Shown piece by piece: positions 1-39,301 of a DNA stretch of 39,301 nt (positions within the stretch are counted from its first letter, which is position 1; the number at the start of each line of letters is the position of its first letter). The position numbers and the translations under genes were made by a program. The DNA comes from a virus: IMG/VR virus record IMGVR_UViG_3300025096_002977, positions 1 to 39,301 of that record; one strand, 5' to 3'. The notes under the pieces are model-generated. The model saw nothing but the letters and a program-made list of their open reading frames with translations. It did no database searches and was not told the DNA's origin.

Positions 1-1086
1 GCTAGGGTCTGGATTAACAACTTTGAACTCCCTTGTAGAGCCTTTAATAGCGTATAGGTTAACATCATTAGACAGCGCCGATGCAACGTAAATACTTTCG
101 CCTTCATGGAGTATGTACATCTCCTTTCCGCTAGTAAATCTATTTATGTCTCTGGCGATATGAGACATGTACGAAGAAAGCAACGTGGACCATCCCGCGT
201 CGGCAGACTCAGAGTCTGAAAACAGATGCCAATCTTTCTGATAAAATTTCCAAGGATAAGCAGGGAGAGTCGAACTCTCTAAGATGTTATCTGCGCGAAG
301 ACTCATATTAAATGGGTCTTCTTTTACGGGCGTTATATTCGTTATCTTACCCTTTTCTATTTCTAAGCTTTCAAGCGCAATTTTCATCTTCCCCTCGTCG
401 TGAAAGCCAGTTAAAATCGTCAACCCTTTCCCAAAAACACCACGCTTATTTTTTCTAAGGCCTTGGAAATAATAATCTTCTTTTTCTTTGTAGTAATCCT
501 CCTCGTTTTCGTACAACTCTTTAGGTCGAAAAACAAGATCAGTTCTAGTTTTAATTACAAGATCATATTTAAAATTATTCTCTTTTTCGTGCCATGATTT
601 AAGCTCTATCGCTTTGCCTAAGCTGTAAAATTGTCCCGTCGAGTATCTTAAAGAGCGACCAGTGGATATACGAATAGAGGTTTTATCTGAATTTACTCCG
701 GGCGCAGTTTTTATTGGAATTTTGCCAAGATGCTTTCTCCAATCTTCCGTTGTGTCATCTAGCCACTTATCGAGCCTCAAAGTGTTTAAAACATTAGATA
801 GGGAATCACAAAATAATCCAAAGGTTTCTTCGGGGTCTTCAACAACTAAACTTAAATAGCTTTTACTGGAGCTATACGTATTCCAAATATCATCTTTTAG
901 AGATTGAACTTCGTTCTTCTCGTTGTGATCTTCAATATCATCTTCTGGCGAGTTTCCCACGTCGCTCCAGCAATGCATAAAAACATCAACATCGTGACCC
1001 GGAAAATCGTAAAATTCTTGCCTAAACGACTCTATTGTGTTTTTATAAAATCTTGGCTGACCAACTACGCAAACTGCTATTTTCAT
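1..1086 (-). CDS. Glycosyltransferase-like glycan protein, partial
   Basis: The frame is open from an ATG at 1086 to the left edge, about 362 residues without a stop, so the 3' end is missing. The N-terminus reads MKIAVCVVGQPRFYKN, followed by VDVFMHCW near residue 40 and YDLVIKTRTDLVF near residue 195. This pattern (Rossmann-like start, then a DxD-like acidic site) is typical of a loosely defined glycosyltransferase-like family seen in phages, giant viruses and capsule loci; that assignment is from memory. Its start lies 2 nt after the stop of the radical SAM gene, so the two should be co-transcribed with the other glycan genes on its right. Donor and acceptor unknown. Confidence 0.7.
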   Translation of the reverse strand, partial: MKIAVCVVGQPRFYKNTIESFRQEFYDFPGHDVDVFMHCWSDVGNSPEDDIEDHNEKNEVQSLKDDIWNTYSSSKSYLSLVVEDPEETFGLFCDSLSNVLNTLRLDKWLDDTTEDWRKHLGKIPIKTAPGVNSDKTSIRISTGRSLRYSTGQFYSLGKAIELKSWHEKENNFKYDLVIKTRTDLVFRPKELYENEEDYYKEKEDYYFQGLRKNKRGVFGKGLTILTGFHDEGKMKIALESLEIEKGKITNITPVKEDPFNMSLRADNILESSTLPAYPWKFYQKDWHLFSDSESADAGWSTLLSSYMSHIARDINRFTSGKEMYILHEGESIYVASALSNDVNLYAIKGSTREFKVVNPDPS

Positions 1087-1087
1087 C

Positions 1088-2131
1088 TTAGAATTCAGTA
1101 AGGTTTCCGAGGTTAACGATTGGGTCGTCAAATATAGCGTCTTTCAAAACCTCAAGAAGCCCCTTAAATTCTACATGGCCCTCTCTCAATACGCAATGAT
1201 GATTATACTCTTCTTCAGTAAATGTTCCCCAATTTATAATTTTAGAAAAGTAAACTTTATCAACCCCTAACCGTTTCCCTAACTTAACGAAATCAATCAT
1301 TTCTTTGTAATTAGCTTGCTGGACAACAAAATCCAACCTTAATTGATTTATCATTTTTCGCCTCCTTAGCGAAGAAAGAAAAGCTAAATTTTCCTGAAGT
1401 TTTCCCCAGCGCCCTCCCCTGCGCGTAATTTTGTATGTGTCTTCAGTGGCTGCATCTATGGAGACGATGACTGTATTAATATTTTTTTGTATTTTTGACA
1501 TTTTTTCCCAAGTCTTCTCGTTAAATAAAACCCCATTTGTCTGGAGATTAAAAAATACTTTAGGAAAATTGGAGCCGTCTACGTTAAATAAAAAATCTCT
1601 AAATATTTTTGATCCAAAGGGGTCTCCTGACCCAGTTACGCTTATGAGACAATATCTATCATGAGGCTTATTAAAAATCCCCTCGATTAACTGCTCTTGA
1701 ATTTCCGAGCTTCTTTCGTAAGCAGGCCCCGAAGTAATGCTAAAAGTTTTTTTTCTACAGCTAGGACAACTCAAGTTGCAAGATTTATCATGACATAAAT
1801 TATAAAAGACCGGAGAGAGATCGTCTATAATATTGTTGTCTATAATGTCGCGGTGGCGCTTGTCCTCCACTGAGTCTCTAAGAGGTAACGAATTAGATTT
1901 TATATGCGGGCACAACTCGTGATTGCAGTAGCGAAATGAGCCATCTAGAATACTTCTTCTTATTTCCTTTACGTCATCATTGTTAAAAGCTTCCTTAATG
2001 GAATAATTTTTATTTAGAGGGGGCGTAAAATATTTTAGCCATGAAGGGCAGCATAAAGCGGCTTGTCCATTTCCTTGAGTCTCGAAATGATCAAATGGCT
2101 TATTGCAAAATTTATTAGAAGTATTCCCCAT
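1088..2131 (-). CDS. Radical SAM protein with N-terminal SPASM-like region
   Basis: 347 residues. The [4Fe-4S]-binding signature CNLSCPSC (CX3CX2C) is at residues 118-125. An N-terminal block with C9, the pair C27-C28 followed by PSW, C69 and C74 resembles a SPASM-type auxiliary cluster domain placed before the radical SAM core. Members of this family perform radical chemistry on sugars, peptides or lipids; the substrate here is not visible, but the neighbours (glycosyltransferases, sulfotransferase) suggest a sugar. The start overlaps the end of the upstream sulfotransferase by 17 nt, indicating translational coupling. Confidence 0.82.
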   Translation of the reverse strand: MGNTSNKFCNKPFDHFETQGNGQAALCCPSWLKYFTPPLNKNYSIKEAFNNDDVKEIRRSILDGSFRYCNHELCPHIKSNSLPLRDSVEDKRHRDIIDNNIIDDLSPVFYNLCHDKSCNLSCPSCRKKTFSITSGPAYERSSEIQEQLIEGIFNKPHDRYCLISVTGSGDPFGSKIFRDFLFNVDGSNFPKVFFNLQTNGVLFNEKTWEKMSKIQKNINTVIVSIDAATEDTYKITRRGGRWGKLQENLAFLSSLRRRKMINQLRLDFVVQQANYKEMIDFVKLGKRLGVDKVYFSKIINWGTFTEEEYNHHCVLREGHVEFKGLLEVLKDAIFDDPIVNLGNLTEF

Positions 2132-2831
2132 TAAAGTCCTTTAAAGGCGGAAAGCTGTATTCGAATGTTAATAAATCCCCTTGAAAGCTTTGAGTAACGT
2201 AGTTGTATGAATTCTGATTGTAAAGACTTTGAAACTTAAAATCTTTTTCTGCCAAACTTTCATTCTTTTTCAATAATTTTAATTTAGGAAGATCAAAAAG
2301 CCCGCATAAGTAATTGAAGCCGCATCCTAACTCCTCCTGTTTTATGAGCCCATCCACCAATATCCGAGTGCGAAAATCTAAAGGAATTTTATTTTTTTTA
2401 GACTCTTCGCAAATCATCTCTACTTGAGGGCGAGCGAGTATCCCACCGTAATTACTTAATACAAATTCTTCAAAACCTACTCCTCTAGTTTCCTCTTTCT
2501 TCGATGCGCCTCCATTTTCCGTTGACCACCACCAATTATAAAGAGAGGCCATTCTGCTATACGGATTACGCACGCAAGCAAATACGTAATAGCTTCGCCA
2601 TATTTCTTCTCCTACTTCTTCTCTTATTTCAGTAGCGGAGCTATGCTTGTAAAGTTCGCCGTTCTTCCTCTTTTCTTCGTCATCCTCAGATTCGTGATTA
2701 GGGTGACCCCCTAAAATTACATCTTGACTTAAGTCGAGAAAGGGATAAAGAGCGTGAGCTATACTCGTTCCTCCCGTCTTTGGAACATGTACAAAAATAA
2801 ATTTATTTTTGTGACTAATGATCATCCGCAA
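2115..2831 (-). CDS. Sulfotransferase-family protein
   Basis: 238 residues. FVHVPKTGGTSI near residues 13-24 is the PAPS 5'-phosphosulfate loop of the sulfotransferase fold, and CVRNPYSRMASLYNWW near residue 97 is the 3'-phosphate-binding region. Known relatives move sulfate from PAPS to carbohydrate hydroxyls. It overlaps GT25 (upstream) by 10 nt and the radical SAM gene (downstream) by 17 nt. It resembles the second sulfotransferase at 11716-12450 but the two are clearly diverged. Likely role: sulfating a phage- or host-surface glycan (inference). Confidence 0.82.
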   Translation of the reverse strand: MRMIISHKNKFIFVHVPKTGGTSIAHALYPFLDLSQDVILGGHPNHESEDDEEKRKNGELYKHSSATEIREEVGEEIWRSYYVFACVRNPYSRMASLYNWWWSTENGGASKKEETRGVGFEEFVLSNYGGILARPQVEMICEESKKNKIPLDFRTRILVDGLIKQEELGCGFNYLCGLFDLPKLKLLKKNESLAEKDFKFQSLYNQNSYNYVTQSFQGDLLTFEYSFPPLKDFNGEYF

Positions 2832-3673
2832 TACCTTTCCTTTATTTCGTAATAATCAAGGTCCCACCCCATTCCTAATGTATAATTTTGTTTTAAAGGC
2901 ATGTGTACGCGTTTATTTTCGGGTGTTTTATTGCCCGGTGCAGTGCGGCTATGGGTTTGATCAGGAATTATTAGATTAGGATAAGCTACTACGCTAGAAT
3001 CAGGAAACATTTCCGCCGCCAATAAAGCCACGGATGTATCTGCTGGAAAAAATTTAAAGCTTAAGAGTTTAAGTAAGGGATCGAACATTTTTTTACTCAG
3101 AACAACTCCATACATTCCACAGGTTTCCCTAGTCACGGGGTAATGAACTCTTTCGTAATTCCAATTTGGGTCCGTCCATTTTCTTTTTCTTAAAACGTGA
3201 TTGTACTCACTAGCTCCCAAGTAAAACACGTCGCTGGATTTGACAGTTTCTACGGCGTTGTTAAGCATCTCATCAAATCGCTTGTGAAAATAAATGTCAT
3301 CTTGAAAAATTAATATTTTTTCATATTTATTGTCGAGAGCGTCCTGAATAAGCTCTATATTCGATAATACGCAACCCATTGCTCCAGAAGATCGGTAAGC
3401 CCCTATGCTTGGGGTAGCGAGCATCGCTGCTCCCCGTCTTAAAAATAATTTATATAGATTCTCGTCTCTATATCCATCAATCAATTTCCTAAACGCGTAC
3501 TCCCTTGCCTCGAAGGAAAGGGGTCCCTCATACCCGTCAATCCCTACAAATCTTTGGTGATCTATTTCTTTTTGGCCTAACTTCTTTTTTAAAATATCAT
3601 ATTTATTTAAATCCTTTTCAAGATTTAAGACGTAAACGTTATCAACTAAGCTATTTAGCAAAGACTTTTCCAT
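2822..3673 (-). CDS. Glycosyltransferase family 25 protein
   Basis: 283 residues. The N-terminus (VYVLNLEKDLNKYDILKKK) and the later GAMGCVLSNIELIQ followed by EKILIFQDDIYF are the usual landmarks of GT25 enzymes of LPS biosynthesis, with the QDD acting as the metal and nucleotide-sugar site. Family members transfer galactose or related sugars to LPS or proteins. Tightly packed between the GT-B gene and a sulfotransferase. The acceptor cannot be read from sequence. Confidence 0.85.
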   Translation of the reverse strand: MEKSLLNSLVDNVYVLNLEKDLNKYDILKKKLGQKEIDHQRFVGIDGYEGPLSFEAREYAFRKLIDGYRDENLYKLFLRRGAAMLATPSIGAYRSSGAMGCVLSNIELIQDALDNKYEKILIFQDDIYFHKRFDEMLNNAVETVKSSDVFYLGASEYNHVLRKRKWTDPNWNYERVHYPVTRETCGMYGVVLSKKMFDPLLKLLSFKFFPADTSVALLAAEMFPDSSVVAYPNLIIPDQTHSRTAPGNKTPENKRVHMPLKQNYTLGMGWDLDYYEIKERYCG

Positions 3674-3676
3674 GAT

Positions 3677-4768
3677 TTAAAGAGATTGGTATATCGAGCT
3701 TTCCTCCAAGCTATTCTTAAAATAATTTCCGTCGAGCTTGCTTCTGGTTTCGCATGTTAGTAAATATTGATGCGCTTTTTCAATTAAATCATAATCTAAA
3801 GCTTTAGCCGCCGCCTCCTCAAGAGTGTCAAAAAACAAAGGGTAATCTTTCCCGAAGTATTCTATAGTAGCTGGAAGCTTGTTGATCAAAGTCGGTGTGG
3901 CTCTAGCAATAGCTTCAATCACTCCGTTATTGGCGCTGGAAGCATAAAGGTCTAAAAACATAACATTGTCCACAAAAAGATTATCGTAAGCTTCATTGCT
4001 TAGTCTATTTAAATCGTATGTGTTGTCGTTATATTTAGCAGGAACATCTTTCCCGTAAATCTCTTTTTGTTTAATTAAAAAATAGTTAATTGTCTTTATC
4101 GGGCTCTCTCCGCTATAAGGTAACAGCCTCATCTTCCGATAGCCAGAAGAGTCGTCTAGCGGTAAAAGAAAAAGACTCAGCATGTTTCTTAGCCAATATC
4201 CTATCAAAAATATTTTCTTATCTTTGTTCTCTAAAAATTTGTCAAAATTAAAAATCTTATCAGGTATTTCAGTGGGATGAATTAATGGTTGAGTATGGAT
4301 TCCGGTCTCTTGCTGTACATACTCCGCTAAATCAGTAGAAAGCGTAAAAAACCCTCTGCAGCGCTCTAGACTTTCTTGAAATTCTGGTTTCGGTATAATT
4401 TTTTCTAAAGAATTAAATCCAAAAAACCAATCGGGAGTAAAGGGAGGGTTATGTAGTACCCCTATCCAATCTTCAGTATAGGTTTTCGTTTTTTTAGTCC
4501 AAGAGAAATTTCTCTCTATAAACGAGTCGAAAAATATTCCCTCGTCCTTATGGAGGGGCGCTAGCGTATCTAGCACGTAAGACCATCCGCTTCGGTGGTT
4601 GCCAAAACAGACCTGTTCGTTTAAATTTATTTTCCCCGGAGACTCTCCTTCAATTACCTTGAAAATCTTATCATAGCTTCCCCAGCTATTTTTTTTCCAA
4701 CGCTCTTCCTCGTTGAGAGTTTCGGTTACCTTGATTTTGTAATCATTAAAAGAGTAGACGCGGCTCAT
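3677..4768 (-). CDS. GT-B type glycosyltransferase-like protein
   Basis: About 363 residues from the ATG at 4768. An upstream start at 4801 would overlap the lipoprotein gene by 31 nt; the 4768 ATG sits just after that gene's stop and is preferred. The C-terminal third contains ASSANNGVIEAIARATPTLI and then a tyrosine/phenylalanine-rich segment, matching the nucleotide-sugar-binding half of GT4-like enzymes, where an E in the NGVIEA motif contacts the donor. The N-terminal half is unfamiliar. It lies between the lysis genes and GT25, probably in the late glycan operon. Confidence 0.62.
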   Translation of the reverse strand: MSRVYSFNDYKIKVTETLNEEERWKKNSWGSYDKIFKVIEGESPGKINLNEQVCFGNHRSGWSYVLDTLAPLHKDEGIFFDSFIERNFSWTKKTKTYTEDWIGVLHNPPFTPDWFFGFNSLEKIIPKPEFQESLERCRGFFTLSTDLAEYVQQETGIHTQPLIHPTEIPDKIFNFDKFLENKDKKIFLIGYWLRNMLSLFLLPLDDSSGYRKMRLLPYSGESPIKTINYFLIKQKEIYGKDVPAKYNDNTYDLNRLSNEAYDNLFVDNVMFLDLYASSANNGVIEAIARATPTLINKLPATIEYFGKDYPLFFDTLEEAAAKALDYDLIEKAHQYLLTCETRSKLDGNYFKNSLEESSIYQSL

Positions 4769-4770
4769 CT

Positions 4771-4989
4771 TTAGTCTTGAGGGAGTCCTCCAGCATACCA
4801 CCCCTCAGGGAGTTTAAGCTTATTTTTGGAAAGAGTCCACTCCCCATTCTTAAGGACATACACCTTCCCGGCGGGAAAATTCGGGCCAATTCTAACTAGG
4901 TTAGATTGAGTGTCTACGAAAACTACGCGAGTAGAGCCGCATCCTAAAAGAAGTGCACAGCTAGTTGCTAGTAGAAATATCTTCTTCAT
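4771..4989 (-). CDS. Small lipoprotein, possible outer-membrane spanin
   Basis: 72 residues. The start MKKIFLLATSCALLLGC is a type II signal peptide with an LLGC lipobox, so lipidation at C17 is expected. The mature part is about 55 residues with no further membrane segment. Its position next to the holin-like and single-span coiled-coil proteins suggests an o-spanin role, but o-spanins are usually proline-rich and this one is not obviously so. It overlaps the upstream small gene by 29 nt. Confidence 0.7.
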   Translation of the reverse strand: MKKIFLLATSCALLLGCGSTRVVFVDTQSNLVRIGPNFPAGKVYVLKNGEWTLSKNKLKLPEGWYAGGLPQD

Positions 4990-5149
4990 TTTTTTTCTTT
5001 GATTTGGCTTCTTGCTCTTCTATGCGTTTGCGCCATTTGTCTTTAAGGCTTTTGGGCGTGGTATCTGCGTCAGCCGCCTTGGTATCTTTTTTTACCTCGG
5101 CAGATAACCACTCTAAAAGAGCTTTGAATAACGCAGATATCCACGCCAT
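4961..5149 (-). CDS. Small amphipathic protein of the lysis cluster
   Basis: 62 residues. The start MAWISALFKALLEWLS is a hydrophobic or amphipathic helix; the rest is highly charged and lysine/glutamate rich (KDKWRKRIEEQEAKSKKK). It lies between the holin candidate (3 nt gap) and the lipoprotein (29-nt overlap). It could be a holin accessory or membrane-associated lysis protein. No family recognised. Confidence 0.62.
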   Translation of the reverse strand: MAWISALFKALLEWLSAEVKKDTKAADADTTPKSLKDKWRKRIEEQEAKSKKKNEEDISTSN

Positions 5150-5152
5150 CGT

Positions 5153-5368
5153 TTAGCCCTGTTTCTTTGCGAGGCCTCTGGAGATGGTGTACCCCAAAGC
5201 TGCGGCTGCAGAACAGATGAATCCAAAAACCTTATCCGCGTTGGAGCCGCCCTCTGGGTCCACGATACCCGCGCCCCAAGCCAAAGATGCTAAAGTCACG
5301 GAAAGTGTTACCCAAAACTCGGTGCTTTTCCAGCCCGGTTTAACATTATTATTATTTTTAGTAGCCAT
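5153..5368 (-). CDS. Holin-like membrane protein
   Basis: 71 residues. KSTEFWVTLSVTLASLAWGAGIV and VFGFICSAAAALGYTISRGL form two hydrophobic segments separated by an acidic glycine loop, with charged ends, the topology of small class II holins. A TATAAT with the ATG 9 nt downstream precedes the gene but has no clear -35. It lies in the lysis cluster; the exported endolysin is distant, at 27935-28432. Confidence 0.7.
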   Translation of the reverse strand: MATKNNNNVKPGWKSTEFWVTLSVTLASLAWGAGIVDPEGGSNADKVFGFICSAAAALGYTISRGLAKKQG

Positions 5369-5410
5369 AGTATTTTTATTATAGTTTATTTTGATAGGAA
5401 TAGAAGCGAA

Positions 5411-5695
5411 TTATGCTTCGCTTTTTGTTTTTTTTGGATCAGTTGCGTCCAAAAGCTTTTCAAGAGCGTCTCTTAATTTAATATTATCTTTATGTATATG
5501 CTCTATTAACATTTTTTGCTGAAATATAGTTCTGTTAAGTTTTTGTTGCTCGGTTTCTTGAGTAATGTCTTTAGTTATTGACCAGCCTACAAACATAATG
5601 AAACAAATCAATATAAATAAATCTAAAAAGATAGAATGCTTGTTCCTCTTGCCTTCTATCTCTAATAGTTTTTTATATATCTCTTTCTCATCCAT
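5411..5695 (-). CDS. Single-span membrane protein with coiled coil, possible inner spanin
   Basis: 94 residues. A charged N-terminus is followed by one membrane segment (IFLDLFILICFIMFVGWSI, about residues 22-40) and then a polar, leucine/isoleucine-spaced helical region likely to form a coiled coil. This N-in/C-out architecture with a periplasmic coiled coil fits inner-membrane spanins. It directly abuts the FtsZ-like gene. Function is inferred from topology and neighbourhood only. Confidence 0.6.
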   Translation of the reverse strand: MDEKEIYKKLLEIEGKRNKHSIFLDLFILICFIMFVGWSITKDITQETEQQKLNRTIFQQKMLIEHIHKDNIKLRDALEKLLDATDPKKTKSEA

Positions 5696-6904
5696 TTAAG
5701 TAAGATCACCCAACTGAGCTAACTCGCTTAACTTGGAAGCTGGCTTGTCGAGCCCACCTACCGCGCTAAACACCATTAGAGTTGGCTTATCACCGCTATA
5801 TATTCCTCTGTGAACCACGCTATGAGGCTTGAGCATTCTTGATAATTGATCAAAAGCCTGATCCAAGCTTGACTGAGGTATCGTGTTGAGTTGCTCGGTT
5901 CCCCCTATCATAACCGCAGCCGCGCAACTTCCGGTGGATAAGTCTACTCCTCCCGTGAGGATATTGTTTTTAAGGTTTTCTCTAACAGCTCTAGAGATAG
6001 CAACAGGATCGTTCCATTCGTTTACTGGGGAAGCTCCAAAGACTATAAGCCCTGAATTAAGAAGGCTTCCGTAATCATTAGAGTCAAAAGCGGAATAAGT
6101 GCTATCTTTAGCGGCGGTGTGATTGAATAAATGAAAAAGCCCCGCCATGCTGTGATTGGCCGCTTTCCAAAATTGAGATACTGCTAGGTTGGGGTACAAC
6201 TTCCCAATTTTCTCGTTATCTATTAAAATTAAAGGAGATACAATTCCTTGCTCTACGAGTCCATAAGCTTCGTTTAAAACTTTGTGAGCATTAGCGTTTA
6301 CTTTTTTTCCTTCGGAATTTTTAGGAAGAGCAAGAATAACTCCAACTTTAGAGTTCTTAGCTTTTAAAGTCTTTAAGAGTTCTTGGGAGGACTTAACTAA
6401 AGGTACAACTGAGCCGGAGCCCGTGCCTCCTCCAGCTCCCGCACATACAAATATTTTATCTAAATCGTCGCCGAAGCTATGCCTCATAAAGTCTAATACA
6501 TCTTCCGACTTATCTTGGTAACATTTCGCGGCTACCGCAGGGTCTTTTCCTGCGCCCCCACTGCCGATGCATAATTTATTCTCTAATTTAATAGTATTTA
6601 AATCTTGTTGAGCGGTATTAATTACCCCAACCCTTCTGTAGCCCAAGTCGTGAAAGGTCTCCGCGATACGAGACCCCCCTTGGCCTGCCCCTATGAACCC
6701 AAATTTAAAGGCTACCGCAGCAGCGTCTTGAATTGTATTCGTCTTAGCTTCTTCGGGGGGGGGAGGAAGAAGCAGGTCGGGCATCGAAATGTCTACCGGA
6801 TCATTATAAAGAGTCTTCACTTGGCTCTCTACAATCTCTTCGTTATTTCCTTCTTCGGGGCTAGGGGAAATTTCCTCGTTATTAAGTTTTTCGTCGTTTT
6901 CCAT
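5696..6904 (-). CDS. FtsZ/tubulin-like GTPase
   Basis: 402 residues. After a disordered acidic, proline-rich N-terminus of about 65 residues, GFIGAGQGGSRI (69-80) forms the first nucleotide-binding loop and AGAGGGTGSG (155-164) is the tubulin/FtsZ signature. FDSNDYGSLL (272-281) sits where the catalytic T7 loop with its acidic residues is expected, and the C-terminal part (AVRENLKNNI onward) follows the FtsZ second domain. Phage tubulins (PhuZ, TubZ relatives) form filaments that position phage DNA or nuclei. Here the gene lies directly between portal and lysis genes, an unusual site, suggesting late expression. Whether it polymerises is unknown. Confidence 0.85.
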   Translation of the reverse strand: MENDEKLNNEEISPSPEEGNNEEIVESQVKTLYNDPVDISMPDLLLPPPPEEAKTNTIQDAAAVAFKFGFIGAGQGGSRIAETFHDLGYRRVGVINTAQQDLNTIKLENKLCIGSGGAGKDPAVAAKCYQDKSEDVLDFMRHSFGDDLDKIFVCAGAGGGTGSGSVVPLVKSSQELLKTLKAKNSKVGVILALPKNSEGKKVNANAHKVLNEAYGLVEQGIVSPLILIDNEKIGKLYPNLAVSQFWKAANHSMAGLFHLFNHTAAKDSTYSAFDSNDYGSLLNSGLIVFGASPVNEWNDPVAISRAVRENLKNNILTGGVDLSTGSCAAAVMIGGTEQLNTIPQSSLDQAFDQLSRMLKPHSVVHRGIYSGDKPTLMVFSAVGGLDKPASKLSELAQLGDLT

Positions 6905-6909
6905 ATTTT

Positions 6910-8904
6910 TTAAAATTTGCTAGCTAATAAAAGACTACCTAAGTATAGGTCCACGTTATGCTCAACGCAAATATCGTGAACCTGTTTAACTCTTTCTTTA
7001 TCCTTATCTTCGGGTTTCCTGCAGTATGACGCTATGCTTTTCTCCCAATTAGAAGGCTCTTCGTTACAAATAATTATGTCACAAATTTGAGCAGCTATCT
7101 CTTTCTGCTTCTTGTTGAGCCTTTTAACCTTGTGAAGCTTTCTAAGTTCTACCTCGGTTAAGCCGCCCAACTTCTGGGATAAAATCATATTGTCTTTAAG
7201 GAGATTAAAGTCAAACTTAACGCTCGCATCGCCTTGTCCTACGGGAGTCATTTTTTTACTTTCTTGGGGAGTCCCTTCGGTTCCTTCAGGTCTACCCGCT
7301 TCCTCAGGCGGAATTTTCTCCTTATCGACATCTACTTCCTCTGATTTTTTTTCTTTTACATTTATATTCTCAGTTACTTTTTTGTTTCCCATGATGGGCT
7401 CATAGTATCCATCATTTTTAGCTTGCTTAAATTCTTCTTGAGACTCAAGAGAGTCTTTGCGATAAGGCAAACGATTAGTCTTAAGGGAGTCAAATAATTC
7501 ATCTGCTGTAATAGCTCCCAACTCATATAGACGAGTATAAACCCGATCTTTAGTCACAGAATCTTTTAGGCTTATTTCTTGAAAATAAGGAGTAGGATAA
7601 TTCTTAAGACCCATTGTCTTGGCTATCTTTTTAATTTCTGGAATTAAAAACTTATGCAAGAATGCTTGACGCCCCTGCTCTAAGCGCGCAAGGAATACTT
7701 GAACTTTACTCTCTTGATTAGCAAACTTCTCTCCGCCCACCAAGATGTTATTAAGGCCCAAGTTAATATCTCGATCAAAAATCTCATATTTCTTAGAGTC
7801 CAAAAGCTCTGAAATTTTAGGAACTACAAACTCAGCTTTAGTAGTGTAGTCGGAAATGAGCACTCGACCAACTGATTGATTCTGAAAAAGCTCTTGCATG
7901 GCAGCGAGATTTCTCTGGTTAATCCCTCCTTTGTCCGGGTCAGTACCCATAGTAACTAACAAGATTGCTTGCTGCATGGTTCGCGCAATAGCCATATCCA
8001 TTTTTTTGAGCTCGCTTTTCGCGTCGATGTCTTCTAAAACTGGATAGCCCATTGGCACACCATAAGGCTCATAATCTTGCTTCTTGTAAAAGACGGTCAT
8101 AACTCTATCCATGTCTAGAGGGATTTTAAGCCCTTGAGAAGAGTTGACATTTGCGTCTTTAATCTTATTTCGTATTTCTTCAGGAAGGGAATCAAAAATT
8201 GTAAAATCTTCCTCTGTAACTGGATTGCGTAATCTATTTACTTCGTATCCTGAGAGATTTTTGTAATAAACTGGATTGTAAAAACTTAAATTTCCTGTAA
8301 GTCTAATATCAGCAGGGTTCAAAAGCACATACTTCAAGGGAAGAGTTAGCTCCTCCGTAAGCGCTTTACTCAAAAGAGAAGAGCCAAAGACTTGAGTCAT
8401 TTTTTTGACATCTTCTTTTTTTACTTTTCCATCAAAGCGATATAAAAATACATTGCCAGAGCGATAATACTCTCTGAAGAATTGATCTTGAATGCCCCAC
8501 ACATTTATTTTACCAAAAAAAGCTTCAAAAAAGTCTCTGGATTTCTTGCTACCATCTTTAAAGAATAATGAGCCACATGAAAATTCCGTCATTAAATCGA
8601 TAACGTTTCTAAATTGAGCAAAATTATAGTAGGCTTTTTGACATAAGATAACCGCGTCTCGAACGGTGATATCTTTCTCTCCCCCGTAAATTGCTGAATA
8701 CCTCCACGGAATCAGACCATCGTCAATATTCTTATATTTATCGGTGCGCGAAATGTCAGCAGCTCTATTGCGTCTAGAAGAAGTCCTTTGGGTAGAAAGA
8801 TTAGCTGCCGTCGCCATCAAGGGGGTAACGTCTTCGTTTTTACCCGTAGATTTAGATGTGGGAGAAGTCGCCTTCTTTCCTTGAGTTTTTCCTTTGGCCC
8901 TCAT
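6910..8904 (-). CDS. Portal protein
   Basis: 664 residues. It directly follows the terminase large subunit gene. The central region contains FFREYYRSGNVFLYRF, ADIRLTGNLSFYNP and long helical stretches, including IARTMQQAILLVTMGTDPDKGG, as in portal proteins of myo- and siphoviruses. The first 60 residues are basic and low complexity; residues from about 490 are charged and variable, ending in a helical domain. Portals are dodecamers at the capsid vertex through which terminase pumps DNA. Called from length, position and motif feel rather than a definitive signature. Confidence 0.78.
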   Translation of the reverse strand: MRAKGKTQGKKATSPTSKSTGKNEDVTPLMATAANLSTQRTSSRRNRAADISRTDKYKNIDDGLIPWRYSAIYGGEKDITVRDAVILCQKAYYNFAQFRNVIDLMTEFSCGSLFFKDGSKKSRDFFEAFFGKINVWGIQDQFFREYYRSGNVFLYRFDGKVKKEDVKKMTQVFGSSLLSKALTEELTLPLKYVLLNPADIRLTGNLSFYNPVYYKNLSGYEVNRLRNPVTEEDFTIFDSLPEEIRNKIKDANVNSSQGLKIPLDMDRVMTVFYKKQDYEPYGVPMGYPVLEDIDAKSELKKMDMAIARTMQQAILLVTMGTDPDKGGINQRNLAAMQELFQNQSVGRVLISDYTTKAEFVVPKISELLDSKKYEIFDRDINLGLNNILVGGEKFANQESKVQVFLARLEQGRQAFLHKFLIPEIKKIAKTMGLKNYPTPYFQEISLKDSVTKDRVYTRLYELGAITADELFDSLKTNRLPYRKDSLESQEEFKQAKNDGYYEPIMGNKKVTENINVKEKKSEEVDVDKEKIPPEEAGRPEGTEGTPQESKKMTPVGQGDASVKFDFNLLKDNMILSQKLGGLTEVELRKLHKVKRLNKKQKEIAAQICDIIICNEEPSNWEKSIASYCRKPEDKDKERVKQVHDICVEHNVDLYLGSLLLASKF

Positions 8905-8934
8905 AATTGATTAATTAATGATTATTACACTTTT

Positions 8935-10761
8935 TTAAACCATTCTAGGTAAAAAAGTAGTAGAAAAATCATCCTTCTTTTGCCGGACATCAAAATAGCA
9001 TTTTAATGCCCAATTCGCCAGCATTAAAGCCGTATAATTATCTCGCCGCGCTCGGTTGGCGGAGGTGCTCCTTTTAAGATGCTGGGGTAGATCAAAGGTT
9101 TGAGTACCTTTAGCTGTGCTTTTAACCTCGATTAAAGCACACTGCTTCTTAGCTTGGTAAACTAGCGCGTCCTGAGTTTCGATTAAATCGCTTGTCGTCT
9201 CAGCCCCTGTCAGCTTTAAATTAATTAAGGAATTATTTTGTTTATCAAAGGCTGAACCGTTAGCTGTAGCTCGCGACGCAAACCAAATATGCTTATGGTC
9301 AATGCACGCCTGAAGGTGCTCGTTAGCTTTGCGAATGAAATCGCTAGTAAAGTTTTGTTTAAAACAGATTTTATAGCTACTCTTATTGTAAGAGGTTTTA
9401 CATTTTCTTACCTCTTTACCGTACTCAATACCTTCTTTTACGGAATCGAAGTCTATAAATTTAAGATTGATTCCAGCATTGATGAAGTTCTCGGACTCGT
9501 TGCAGCTATCTAAAAATTGATACCCCGCGTTATCGATGCAAATCATATCAACGTCAAAATTTGTTAATATATAAAAGAAATAGTTAATGTGATCTTTTAG
9601 GTCTCCTCCGGCTACCGCATAATTATGTACTAGCGAACCCTCATTCCTTTCTTCGTCAATTTCTAGAACAGCGATTGCAAAATAATCTGACGATGGGCTA
9701 TTGCTAAAACTTGGGTCGATGCCTATGATATATTTTTTTCCTTTACCTCCTTTAATTAACGTTGTGGGCTCCTGACCATCTGGAATAGTGCATTCATGCA
9801 TTTTCTTTGCGCTAAAGTAGCTGTCACTTCCATCAGTAAACTGAGCGCAATACTCTCGTAAAAAAGAAGAGTGAGATTGACCCCCTCCTTGGGCCTCTTC
9901 AATGATAGTCTTGTCTATCATTTCGGGAGGGAGAGCTTCGTAACCTAATTGAGATATAAAATATTTAGCATCATAATTCTGGTCGTCATAAATCTTGCTC
10001 ATCCACTCTTTGTAAGTTTTATATAAATTTTCGAAAGTATAAGAAGCTGAAGATAAAGCTATCATTTTCGAAGCGTTTTCGAAAACCATCCTATCTTGCT
10101 CCGTCATTTTCCCAGCGGTTATTAATTTATCTTCGGTTTCCCTAACCTCAATTCTCTCCTTCATATTTTGAGGAGCAACTAAAAACGGCATCAATACCGT
10201 CTGAATTATCTCTTCCGGTAATAAAAGGTACTCATCTAATACTAAAATATTAGCTCGAAATCCACGAATCTTTTCCCCGCTTAAAGGGATTGCGGTGATA
10301 GAGCCTCCATTTATTTCCCATTCATACTGATCATTTCTTTTCGAGGGCCGACTTGAGAAGGCCTGAAGGAGAAGCTCTGCTCCTTTTGTTTTAACGAGTT
10401 TCTCTAAATTATTAAAAATAAAACGCGCCGTTCGAAAAGTGGGGCCAGCTATAAGTATTTTAGTTCCGGGGTTGAATACGCAGTGTAAAAAGCAAAATAC
10501 TGACGCGATAAATGTTTTGCCGCAACCTCGCCCCCATACGCACATTGAAAAATTTCGAGTCATAAGACCCTTAAGCGTAATCTCTTGGTAAGGGGCAAGC
10601 TTTATTCCTGATATCAATTCTGTAGTAAATCCAAGGTTTGCATTTAAAAATTTAGCTAAAGAAATGCGAGCTTCTTTATCCTCTAAATACCCTTCTAACT
10701 TTAATAACTCTTTATTAACGTTAAGAGGTTCTGTTTTATATTTATCTGGAGCGTACCACAT
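8935..10761 (-). CDS. terL: Terminase large subunit
   Basis: 608 residues. The ATPase domain has Walker A WGRGCGKT (76-83) and Walker B ILVLDE (172-177). The RNase H-like nuclease domain has IIGIDPSFSNSPSSDY (344-359), a second acidic site in MICIDNAG (405-412) and a conserved-looking DNYTALMLA helix near 582. This is the full two-domain DNA packaging motor that translocates and cuts concatemeric DNA at the portal, encoded immediately downstream in transcription order. The start at 10761 is preceded by GGAAG, a weak ribosome-binding site. Confidence 0.96.
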   Translation of the reverse strand: MWYAPDKYKTEPLNVNKELLKLEGYLEDKEARISLAKFLNANLGFTTELISGIKLAPYQEITLKGLMTRNFSMCVWGRGCGKTFIASVFCFLHCVFNPGTKILIAGPTFRTARFIFNNLEKLVKTKGAELLLQAFSSRPSKRNDQYEWEINGGSITAIPLSGEKIRGFRANILVLDEYLLLPEEIIQTVLMPFLVAPQNMKERIEVRETEDKLITAGKMTEQDRMVFENASKMIALSSASYTFENLYKTYKEWMSKIYDDQNYDAKYFISQLGYEALPPEMIDKTIIEEAQGGGQSHSSFLREYCAQFTDGSDSYFSAKKMHECTIPDGQEPTTLIKGGKGKKYIIGIDPSFSNSPSSDYFAIAVLEIDEERNEGSLVHNYAVAGGDLKDHINYFFYILTNFDVDMICIDNAGYQFLDSCNESENFINAGINLKFIDFDSVKEGIEYGKEVRKCKTSYNKSSYKICFKQNFTSDFIRKANEHLQACIDHKHIWFASRATANGSAFDKQNNSLINLKLTGAETTSDLIETQDALVYQAKKQCALIEVKSTAKGTQTFDLPQHLKRSTSANRARRDNYTALMLANWALKCYFDVRQKKDDFSTTFLPRMV

Positions 10762-10776
10762 TATCTTCCGTCATCA

Positions 10777-11712
10777 TTACAGAATTTTTTTATCATAAGC
10801 TAACTGAAGGTCTATATGCTTGTAAACACAGTCAGATAAAAATATTTTTTCACTTACCCTTACGGCTTCCCTTCTCCCTTTAACGAAAAGAAATTGTACA
10901 TGATTGTATTTTTGTATAATGCGCCTAACGTTATGAAAAATAAATTCTGGGGTAGCTTTTATCTTTTTCGAGATATGAGGTAAAAAAGGAAAGCTTAAAG
11001 CTTGAGTTAGAGTATCTTCTACTAAGATAACTAGATTAGCGTTTTGCTCTGCCGCTCTTTCAATTTCCCTGCAAAATCTTTCATAATTTAGCGTGCTTAA
11101 AGTCGAAATAAAATCAGCCAATGATTTTCTTTCTATATAGCAATTGCACGTCATGTCCTTATCGTTAAGGGTGTAATCTCCGAACTTAAGGCCATAAACC
11201 TCAGAAGGTATTTTAAATTTTAGAGGCTCTTTTTCTCTTGAGTCTATTAAAATTTTATGACCCTTATTAAGCTTTCCGGTTACTTCTATATTTTTAATTT
11301 TTTTATATTTATTTTTCAAGCCTAAAGTTGAGCATAACCCATAATAATCGTCGAAATATTGCTCGAAAGTCACTATAGAGGGGATTGCTACGGTTCGCAG
11401 TTCGATTTGACACGGAGAATATACCAGCTCTTTTTCTCTTTTCCTCTTGCAGAGAAGAATTTCTAAATACTCTTTAGCTTTATCTAGGGGCTGCTCCTTA
11501 AGCCACTTTAATTGATTTACTCTCGTGTTAAAATCATTAGAAAAATAATAGTCTTTAGATTTAAACTTTATGATCTTTTGGTCATAAAGGTCGTGTCTTG
11601 GGTGAAATTTTTGATAATAAGCTGCGACACGAAGTTTGTGAGCCTTCAAATGAGCGTGTAGCTGACGCTCAGTTTCGAATTCCTTTTCGCAAGCTTTACA
11701 TCTGAAGCTCAT
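10777..11712 (-). CDS. C2H2 zinc finger-ERCC4 nuclease fusion
   Basis: 311 residues. Residues 5-25 form a textbook C2H2 finger (C5, C8, H21, H25; CX2CX12HX3H). The C-terminal domain has IDSREKEPLKF (156-166), LKFGDYTL (175-182) and YIERKSLADF (192-201), the D and ERKxxxD motifs of ERCC4/XPF-family nucleases that cut branched DNA. Inserted between terminase and a sulfotransferase gene. Plausible roles are resolving branched replication intermediates before packaging or acting as a free-standing homing-type nuclease; sequence alone does not decide. Confidence 0.85.
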   Translation of the reverse strand: MSFRCKACEKEFETERQLHAHLKAHKLRVAAYYQKFHPRHDLYDQKIIKFKSKDYYFSNDFNTRVNQLKWLKEQPLDKAKEYLEILLCKRKREKELVYSPCQIELRTVAIPSIVTFEQYFDDYYGLCSTLGLKNKYKKIKNIEVTGKLNKGHKILIDSREKEPLKFKIPSEVYGLKFGDYTLNDKDMTCNCYIERKSLADFISTLSTLNYERFCREIERAAEQNANLVILVEDTLTQALSFPFLPHISKKIKATPEFIFHNVRRIIQKYNHVQFLFVKGRREAVRVSEKIFLSDCVYKHIDLQLAYDKKIL

Positions 11713-11715
11713 ATC

Positions 11716-12450
11716 TCAACTCTCAAAGTCATAATTAAAATTTTCCCAATCTTCTTTGTATATTCCCCCTACCATCTCTTCGGTCTCCCTAGTGTAAAAT
11801 TTAGTATAATGAGGCTTTCTGCAGATGTTAGCTGATAAAGGCATCCTCTTGCAAGAAATATTTTTTTTACTTAAAATACTTTTAAAATGAGAGTCATACT
11901 CTTCAAACTTTCCGACGTAATCTAAATTAATTTGCCCCCTCCCATCTTTAAGCCATTTTACTTGAGGCATAATCCATCTCCCATTAAGTCGGTTGCCTGC
12001 TATATTACAATTATTGAACCTTGCGTCTGGCGTTAGTGATTTACCTTTTAAGCTGTGGACGAACTCCGAAAACCCATTTTTGAACTTTAGGAAAAATTTC
12101 TTATCAAAAATCTTTTGAGAGCTATCTTGTAGTAATTCTCTGCCTCGATACCAGTTAATATAAGTGCTAGAAAACCAAGGTCTAGAAACACTAGCTAAAT
12201 ATGTATAAAGCGCGTTTTCGGCCTGAGTCCAAATATACCAAGAAACTAGCCTATCCCACGGATTCCTTACGAAAGTAAATGTAAAATATTTTTTAATATT
12301 ATAATTTTTTTTATACTCTTTGATAGTCTGGTGTTGTGCTGTCTCCGGGTTTCCAAAGTCAGTCCCCTTGAAATTGAAAAAATTTTCTATACTTGTGCCT
12401 CCAGTACGCGGAATATGTACGAAAATTATTTTTTTATCTTCTAAAACCAT
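11716..12450 (-). CDS. Sulfotransferase-family protein (second copy)
   Basis: 244 residues from the ATG at 12450, which follows the upstream stop after one base; a TTG at 12462 would overlap that gene. IIFVHIPRTGGTSIENF is the PAPS-binding loop near the N-terminus and FVRNPWDRLVSWYIW is the 3'-phosphate site near residue 65. Same family as 2115-2831 but divergent. It sits apart from the other glycan genes, within the packaging block, so it may have been acquired separately. Confidence 0.82.
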   Translation of the reverse strand: MVLEDKKIIFVHIPRTGGTSIENFFNFKGTDFGNPETAQHQTIKEYKKNYNIKKYFTFTFVRNPWDRLVSWYIWTQAENALYTYLASVSRPWFSSTYINWYRGRELLQDSSQKIFDKKFFLKFKNGFSEFVHSLKGKSLTPDARFNNCNIAGNRLNGRWIMPQVKWLKDGRGQINLDYVGKFEEYDSHFKSILSKKNISCKRMPLSANICRKPHYTKFYTRETEEMVGGIYKEDWENFNYDFES

Positions 12451-12451
12451 C

Positions 12452-13540
12452 TTAACTTTCAAGTACCTCTTCCTCTGTCAGTCCAAGAACTCTCGCTTTT
12501 ATTTCATCCATACTAGAAATATTCTCAATTTCTTGAGCTACAGCATCCTTCCTTATCTCAGCTAAGGCTAACATTTTCTTCCTACCCTCCTCCTCCCTCC
12601 ACACTTCAACTAAATTTAAGATACTGGCGTTATCTTTTAGCTGACTTTTAAGTCGAGAGCTTCTCTTCTCTTTAAGATCATCTAAAAGCTTATGTTGCCT
12701 GTTAACTGATTGATGGTATTCGTTTTGAGCTGTATTAATGGATTCGACTAAGGCCATTGAAATTCTTCTACCTTCGGTATCATTAGCTGCATCGTCAAGA
12801 AGGCCCTGCAAGTGCTCAACTCGCCGTTGAATATTTGAAGCGATTACTGCTTCGCCAGATAATACTATATACTGATCGACCTCTTCTTGGCTTAAATCTG
12901 GTTTATCGTGAGTGTATCTTATAAAACTGCTCTCGTAAAGTTCTCGATCAACGTTAGTCGATAAATGATTCATGTGGTGAAGAAACCTAAAAGTATGGAG
13001 ATAACGTATTAAAGTTTCACAATTCTTTTTGTCTATAGCCGTAATTTTAGAACGATCAATTCCGTTAAGAATATACTTATTAACTTTAGCTATAGCACGA
13101 TCTATGGTCTTGGGAGGTCTGTACTCTTCTTGAGGTATTTCGCCAGCTTGAAAGCTTTCGTCTGGATTTAAAGATTGAATGTGTTCTTGAACGGCGCGCG
13201 CCTCGGGACTAAGGTTGGAAAGGTTGGGGTCGTTAAAAAGGAGACGAGCAATCTCTACAAAAGTCATCATGCGATAATTATTGCTAATAAATTCAGAGTC
13301 TTCTTCTTGGAGTTTTATTTTTTCTTTCGGTTGGTATTGATGGGACGCGTTAGCTTTTAAACCCTTTTCTACTAGAATAGATTTAACAAGCCTGCCGTAC
13401 TTGCTTCTTCCGTCTTTCATATTTTCAGGTTCTTCCGGAAAAAATTTATCAACGAAATCGGAAGTTAAAGGCTTTATGTCTGTGCAACCCTCTTCGAATC
13501 TTTCCCAGATAAAATCTTTGTGTTGATCATTAGCTTTCAT
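12452..13540 (-). CDS. Hypothetical protein, possible small terminase or adaptor
   Basis: 362 residues, not recognised. It is mostly helical and charged. The C-terminal third has a long heptad-like stretch (around NRQHKLLDDLKEKRSSRLKSQ, residues 272-292) and a region reading SILNLVEVWREEEGRKKM. Its place two genes upstream of terL in transcription order, next to the sigma factor, would suit a small terminase or DNA-binding adaptor, but I see no clear helix-turn-helix. Two-base gap to the sigma factor gene. Confidence 0.55.
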   Translation of the reverse strand: MKANDQHKDFIWERFEEGCTDIKPLTSDFVDKFFPEEPENMKDGRSKYGRLVKSILVEKGLKANASHQYQPKEKIKLQEEDSEFISNNYRMMTFVEIARLLFNDPNLSNLSPEARAVQEHIQSLNPDESFQAGEIPQEEYRPPKTIDRAIAKVNKYILNGIDRSKITAIDKKNCETLIRYLHTFRFLHHMNHLSTNVDRELYESSFIRYTHDKPDLSQEEVDQYIVLSGEAVIASNIQRRVEHLQGLLDDAANDTEGRRISMALVESINTAQNEYHQSVNRQHKLLDDLKEKRSSRLKSQLKDNASILNLVEVWREEEGRKKMLALAEIRKDAVAQEIENISSMDEIKARVLGLTEEEVLES

Positions 13541-13541
13541 A

Positions 13542-14237
13542 TTATAAGATATCTATTTCGTTATTATCTAAAACTTTCTTTACCTTAGTAATTATCGTTT
13601 TTTGAATATTCTTAATTTGTTTATACCCCGGCTTTCTATCTTTCTCGGAAGTTTTGTATCCAACCGCTTTTGCGGCAGACTCTTCAGAGAGATTTTTTAT
13701 ATACAAAGCCTCGTATACTTTCCATTCTAAGGGCTTTAAAACGCTCTTCATTTTCGCATGTAATTTAGCCGCGTTCGAAAAGAAGTTGTTCTCGGTATAA
13801 CTTAAGCTTTTTACTTCAAATAAATGATTCTCTAATGGCACAGCTATTTTAACATCATGAGCAATCTTTTTAGTCTTTTCCCATTTCGCGACTAAAGGGC
13901 ATCCGTCGTTTTGTTTGCCGTAAACCAAGCATTTATCTTCGGGCTCCGCTGCCGCGCATCGAGCACATGGTTTAGAATAATTACCGTAATTATTTCTAAT
14001 AATATTTTTAATTTGATTAGTTATGATCCTATTTAACCAAGGAGCTAAGGGGTGAGAGTGGTTGTAGAGATGCCACTTTTTAAAAATATGCAACTTGATT
14101 ATTTGGGCTACGTCATCAAAATCTAACCAGCTCAAAGAATGGAGCGTCCAGCGACCCTTTCTTTTTTCTATCTCTCTGTTTATTAAAGGAATAGACTCCT
14201 CAAAAGAGGGTTTTAGCTTTTTCCTTCTTTTACCCAT
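13542..14237 (-). CDS. Phage sigma factor (sigma70 family) with cysteine insert
   Basis: 231 residues. Residues 38-84 (LDFDDVAQIIKLHIF ... WLNRIITNQIKNIIRNN) match sigma region 2, which binds core polymerase and the -10 element. Residues 163-197 (MKSVLKPLEWKVYEALYIKNL ... AAKAVGY) match region 4, the -35 reader. Between them C91, C94, C103 and C113 could bind zinc, unusual for sigma factors. A T4 gp55-like role in switching host RNA polymerase to late promoters is the simplest reading. It overlaps the zinc-ribbon gene by 8 nt. Confidence 0.8.
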   Translation of the reverse strand: MGKRRKKLKPSFEESIPLINREIEKRKGRWTLHSLSWLDFDDVAQIIKLHIFKKWHLYNHSHPLAPWLNRIITNQIKNIIRNNYGNYSKPCARCAAAEPEDKCLVYGKQNDGCPLVAKWEKTKKIAHDVKIAVPLENHLFEVKSLSYTENNFFSNAAKLHAKMKSVLKPLEWKVYEALYIKNLSEESAAKAVGYKTSEKDRKPGYKQIKNIQKTIITKVKKVLDNNEIDIL

Positions 14238-14604
14238 TCTTAGGTCTTATAGCACCCGCCTCTTTTAGAAACTGCTCTAAAACCTTTTTCTTTGATACTC
14301 GAGGAACTTTCTTTTTGGGAGATTTTTGAGGCGCAGAACCTCCTTCCCTTTGAGCTATTTGGCTAAGTGCTCCTAGGGAAATGCCGCGATTCGCTCCGTT
14401 CCCCACTATATCGAAATCTAATTCATTAATAGGAGGGACGCTTTGAGCGTCTTCTCCTTCTGGAGGTAAAGCTAAAGCTTCTTCGGGAGAAGTCGTATTT
14501 GAGGCTTTGGCCGCGCTAAAAGACGCGCCACACTTTTGACAAAAATTAGGCTTGTTTGTAGTGTAACTATTATCGTTACCGCACGATGAACAATATATCT
14601 TCAT
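14230..14604 (-). CDS. Small zinc-ribbon protein
   Basis: 124 residues. The N-terminus carries C5, C8, C22 and C25 in a CX2C...CX2C zinc ribbon (MKIYCSSCGNDNS ... FCQKCGASF). The remainder is low-complexity, with a lysine-rich C-terminal stretch. It directly precedes and overlaps the sigma factor gene, so it may be a transcription co-factor (coactivator or RNA polymerase-binding protein); this is inference from context. A TAATAT lies 9 nt before the ATG. Confidence 0.68.
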   Translation of the reverse strand: MKIYCSSCGNDNSYTTNKPNFCQKCGASFSAAKASNTTSPEEALALPPEGEDAQSVPPINELDFDIVGNGANRGISLGALSQIAQREGGSAPQKSPKKKVPRVSKKKVLEQFLKEAGAIRPKNG

Positions 14605-14639
14605 AATTTCTCAATATTAGTTTATTTTATAATAAAAAC

Positions 14640-14810
14640 ATGAAAACTTCAAATAAATATTTACACTCAAATATTAATAAATTAAAAAAAATATTAGAAA
14701 TTTCCTACCCCTTATGTAAGCACGCTGACAAAAACATCTCTCAATCAGCAGCTTTAATAAACAAGTTAGCTAAAGAATCCCTAGATAATATAGAAAAAAA
14801 TTTAATATAA
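14640..14810 (+). CDS. Small plus-strand ORF, uncertain
   Basis: 56 codons from the ATG at 14640 (MKTSNKYLHSNINKLKKI ... LIKNL-type helix), lysine/asparagine rich with SYPLCKHADKN in the middle. It is opposite to all neighbours, fills the gap between PhoH and the zinc-ribbon gene, and overlaps PhoH's last 9 nt. A TATAAT lies 6 nt before the ATG, mirroring the leaderless layout seen elsewhere, but no -35 is visible. It may be real or a chance ORF in AT-rich DNA. Confidence 0.4.
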   Translation: MKTSNKYLHSNINKLKKILEISYPLCKHADKNISQSAALINKLAKESLDNIEKNLI

Positions 14811-15611
14811 CTCTTTTAATTTTTTAACTAAAAACCTTACTAAATCAGACCTCATAATATCTTCTTCTGTAAATTCGAAATTATAGACCCCATGACCAGC
14901 ACTTTCTTCGTCGGAGAATAATTTAAACATTTTTTCAAAGCCTCCCACGCCTCCATTCCTCAGGTCAGTTTGAAGGGGGTCAGCAAGTATAAAACAACGG
15001 CTATTTTCTCCGAGTCTCGTTAAGACTGTGGTGATTTCTTTAATTGTAGAGTTTTGAGCCTCGTCTAGAATTATGCATTTATCTTTCCAGTTCATTCCCC
15101 TCGCAAAATTAACCGGAAACATACTTACTCTCCCTTCGTCTTCCAGCTTCTCAGGCTTGGTTTCGGTTAAGAGTTCGTCTAACTTGTCTAAAAAAGGTAG
15201 ATTGTAAAATCTTAGCTTTTCTTCTGCTGACCCCGGCAAAAAGCCCAAACTCTTATCTGAGCTCTCTACCGCCGAGCGAAGATACATTATATCTGATGAA
15301 GCCTTCATATTTAGAAGCTGAAGACCGCAGTATACGGATAAAAGGGTTTTGGAAGTCCCTGCGGGTCCACTTACAAAAACTATTTTAGTGTGAGGGTTTA
15401 ACGCTACCTTAAAAAATTCTTTTTGCTTTTCAGTCCAAGGAAATTGATTAAGTTTGATTTGTTTTCTTGTGGGGTTTTCTACAATTATCTTTTCGATATT
15501 TTTGTTCAGGTCTTTGGCTACTTCTTTTCCTCCTCTGATTTTAATTGTCCCTTTTGAGTCAGAGGCCAAGTTCGTCGAAGCTCTTTTGGAGCTTACTGAT
15601 TTTTTTCTCAT
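14802..15611 (-). CDS. phoH: PhoH-like ATPase
   Basis: 269 residues from the ATG at 15611; a TTG one codon earlier is less likely. Walker A GPAGTSKT (82-89) and Walker B CIILDEAQN (179-187) with the DEAQN form are characteristic of PhoH. About 60 lysine-rich N-terminal residues precede the core. PhoH is widespread in aquatic phages; its biochemical role (an RNA-linked ATPase) is poorly defined. The ATG lies 6 nt after TAATAT, suggesting its own promoter, though the -35 is weak. Confidence 0.92.
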   Translation of the reverse strand: MRKKSVSSKRASTNLASDSKGTIKIRGGKEVAKDLNKNIEKIIVENPTRKQIKLNQFPWTEKQKEFFKVALNPHTKIVFVSGPAGTSKTLLSVYCGLQLLNMKASSDIMYLRSAVESSDKSLGFLPGSAEEKLRFYNLPFLDKLDELLTETKPEKLEDEGRVSMFPVNFARGMNWKDKCIILDEAQNSTIKEITTVLTRLGENSRCFILADPLQTDLRNGGVGGFEKMFKLFSDEESAGHGVYNFEFTEEDIMRSDLVRFLVKKLKELY

Positions 15612-15620
15612 CAAACTATA

Positions 15621-16577
15621 TTACACTTCGGAAGTGAATTTTTCAGAATAATATTTTAAAGTAAAGAAAAGTCCTTTATTAAAATCTATTTTAGATTTCC
15701 ATTTTAATTTTTTTTCTATCTTTGAGGGGTTAATAGCGTAGCGATAATCATGACCCGCTCTGTCTTCTACGAATTCAATTGATGAAGCGTAGCTTTTGTC
15801 AAGAGCTTCACATATTTGCATTACAACTTGTAAATTACTTTTTTCGCAATTAGCTCCAACCAAATAAGTCTCTCCTATTTTTCCTTTGCTTAAAATTCGC
15901 CAAATAGCTTCGCAATGATCTTTCACGTATATCCAATCTCTAACATTAGTGCCTTCACCATAAACTGGAACTAATTCATTATTTAAAAGTTTTTTTATAA
16001 TTGTGGGGATAAATTTTTCTTCGTGTTGATTAGGCCCATAATTATTAGAGCAATTAGAGATAGTAGTTTTAAGCTCGTGAGTGTTAGCGTAAGCCCTCAC
16101 TAAAAAATCCGACGAAGCTTTGGTCGCTGAATAAGGATTACGAGGACTATAGGGAGTTTCTTCAGTGAACCTTTCCCCCTCTTTAGCTTCTCCATATACT
16201 TCATCAGTTGAAACGTGATGAAACCTAGCGTTAAATTTTTTAGCAGCTTCAAGGAGGGCGTGTGTGCCAATTATATTGGAGTCTACAAATTCTTTTGACC
16301 CTTTTATAGAGTTGTCTACGTGAGACTCGGCTGCTAGATGAACGACATGAGTAATGTCGTGTTTGTAGAAGGTATCGTAAACGTTATTGTAATCTGAAAG
16401 ATTATATTTTTCCAAAAGGTATTTAGGATGACTTTCAAAACTTTTTGTATTATCTAAAGATGCAGCGTAAGATAGGCGATCTACATTTATCACTTTCTGC
16501 ACATCTTTCTTTTCGATTATATGTTCTATAAAATTAGAACCTATAAATCCACATCCTCCGGTTACTAGAATATTCAT
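15621..16577 (-). CDS. rmlB: dTDP-glucose 4,6-dehydratase
   Basis: 318 residues. GGCGFIG (7-13) binds NAD, STDEVYG (123-129) holds the catalytic Thr-Asp-Glu triad, and YSATK (149-153) is the short-chain dehydrogenase YxxxK. LAAESHVDNSI and NCSNNYGPNQHEEKFIP are RmlB hallmarks. It converts dTDP-glucose to dTDP-4-keto-6-deoxyglucose, the product RmlA supplies. It is the last gene of the sugar operon starting at 22244, 2 nt after GT2. Confidence 0.95.
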   Translation of the reverse strand: MNILVTGGCGFIGSNFIEHIIEKKDVQKVINVDRLSYAASLDNTKSFESHPKYLLEKYNLSDYNNVYDTFYKHDITHVVHLAAESHVDNSIKGSKEFVDSNIIGTHALLEAAKKFNARFHHVSTDEVYGEAKEGERFTEETPYSPRNPYSATKASSDFLVRAYANTHELKTTISNCSNNYGPNQHEEKFIPTIIKKLLNNELVPVYGEGTNVRDWIYVKDHCEAIWRILSKGKIGETYLVGANCEKSNLQVVMQICEALDKSYASSIEFVEDRAGHDYRYAINPSKIEKKLKWKSKIDFNKGLFFTLKYYSEKFTSEV

Positions 16578-16579
16578 AT

Positions 16580-17299
16580 TTAATTATGTACCAAAAGAAT
16601 TTGAGGTATTTTTAATACTATTGGTTTTTCTAAGCTCTTATAGCATTCATTAAAATAGTGCCAATCCCCAGCAAATACTCTAGAATTAAACCCTACTTTT
16701 TGTGCTATTTCTGTTCTCATCGCAACGCTTCCCATATCTACACAAGCTTCTTTAAGTTCGGTATCCAATACGCCGTAAGGCTCATTCCTGTCAAAATTCC
16801 AATTCATATGAGAGTGGTGACTAATTAAGTCCCACATTATCATATCGGGTCTATCTTCATTGGCGAGGGTCAGCTCAATGCCAATGACGTCCGTGCCTCG
16901 CTCGATGCGCTCAACCGCTGGCTGCGCGATGGGCTCATGCTGGGGGTCTACTTTCCCGGCGGGGAATTTAGAGTGTAAGGTCTCGATCAATGTCGGAGCA
17001 TAATAATTATCTCCATTAGTGATGACTATATACTCTGAATCACCGATGGGATTTTTAAGGCCATAGTCTCTTAAAGAATGCCCAAAATCATTATATCTTT
17101 TTTCTGTGGCGGATAAGATTACTTTATCATTAAGATACCCATGCTTCTCAAGGTCGTCTTTCAGACTATGAAAAACATCGTCTTTACCATCGTGAATAAT
17201 GTGCAAGAGCCATCGGGAATCTGATTGAGCCTTGATGGAGTTGATAAAACATTTCAATTTTTCTCCGTGATTATAAGTAACGCAAATTATTTCGATCAT
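16580..17299 (-). CDS. Family 2-type glycosyltransferase with GC-rich insert
   Basis: 239 residues. IICVTYNHGEKLKCFINSI opens a GT-A fold and YIVITNGDNYYAP near residues 90-102 supplies the acidic metal site. MNWNFDRNEPYG and DMGSVAMRTEIAQKVGF follow as in GT2 enzymes. Residues about 112-149 (bases about 16850-16966) are encoded by sequence visibly richer in G and C than the surroundings and look like an in-frame insertion in the loop after the acidic motif. Overlaps the fusion gene upstream by 4 nt. Confidence 0.78.
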   Translation of the reverse strand: MIEIICVTYNHGEKLKCFINSIKAQSDSRWLLHIIHDGKDDVFHSLKDDLEKHGYLNDKVILSATEKRYNDFGHSLRDYGLKNPIGDSEYIVITNGDNYYAPTLIETLHSKFPAGKVDPQHEPIAQPAVERIERGTDVIGIELTLANEDRPDMIMWDLISHHSHMNWNFDRNEPYGVLDTELKEACVDMGSVAMRTEIAQKVGFNSRVFAGDWHYFNECYKSLEKPIVLKIPQILLVHN

Positions 17300-18363
17300 T
17301 GACTCCCTCCTCCCTTAAAAACGAATGCCGACATAATTATTTTTGTATCTGCATGGTTTTGATACATCTTTTGAGAAGTCATCTTTTCGAATTCAGCCTT
17401 AGCCAATAATGAATCCACCTCATCTTCAGTTCTATAAAAAGCAGTATAAAAAGAATCTAATTTTTCAGAATACTGATTAATGACATTAATCCTTTCCTTT
17501 ACTCCCACGCTTGCTCTGAGTATTAATTTACCCCGATGTTTGATATTATTTCGTAATGAATTAATTAGCCTTTCGACTTGAGAGTCGTCTACACAAGGGA
17601 ATAGCCCAGACATTATAACTACATCATAAGATTTGTCATTTACATAGTTAACTACATCATCTTTTATAGTGCGTATATTAGGTATATCTTTATGATCTAA
17701 AAAATTTATGAATTCTTCAGAAAAATCCACCGCATCAATACTTCTTACTTCTTTTGATAGGGGTATTGTTAATCTACCGTACCCACATCCCAAATCTAAG
17801 ACGTCATCACTCTCTTTCAAGTATTGCTTTATAAAAGCTACTTCGTCTTGAGTTTCTTTTTTTAATTTCTCTTCATCGCCGTCGCAACTTCCTAACATAG
17901 TTGAAGACTCTAGGGGCTCATTAACCTTACATCTCCTTCCTTTCCAAAAATCTTCTACTGATTTTTTAATTAAAGAGGACGAAACACCTTTAGTCCTTTT
18001 CGTTTTAAAAATTTCGATCTGATTGTCTTTGCAAAATTCTATAGTTTTTTGTTGTTCCGGAAAGTTTTCGTCTGAGCCATAATCTTCTCCTACCGCTAAA
18101 ACATTTATATCCATCGCGTTCAGAATAGGCGACAAATCAGAACTCTTGTAACTTAAAACTAAATCCACTTTTCTGAGATTGGATATAATTTCCATTCTAT
18201 CAGCTAGCGGTATCATCGGTTTTAACCCTTTATTCTTTTCGACTTCTCTATCGTCTTGAATGGCTACTATTAGCTTATCCCCTAAAGACGCTGCTTTAGT
18301 AATGCAATTTAAGTGGCCTATATGAAAGAGATCAAAAACTCCGGGTCTTAAAACTATCTTCAT
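17296..18363 (-). CDS. Cytidylyltransferase-methyltransferase fusion
   Basis: 355 residues with two domains. Residues 1-135 are a TagD/GCT-type cytidylyltransferase: RPGVFDLFHIGHLN with HxGH at 14-17, DDREVEKNKG, and VSSSLIKK (127-134) as the second CTP-binding motif. Residues about 165-350 are a class I SAM-dependent methyltransferase: DDVLDLGCGYGRLTIPL (motif I, about 186-202), AVDFSEEFI, YDVVIMSG and later LILRASVG. A cytidylyltransferase normally makes CDP-glycerol, CDP-ethanolamine, CDP-choline or a CDP-polyol; the fused methyltransferase suggests the activated alcohol, or its parent, is methylated. It lies beside LicD, which uses CDP-type donors. Confidence 0.85.
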   Translation of the reverse strand: MKIVLRPGVFDLFHIGHLNCITKAASLGDKLIVAIQDDREVEKNKGLKPMIPLADRMEIISNLRKVDLVLSYKSSDLSPILNAMDINVLAVGEDYGSDENFPEQQKTIEFCKDNQIEIFKTKRTKGVSSSLIKKSVEDFWKGRRCKVNEPLESSTMLGSCDGDEEKLKKETQDEVAFIKQYLKESDDVLDLGCGYGRLTIPLSKEVRSIDAVDFSEEFINFLDHKDIPNIRTIKDDVVNYVNDKSYDVVIMSGLFPCVDDSQVERLINSLRNNIKHRGKLILRASVGVKERINVINQYSEKLDSFYTAFYRTEDEVDSLLAKAEFEKMTSQKMYQNHADTKIIMSAFVFKGGGSQ

Positions 18364-18366
18364 AAA

Positions 18367-19011
18367 TTATATATCCTTTGAAAATCTTTCACCATAAAGC
18401 CTTGCTGTCTGACAGTTAACCTTTGCAGATTGATAAGTTTTTTCCCATCCGGGATACCAGACGTCAAGAACTTTCTCAGGGTTCTGGGGAGCACTAACGC
18501 TCATTCCCTCATAGGTGATTTTTTTGAACGGAAACACATTTCCTTTAGAGTGAGAAGAGAAAACCTCCCCACTATTGTAACAAAAATCAATAACACTTCC
18601 CTTGTCCTCTATGAAGTCTAAATCTACCCACGGCCATCTAAAGGGTGCTTCAATTTCTCTAGAGTCCGATCTAAACACTTTGAAATTATGAGAACCATCC
18701 GCTTTCATTTCGTAGCTTTTATCTTTCAGGAAAAGTTCAAATTTATTTTTTATTTTAAGAAAAGACTCTTGACATGCGAATACGTCCGCATCGCCGTCCC
18801 AAGGAATTTGCCCCCCTTGTCTAACCGCCCCCAAAAGAGTCCCAAAGCAGATGCAGGGAGAGGCCTCGTTTTCCTCCAAAAAGTAGTAGACGTCTTTAAA
18901 CAATTTAATAAAATTATCAAATTCTACTTCGTTTTCCCAAAGGTTCCTAAAGGCATATTCAGAGGGGTCAGATTCTCCCGACAGCAGGGTATCTGATGTT
19001 GTAATCTTCAT
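18367..19011 (-). CDS. LicD/fukutin-family phosphotransferase
   Basis: 214 residues. CFGTLLGAVRQGGQIPWDGDADVF (residues 55-78, with the DGDAD metal site) is the LicD signature. HNFKVFRSD and WPWVDLDFIED provide the second acidic site. LicD proteins transfer phosphocholine or other phospho-alcohols from a CDP donor to sugars. Its gene lies 3 nt from the cytidylyltransferase-methyltransferase fusion, a natural source of donor. The product would be a phospho-alcohol-decorated glycan (inference). Confidence 0.88.
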   Translation of the reverse strand: MKITTSDTLLSGESDPSEYAFRNLWENEVEFDNFIKLFKDVYYFLEENEASPCICFGTLLGAVRQGGQIPWDGDADVFACQESFLKIKNKFELFLKDKSYEMKADGSHNFKVFRSDSREIEAPFRWPWVDLDFIEDKGSVIDFCYNSGEVFSSHSKGNVFPFKKITYEGMSVSAPQNPEKVLDVWYPGWEKTYQSAKVNCQTARLYGERFSKDI

Positions 19012-19014
19012 TAA

Positions 19015-19917
19015 TTAATTTACCTCCGTCCAGTACTTTAGGGATTCAATTATCGCCTCTTCAGTATCCCTCATTTTTATTCCGGTTTTTATAAGTTTGG
19101 AATTATCGAGAACACAATTAGACCTTGGAGCCTTCGCTCCAAAGCTATAAAATTCTTCATCATTTTCCCAAAATTTAAAATCTTTATCTATTTTTAAATA
19201 TTTTTTAATTAAAGCCACAACCTGTTTGGTTGTGACAGGACCAGAATTAACTATATTATAAATTCCATATTCTTCTTTATTCAACCATAGGTCCAGACAT
19301 GCGTCTACGAACTCATATCTATGAGTCATTGAATTAGTAGCATTTAGTAATTTGTCATAAGTCGTCATTTTAGATAAGTAGTTTCTACTACTACTAAACT
19401 TGTCGAAGGGTATTCTTAATCTCCATATATAATAATCATCACTTATGTTTAAAATTCGATTTTCGCAAAGAGTTTTTGTGCCGCTGTAATAGCTTCCATT
19501 AGTAAAGTCAAAATTTGGGGGATCATCTTCGGTAAAACCAGAGCCATCGTCTTTTGTTCCGGTGAAAATACATCCAGAAGATATATGAGCGAAGGGAACC
19601 CCAGCCAAAAAACAGCTTTTAGCTAAAAAAGTAGGAAATTCTACATTTCCCTCGAAAGTAGCCTCTTTATTATCCTCGCAAACATCTACGTTAGGCTTCC
19701 CGATATATCCTGCAGCATTAATAACTATATCGGGGCTAAATTTGTTTATTAATTCGTATAGCTTTTCATAATCATGCACTCCGGCATCTCCGGGGGAGTC
19801 TTTATATAATTTCCAATGAGGAATTTGAAAACAGTTTAACTCTTTATTTTTGTAAATCTGCTGGGTAAACACCTCTCCTATATATCCGGTAGCACCAATT
19901 AAAAAAACGTTCTTCAT
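19015..19917 (-). CDS. RmlD-like dTDP-4-keto-6-deoxyhexose reductase
   Basis: 300 residues. GATGYIG (8-14) is the nucleotide site, IVINAAGYIGKPNVD and ISSGCIFTG are typical of RmlD and of reductase domains of plant-type epimerase/reductases, and Y144-S-G-T-K148 is the catalytic YxxxK. It would reduce the 4-keto sugar made by RmlB. No RmlC 3,5-epimerase is seen in the window, so the end product could be dTDP-rhamnose with RmlC encoded elsewhere, or a different 6-deoxyhexose. Confidence 0.82.
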   Translation of the reverse strand: MKNVFLIGATGYIGEVFTQQIYKNKELNCFQIPHWKLYKDSPGDAGVHDYEKLYELINKFSPDIVINAAGYIGKPNVDVCEDNKEATFEGNVEFPTFLAKSCFLAGVPFAHISSGCIFTGTKDDGSGFTEDDPPNFDFTNGSYYSGTKTLCENRILNISDDYYIWRLRIPFDKFSSSRNYLSKMTTYDKLLNATNSMTHRYEFVDACLDLWLNKEEYGIYNIVNSGPVTTKQVVALIKKYLKIDKDFKFWENDEEFYSFGAKAPRSNCVLDNSKLIKTGIKMRDTEEAIIESLKYWTEVN

Positions 19918-20816
19918 AAAGAATAATTATGCAAATTTATAGAATTAAGTAAAGGGATATATCTTTTAATTAAATTATCTTCTTCTTTGTTAAAAAGAAA
20001 ATGTATTTCTTCAGCTTTGGGCTGGTAAGCAAGACCTCCCGAAATATGCTTCTTCCTTTTATTGTTATATTCCTCTATTGATTTAAAATGATAATGATTA
20101 CATCTAATTACCTTTCTGTTTTCAGGATTAGGGGAAAAAGCAGAATGTCCTTTGTGAATCTCTTGATTTATCTTTTTGTCCATCCCTACGGTCTCGTTGT
20201 TCTCATTTACTCCACGAAAACCCTTTTTGTAAAAAAAGTAATGAGGATTAACTGATTCTGCGGAGTGGTCTAGGTCTACGCGGTCTGGGCGACATATAAC
20301 CTTGCAATGCTCATTGTCGGGCCAATCAAGGGGTGCTCTTTTGTTAAATCTATTTATGACATAATCATTTTTATATTCTTTTTCTCCGGAATCTCCAAAC
20401 ATCACCCAATTAACATGAAGAGCAGCGAATTCTTCATATTTTTGTAAAATATCTAATAAACCCTTATTTTCATCGAAAGGAAAAGTGAATTCGTCTATAT
20501 CAAAGAAGCACATCCATTTGCAAATTGTTTTATACTCGTTAACGACTTCTAAACGATGAGTTAAACTCAAAAGTTCAAACCATCTATCAACATTTTTAAA
20601 TTCGGATATGTATCGGGGGGTAAAATATCTATAATCTATAATTCCTCTTTTTATATAAGGTCGAATTAATTCGGGGGTATTATCTTTACTCCCATAGTCA
20701 TAAATTACAAAATGTTGAACTCCAACCAGTAAATAGAAATTAATCCATTCTTCAATGTATTTTTCAACATCTCTTATCGCTATGAAAGCAGATAATTGTA
20801 TGGGATAGTTTTTCAA
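19914..20816 (-). CDS. GT92/GT2-like glycosyltransferase
   Basis: 300 residues. FIAIRDVEKYIEEWINFYLLVGV then HFVIYDYGSKDNTPELI, and KWMCFFDIDEFTFP with the metal-binding DID, are the conserved features of glycosyltransferase family 92 and related GT2-like enzymes. Histidine-rich segments lie in the C-terminal half (NPHYFF, CNHYHFKSIEEYNNK). It overlaps both RmlA and RmlD-like genes by 4 nt, showing tight coupling. Acceptor unknown. Confidence 0.85.
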   Translation of the reverse strand: MKNYPIQLSAFIAIRDVEKYIEEWINFYLLVGVQHFVIYDYGSKDNTPELIRPYIKRGIIDYRYFTPRYISEFKNVDRWFELLSLTHRLEVVNEYKTICKWMCFFDIDEFTFPFDENKGLLDILQKYEEFAALHVNWVMFGDSGEKEYKNDYVINRFNKRAPLDWPDNEHCKVICRPDRVDLDHSAESVNPHYFFYKKGFRGVNENNETVGMDKKINQEIHKGHSAFSPNPENRKVIRCNHYHFKSIEEYNNKRKKHISGGLAYQPKAEEIHFLFNKEEDNLIKRYIPLLNSINLHNYSL

Positions 20817-21673
20817 CTGATAATTTTTTGCAAATAATCTTTATATTCGCAATTAGGCATTTTAGTGAGATAATTAGAGAGCTTGTCTTTAGTTATAAAA
20901 CCCCGATTTAAGCCCGCTTCCTCCGGACACCCTATCTTTACCCCCTGACGCGTTTCGATGGCGTGTACGTACGCTGACGCTTCATGTAGGCTACTGCTAG
21001 TACCAGCATCTAACCATACGCAACCACGATTTATTTTATAAGTATTTAGTTGCCCCCGATCTAGGTAGGCTTGAATAACATCTGTGACTTCTAGTTCTCC
21101 ACGGGAAGATGGCTTAACATTTTTTGCTATCTCTATTACTTGATCGTCAACCAAGTAGACTCCCGGTATAGCGAAGTTGCTTTTCGGCTCTTTAGGCTTC
21201 TCTTCGATAGAGATAGCTTGATTTTTATTATTAAATTCTACAACACCATAACTTTTGGGATTAGAGACTTCATATCCAAAAATTGTACATCCTTCATTAA
21301 AATTTTTAAATACTCTTCTAAATGTTGTGTTATTACTTAATATATTATCTCCAAGTACTAAACAGGTTTTGTCCCCCTTCTTTATGAAATCTTTTGCAAG
21401 AATAAAGGCTTCCGCTATACCATTAGGTTCTTGTTGAACTTTATAACGAATTTTAACCCCAAATCTACCCCCGTTATTTAGAACGGCTTTAAATTTAAGC
21501 ACGTTCTCTATGGAAGTTATTATTAAGATGTCATCTACCCCATTTTCTATGAGTGTAGTGAGAGGGTAGTAGATCATGGGCTTGTCATATACAGGTAACA
21601 AGCCTTTTACAATAGTTTTAGTGAGGGGGTACAGGCGGCTCCCGCTACCTCCTGCTAAAATTATACCTTTCAT
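20813..21673 (-). CDS. rmlA: Glucose-1-phosphate thymidylyltransferase
   Basis: 286 residues. LAGGSGSRLYPLTKTIVKGL with PVYDKPMIYYPL is the nucleotidyltransferase signature of RmlA. LVLGDNIL, IEEKPKEPKSNFAIPGVYL and the GRGCVWLDAGTSSSLHEAS-like end also match. It makes dTDP-glucose from dTTP and glucose-1-phosphate. Length is close to the usual 290. It overlaps the upstream secreted-protein gene by 29 nt, so both should share the promoter at 22251-22279. Confidence 0.95.
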   Translation of the reverse strand: MKGIILAGGSGSRLYPLTKTIVKGLLPVYDKPMIYYPLTTLIENGVDDILIITSIENVLKFKAVLNNGGRFGVKIRYKVQQEPNGIAEAFILAKDFIKKGDKTCLVLGDNILSNNTTFRRVFKNFNEGCTIFGYEVSNPKSYGVVEFNNKNQAISIEEKPKEPKSNFAIPGVYLVDDQVIEIAKNVKPSSRGELEVTDVIQAYLDRGQLNTYKINRGCVWLDAGTSSSLHEASAYVHAIETRQGVKIGCPEEAGLNRGFITKDKLSNYLTKMPNCEYKDYLQKIIS

Positions 21674-22244
21674 GTATGTACTTACCCCAAATTACCGACT
21701 TTTGTCCGGTGAATTCTTTAACGACCTTGCGTTCCCACGCTATCATTTTAAAATTATTATTCAACTTATAATTTTTATCGTAAATTGCTTTATGAATTGC
21801 TAATGCTATTTTTTTATCTTTAGAAATCTTATCTTCATCAGGATATGACTCGTACATCTCGTTTCTGACTTTCTTGTGATAATCGTAATACATGTTTTTT
21901 AGAGTTTTCGAAGAAAAATGCATAAATTTAATTCTCACAGGAGTACAAACGGGTAAAGACATGGGATTAATTCCTGATTCGGTGGGTGGCTCAGGAATAG
22001 GCTCGTAGTGAAGCCCATTATCCACTTTCTTGTGGTAAGCGGGGTAATGATGAATATATATTTTGTTATTTACTTTTAAGATAACGCCGTCTTCATTGGG
22101 CGCGTGAATTGCGTCCCAAGGTAGATTGGAGTTAGGCTCAAATACCGCAGCTTTTACAGAGGTATTATCCTTGAAAGTATATACAGCCCCAGACGCTTCA
22201 AGAGATACGCCGATTACTAAGAGGAGTTTTAGTATCATCTTCAT
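21645..22244 (-). CDS. Secreted hypothetical protein, first gene of sugar operon
   Basis: 199 residues, unrecognised. MKMILKLLLVIGVSLEASGA is a Sec signal peptide with an AxA-like cleavage site. The mature part has a YTFKDNTSVKAAVFEPN segment, a proline-rich PIPEPPTES stretch and a helical basic C-terminus. The ATG at 22244 is at the predicted transcription start (leader 0 nt) of a TTGACT-N17-TACATT promoter. It probably acts in the periplasm or on the surface. Confidence 0.75.
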   Translation of the reverse strand: MKMILKLLLVIGVSLEASGAVYTFKDNTSVKAAVFEPNSNLPWDAIHAPNEDGVILKVNNKIYIHHYPAYHKKVDNGLHYEPIPEPPTESGINPMSLPVCTPVRIKFMHFSSKTLKNMYYDYHKKVRNEMYESYPDEDKISKDKKIALAIHKAIYDKNYKLNNNFKMIAWERKVVKEFTGQKSVIWGKYIHERYNFSRR

Positions 22245-22250
22245 GTATCT

Positions 22251-22279
22251 AATGTATTACTTTTATAAGTAAAAGTCAA
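22251..22279 (-). promoter_or_regulatory. Leaderless promoter of sugar operon
   Basis: TTGACT-N17-TACATT, ATG at predicted +1 (22244). Confidence 0.75.
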
Positions 22280-22290
22280 GGATATTTTGG

Positions 22291-22312
22291 ACCCCCTTTC
22301 GGGGATTTTTTG
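22291..22312 (+). terminator. Possible plus-strand terminator
   Basis: CCCC-TTTC-GGGG then ATTTTTT. No plus-strand gene is seen to its left, so its use is unclear. Confidence 0.4.
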
Positions 22313-22319
22313 GGGCTCT

Positions 22320-22496
22320 TAATTTTAAAATATTAATATTTATAAGATTTTTGAAAAAAGGGGGGGTACATAAGGTGAGACGAGATTTCGGGAGTACATA
22401 TACATCAACCCCCCACCGGACGCGTGCGCCGCCCACACCAAAAACAATTCGTTTAATCGCCCCCCTGAGGCCCCCCTGAGGCCCCTAGGGTGACCC
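22320..22496. other. GC-rich gene-free patch
   Basis: Contains poly-G/poly-C tracts, two tandem CCCCCCTGAGG copies and an imperfect CTAGGG/CCCTAG hairpin at the end of the 22703 gene. Its base composition is unlike the AT-rich surroundings. No gene seen. Confidence 0.5.
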
Positions 22497-22703
22497 CTAG
22501 CGGCTCCGAAGCCACGCCTTCTCTCTGTCCATCTCCTCCTCCTCCTCTGGAGAAAAAAGATTGCGCTGTTCGACCTTAACCACGTTGGACTTCATCCACT
22601 CGTGAGCCTTGACGGCTGCGCTTGCGTCGGAGAACTTGCCCCCGAACTGAGTGCCGCTGTCCATTGTGACCGTGAAGTTTTTTTGTTCTTTTTCGTTTTT
22701 CAT
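22497..22703 (-). CDS. Small early protein, MKNE family
   Basis: 68 residues. It begins MKNEKEQ, the N-terminus shared by many small proteins here, followed by NFTVTMDSGTQFGGKFSD and a helical, glutamate-rich tail. The ATG lies 2 nt downstream of the predicted start from TATATT. No function recognised. GC content and codon use rise near the 3' end, which runs into a GC-rich intergenic patch. Confidence 0.68.
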   Translation of the reverse strand: MKNEKEQKNFTVTMDSGTQFGGKFSDASAAVKAHEWMKSNVVKVEQRNLFSPEEEEEMDREKAWLRSR

Positions 22704-22711
22704 CTTGAGTA

Positions 22712-22740
22712 AATATAGTCCAATTTTTTAAAAAATGCGA
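22712..22740 (-). promoter_or_regulatory. Leaderless promoter, weak -35
   Basis: TATATT with ATG at +3 (22703); -35 position reads TCGCAT. TTATTCACA at -43 to -51 may compensate. Confidence 0.55.
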
Positions 22741-22747
22741 TCACCAC

Positions 22748-22756
22748 TTATTCACA
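22748..22756. promoter_or_regulatory. TTATTCACA site
   Basis: DnaA-box-like nonamer over a stop codon, -43 to -51 from the 22705 start. Confidence 0.6.
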
Positions 22757-22954
22757 TTCTATCCACGTTTGGCAATCGTCTTGAGACTCGAATTCTCTCC
22801 CGTCCTCAAGTTCAAGGCGGGTCAACTCTTGACCGAAGTCATCAAATTCGTGAATATCCTCTATGCCTACGGTTTCGGCAAAGTTGCTCATAGGGTTAAC
22901 TATTGCAATTGTGTCGGTCTGGTTAATTTCAATTTCTATTTTCATTTTCATCAT
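22748..22954 (-). CDS. Small acidic early protein under palindromic operator
   Basis: 68 residues from the ATG at 22954. An upstream start at 22984 would sit in the promoter and is rejected. It begins MMKMKIEIEIN and is strongly acidic (HEFDDFGQELTRLELEDGREF), ending in WIECE. The first base of the ATG coincides with the predicted transcription start. It is one of three genes with the GGTAGGACA-type operator. Confidence 0.72.
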   Translation of the reverse strand: MMKMKIEIEINQTDTIAIVNPMSNFAETVGIEDIHEFDDFGQELTRLELEDGREFESQDDCQTWIECE

Positions 22955-22960
22955 GTGATT

Positions 22961-22997
22961 AATATACCATAGGAGGTAGGACATCCGCTGTCCTACC
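22961..22997 (-). promoter_or_regulatory. Promoter with palindromic operator, copy A
   Basis: GGTAGGACA-N5-TGTCCTACC (22975-22997), 8 bp, TATATT, then ATG at predicted +1 (22954). The palindrome replaces the -35. Confidence 0.75.
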
Positions 22998-23244
22998 GAT
23001 TGACTTTTTCAAATTCATCCACATTCATTGACCAGATCGAATCGACTATACGGCTATCGGGAGAGACTTCGATGATCTCGACACCCCCAACGAGAATATT
23101 CTCCTCTATACAGATTTGCAGAAGCGATCCAGCCTGAACTAAAAACCTGTTGAACGTTTCGCGGCTCTTGACTCCGGACTCATAGACATCACCCAAGTAC
23201 CAGAGTTCAAGGGTGGTTTGCTTGTTATTCTTTTCGTTATTCAT
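22993..23244 (-). CDS. Small early hypothetical protein
   Basis: 83 residues from the ATG at 23244, 2 nt after the predicted start; a TTG three codons upstream lies before that start. It reads MNNEKNNKQTTLELWYLGDV, then a helical segment and an acidic end (VDEFEKVNR). No family recognised. Its stop codon lies inside the operator of the next gene. Confidence 0.7.
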   Translation of the reverse strand: MNNEKNNKQTTLELWYLGDVYESGVKSRETFNRFLVQAGSLLQICIEENILVGGVEIIEVSPDSRIVDSIWSMNVDEFEKVNR

Positions 23245-23252
23245 CTTGCTCA

Positions 23253-23281
23253 AATATCGTTTATATTCTTAAATAAGTCAA
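23253..23281 (-). promoter_or_regulatory. Leaderless promoter
   Basis: TTGACT-N17-GATATT, ATG at +3 (23244). Degenerate TTGCTCACA at -42 to -50. Confidence 0.68.
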
Positions 23282-23291
23282 ATCAAATTGC

Positions 23292-23576
23292 TCACACGTT
23301 ATCCCCAAACTCTGCTTTGGCATCGGCATAAAACTCTCTGCTGGTTGGCAGCATATCGCGAAAGCTTTCAGCGTCTCGCTTGGCTTTGTTGGCTCTCTCT
23401 TGTGTGTCTACTATGGCCGCTTTGGCTCCCACTAGTTGAGCTTTGATGCCAACAAGGATTGCTTCGCGTGGCTGCTTGTTGATGTCCATTGCGACAAATG
23501 CCTCGCAGGATTCGATTACATGGTTGGCCGCCTCGCGGTAGCTCTGGAATGCTTGGGTTGTTTCTTCGTTCTTCAT
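23292..23576 (-). CDS. Small helical early protein with DAESF motif
   Basis: 94 residues from the ATG at 23576 (MKNEETTQAF). Alanine-rich and helical. Its C-terminus, DAESFRDMLPTSREFYADA, closely matches the C-terminal part of the protein at 26213-26437, pointing to module sharing. Leader about 2 nt from a TTGACT-N17-TAAGTT promoter. Function unknown. Confidence 0.7.
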   Translation of the reverse strand: MKNEETTQAFQSYREAANHVIESCEAFVAMDINKQPREAILVGIKAQLVGAKAAIVDTQERANKAKRDAESFRDMLPTSREFYADAKAEFGDNV

Positions 23577-23584
23577 CTTGTCCA

Positions 23585-23613
23585 AACTTACTCCATAAAC
23601 TTAAAAAAGTCAA
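23585..23613 (-). promoter_or_regulatory. Leaderless promoter
   Basis: TTGACT-N17-TAAGTT, ATG at +3 (23576). TTATCCACA at -62 to -70. Confidence 0.7.
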
Positions 23614-23683
23614 ATGCATAGCGAAAATAATCCAATGGGTTATCCACAGGCTGTGAATAACTTTCGCCTGTTACTTAAATAAG

Positions 23684-23699
23684 TGGCACGAAACTTGCT
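23684..23699 (+). promoter_or_regulatory. Sigma54-like promoter core, copy 1
   Basis: TGGCACGAAACTTGCT matches the sigma54 consensus TGGCACG-N4-TTGCW with the GG/GC spacing intact. Confidence 0.6.
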
Positions 23700-23709
23700 G
23701 TTGTTGGAG

Positions 23710-23760
23710 CATTAATAATGAGACTAGGTCGCAATAAAAAACAGGGCAGCCCCGTTTTTT
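23710..23760 (+). ncRNA. Predicted ~50-nt RNA 1 from sigma54-like promoter
   Basis: Predicted start 12 nt after the -12 GC of the sigma54 core at 23684-23699; ends at the T-run of the hairpin at 23732-23764. Contains no convincing gene. One of three units with the same spacing. Confidence 0.42.
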
Positions 23761-23764
23761 ATTG
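23732..23764. terminator. Intrinsic terminator
   Basis: Long inverted repeat around AGGGCAGCCCC with A-run left and T-run right; may stop both directions. Confidence 0.75.
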
Positions 23765-23898
23765 AGACTTTGTCTCGTTAAGAAATATATAAAGCGCCTG
23801 TATATATATCACTTCACGAGCAACCGGACGCGTTTGCTAGTATATAAATAGCCAAACAGAATAGTAAAGGTATGGAGTTGTTGTCCTCTATAAACATA

Positions 23899-24063
23899 TC
23901 ACAGTATAGGGTCAGCGTTGTCTTGATATATTTCGAACTCTTCGCCGTCCTCATCTCGGCAGTACAAAATGCCGTCTGCGATTTCCTCCACCATGCCCCA
24001 GCGGCCTTCGTGGACTAACTCGGTATTGATTCGGATTTCCTCTTTTAGAATGTCAGTAGTCAT
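23899..24063 (-). CDS. Small acidic protein
   Basis: 54 residues beginning MTTDILKEEIRINTELVHEG and ending in an aspartate/glutamate-rich segment (YCRDEDGEEFEIYQDNADPIL). It lies 13 nt after the membrane peptide gene at 24077-24250 and should be its operon partner. Codons and the clean acidic composition suggest a real gene. Function unknown. Confidence 0.6.
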   Translation of the reverse strand: MTTDILKEEIRINTELVHEGRWGMVEEIADGILYCRDEDGEEFEIYQDNADPIL

Positions 24064-24076
24064 AATAGTTTGCCCC

Positions 24077-24250
24077 TTAAAAGATCATTGTTGCAAGGAT
24101 TGTTGCGAGGACGATAATAACGCCGACTTGCGAGGCAATGAAAAGCTCCAAAGCTCTGTTTTGCTTTTTGACTTTTTCAATCTCATCCATGTGGATGTTT
24201 TTGATCTCGTAGTAGTTGGCCCAGTGGTTTGTTTTTGTTTGTTCGTTCAT
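24077..24250 (-). CDS. Small single-span membrane protein
   Basis: 57 residues: MNEQTKTNHWANYYEIKNI, a charged helix (MDEIEKVKKQNRALE) and a C-terminal membrane segment (LFIASQVGVIIVLATILATMIF). It has its own promoter with a 3-nt leader. A tail-anchored early protein; membrane remodelling or superinfection exclusion are possible but unproven. Confidence 0.68.
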   Translation of the reverse strand: MNEQTKTNHWANYYEIKNIHMDEIEKVKKQNRALELFIASQVGVIIVLATILATMIF

Positions 24251-24259
24251 CTTGTTAAT

Positions 24260-24288
24260 ACTATAAGGTTAATTCTTAAAAAAGTCAA
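24260..24288 (-). promoter_or_regulatory. Leaderless promoter
   Basis: TTGACT-N17-TATAGT, ATG at +4 (24250). TTATTCACA at -53 to -61. Confidence 0.72.
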
Positions 24289-24305
24289 TGGTCAATCTGA
24301 AAAAG

Positions 24306-24314
24306 TTATTCACA
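24306..24314. promoter_or_regulatory. TTATTCACA site
   Basis: Perfect copy over a stop codon, -53 to -61 from the 24253 start. Confidence 0.62.
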
Positions 24315-24617
24315 GACCTTAAAGGCTGGGCGGCTGCGATGCCCTTCAGAATAAGAGGGGCACAATATCGAAACGTCTTCACTGCCTGTTTGCGCGAATA
24401 GTTTACCGATGGCATAGTCAACCCAACCATGCGCGACTTGCTGTCCACCGTAGAGATCAATAGCCTTTTGCATGTCCTTGACGAATTCAGGGGTGGCAGG
24501 CTTCGCGTCGCTGCTAAAGTGAGCACAGCAAGAATCAAACCCGCTAAACTTGTTGGCATACTTAAAGCCTGTCGCGTGGAGTTCAATGTAGTAATTCTGT
24601 TTCTTTTCGTTCTTCAT
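24306..24617 (-). CDS. Small early hypothetical protein, MKNE family
   Basis: 103 residues: MKNEKKQNYYIELHATGFKY, then a cysteine/serine segment (FDSCCAHFSSDAKP) and a helix with GGQQVAHGWVDYAIGKLF, ending VCE. The leader is 2 nt from a perfect TTGACT-N17-TATATT promoter. The stop codon overlaps a TTATTCACA site belonging to the next promoter. Function unknown. Confidence 0.72.
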   Translation of the reverse strand: MKNEKKQNYYIELHATGFKYANKFSGFDSCCAHFSSDAKPATPEFVKDMQKAIDLYGGQQVAHGWVDYAIGKLFAQTGSEDVSILCPSYSEGHRSRPAFKVCE

Positions 24618-24625
24618 CTTGGTTA

Positions 24626-24654
24626 AATATAATCTATAAACTTAAAAAAGTCAA
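24626..24654 (-). promoter_or_regulatory. Leaderless promoter
   Basis: TTGACT-N17-TATATT, ATG at +3 (24617). TTATTCACT at -53 to -61. Confidence 0.78.
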
Positions 24655-24671
24655 GGGGAAATCTGAAAAAG

Positions 24672-24680
24672 TTATTCACT
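24672..24680. promoter_or_regulatory. TTATTCACA-like site
   Basis: TTATTCACT, -53 to -61 from the 24619 start. Confidence 0.52.
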
Positions 24681-24903
24681 TCCAAATTCCCGATTGCGTG
24701 CCGTGGAGGTAGTTGTGGAGGCCCACTTTGTTAATCCAAGCTTTTTCAAGCTCGCCGTATTGGCTCTCGGTTGTGCCTCTGCCGTTGGCGTGCTGTAGGG
24801 CGCGGAAATGCACCTCTGCATCGCGCAGCGTGTCATTTAGAACAGCGGCGACAATGTTCATTTCGGTGGAGGTTTTTACGGCGTTCTGTTTTTTGTTCTT
24901 CAT
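24676..24903 (-). CDS. Small early hypothetical protein, MKNK start
   Basis: 75 residues: MKNKKQNAVKTSTEMNIVAAVLN, a helical middle, and a KVGLHNYLHGTQSG end. Its promoter is a perfect copy of the region's consensus and it is the leftward partner of a divergent cassette with a sigma54-like element. Function unknown. Confidence 0.7.
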   Translation of the reverse strand: MKNKKQNAVKTSTEMNIVAAVLNDTLRDAEVHFRALQHANGRGTTESQYGELEKAWINKVGLHNYLHGTQSGIWK

Positions 24904-24911
24904 CTTGACTA

Positions 24912-24940
24912 AATATAGTCTATAAACTTAAAAAAGTCAA
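24912..24940 (-). promoter_or_regulatory. Leaderless promoter
   Basis: TTGACT-N17-TATATT, ATG at +3 (24903). TTGTTCACA at -53 to -61. Confidence 0.78.
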
Positions 24941-25001
24941 TGGTCAATCTGAAGAAGTTGTTCACAGGCCGTGAATAACTCCGGCCTGTTACTTAAATAA
25001 G

Positions 25002-25017
25002 TGGCACGAAACTTGCT
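25002..25017 (+). promoter_or_regulatory. Sigma54-like promoter core, copy 2
   Basis: Identical TGGCACGAAACTTGCT, 24 nt to the right of a TTATTCACA-type inverted pair. Confidence 0.6.
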
Positions 25018-25027
25018 GTTGTTGGGC

Positions 25028-25079
25028 GCTCTCTTAACGCGACAAAGTCTCAATAAAAAACGGGGCTGCCCCGTTTTTT
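25028..25079 (+). ncRNA. Predicted ~50-nt RNA 2 from sigma54-like promoter
   Basis: Same layout: promoter core at 25002-25017, terminator at 25055-25079. The left part differs from unit 1, resembling the inverse of unit 1's flank. Confidence 0.42.
25055..25079. terminator. Bidirectional intrinsic terminator
   Basis: AAAAAACGGGG-CTG-CCCCGTTTTTT, near perfect. Ends the 25867 operon. Confidence 0.85.
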
Positions 25080-25105
25080 GCCTTGTCAACTAAAAAATAT
25101 AAAAC

Positions 25106-25243
25106 TTATTCACTAAACTTGTTGAGCTTTCCTGAATCGTCAAAAACAAAAATCCGATTACCAAAACGAACGCGTTTCACTTTGCGTTTGCGCTGCGTTA
25201 TTTGAGCTTTAAGCTTGTGTAGCTTATTTAATATTTTAATCAT
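25106..25243 (-). CDS. Small basic protein
   Basis: 45 residues, strongly basic: MIKILNKLHKLKAQITQRKR, then RVRFGNRIFVFDDSGKLNKFSE. It follows the 25246-25518 gene after 2 nt and ends just before the terminator at 25055-25079, so it is the last gene of the operon starting at 25867. Possible nucleic-acid binder judging by charge only. Confidence 0.6.
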   Translation of the reverse strand: MIKILNKLHKLKAQITQRKRKVKRVRFGNRIFVFDDSGKLNKFSE

Positions 25244-25245
25244 TG

Positions 25246-25518
25246 TTATTTGTAAATGGGAGTTGAGGTGTCGTTGCGATACGTGCGAAGGTCTTCAAGG
25301 TAATCTTCTACCTCGTCTTTACTTGCATAAAGCAAATCTTCAAAAGGTATTGTGATACCCGCGCCATTATCGACGGACTGACCATCAAAGGTCTCGAGCC
25401 AAACCCCTTCGCATGGAATAACGTTCACAAGGCGAACAGCTTCCATTGTTCCGGCATAAACGTAAATACGCCCGACTTGCAGATTGTGAGCTTGCCAGCT
25501 TTTATCTATATTCATCAT
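25246..25518 (-). CDS. Small early hypothetical protein
   Basis: 90 residues: MMNIDKSWQAHNLQVGRIYVY, a beta-rich middle and an acidic helix ending in KDEVEDYLEDLRTYR. The end resembles that of the 31341-31568 protein (EEVDSYLEESENL), with a comparable beta-rich first half, so these may be paralogues. Fourth gene of the 25867 operon. Function unknown. Confidence 0.68.
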   Translation of the reverse strand: MMNIDKSWQAHNLQVGRIYVYAGTMEAVRLVNVIPCEGVWLETFDGQSVDNGAGITIPFEDLLYASKDEVEDYLEDLRTYRNDTSTPIYK

Positions 25519-25524
25519 AATCTT

Positions 25525-25593
25525 CTATTCGTTGTCTCTGATTGGATACTCTTTGCCATCGGGCGCGGTGATGGTTTCTTCTCTATCTCTCAT
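25525..25593 (-). CDS. 22-residue micropeptide
   Basis: MRDREETITAPDGKEYPIRD plus two residues, polar and charged, between genes of the 25867 operon (8 nt and 6 nt gaps). It resembles the small KEYPI-type tails common in phage proteins, but at this length it may only be a translated leader for the next gene. Confidence 0.4.
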   Translation of the reverse strand: MRDREETITAPDGKEYPIRDNE

Positions 25594-25601
25594 AATCTTT
25601 T

Positions 25602-25709
25602 TTAGTGTGTTGCGAGGAAGATAGCCAGTTGCTCCTCTTCCCATTGCGTTAGCTTAATGCCCTTTGCGACAGCTTCTAACAGTAGTCTTGCTTGGTATTC
25701 GTTAATCAT
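25602..25709 (-). CDS. 35-residue helical micropeptide
   Basis: MINEYQARLLLEAVAKGIKL followed by an acidic helix and a hydrophobic end (AIFLATH). Its ATG overlaps the stop codon of the 25709-25867 gene by one base (TAATG), a common translational coupling. Function unknown. Confidence 0.5.
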   Translation of the reverse strand: MINEYQARLLLEAVAKGIKLTQWEEEQLAIFLATH

Positions 25710-25867
25710 TATCTTTCCATACTTTCTTCGTAGGTTAACACTCTTGTGCCTTTGCTGCCTTCAGCTTTCTTTTTGGCTTCAGCTTCCTTGTGGAGGGCGG
25801 CAAAATTAGCCATAACCCACTCGCCCCACTTTGGGAGGTTTTCTTGTTTTTCGTTTTTCATTTTCAT
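25709..25867 (-). CDS. Small early protein under palindromic operator
   Basis: 52 residues: MKMKNEKQENLPKWGEWVMA, then a lysine/alanine-rich helix and YEESMER. It is the first gene of a five-gene mini-operon (25867 to 25106). The ATG is exactly at the predicted transcription start of the second copy of the operator-controlled promoter. Function unknown. Confidence 0.65.
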   Translation of the reverse strand: MKMKNEKQENLPKWGEWVMANFAALHKEAEAKKKAEGSKGTRVLTYEESMER

Positions 25868-25873
25868 AATATA

Positions 25874-25910
25874 ATTGTATCACATAGGGTGGGACATCCG
25901 CTGTCCTACC
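25874..25910 (-). promoter_or_regulatory. Promoter with palindromic operator, copy B
   Basis: GGTAGGACA-N5-TGTCCCACC (25888-25910), 8 bp, TACAAT; ATG at predicted +1 (25867). Drives a five-gene operon. Confidence 0.75.
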
Positions 25911-25921
25911 ATTAAACTTTT

Positions 25922-26158
25922 TTATCTTATCTCATTTACAGCCTTTTCAGCTTCTACGCACTCAGCGTGACAGTGCGAGTAAATCGCTTTAATGTCATTG
26001 GTGCGATAAATCGCAGCGCTACCAACTCCACCGAAATGCTCGCCATAAATGCGAACTTCAATGTCATTGACTTCAATCTCTGTCACAACGTCGAAGCGTG
26101 TGATGTTCTCAGCAATAAATTCTTGCTCTTCTTTGTTCAGTTTCATTTTCATTTTCAT
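25922..26158 (-). CDS. Small early protein under palindromic operator
   Basis: 78 residues from the ATG at 26158. A start at 26188 would begin inside the operator and is rejected. MKMKMKLNKEEQEFIAENIT is followed by alternating acidic and aromatic residues (VRIYGEHFGG) and a cysteine/histidine stretch (YSHCHAECVEAEK). The ATG coincides with the predicted transcription start. Function unknown. Confidence 0.7.
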   Translation of the reverse strand: MKMKMKLNKEEQEFIAENITRFDVVTEIEVNDIEVRIYGEHFGGVGSAAIYRTNDIKAIYSHCHAECVEAEKAVNEIR

Positions 26159-26164
26159 AAGTAA

Positions 26165-26201
26165 ATTATAGCGCAGAGGGTGGGACATCCGTAGTCCTAC
26201 C
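26165..26201 (-). promoter_or_regulatory. Promoter with palindromic operator, copy C
   Basis: GGTAGGACT-N5-TGTCCCACC (26179-26201), 8 bp, TATAAT; ATG at predicted +1 (26158). Confidence 0.75.
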
Positions 26202-26212
26202 CGTTAACTTTT

Positions 26213-26437
26213 TTACATTTCCGAATACGTGCCATCATAGCAATTTGGCTCATAATCCTCTGGGCCACAATCGGCATAGAACTCCTCTGCCGTGGGCATC
26301 ATGTCAGAAAAGCTTTCCGCGTCTTGCAATTCCCTCGTGGTCATTTGGGCCGCGATGCGGTTGGCGTGGTCTTGGTCGGTTGCTTTCACGAACTCGTTGC
26401 GTCCGTTTACTTTTACTGTGAAGATTGCTTCGTTCAT
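26213..26437 (-). CDS. Small early protein sharing HA-RIA and DAESF modules
   Basis: 74 residues from the second ATG (26437), which gives a 2-nt leader; the first ATG would start before transcription. IFTVKVNGRNEFVKATDQDH matches the N-terminal half of 27437-27631, and DAESFSDMMPTAEEFYADC matches 23292-23576. It looks assembled from modules found in two other genes. Function unknown. Confidence 0.7.
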   Translation of the reverse strand: MNEAIFTVKVNGRNEFVKATDQDHANRIAAQMTTRELQDAESFSDMMPTAEEFYADCGPEDYEPNCYDGTYSEM

Positions 26438-26445
26438 CATGATTA

Positions 26446-26474
26446 AACTTAATCCATAAACTTAAATAAGTCAA
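26446..26474 (-). promoter_or_regulatory. Leaderless promoter
   Basis: TTGACT-N17-TAAGTT, ATG at +3 (26437). TTATTCACA at -44 to -52. Confidence 0.72.
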
Positions 26475-26482
26475 TAGCAAAG

Positions 26483-26491
26483 TTATTCACA
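26483..26491. promoter_or_regulatory. TTATTCACA site
   Basis: Perfect copy over a stop codon, -44 to -52 from the 26439 start. Confidence 0.62.
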
Positions 26492-26770
26492 ATCAAAAGT
26501 GAACGTTTCGCCGCCATCGTAAGAATACGCCTCAACCTCATTGCAAAAGGGCAAAACGTTTTGAAGTTTTACCGTTTCGACCTCCACGCCGAAATCATCA
26601 AAAGAATGCCAGCCAGTAATTTTGTAGGTAATATTAAAATCTCTTGCGTCTCCCTCTTGGGCGGGGCGTGTAAGAGTAACCTCGCCTTCCTTGTCAAAGA
26701 CTTGCTGCCCGTTACAGGTTGGGTAGTTGTTGTGGTAGGTCGCTTGGTAGGTTGTTTGTTCGTTTTTCAT
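26483..26770 (-). CDS. Small early hypothetical protein, MKNE family
   Basis: 95 residues: MKNEQTTYQATYHNNYPTCN, beta-rich middle (FNITYKITGWHSFDDFGVEV) and acidic, cysteine-containing end (FDCE). Its promoter is a perfect consensus and lies beside the third divergent cassette. Function unknown. Confidence 0.72.
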   Translation of the reverse strand: MKNEQTTYQATYHNNYPTCNGQQVFDKEGEVTLTRPAQEGDARDFNITYKITGWHSFDDFGVEVETVKLQNVLPFCNEVEAYSYDGGETFTFDCE

Positions 26771-26778
26771 CTTGAGTA

Positions 26779-26807
26779 AATATAGTCTAGTTTCTTAAAT
26801 AAGTCAA
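26779..26807 (-). promoter_or_regulatory. Leaderless promoter
   Basis: TTGACT-N17-TATATT, ATG at +3 (26770). TTATTCACA at -42 to -50. Confidence 0.8.
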
Positions 26808-26857
26808 ATTAAATTATTCACAGGCTGTGAATAACTCCGGCCTGTTACTTAAATAAG

Positions 26858-26873
26858 TGGCACGAAACTTGCT
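26858..26873 (+). promoter_or_regulatory. Sigma54-like promoter core, copy 3
   Basis: Identical TGGCACGAAACTTGCT. All three cores keep the same distance to the inverted pair and to the terminator. Confidence 0.6.
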
Positions 26874-26883
26874 GATGATGGAG

Positions 26884-26933
26884 TATTGATAATGAGACTA
26901 GGTTGCAATAAAAAACGGGGCTGCCCCGTTTTT
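26884..26933 (+). ncRNA. Predicted ~50-nt RNA 3 from sigma54-like promoter
   Basis: Promoter core at 26858-26873, terminator hairpin at 26911-26933. Nearly the same left part as unit 1 (ATAATGAGACTAGG). Confidence 0.42.
26911..26933. terminator. Bidirectional intrinsic terminator
   Basis: AAAAACGGGG-CTG-CCCCGTTTTT. Confidence 0.82.
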
Positions 26934-27004
26934 CGGGAAAGAGCAAGAACTTTCTAATCTACCAGACTCTAAAAATAAAAGTGACTTTTATAAATACTGG
27001 AATA

Positions 27005-27033
27005 AAAAAACCTCACACCTTACGGTGCGAGGT
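27005..27033 (-). terminator. Intrinsic terminator
   Basis: CCTCGCACC-GTAA-GGTGTGAGG then a T-run on the minus strand, closing the 27382 operon. Confidence 0.85.
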
Positions 27034-27054
27034 TTGCTAGTGGGCTTCAATGTA

Positions 27055-27141
27055 CTACCACACGCGGAAGCGGTCAAGCACTTGGATTAATAGAAAGCCG
27101 AAAGCTGCAGCAATCGCTAGGTTGTATTGGTATGGTTTCAT
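27055..27141 (-). CDS. 28-residue membrane micropeptide
   Basis: MKPYQYNLAIAAAFGFLLIQ then VLDRFRVW: one hydrophobic helix with a positive C-terminus. Five nt after the 27146-27382 stop and followed by the strong terminator at 27005-27033. Tiny membrane peptides are common in early phage regions, but this one is short. Confidence 0.5.
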   Translation of the reverse strand: MKPYQYNLAIAAAFGFLLIQVLDRFRVW

Positions 27142-27145
27142 AAAA

Positions 27146-27382
27146 TTAAACCCCCCTTTCAAAAATAGGGCCATAGTCCTCCCAGCAGGAAGCGTGAACC
27201 TCCTCAACGTGGGCGTTGAACCGTTCGCGGTCAAAGGCTGGGTGGGTTGTTTCGAAAAGGTAGCCCCACTGGTCGGTTTGCTCCTCCCTGTTTTGCTGGT
27301 CGTTGATATGTCCCACCACTTCGGCCACGAGGACAAAGTGCTTGCGGGTTAGTTTCATTTTTCTTGCTTCGTTCAGTTTCAT
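27146..27382 (-). CDS. Small early hypothetical protein
   Basis: 78 residues: MKLNEARKMKLTRKHFVLVA, then histidine- and tryptophan-containing helices (VVGHINDQQN, EEVHASCWEDYGPIF). Perfect promoter with a 2-nt leader. Function unknown. Confidence 0.7.
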   Translation of the reverse strand: MKLNEARKMKLTRKHFVLVAEVVGHINDQQNREEQTDQWGYLFETTHPAFDRERFNAHVEEVHASCWEDYGPIFERGV

Positions 27383-27390
27383 CTTGAGTA

Positions 27391-27419
27391 AATATAGTCT
27401 GGTTTCTTAAATAAGTCAA
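27391..27419 (-). promoter_or_regulatory. Leaderless promoter
   Basis: TTGACT-N17-TATATT, ATG at +3 (27382). TTATTCACA at -53 to -61. Confidence 0.8.
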
Positions 27420-27436
27420 TGGATTAATTGTGAAAG

Positions 27437-27445
27437 TTATTCACA
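27437..27445. promoter_or_regulatory. TTATTCACA site
   Basis: Perfect copy over a stop codon, -53 to -61 from the 27384 start. Confidence 0.62.
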
Positions 27446-27631
27446 CCAACCGTGATTATCTACCTCGCTGCTGGGCAGCGTCTCGGCCTGCACCGCACTT
27501 ATGACCCTGCCAAGGCCACAAGCGAAACCCATCGTTGTGGCAATACGTTTAGCGTGTGCCTCGTCACGGGCATTGATAAAAGAGGTTTCGCCGTAGGCCC
27601 AACTAACTTCGAATGTTTGTTCTTGTTTCAT
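27437..27631 (-). CDS. Small early protein with HA-RIA module
   Basis: 64 residues: MKQEQTFEVSWAYGETSFIN, then EAHAKRIATTMGF, which matches QDHANRIAAQM in 26213-26437, suggesting a shared small domain. Ends in HGWCE. The leader is 2 nt from TACATT. Function unknown. Confidence 0.7.
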   Translation of the reverse strand: MKQEQTFEVSWAYGETSFINARDEAHAKRIATTMGFACGLGRVISAVQAETLPSSEVDNHGWCE

Positions 27632-27639
27632 CTGAGGTA

Positions 27640-27668
27640 AATGTAACTCACTTTCTTAAATAAGTCAA
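27640..27668 (-). promoter_or_regulatory. Leaderless promoter
   Basis: TTGACT-N17-TACATT, ATG at +3 (27631). TTATTCACA at -54 to -62. Confidence 0.75.
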
Positions 27669-27686
27669 ACAGTTTCTTAAAAAAAG

Positions 27687-27695
27687 TTATTCACA
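27687..27695. promoter_or_regulatory. TTATTCACA site
   Basis: Perfect copy with no gene stop here, -54 to -62 from the 27633 start, showing the site does not need a coding role. Confidence 0.62.
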
Positions 27696-27871
27696 TAGTT
27701 ATTAACAATAGTATAGTAGTAATGATTAATTAATTAAAAATGATTTTCTTGGTACAGGTTTAGGTGTTTATTTGACTCTTATTTGTTTCCTTTCTTATTC
27801 GCTTCTTATTTGTCTATTATTTAATTATTATTTTCTTATTATTTGTTTCCTTTTCTATTCTTATTTGATAC
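27696..27871. other. Purine/pyrimidine-biased gene-free tract
   Basis: Repeated TCTTATTTGTTTCC-like blocks on the plus strand (AAGGAAACAAATAA on the minus). No ORF, promoter or strong hairpin. May be a regulatory or untranslated stretch. Confidence 0.45.
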
Positions 27872-27905
27872 AAAAAAAACGCGCCAGCAAAAGCCAACGC
27901 GTCTT
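27872..27905 (-). terminator. Intrinsic terminator
   Basis: ACGCGTTGGC-TTTT-GCTGGCGCGT then a T-run on the minus strand; follows the endolysin-side empty region. Confidence 0.75.
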
Positions 27906-27934
27906 TTATGATGATACGAACAAGAACGAACTAA

Positions 27935-28432
27935 TTACTTTAACTTATAAAACTTGTGTTGTCCAATTATTTTAACAGGTTTAATCGCTATTCTGATTTT
28001 TTTATTATTCTTTATAATAGTCTTATAACTCCAATAAGGCTTCTTCACTAGCGCGCAATAATGATCTGCGTTATTCACGTAGGCGGTTTCTAGCTTACCG
28101 ATACTTAAAGCTAACCTCTTTGCATATTTGGATTGTTTATTATTATTATTTAGTAGCGCGGGAAGTTTAGCGCGGTTTGGATCGTTTTTGTTCCAGCAAG
28201 AGAATTGCCAATCTTGTCTGCAGACTGCGCGTGCGCTTATTCCGCGATTTATAGCCCGCTTTTGAATGATGCAGGCGACGGCGTACATTCCGGCCTCGCC
28301 TTGATTGCGAGCCTCTCCTAGAATCGTCATTGCGACTATTTCTTGATCGGGCGTTAGTTTCAAGGAGTTAGCATACGCCATAGATACCACGCACAAATTA
28401 AAGATAATAATAATTCCATATATCGCTTTCAT
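27935..28432 (-). CDS. Exported SleB/CwlJ-type endolysin
   Basis: 165 residues. A Sec signal peptide (MKAIYGIIIIFNLCVVSMAYA) is followed by ILGEARNQGEAGMYAVACII, the Hydrolase_2 motif of the SleB/CwlJ family of cell-wall hydrolases (probable catalytic E40). Downstream cysteines in CRQDWQFSCWN suggest a disulfide in the periplasm. It should degrade host peptidoglycan. It sits in the early-type small-gene region, far from the holin, with its own promoter (leader 1 nt). Confidence 0.85.
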   Translation of the reverse strand: MKAIYGIIIIFNLCVVSMAYANSLKLTPDQEIVAMTILGEARNQGEAGMYAVACIIQKRAINRGISARAVCRQDWQFSCWNKNDPNRAKLPALLNNNNKQSKYAKRLALSIGKLETAYVNNADHYCALVKKPYWSYKTIIKNNKKIRIAIKPVKIIGQHKFYKLK

Positions 28433-28439
28433 TTGGCTA

Positions 28440-28467
28440 AGTGTATAGATTTAATTAAATAAGTCAA
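28440..28467 (-). promoter_or_regulatory. Leaderless promoter of endolysin
   Basis: TTGACT-N16-TACACT, ATG at +2 (28432). No TTATTCACA upstream. Confidence 0.62.
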
Positions 28468-28475
28468 GAGGTTTT

Positions 28476-28694
28476 TTAACATCTATCTGGAAGCATCCAA
28501 TCCTCTCGGATGCGTAAAGTTATTTCAACTGACTCGTCAATTAGTTTTACAACGTCATCGGCAGACTCCTCACCCATTTGTATTTGTCCGTGCGTTTTCA
28601 TCCACTCGGCAACGTGTAGCTTGAGCCTTTCAATCATTACCTTGTCATACATTTGAGAGTCGAAAATATGATGCTTATGTAATTGTGGTTCCAT
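28476..28694 (-). CDS. Small hypothetical protein
   Basis: 72 residues: MEPQLHKHHIFDSQMYDKVM, helical, then acidic ESADDVVKLIDESVEITLRI. It directly follows the 28695-28886 gene with no gap and is the last of a four-gene operon from 29168. Function unknown. Confidence 0.65.
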   Translation of the reverse strand: MEPQLHKHHIFDSQMYDKVMIERLKLHVAEWMKTHGQIQMGEESADDVVKLIDESVEITLRIREDWMLPDRC

Positions 28695-28886
28695 TTAGTC
28701 CTCCAATACATCAAACCCAACAACCTCACCATAATGACTGATAACATCTTCGTCAGGAATGTTTACCCAACCAACGCACCCGTCCCAAAGCACTTGTTTC
28801 AAGTCCCTGTCTTTCAATCCTTCAAATTCGGATTCAGCAAGTAACTCCCTCATTTCGTTAATTTCTTCTTTAGTATAATCTTTCAT
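28695..28886 (-). CDS. Small acidic hypothetical protein
   Basis: 63 residues: MKDYTKEEINEMRELLAESE, then VLWDGCVGWVNIPDEDV and an acidic end. It is third in the 29168 operon, 17 nt after the 28904-29056 gene. Function unknown. Confidence 0.65.
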   Translation of the reverse strand: MKDYTKEEINEMRELLAESEFEGLKDRDLKQVLWDGCVGWVNIPDEDVISHYGEVVGFDVLED

Positions 28887-28903
28887 TTAATCCTTTTTTC
28901 ATT

Positions 28904-29056
28904 TTAATAAATAAAGGTTACGCCCACGATCTCCTCGCGTGGGTAGAAGAGATTGAACTTGCGGATCGCGTGCGCGCGACTCTCTGCGGCAATCGTTACT
29001 CTGCCACCGTAAACGGTGCAGACCTCATAAGTATGACAATTAACTGAGTTTCTCAT
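28904..29056 (-). CDS. Small hypothetical protein
   Basis: 50 residues: MRNSVNCHTYEVCTVYGGRV then TIAAESRAHAIRKFNLFYP, with the HA-IRK pattern loosely like the HA-RIA module of other small proteins here. It overlaps the 29040-29168 gene by 17 nt. Function unknown. Confidence 0.6.
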   Translation of the reverse strand: MRNSVNCHTYEVCTVYGGRVTIAAESRAHAIRKFNLFYPREEIVGVTFIY

Positions 29057-29168
29057 TTTTAACCTTTTTGGATTTTTCTATCTTCGTCTTCGCGCCAAAG
29101 ATTTGTTGTTGAAGTTTGTACCACTCAAGTACTCGTTGCATTTGTTTTAGAGAATCTTGTTCGCTCAT
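29040..29168 (-). CDS. 42-residue charged early peptide
   Basis: MSEQDSLKQMQRVLEWYKLQ followed by a lysine-rich helix. First gene of a four-gene operon (29168 to 28476). The promoter is TTGACT-N17-TAAGTT with a 3-nt leader. Function unknown. Confidence 0.6.
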   Translation of the reverse strand: MSEQDSLKQMQRVLEWYKLQQQIFGAKTKIEKSKKVKNEKLS

Positions 29169-29177
29169 CGTTAAAAT

Positions 29178-29206
29178 AACTTACACTCTTTACTTAAATA
29201 AGTCAA
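29178..29206 (-). promoter_or_regulatory. Leaderless promoter
   Basis: TTGACT-N17-TAAGTT, ATG at +4 (29168). Confidence 0.7.
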
Positions 29207-29378
29207 GATGTTTTTTGCATAATTCACACCCACACCCCTCTATAAAAGAACCTTCGACAGGTTCTCTCTTCGTTCGGACGGGGAACTTGCACTTGAGGCA
29301 AAGGCCGTTGTTCTCCGATAACAGTAAAGCAACGTTGCCGCAGCTCTTACACTTTTCTCTCTTAACCTTAAAAGTCAT
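29190..29378 (-). CDS. Small zinc-ribbon protein
   Basis: 62 residues: MTFKVKREKCKSCGNVALLL with CX2C, then CLKCKFPV (second CX2C) and a third cluster GCGCELCKK. Up to two zinc ions could be bound. The ATG is exactly at the predicted transcription start. Upstream repeats of ATGATCG may be its control region. Probable nucleic acid- or polymerase-interacting protein (inference). Confidence 0.72.
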   Translation of the reverse strand: MTFKVKREKCKSCGNVALLLSENNGLCLKCKFPVRTKREPVEGSFIEGCGCELCKKHLDLFK

Positions 29379-29384
29379 AATGAT

Positions 29385-29413
29385 AATGTAACCTGTAAAC
29401 TTAAAAAAGTCAA
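29385..29413 (-). promoter_or_regulatory. Leaderless promoter of zinc-ribbon gene
   Basis: TTGACT-N17-TACATT, ATG at +1 (29378). Confidence 0.72.
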
Positions 29414-29599
29414 TGCCTTTTTTTGAGTTTCTTGTAAAGGGGTGTTTTCTCCGATGCGAAATATTGCGTTTTTAAGAAACTTGCCGATCATTTTTTGCGT
29501 TTTTTGGTTGGCAAATTGATTTGTCGATCATTTGTGAGCGGCTAATAGGGGTAATTAAATGCAATTAATTAGGGCAATTAGAAATAAAAATAAGAGGCA
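29414..29599. other. Gene-free upstream region of zinc-ribbon gene
   Basis: Contains direct repeats ATGATCGACAA and ATGATCGGCAA (minus strand) about 40 bp apart and repeats of CAATTA. May hold the control region for the 29378 promoter and the 3' end of the structured RNA. Confidence 0.5.
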
Positions 29600-30385
29600 T
29601 TTTTAAAGTGCTTTACGGCCCAGCGTTAACGCCTTGTTTGGCCAACCTCCTGCACTACCTTCTTGCCTAGCTCCTCACTGCGGATACTAGGTCTTATTTG
29701 TTATTGTTATATCCTCGCGTCATTGCGAGAAATTGGCGGGAGCCGTTGTCGTCGGTATCTGGTTTTACGTTATACCAATCACCTACTAACAACTAACTCC
29801 CTAGAGAGGAACATCGGCGGTTTCCCGTTTCCCCACCTTTCGGCTCCACTTTCTTCGTATAGTGGCATTTAAGGCTACGCCTTCATTTCAACGAGTATGT
29901 TTCTCTCTTAATAAGCGATGCGGTACTTAACGCAGAGGGCGTTAGCCATGCGTTAGAGGTTATAACACACACCACTTAAATTGTTGCTGGTGTCGGGATT
30001 CGAACCCGACCCGACCAGTATCGTGTCACCGTCTAGCTTCGTCGCGCTTCCACTAGGGGCTTTCCTGCGTCAGGCTGCTAATTGCACTTTAGCACCAACT
30101 TCACCAACATAAAAGTAATTGTCATAGGCCGCTACCTCTCACGGGCGTTTAATGTACTTCACCTATGACTAAAAGCGGAACCCGCGTTTTGTACTCCTGC
30201 CCCTACGTAGCTTTACTCTGACAGGCGTCTCCGGTCTACCGGAGAAGGCTCCTTCTTTTAATTTTCAAAGAACAAACGGCAGTTTCAGGCCGAGGGTCTT
30301 ACAGCTTCTTGCCCTCGTCGCATTCTGTCTGCCTAGATTTTGTATTCCTGCCCTTTGGCTCGTACTGGGTCTTACCCCTGTTGAC
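29600..30385 (-). ncRNA. Large structured non-coding RNA candidate (~780 nt)
   Basis: A gene-free block with its own consensus promoter (TTGACT-N17-TATATT at 30392-30420; start G at 30385, no ATG near). Many hairpins are visible on the minus strand: a 6-bp stem around 30271-30320 (CGAGGG/CCCTCG), a 7-bp UCUCCGG/CCGGAGA hairpin near 30225-30245, an 8-bp GTCATAGG/CCTATGAC stem closing 30121-30169, GNRA-type CCGAAAGG near 29840, CTCGC/GCGAG near 29725, CCTAG/CTAGG near 29670-29690. A sequence similar to GGGCAGGANTACAAAA occurs twice. A tRNA-like TCGGGTTCGAATCCCGA arm lies at about 29994-30010 and its flanking CACCAGC could pair with GTTGGTG upstream. Size, ornamentation and phage setting resemble the GOLLD/ROOL class; exact family and 3' end are not established. 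Confidence 0.7.
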
Positions 30386-30391
30386 TGTTAT

Positions 30392-30420
30392 AATATAGCT
30401 CCTAAACTTAAATAAGTCAA
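30392..30420 (-). promoter_or_regulatory. Promoter of structured RNA block
   Basis: TTGACT-N17-TATATT, start G at 30385. Unlike the others no start codon follows, supporting an RNA gene. Confidence 0.78.
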
Positions 30421-30663
30421 CTAATTTTTTGAAAAATCTTCTATATCATTATCATTGTTATCTAAATTTTCTTTATACTTATTAAATAGTTTGATTGCGC
30501 TATCTGGGTATTCCCTCATATAGAAAACGCCCTTCAAGGTGTTAAAGTAATGCTTGGGGTCTACTTTTACGTTAGCGTCCAAGCTGAAATCTTCTTCGCC
30601 AGCTCTTACCCAAATAAGACCTCTCTTCGTGTCTACTAAATATGCTAATTTTTCAGGGTTCAT
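30421..30663 (-). CDS. Small hypothetical protein
   Basis: 80 residues: MNPEKLAYLVDTKRGLIWVR, beta-rich middle, acidic asparagine-rich C-terminus (ENLDNNDNDIEDFSKN). Overlaps the end of the SprT-like gene by 4 nt, so co-transcribed. The promoter for the RNA-like block at 30392-30420 begins at its stop codon. Function unknown. Confidence 0.65.
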   Translation of the reverse strand: MNPEKLAYLVDTKRGLIWVRAGEEDFSLDANVKVDPKHYFNTLKGVFYMREYPDSAIKLFNKYKENLDNNDNDIEDFSKN

Positions 30664-31151
30664 ACTTTCTTAATATACACTAATTTTCCGCCATCTATGC
30701 TGTGACGATAAAAAGACTTGTTTCTCATCATCTTGTTATGACGAATTGCGGTGAATTCAAATTCTTTGCCACACTTTTGACAACCATAAAGATATTGCCT
30801 TTTAACGACTCTGGCGGGAGTCAAATCATAATCATGACAACGATCAGGAAACAAATCAAAAGAACGCATCACCTTTGCCCAGCTACGCCCGTGACCTTTA
30901 TGCCTTAAAGACTTATAAGAAACAAGATGCGCGAACTCGTGGCCGATGGTTTGTTTAATATAATTATCTTTATACTTTTTAAGAGCCTCTTGGTTTATGC
31001 GAATCATGTTTTGATTCAAGTATGCTTGACCGCCTACCGTTCCCCTTAAATCCCAAGTTAGAGTTGGCGAATCAAAGTCATAACCCCAATGGTCAAGGGC
31101 AGCTTGGTTAAGTGTCATTAAGCGTTCTTGAATCTCTGCGTCGTACATCAT
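30660..31151 (-). CDS. SprT-like metalloprotease
   Basis: 163 residues from the ATG at 31151. A GTG at 31220 would place the TTGACC-N17-TTTAAT promoter inside the gene, so the leaderless ATG is preferred. HEFAH (71-75) with downstream H87 in KGHGRSW forms the HExxH...H zinc site of SprT/Spartan proteases. YGCQKCGKEF supplies only one CX2C of the usual C-terminal zinc ribbon; the second pair is missing. SprT proteins cleave DNA-bound proteins or crosslinks; relatives in phages are of unknown role. Confidence 0.85.
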   Translation of the reverse strand: MMYDAEIQERLMTLNQAALDHWGYDFDSPTLTWDLRGTVGGQAYLNQNMIRINQEALKKYKDNYIKQTIGHEFAHLVSYKSLRHKGHGRSWAKVMRSFDLFPDRCHDYDLTPARVVKRQYLYGCQKCGKEFEFTAIRHNKMMRNKSFYRHSIDGGKLVYIKKV

Positions 31152-31157
31152 GCGATA

Positions 31158-31186
31158 ATTAAAGCAAATTCCCGGAGAATGGTCAA
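31158..31186 (-). promoter_or_regulatory. Leaderless promoter of SprT-like gene
   Basis: TTGACC-N17-TTTAAT, ATG at +1 (31151). Confidence 0.68.
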
Positions 31187-31232
31187 TCTTTTTTTTAATT
31201 TTTATAAAAATATTATCCACTTGCGCGTAAGT

Positions 31233-31257
31233 AAAATCCGGGGCAGCCCCGGATTTT
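31233..31257. terminator. Intrinsic terminator, GGGGC family
   Basis: AAAATCCGGGG-CAG-CCCCGGATTTT; palindromic, between the 31341 gene's own terminator and the SprT-like gene. Confidence 0.72.
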
Positions 31258-31275
31258 AATAGATGTCAAATAAGA

Positions 31276-31316
31276 AACCCCGCCAGAGGCAATGACCAAC
31301 CTCCAGCGGGGATTTT
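31276..31316 (-). terminator. Intrinsic terminator
   Basis: CCCCGCTGGAGG pairs with CCTCTGGCGGGG, then TTTC-T-rich on the minus strand; closes the 31568 gene. Confidence 0.82.
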
Positions 31317-31340
31317 ATGATGAACGAACGAGTTGAATCT

Positions 31341-31568
31341 CTAGGCGAGGCTCACTTGAAGCTCGCGGGAGTTATTTTTTAAGTTCTCACTTTCCTCAAG
31401 ATAAGAGTCAACCTCTTCGCCTGAAGCTACGCGCAAATCTTTTCGTCGCGCTGGACCAAAATCTGAATATCCGTGGCTTACAGTGAAAACTCGGCAACCA
31501 TTTAGTTCTCCCACTACTCGCTCAACGCGAGAGGTGGATTTATTGTAATATAACGATCCGTTCTTCAT
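31341..31568 (-). CDS. Small early hypothetical protein
   Basis: 75 residues: MKNGSLYYNKSTSRVERVVG, then VFTVSHGYSDFG and EEVDSYLEESENL. Similar in layout to 25246-25518. The ATG is exactly at the predicted transcription start of TAGACA-N17-TATATT. Ends at the terminator at 31276-31316. Function unknown. Confidence 0.7.
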   Translation of the reverse strand: MKNGSLYYNKSTSRVERVVGELNGCRVFTVSHGYSDFGPARRKDLRVASGEEVDSYLEESENLKNNSRELQVSLA

Positions 31569-31574
31569 ATAATG

Positions 31575-31603
31575 AATATATACTAATTATAGGTTATTGT
31601 CTA
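31575..31603 (-). promoter_or_regulatory. Leaderless promoter
   Basis: TAGACA-N17-TATATT, ATG at +1 (31568). Confidence 0.68.
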
Positions 31604-31613
31604 GTTTATTAAT

Positions 31614-32051
31614 TCACTCACTGAGTGAAATGCTGTGATCTTCCCAAAGAAGATTATCATTTTTAATTGTATTTTCCCACCACCTGTCATTTTCAAGTTG
31701 GTTAATCAATGCTTGCTTTACGGTTGGCTCATCTACGCCGGAAAAGTCTTTCCTTTCCACTTTGCCCAACACCTCTTCCCAAGGGACATTTCTTCTCCAT
31801 CCGACTGACAAGCATTCGTGCCACACCCCGCGAACGCAAACGTAATCGCCCACACTTAACGAACGAACTTCAAGCTTCTTAAATAAAGTACATTCTCGCC
31901 CGCTTCCATTGTTCCAATCTTCGTACACCGCAGATAAAATATCTGGAGTAGTATATTTGTAGCCGTTGCTGTCCTCCTCTGGGTAATCCAACCAGAATTT
32001 TTTGCAATGCCTCTCGGTCATGTCCCGATATTGAATTTTAACTCTAATCAT
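31614..32051 (-). CDS. Hypothetical protein
   Basis: 145 residues: MIRVKIQYRDMTERHCKKFW, a tryptophan-rich core (VRGVWHECLSVGWRRNVPW) and a helical acidic end. It follows the 32061-32237 gene after 9 nt, likely the same transcript. Function unknown. Confidence 0.68.
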   Translation of the reverse strand: MIRVKIQYRDMTERHCKKFWLDYPEEDSNGYKYTTPDILSAVYEDWNNGSGRECTLFKKLEVRSLSVGDYVCVRGVWHECLSVGWRRNVPWEEVLGKVERKDFSGVDEPTVKQALINQLENDRWWENTIKNDNLLWEDHSISLSE

Positions 32052-32060
32052 TAATAATTC

Positions 32061-32237
32061 TTATAGGTTTGGTGTTTTAGTTAAGCTCCATGACGCCTTG
32101 GGTTGATCGCCATTAATCACAGTGCCGATGTCATTATAAAGTGCTTCGAGGCGTTTCATGGGTTTTACGTTCCTTGATCCCGCTACGGTTTGAGCGAATA
32201 GGATCGTTGTTAATTTAGCTTTATCTTCTTTGTTCAT
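32061..32237 (-). CDS. Small early hypothetical protein
   Basis: 58 residues: MNKEDKAKLTTILFAQTVAG, then RLEALYNDIGTVINGD. It has a consensus TTGACT-N17-TATATT promoter with a 3-nt leader. Function unknown. Confidence 0.68.
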   Translation of the reverse strand: MNKEDKAKLTTILFAQTVAGSRNVKPMKRLEALYNDIGTVINGDQPKASWSLTKTPNL

Positions 32238-32246
32238 CTTGAGTAT

Positions 32247-32275
32247 AATATACAGCAGTTTCTTAAATAAGTCAA
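32247..32275 (-). promoter_or_regulatory. Leaderless promoter
   Basis: TTGACT-N17-TATATT, ATG at +4 (32237). Confidence 0.76.
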
Positions 32276-32286
32276 GGGATATTTTC

Positions 32287-32499
32287 CTAAAATCTATCGA
32301 TGTCCCAGCCCCAGTTGTTACGCACCCAACGCCGCAAAGAAAAGTAGCTCGCCCCTTTGTCCTTCCCGTGGTCGAGATGCAAGGTTAACGCTTCTGCTTT
32401 GTTGTCTGGATTCAAAACGCGGATACCGTTTTTAATTTGGATGATTTCGAACTTCCGCTTGCGGAGTTCCTTCAGTGCTTTTTTTAGGTTCTTGTTCAT
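32287..32499 (-). CDS. Small basic protein, HicA-like
   Basis: 70 residues from the ATG at 32499; an upstream GTG at 32547 would overlap a TTGACT -35. MNKNLKKALKELRKRKFEII, then NGIRVLNPDNKAEALTLHLD and FSLRRWVRNNWG. The helix-strand-strand layout with a histidine is loosely like HicA-type mRNA-interferase folds (double-stranded RNA-binding-like), but I see no HicB partner. Weak call. Confidence 0.55.
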   Translation of the reverse strand: MNKNLKKALKELRKRKFEIIQIKNGIRVLNPDNKAEALTLHLDHGKDKGASYFSLRRWVRNNWGWDIDRF

Positions 32500-32555
32500 C
32501 GCTTTGTTAATTAAGATAGTCTCAAATTTTAGCTCGATAGTCAACACTTTTTTAA

Positions 32556-32960
32556 CTAAACTTCTAAAAGATTTTCGAACCTCAAATTAGGTTCCAACAC
32601 CCACACGCCTTCACCGTCTAGATGCGCTAAAACTGCGCCTGTCACTATAGCTGAATTATCATCAGCCAAAACAAAGTTTTCGTGCTTGTAGGGGTTATAC
32701 GTAACCTTTCTCCAGTTTGAGCCCCTTTGGCCGTGAACGCCTTTCATCCTTTTGCCTTGGACATAAGCGTGAACATTTTTGCGCTTTTCCTTCCTTACTC
32801 TTTCTCTACCCTTTTTCCCGACGCGGAACTTAGGATCAATTAAGGTAACTTCGGTAGCGTGATCTTCTACTATGTTTTTAGCATTACGAACGCTATAAAC
32901 GGTTTCGTGTTGCTTGCTCGTCTTGTGGAGATTTTTATAAATTTGTACTTCGCCTTTCAT
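32556..32960 (-). CDS. Basic hypothetical protein
   Basis: 134 residues from the ATG at 32960. A start at 32996 would encode the promoter as a false membrane helix. MKGEVQIYKNLHKTSKQHET, a very basic middle (KKGRERVRKEKRKNVHAYVQ) and a C-terminal VLADDNSAIVTGAVLAHLDG. The ATG is 1 nt from the predicted start of TTGACT-N17-TTTAAT. Possibly nucleic-acid binding. Confidence 0.68.
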   Translation of the reverse strand: MKGEVQIYKNLHKTSKQHETVYSVRNAKNIVEDHATEVTLIDPKFRVGKKGRERVRKEKRKNVHAYVQGKRMKGVHGQRGSNWRKVTYNPYKHENFVLADDNSAIVTGAVLAHLDGEGVWVLEPNLRFENLLEV

Positions 32961-32967
32961 CGAGAGA

Positions 32968-32996
32968 ATTAAACTAAAAAACATTACCAAAGTCAA
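32968..32996 (-). promoter_or_regulatory. Leaderless promoter
   Basis: TTGACT-N17-TTTAAT, ATG at +2 (32960). Confidence 0.68.
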
Positions 32997-33035
32997 TATT
33001 AATCTTAAGAAGATTTAGCTTGCTTGTGAACAAAA

Positions 33036-33056
33036 TCTGGGGCTGCCCCATTTTTT
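33036..33056. terminator. GGGGC-family hairpin
   Basis: TGGGG-CTG-CCCCA with T-run on the plus side. Flank AGCTTGCTTGTGAA recurs near 34829. Confidence 0.62.
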
Positions 33057-33173
33057 GGGAAACGTCAAACTTAAATTTTCCCCCTTGGGGCTTTGTTGGC
33101 TACGATTATTAATCCTTGGCCTCAAGCTCCCAAGTAGGGGATTATTTGTTATTTGTTTATTTATTATTTAGTT

Positions 33174-33575
33174 TTAGTCGTGTGAAATTTCTCCCATCGT
33201 ATAAGGCGTAATGAATTTATCACAGGTACGCAAGAAAATTTCTTTTTTCATTTCACTGAAACGCTCTTGCGCTCGCTCACGAATTTTACGAACGACCCTA
33301 ACGGCAGTCGATAACCCGCCTCCCTCACGTATTTTTATTTTACCATCATCAATATCATTTAGAACCTCATGATAGCTGGAGTTGCGAAAATATTTTTTCG
33401 CTTTCTCTTCTGTAGTCCACACGTAAGCGAAATTACTTCCTATCCACGTCAAGCGTGCGGATTTACCAATCGCTCCATGATTGAAAAAAGAGGTGTGTTG
33501 TCTTTTGATTTCTGCTTTTGTTCCTTCTATGCCTATAGCCCAGTGAAATCCTTTATTATCGTAATATATTTTCAT
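33174..33575 (-). CDS. Hypothetical protein
   Basis: 133 residues: MKIYYDNKGFHWAIGIEGTK, beta-rich first half with LTWIGSNFAYVWTTEEKAKK, then a basic helical end. Its ATG overlaps the stop of the 33572-33643 peptide (ATGA). Function unknown. Confidence 0.65.
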   Translation of the reverse strand: MKIYYDNKGFHWAIGIEGTKAEIKRQHTSFFNHGAIGKSARLTWIGSNFAYVWTTEEKAKKYFRNSSYHEVLNDIDDGKIKIREGGGLSTAVRVVRKIRERAQERFSEMKKEIFLRTCDKFITPYTMGEISHD

Positions 33576-33643
33576 GGTGTATCCGTTTTCTCTTTAACGA
33601 TGATTATTAAAATCGCCATTGCAACTAAAAACCAAAAGTTCAA
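33572..33643 (-). CDS. 23-residue membrane micropeptide, TTG start
   Basis: MNFWFLVAMAILIIIVKEKT then DTP: one hydrophobic helix followed by charges. TTG start preceded by GGAGG at a 6-nt gap, and it overlaps the GP88-like gene's TGA and the next ATG. This is one of few clear Shine-Dalgarno sites here, fitting internal operon genes. Confidence 0.5.
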   Translation of the reverse strand: MNFWFLVAMAILIIIVKEKTDTP

Positions 33644-34374
33644 GCTCGCCTCCTAACGCGGTCAATGACAAACCCGCTTTCGATTGCGTCATCCACGGTC
33701 ACGCCTTTAGCTCGCTTGTAAGTTAAACCAACGACTTTTCCGCGTGGGTCTTTGAATCGCAAATCATCTGCGTCGCCGTCAATCACTTCAGCATCAAAAT
33801 CCCAAACGGGCAACGTCTCAGCGTAAACGGTAGCAACATTACCACCACGTTTTAAAATGCTTTTCACAATCTCGTCTTTTGTCTTTTCACTTCTAGAAAA
33901 GGTTAAATGATAGTTTGCGGGAAGCTCGCCGTCAAGAAAACTATTCATGCGGTCAATGCGTTTAGTGTAGTCGTAAAATTGCAAACCGGCAAAAGTTTGC
34001 ATAATGTTTTGCTCTTCGATTAGAATATTCTCCCACGCAATATCGCTTGTGCCATTCAAGCGGGAGCAGGGAGTCTTTTGCTTTTTCGCGCTGCTTTTAA
34101 TAAACGCAGCTAGCTCCCTCTTCAATTGCGTCATGTAAGCTCGTTGATCGTTTACAAAAAACTTTGTTTTGTTTATGCGGGCTTCCATTACTGGAGACAT
34201 AACCCCACGGCCCGACATGAAAAGACAGGCTTCGCGACAGCCCTTGCTTGCGCTTGGGCAAGTGTTGGTCACACCGCTGGCGTTGCTTGGTGCTAGATAA
34301 GAGATGGCCGTAGCGTATCCCCTTTTTTCGCCCTTACGGGTTTTTGCGTTTGTATCAATTCCTAAAATCTTCAT
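33640..34374 (-). CDS. GP88-family phage protein
   Basis: 244 residues. TCPSASKGCREACLFMSGRG near residue 38 with three cysteines and SRLNGTSDIAWE near residue 104 match the GP88 family of mycobacteriophage-type proteins of unknown function. The C-terminal part (VYAETLPVWDFDAEVIDGDA) also looks conserved. A GGAGG lies 10 nt before the ATG, inside the upstream gene's end. Confidence 0.75.
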   Translation of the reverse strand: MKILGIDTNAKTRKGEKRGYATAISYLAPSNASGVTNTCPSASKGCREACLFMSGRGVMSPVMEARINKTKFFVNDQRAYMTQLKRELAAFIKSSAKKQKTPCSRLNGTSDIAWENILIEEQNIMQTFAGLQFYDYTKRIDRMNSFLDGELPANYHLTFSRSEKTKDEIVKSILKRGGNVATVYAETLPVWDFDAEVIDGDADDLRFKDPRGKVVGLTYKRAKGVTVDDAIESGFVIDRVRRRA

Positions 34375-34376
34375 TT

Positions 34377-34544
34377 TTAAATTTCCTCCACTGTATTAAA
34401 TGCTTCACACTCAGAAGAGCCAACTCTCTCTCTTGCTATCTCTGGGCCTTCTTCGCAAAGATGTTTTGCTTCGTCTTTGTCATTCGCTTCTATCTCTCGC
34501 GTGATATTCCAAATCTCACGCATTTTTACTTTGTATCGTTTCAT
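34377..34544 (-). CDS. Small charged early protein
   Basis: 55 residues: MKRYKVKMREIWNITREIEA, then DKDEAKHLCEEGPEIARERV. It has its own consensus TTGACA-N16-TATAAT promoter, embedded in the end of the previous gene, with a 2-nt leader. Function unknown. Confidence 0.65.
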   Translation of the reverse strand: MKRYKVKMREIWNITREIEANDKDEAKHLCEEGPEIARERVGSSECEAFNTVEEI

Positions 34545-34552
34545 TGCCGCTG

Positions 34553-34580
34553 ATTATATCAAACAGAGTTTACTTGTCAA
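34553..34580 (-). promoter_or_regulatory. Leaderless promoter inside preceding gene
   Basis: TTGACA-N16-TATAAT (full consensus hexamers), ATG at +3 (34544). The -35 lies in the final codons of the basic protein gene. Confidence 0.75.
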
Positions 34581-34707
34581 ACTTTTTTTTGTGCTTAGGT
34601 TTGCGACTGTAAGAGCCTTTGCCTTTTTTTACTTTATGCTCTTGCGACGCGCTACCCATGAACCCCTCCGGATTCACTCTTGCGCGTGGTTGTTTTCTGG
34701 TTTTCAT
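34570..34707 (-). CDS. Small very basic protein
   Basis: 45 residues: MKTRKQPRARVNPEGFMGSA, then a lysine-rich tail (KKGKGSYSRKPKHKKKFDK). Its last codons contain the -35 of the next promoter. It follows the 16-residue gene after 1 nt. Likely DNA or RNA binding by charge. Confidence 0.55.
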   Translation of the reverse strand: MKTRKQPRARVNPEGFMGSASQEHKVKKGKGSYSRKPKHKKKFDK

Positions 34708-34708
34708 T

Positions 34709-34759
34709 TTACCAAGTGATAATACAGCGAGTTATAATGAGTATTACGATTAACGTCAT
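34709..34759 (-). CDS. 16-residue leaderless membrane peptide
   Basis: MTLIVILIITRCIITW: nearly all hydrophobic with one arginine. The ATG is exactly at the predicted start of TTGACT-N17-TACATT. It leads the operon 34759-34570. It is either a tiny toxin-like membrane peptide or a leader peptide. Confidence 0.42.
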   Translation of the reverse strand: MTLIVILIITRCIITW

Positions 34760-34765
34760 GCAATA

Positions 34766-34794
34766 AATGTAATAAATAAACGCAAGAAAGTCAA
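34766..34794 (-). promoter_or_regulatory. Leaderless promoter of 16-residue peptide
   Basis: TTGACT-N17-TACATT, ATG at +1 (34759). Confidence 0.68.
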
Positions 34795-34844
34795 TTTCTT
34801 TTTTAATTAAAGTCCCAAAGAAAGAGCTTGCTTGTGAATAAAAT

Positions 34845-34864
34845 TTGGGGCAGCCCCATTTTTT
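34845..34864. terminator. GGGGC-family hairpin
   Basis: TGGGG-CAG-CCCCA with T-run on the plus side; between the DUF932 terminator and the 16-residue gene. Confidence 0.62.
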
Positions 34865-34905
34865 GGAAAACGTCAAATAAAAAAACGAACTTAAGACAAA
34901 AAAAA

Positions 34906-34942
34906 TCCCCCGCCCCAGAAAGAAACAAAAGGGGGCGAGGGA
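34906..34942 (-). terminator. Intrinsic terminator of DUF932 gene
   Basis: CCCTCGCCCCC pairs with GGGGCGGGGG (some G-T pairs) followed by ATTTTTTTTG on the minus strand. Confidence 0.78.
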
Positions 34943-34956
34943 CTTTGTGGGTTCTC

Positions 34957-35889
34957 CTAGTTTTGAGAGATAAGAGACTCGTCAACCTTGGGCATTGCAA
35001 CCAATGCGGTCAAGGTGTTCTTGTTGGTAGCAGCACGGTCAAACGACTTGAGGACGTTGGCACTGATGCGGTTGGCGTACTCGAAACGAGTGTCCACCAT
35101 ACGACCCACGGCATTGCCAGAGGTATCGGTGAGGTTGTCAGCGGTGAGATGTTGAGTTACCGCGTTGTAGAGTTGGTAAAGGTTGCGCTCATCACCAGCC
35201 TTGCCGTCCTCCTCGTAGGTAGGGTTATCAAAACGGTGAGCGATACCCTCGCGAACCTTCTCGCTGAACACGTTCTTTTTGAGTAGGTTGCCAAGAGCGG
35301 CTTTGCCCTCGTCTTGAGTGATTTTGGAAACCGCCAAACGTCCGAAGACATCACCGGAAGCCTTGAAACGCTCCATTGCACCGTCAATAGCTTCACCAGT
35401 GAGCAACTTATCCAAATCGAGTTGCGCGGAGTGCTTCTTGAGCATATCAAACTCCTTCTCTAGAGTTTGCATCCCGTTGGTGCAAACCAAGCGGAGCATA
35501 CCGAGCGCAAAGGAAACGCGCAAGGAACGGTCAAAAGAATTTTGAAGAGTAAGGCGAAAGCCCATTGCATCACCCACGGCAGGAATCTTAATGTCGTGAC
35601 CCTTAAAGTCGTAGGTGGCTCGCATCTTGGAACCGTTGTCAGTGACATATACCTCGCGGTCATAATTGGTGAGACCCTTGCTGGCAAAGGCCGACTCTGC
35701 GCGGTCAATCAAATCTGAATTTTGCACAAGTGCGTAGCGGTCAGTGCAGATACCTAACACTTCGCCAGTATCTTGGCGAACGTTGGCGAGCCAACCGCTT
35801 TTCTTGTTGTCCTCATCTTGAACTGTATAGAGAGGGGTTTGGGCTACGGTGAAGTCGTAGTTGTTAGTTTGTAGTGCTTGTCTAGCCAT
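34957..35889 (-). CDS. DUF932 family protein
   Basis: 310 residues. WLANVRQDTGEVLGICTDRY, IPAVGDAMGFRLTLQNSFDR and SFALGMLRLVCTNGMQ are the classic DUF932 (phage/plasmid-like protein) segments. The family is common in phages and plasmids, function unproven, sometimes near replication or regulation genes. Unlike others it has a ~60-nt leader after TTGTAT-N17-TTTAAT. Codons are markedly more G/C at third positions than in the small genes. Confidence 0.88.
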   Translation of the reverse strand: MARQALQTNNYDFTVAQTPLYTVQDEDNKKSGWLANVRQDTGEVLGICTDRYALVQNSDLIDRAESAFASKGLTNYDREVYVTDNGSKMRATYDFKGHDIKIPAVGDAMGFRLTLQNSFDRSLRVSFALGMLRLVCTNGMQTLEKEFDMLKKHSAQLDLDKLLTGEAIDGAMERFKASGDVFGRLAVSKITQDEGKAALGNLLKKNVFSEKVREGIAHRFDNPTYEEDGKAGDERNLYQLYNAVTQHLTADNLTDTSGNAVGRMVDTRFEYANRISANVLKSFDRAATNKNTLTALVAMPKVDESLISQN

Positions 35890-36023
35890 TTGGATTTATC
35901 TTTGGTTCGTTGTTAGTGTTTCGCTTAACTGTTGTAATTAAACCATAGTTATAACTTCCATACAAGCTTTTTCTTAATTAATTTTAACTCTTTTTTCGCA
36001 CTTTAATCTTGACTAGGATAAAA

Positions 36024-36046
36024 TCCGGGGCAGCCCCATTTTTTAG
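36024..36046. terminator. GGGGC-family hairpin
   Basis: GGGG-CAG-CCCC hairpin with a T-run on the plus side, just left of the first repeat cluster. Confidence 0.62.
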
Positions 36047-36084
36047 ATTATGTCAAACGACGACGCGCGAAGGCATCTCCACGG

Positions 36085-36504
36085 GTGTTGTAATTCCTCT
36101 TGGATAATTTGCCGGAGCGACAGGGTGTTGTAATTCCTATATCAGTTACGCAAACAATAATAATAGTAAAAGTTTTTTGTGTTTTAGTTCCTATTAATTT
36201 TCAATATCCGAATCAGACTTGTGTTGTAATTCCTATATATTTATCCTTTATTTATTCTTATTTGATTCTTATTTATTTATATGTGATTACCAATTCCACG
36301 TGTTGTAGTGCCTTATATTTGGTCTGGATAAAGATATATAAATTTATGTTGTGTTGTAGTACCTTAAGGGCAGGTGTTGATATCTTTGTTGTGTTGTAGT
36401 ACCTTATTTATTTATATATGACTCTTATATATATGATAGATATTTAGCGTGTCATAGCTCCTATTATTTGAAAGGATATAAAAAAACGGGGCGTCGTAGC
36501 TCCA
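36085..36504 (+). repeat. Degenerate 15-bp repeat cluster, left
   Basis: Nine copies of GTGTTGTAGTTCCTTA-like units at 36085, 36125, 36179, 36221, 36300, 36351, 36391, 36449 and 36491; pitches 40, 54, 42, 79, 51, 40, 58, 42. Spacers are AT-rich and unique. The last copies degenerate (GTGTCATAGCTCCTA, GCGTCGTAGCTCCAA). Confidence 0.88.
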
Positions 36505-36609
36505 AAGTAAAGTGACCCTAGTGGTGTTCAATCCGCGTCAGTTAATGAACGCTGAACGGAGTTCTCTTCCGCCTCTATTCCAGAAGGGTCGGGGGGTAGT
36601 AGCTCTCAG

Positions 36610-36792
36610 TTAGCGAGCTACAAAGTTTTCAACTGTATTAAGAACATTACTAGTAAACTTACGTTTGTCTACGGGTCTCCACGCCACGCGGTTAACACCC
36701 ACCTCACGGCCTTCATAGACACGCTCCACTTGTACGCGACCATTCTCATCTTCGCGCATCATAACTTTATATTCTACATTTTTCTTTTTCAT
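36610..36792 (-). CDS. Small basic protein
   Basis: 60 residues: MKKKNVEYKVMMREDENGRV, beta-rich, then VNRVAWRPVDKRKFTSNVLN. Promoter TTGAGT-N17-TACAAT with a 1-nt leader. Sits between the RuvB-like gene and the first repeat cluster. Function unknown. Confidence 0.62.
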   Translation of the reverse strand: MKKKNVEYKVMMREDENGRVQVERVYEGREVGVNRVAWRPVDKRKFTSNVLNTVENFVAR

Positions 36793-36799
36793 TTTATTT

Positions 36800-36828
36800 A
36801 TTGTATGTTTTTTATATAATTAACTCAA
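36800..36828 (-). promoter_or_regulatory. Leaderless promoter
   Basis: TTGAGT-N17-TACAAT, ATG at +2 (36792). Confidence 0.65.
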
Positions 36829-37830
36829 TACTTTTCTATCTATTTTAATATCTAATTTTACAGGTTCATCTAAGTCTCTGAGGTATTTAATACCTTTGTT
36901 GGTTATAGAGCGTTGTCCATCAATGCTCATGAGATTTTGTTTTTGTAAAAACATTTCAAAGTCTTTTTGTACCGCAGTCTTGGTGAGCATGAGAGTTGCA
37001 GCGATCTTGGTGAGAGTGCAGCTACCGTTCTCTTGCAACACACGGAGAAGGCGTATCTCGATCTCATTCAAGCCAAGAGGGTTGATACTGAGCATCTTCT
37101 TAAAGTAGCACCAATCTTTATTCGTAAAGGGGATGCTGTCGCTGCTTTCCAACGCACCGGACATTATCTTGCCCTTGATGTAGCTCACAATGTCGGTAGC
37201 AGCCTTTTTAGCAGCGCGAGCGTTACCACGGAGAGTTGATGCGATATCGGGGAGAACGCCACCTTGGAAGTTCACCTTCTTTAACGAGAGAGCAACGATA
37301 GCTCCAAGCTCATCATAATTATAATCCTCAAGATCAATGCGAGTACAACGATCTTGCAAGGCGTGGAAAAGCTTATCAGCTTCAGTCGTAGCGAACATGA
37401 AGGTATGACGCTTAAAATCAATATCAATTACATAATCTCCATAAGTAAAGCGATTACGATTCTCGTCGTTGGGGTTAAGCATCGTAAGCATACCCATTGT
37501 TACGTCCTTGGGAAGCTCGCTCGCCTCATCAAAGATAAGCGTGAAGTGAGTGTTATCAGCTTGGAGAGCCAACATTTGTTGGCAAAATCCTTTAAGGTTT
37601 TTAATACCCGCGCAGTTGACAGTGTAGCTTGGCTTGTGCTTGTCGGCCCCTCTGAGCTTGAGAAGCTTCGCGGTTTCTTCTGCCATCAACGTCTTGCCGC
37701 AACCCTTGGGCGCAATGAACAAGAGGTGAGGTAAAATGTATGAAGAATTAAAATTTTTAATATAAAAACTTAATTTCTTTTTAGCCTTTGCTTGGCCTAT
37801 AACTTTTGGGAACATAACTGATTCGGACAT
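36820..37830 (-). CDS. RuvB-like AAA+ ATPase
   Basis: 336 residues. Walker A APKGCGKT (40-47), Walker B LIFDEASEL (98-106), sensor-1 FMFATTEADKL and the arginine-finger site ALQDRC (157-162). The C-terminal winged helix (LGLNEIEIRLLRVLQENG ... LTKIAATLMLTKTAVQKDFE ... ITNKGIKYL) is RuvB-like. RuvB drives Holliday junction branch migration with RuvA. No RuvA or RuvC seen; phage homologues may act alone. Flanked by the two repeat clusters, so a role in replication initiation or recombination is attractive. Confidence 0.85.
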   Translation of the reverse strand: MSESVMFPKVIGQAKAKKKLSFYIKNFNSSYILPHLLFIAPKGCGKTLMAEETAKLLKLRGADKHKPSYTVNCAGIKNLKGFCQQMLALQADNTHFTLIFDEASELPKDVTMGMLTMLNPNDENRNRFTYGDYVIDIDFKRHTFMFATTEADKLFHALQDRCTRIDLEDYNYDELGAIVALSLKKVNFQGGVLPDIASTLRGNARAAKKAATDIVSYIKGKIMSGALESSDSIPFTNKDWCYFKKMLSINPLGLNEIEIRLLRVLQENGSCTLTKIAATLMLTKTAVQKDFEMFLQKQNLMSIDGQRSITNKGIKYLRDLDEPVKLDIKIDRKVLS

Positions 37831-37839
37831 GATTCTTCT

Positions 37840-37867
37840 ATTATATGGATTTATAAGATTGAGTCAA
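37840..37867 (-). promoter_or_regulatory. Leaderless promoter of RuvB-like gene
   Basis: TTGACT-N16-TATAAT, ATG at +4 (37830). Confidence 0.72.
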
Positions 37868-37878
37868 GAATTATTTAA

Positions 37879-38136
37879 TTAAAAATCTACTAATAAATCT
37901 TCCTCCTCTTTTTCTTCGTCATTCTTAACGAATACACTTTCTTGCTTCACGGCGTTAACGGTGGTGCTATTAGAAGTGACCTTGCTTCCGTTAAGTCCAA
38001 GAGCCTCTACAAACTTCCGAGACACCATTACTGATGCGGTGGGTTTTAATACTTGATTGAGGGCGTGGAGCGAAATGGTGACAAAGCTTGTTGCTCCTTT
38101 TGTTTTTCCTCTCCCTCTTCCTTTTGTCGCTGGCAT
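37879..38136 (-). CDS. Small DNA-binding-like protein
   Basis: 85 residues: MPATKGRGRGKTKGATSFVT (basic glycine-rich), then ISLHALNQVLKPTASVMVSR and an acidic tail (NDEEKEEEDLLVDF). The mix of basic start and acidic end resembles small phage single-strand or nucleoid-binding proteins, but no fold is recognised. The ATG is exactly at the predicted start of TTGACC-N17-TACTAT. Confidence 0.6.
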   Translation of the reverse strand: MPATKGRGRGKTKGATSFVTISLHALNQVLKPTASVMVSRKFVEALGLNGSKVTSNSTTVNAVKQESVFVKNDEEKEEEDLLVDF

Positions 38137-38142
38137 TTAGAA

Positions 38143-38171
38143 ATAGTAATACTTTTATAAGTATTGGTCAA
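38143..38171 (-). promoter_or_regulatory. Leaderless promoter
   Basis: TTGACC-N17-TACTAT, ATG at +1 (38136). Confidence 0.68.
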
Positions 38172-38196
38172 GGAATATTTTTAATTAAATAGTAAT

Positions 38197-38227
38197 AAAA
38201 AGAAAAGCCCCCTCATTGCGAGGGGGC
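38197..38227 (-). terminator. Intrinsic terminator
   Basis: GCCCCCTC-GCAAT-GAGGGGGC then TTTTCTTTTT on the minus strand; ends the 38528 gene. Confidence 0.87.
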
Positions 38228-38258
38228 GTAAGGTCGTAAGCGAATGGCTTACTTTATG

Positions 38259-38528
38259 TTAAATGTTATTATTAATAATCTCTCTTAATTTTTTACCGTC
38301 AGTTGGTATTGCTCTATAGTCTTTCTTAGGTTCCCAACTGTCGTCTTCCGCTAAGATGCGGGTGGCTTTAGCAAGCTCAAGGTGCGTGCGTTCGTTCCCG
38401 TGAGGGTTCTCAATCACTTCTAATTGCTTCCATTCGGTAAGCTCCCAGAATACTTCGTGCCACGCAGCTTCATAGCGGTGAGCCATGATCCGGCGGAACT
38501 CTTGAGATTTTTTGGATATTCTTGGCAT
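38259..38528 (-). CDS. Small hypothetical protein near repeat cluster
   Basis: 89 residues: MPRISKKSQEFRRIMAHRYE, tryptophan-containing AWHEVFWELTEWKQLEV, then helical acidic. Followed by the terminator at 38207-38227. Its promoter lies inside the edge of the right repeat cluster. Function unknown. Confidence 0.62.
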   Translation of the reverse strand: MPRISKKSQEFRRIMAHRYEAAWHEVFWELTEWKQLEVIENPHGNERTHLELAKATRILAEDDSWEPKKDYRAIPTDGKKLREIINNNI

Positions 38529-38539
38529 AACGCTACTTA

Positions 38540-38567
38540 TAATTACACTTTAATATTTTCGGGTCAA
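38540..38567 (-). promoter_or_regulatory. Probable promoter, -10 ambiguous
   Basis: TTGACC with TAATTA after 16 bp (leader 5 nt), or TATAAG after 20 bp (leader 1 nt). Confidence 0.45.
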
Positions 38568-38595
38568 CAATATTTTATTCTTACTAAACTTCGAC

Positions 38596-39269
38596 GTGTT
38601 GTAGTTCCTTGTAATAATTAAACTAGTGCGTTCGACGTGTTGTAGTTCCTTATTATAATTAAACAAGTTCCTTGAGCGTGTTGTAGTTTCTTACCGTAGA
38701 TCATTTGCGTGTTATAGTTCCTTTATTTTTAAATATTTATTTATATTTATTCGTTTCTCAATCGCAATTAACCGTGTTGTTGCTCCTATATTTGATTAAA
38801 TGTCATTCTTATATGCGAAGAGTACACGTATGTGTTATTGTCCCTTTTTATTTATTATTAATTATTAATATTTATTTATATTTTAAAGATGTGTTGTTAT
38901 TCCTAATGATTATAATTCACCTTAATACAAGATTAGTGTTGTTGTTCCTTATGATAATTAAGAAAGGATGCCAATCGGTGTTATAGTTCCTTTATTTATT
39001 ACTAATTATTAATATTTAATCAACAGTATACGGCCCGTGTTGTAGTACCTCCTTATTTAATTAAAAATCATTTGCATTTGGGGTTTCTAAAAAACTTATT
39101 ATTTATTATTATTTATTTAAAATCATTATTAATCATTATTAATCATTATTATTTAGTCAAAAGTCATTCACAAATATATGATCGATTAATTTGAGTGTTG
39201 TTGTCCCTTATTTCGCAAAATATCATTCGCTTTTTTCATCAATGGCGTACTTGGTGTTGTAGTACCTTA
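38596..39269 (+). repeat. Degenerate 15-bp repeat cluster, right
   Basis: Twelve copies at 38596, 38637, 38678, 38709, 38774, 38832, 38891, 38936, 38978, 39037, 39195 and 39254; frequent pitches 41-45 and 58-59. Same consensus and orientation as the left cluster. AT-rich spacers contain TTATTTATTATTAATT-like runs. May continue beyond the right edge. Confidence 0.9.
39121..39150. repeat. Tandem AATCATTATT x3
   Basis: Three perfect 10-bp copies in the only long gap of the right cluster; could act as an AT-rich unwinding element. Confidence 0.8.
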
Positions 39270-39301
39270 TTGTTTTAACAGTATATAAAATTTATAAAGT
39301 A

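Follow-up and report, generated by a model that had tools for sequence, protein, structure and literature searches.

Sigma54-type core elements in a repeated phage cassette and in inverted arrays of uncultivated phages: putative docking sites for host polymerase

Results

Organization of the cassettes

The window, by which we mean the whole stretch of DNA analysed here, is the uncultivated virus record IMGVR_UViG_3300025096_002977 (39,301 bases), the long genes of which are carried by the minus strand. A cassette of ~120 nt is present in three copies (23640-23759, 24958-25077 and 26814-26933), which are 68-91% identical to one another and hence count as one event plus duplications. Read on the plus strand, each copy is composed of a pair of inverted TTATNCACA-type boxes separated by 3 nt, a 23-bp stretch, the core TGGCACGAAACTTGCT and a hairpin (Table 1). 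The triplicated cassette noted in a preliminary description of this DNA is thus borne out for the three cores with their inverted pair and hairpin, although the pair of copy 2 is imperfect. On the minus strand, the ATG lies ~8 nt past TTGACT-17-TATATT in the promoters next to copies 2 and 3, whereas at copy 1 the neighboring gene combines the TTGACT with a weaker -10; the near-leaderless divergent genes proposed earlier are therefore found at copies 2 and 3, and less clearly at copy 1.

Table 1. Features of the three cassettes and of the divergent genes beside them.
Feature	Position	Strand	Remarks
Divergent early gene beside copy 1	23292..23576	-	ATG 23576; TTGACT 23614-23609; G004 homologue 63% identical
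Copy 1 inverted DnaA-box-like pair, TTATCCACA-ggc-TGTGAATAA	23640..23660	.	TTATCCACA/TTATTCACA at 23640/23652; adjacency to core kept in G004, G014, L283
Copy 1 sigma54-type core, TGGCACG-AAAC-TTGCT	23684..23699	+	12/12 positions; kept in G004 syntenic slot
Copy 1 predicted transcript, 52 nt	23710..23761	+	From spacing rule and fold
Copy 1 long inverted repeat, bidirectional hairpin	23716..23780	.	Stem core 23732-23764
Sigma70-type promoter of gene 24676-24903 (copy 2), TTGACT-17-TATATT	24912..24940	-	
Copy 2 inverted box pair, TTGTTCACA...CGTGAATAA	24958..24978	.	One mismatch per arm
Copy 2 sigma54-type core	25002..25017	+	12/12 positions
Copy 2 predicted transcript, 52 nt	25028..25079	+	From spacing rule and fold; hairpin about 25054-25080
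Sigma70-type promoter of gene 26483-26770 (copy 3), TTGACT-17-TATATT	26779..26807	-	
Copy 3 inverted pair, TTATTCACA-ggc-TGTGAATAA	26814..26834	.	Exact; arms at 26814/26826
Copy 3 sigma54-type core	26858..26873	+	12/12 positions
Copy 3 predicted transcript, 50 nt	26884..26933	+	From spacing rule and fold; hairpin about 26911-26933

The arms TTATTCACA/TTATCCACA fit TTATNCACA, the established DnaA-box consensus; this match and the occurrence of the elements far beyond this phage are two points that the preliminary description had missed. Boxes at 24306, 26483, 27437 and 22748 overlap the stop codon of a minus-strand gene (TGT GAA TAA) and sit upstream of the next minus-strand promoter. A replication origin, in which DnaA boxes would be combined with an RNA primer made by sigma54 polymerase, is in line with the 10 occurrences of TTATNCACA in the window against 1.24 expected, mostly within 22.7-27.7 kb. 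Given that the boxes also occur singly next to ordinary minus-strand promoters and that GC skew presents no clear switch at the cassettes, such an origin is extremely improbable. The putative DnaA-box pair could be the operator of another regulator.

The positions of the sigma54 consensus are well established, and all 12 specified ones are matched in the three cores, against 0.0 expected in block shuffles, which upholds the identity to the sigma54 core claimed earlier. TGGCAYR-N4-TTGCW, moreover, is found at the fixed spacing that defines a sigma54 promoter element. Within the window, TGGCACGAAACTTGCT has three exact copies and no further site with three mismatches or fewer; dinucleotide shuffles contain a mean of 0.20, and three copies were reached in 0/100.

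With the predicted +1 placed 11 nt past the core (TTGCT), the predicted RNAs fold as strong, A/T-flanked GC hairpins (-14.7, -15.4 and -16.2 kcal/mol), with fold z-scores of -2.8, -2.7 and -2.3 for copies 1-3. The hairpin takes the form AAAAAACGGGGCTGCCCCGTTTTTT, with one imperfect pair in copy 1, where a full 32-nt inverted repeat is present, and in copy 2 the hairpin arms have the opposite orientation to those of copy 1. The GC stem and U-run of an intrinsic terminator occur in the window copies only, the T-run being paired inside the stem, which is probably why a simple terminator scan listed none of the three cassette hairpins. The terminator formerly predicted 50-52 nt from the start stands as regards the hairpins and the predicted RNA lengths (52, 52 and 50 nt).

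Core, spacing and hairpin position agree in the three copies, and copies 1 and 3 have similar predicted RNAs, as would be anticipated if the cores were three sigma54 promoters, driven by a host activator in infection and producing ~50-nt hairpin-ended regulatory RNAs. The RNA of copy 2, however, differs in its 5' half, and no activator gene was found in the window record. Rfam models yielded zero matches across the whole window, and a known RNA family was accordingly discarded as the identity of these transcripts.

Conservation in uncultivated relatives

The closest relative, G004 (loci L010/L134), is collinear with the window, most common structural-region proteins being 74-90% identical, and harbors an element in the slot of copy 1, between homologues of 23292-23576 (63%) and 23899-24063 (78%). 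Box pair, CTTAAA-AAG segment and core (with N4 GAAC) are all preserved in this element; its downstream sequence differs, with a second core facing the first ~105 bp off, and at this syntenic slot the plus-strand T-run is absent and the RNA is unrelated. In G014 (L029/L135), which is mostly 53-72% identical in the structural region, three cores matching 10-11 of the 12 positions each lie 13 or 20 bp from a TGTGAATAA box, and two of the three face each other. L283 (about 48-70% identity) presents the box pair together with TGGCACG-TTTG-CTGCT. The first N4 of each core reads AAAC in the window, GAAC and AAAC in G004, AAAC, CAAG and AGAC in G014 and TTTG in L283, some of the cores in this comparison matching only 10-11 of 12 positions, and conserved bases around a varying N4 are again a property of sigma54 elements. 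The search for the cassette in related phages, as suggested by the preliminary description, hence recovers core and box in G004, G014 and L283, and indicates that these two are retained while N4, RNA and terminator change.

No conserved downstream transcript or gene emerged from this comparison, since the RNA differs in both G004 and G014. The missing T-run and the unrelated RNA at the G004 slot, together with the facing cores in G004 and G014, argue against the three small RNAs formerly proposed; on the other hand, GTTGTTGG just 3' of the core is common to W1, W2 and two G014 cores, and this partial downstream conservation is congruent with a small-RNA function. A scan of IMG/VR for the exact 17-mer was informative in L010, L007, L011 and L012; several other matches fell in coding regions or were unrelated. 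Exact cores are absent from most of the portal relatives compared, many of which are short fragments, and relatives reached via the GP88 gene are without arrays. Isolated phage relatives were found neither at the DNA level nor via the portal, and the terminase is about 24-30% identical to those of isolates, over partial length only.

Core arrays in other phages

A pattern describing divergent core pairs retrieved 68 stretches in IMG/VR, against 0 when the inner spacing was made 1 bp shorter. In the loci fetched, some of them overlapping, 475 cores have the correct spacing and 0 have a spacing 1 bp below or above it. The anchor TGGCAY alone, once the retrieval pairs had been masked, returned YTGGCAYG-N4-TTGCT at fixed spacing: a preceding T, then G, T, G, C and T at positions 6 and 12-15, are prominent around it, and these bases are those of the sigma54 consensus. 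Taken together, the shuffles, the spacing controls and this anchored consensus rule out a chance origin, and the sequence evidence indicates that the cores are probably true sigma54-class elements.

The arrays can be dense, with 34 cores in 49 kb in G068 and 22 in 19 kb in G070, the reversed pattern giving 0; G005 (20 cores) and G001 (11 cores) carry them in small-gene regions. The intergenic cassettes of G005 consist of a leftward core, a rightward core, a hairpin and a further leftward core, and the core clusters of G070 are located upstream of gene starts. In a set of 402 unique phage sites, the gaps between convergent cores, a feature unused for retrieval, cluster at 2-6 bp; divergent gaps cluster at 5-10 bp, where retrieval had permitted 5-13. 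The cores at the 402 unique sites in other phages present no bias in ORF direction (181 ahead, 187 behind). From the known footprint of sigma54 polymerase, such close neighbors are not all occupiable at once, and inverted pairs 2-10 bp apart cannot therefore all be occupied promoters, which further weakens the small-RNA proposal. Of the overall reading put forward earlier, then, the non-chance sigma54-type cores are supported and the three small RNAs, as stated, are not.

A hairpin as the selected feature was also considered and ruled out by the non-complementary arms. In paired cores no arm complementarity was found beyond the common motif: the variable bases (N4) match at, near or below chance, and agreement at the C/T position is 0.19-0.29 against 0.50-0.52 expected, a difference that related repeats may inflate. 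The sites hence resemble protein-binding DNA rather than hairpins. The same observations bear on a mobile, MITE-like hairpin element whose terminal repeats would resemble the sigma54 core by accident. Convergent cores do flank hairpins in G004, G014 and G005, and the copy 2 hairpin is inverted with respect to copy 1; yet the core is constant while hairpins vary between phages, the arms have different N4 and lack complementarity, gaps are variable and hairpin-free arrays exist, making a mobile element very unlikely.

Protein-binding DNA might, on the other hand, be bound by a phage or host protein other than sigma54 that recognizes TGGCAYG-N4-YTGCT, with the arrays acting as operator-like clusters for early genes. 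The close, regular spacing with alternating orientation, the operator-like look of the G070 clusters upstream of gene starts and the presence of neighboring cores too near for several polymerases are all in keeping with such operators. An independent protein would nonetheless have to match the sigma54 consensus, including the free N4 and the T before TGGCA, and no protein family is common to most array-bearing loci (the best is found in 16 of about 68), which points to a host factor. As the RpoN DNA-binding domain was likewise not found in seven related or array-bearing records (the window lay outside that search), we consider a protein of this kind unlikely.

Activators and bacterial genomes

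No PF00158 sigma54 activator was detected in the window record or in seven other records; a phage-encoded RpoN or activator was thus not found in the records searched, and the activator may possibly come from the host. Nine bacterial genomes (1.2-6.9 Mb) contain 3-26 cores each, with controls at 0-13, to be compared with the 34 cores in 49 kb of G068; none of the nine is a known host, and the window itself carries three cores only. In rumen genomes of Verrucomicrobiota, Lentisphaerota or Kiritimatiellae type, a short-gap divergent pair lies between two genes, one of which we read as encoding a GspE/PilB-like ATPase. The clearest of these cases have an ATG 13-15 nt after each core, which fits sigma54 promoters with near-leaderless mRNAs and indicates that a divergent pair with a small gap can function as genuine promoters. 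Such apparent promoters lend some support to the small-RNA alternative, and the pairs hint at the host group of some array phages. Matches in Arthrobacter and Kibdelosporangium are perfect, terminator-like palindromes, unlike the phage pairs. Portal relatives numbered 0 in 388 genomes of the phylum of G083, a result that carries no weight against a prophage link.

Discussion

The interpretation that we tentatively favor is that the cores are putative docking sites for host sigma54 polymerase, serving titration and/or a roadblock at the borders of early units, and we infer that selection acts on binding. In favor of docking are the exact consensus, the strict spacing, the freedom of N4 and the fact that inverted intergenic pairs or arrays of cores recur in many phages. 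The sigma54 polymerase is known to bind in a transcriptionally inactive state until an activator acts (PMC4591121; PMC3844500), and RpoN binds DNA alone, if less well (PMC5626770). In the proposed mechanism, cores bordering small early transcription units, beside DnaA-box-like palindromes and a bidirectional hairpin, would be occupied by the sigma54 holoenzyme as a stable closed complex, which would need an activator to fire. The docked holoenzyme would be withdrawn from host sigma54 promoters and/or would block and insulate the adjacent early units; should an activator be present, hairpin-terminated short RNAs would arise, at most, as a by-product.

Several observations sit less easily with docking. 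The cores of the window are just three, all one-sided and followed by a good terminator, an arrangement that would suit promoters as well, and firing from the single-sided cassettes is possible; GTTGTTGG recurs 3' of the core in W1, W2 and two G014 cores, as would be expected if initiation were important; exact cores are missing from most of the portal relatives compared; and divergent pairs 5-7 bp apart are apparent real promoters in bacteria. The firing of short RNAs, rather unlikely on balance, is the main rival for the window, followed by another protein of the same specificity.

Returning to docking, it is possible, with still less assurance, that in unrelated uncultivated phage lineages sigma54-site arrays sequester polymerase or insulate early operons through a stalled closed complex. 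If true, this would be host takeover by DNA and not by protein: the means by which phages are known to control host transcription are mainly proteins, whereas sigma54 arrays would capture a specific holoenzyme protein-free. Work on sigma54 has connected it with the control of pili, flagella, EPS and LPS, features of the cell exterior (PMC3162934), which is where phages attach. The arrays are easily found by pattern and may offer host clues for uncultivated phages.

Sigma54 elements are of a known kind, and no description of inverted multi-copy sigma54 arrays in phages turned up among the open-licence papers searched. The window cores resemble the -24/-12 promoters of sigma54 (RpoN) in their 12 consensus positions and spacing, and the phage set as a whole in the preference for T before TGGCA and in tolerating C/T at position 6 and C at position 12, as Salmonella sites do (PMC3844500). 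They differ from such promoters in being phage-borne and duplicated without a downstream gene, and in the facing or back-to-back pairs and arrays of relatives. The cassette pair, in turn, matches the DnaA-box consensus in copies 1 and 3, but is a palindrome beside promoters and cores without a recognizable origin. A further parallel is provided by the non-promoter sigma54 sites, intragenic or antisense, of E. coli and Salmonella, where inactive bound polymerase gives no obvious transcription and interference roles have been suggested (PMC4591121; PMC3844500); those sites are single, chromosomal and mostly intragenic, whereas the phage arrays are dense and intergenic. Finally, many consensus sites on multicopy DNA would titrate their factor, as in transcription-factor decoy arrays (PMC7826281), with the difference that decoys are engineered and the phage arrays are natural and directed at a sigma factor, their titration being putative.

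Repeats and a possible sigma factor in the phage

DnaA-box-like sequences such as TTATTCACA occur 10 times in the window, against an expectation of 1.24, and at several of these positions the box overlaps the stop codon of a minus-strand gene (TGT GAA TAA). The hairpin arm of copy 2 of the sigma54-core cassette is inverted with respect to that of copy 1 (48 nt, 96% complementary), as if the palindrome had flipped. Additional hairpins of the form GGGGC[TA]GCCCC make up one family with the cassette hairpin, and a second repeated hairpin lies between early genes. The AT-rich end region carries numerous repeats of another type. A protein matching sigma70 region 2 (Pfam, E 7e-6) is encoded in the window and kept across the phage lineage, and may possibly be a phage sigma factor.

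Positions of the features described
Feature	Sequence	Position
Hairpin arm, copy 1	window	23736-23783
Hairpin arm, copy 2	window	25032-25079
GGGGC[TA]GCCCC hairpins	window	31211, 33010, 34818, 35998
Sigma70-region-2 protein	window	13542-14237
TTATTCACA over stop codon	window	22748, 24306, 26483, 27437
Second hairpin, GGTGGGACATCCGCTGTCCTACC	window	22975, 25888, 26178
GTGTTGTAGTACCTTAT-type repeats	window	36085-39271
TACGTGTACGTACTA repeats	G004 (L134)	14544-14640
TACGTGTACGTACTA repeats	G014 (L135)	5754-5860
GTAAGTC-TTGAT-type hairpins	L132	2787-7590
Poly-C/poly-G stems	L144	6265-6800
Divergent promoter pair	L209	690-770

Core arrangements in other phages and in bacteria

In two uncultivated relatives, G004 and G014, facing cores are separated by TACGTGTACGTACTA repeats, which may be the site of another protein. 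In other array phages, which carry many inverted cores, facing cores enclose different elements: L132 has GTAAGTC-TTGAT-type hairpins there, and L144 has long stems of poly-C/poly-G. At the bacterial locus L209 and similar bacterial loci, sigma54-type promoters stand back-to-back with a 5 bp gap in a divergent gene pair, and a core is followed by an ATG after 13-15 nt.
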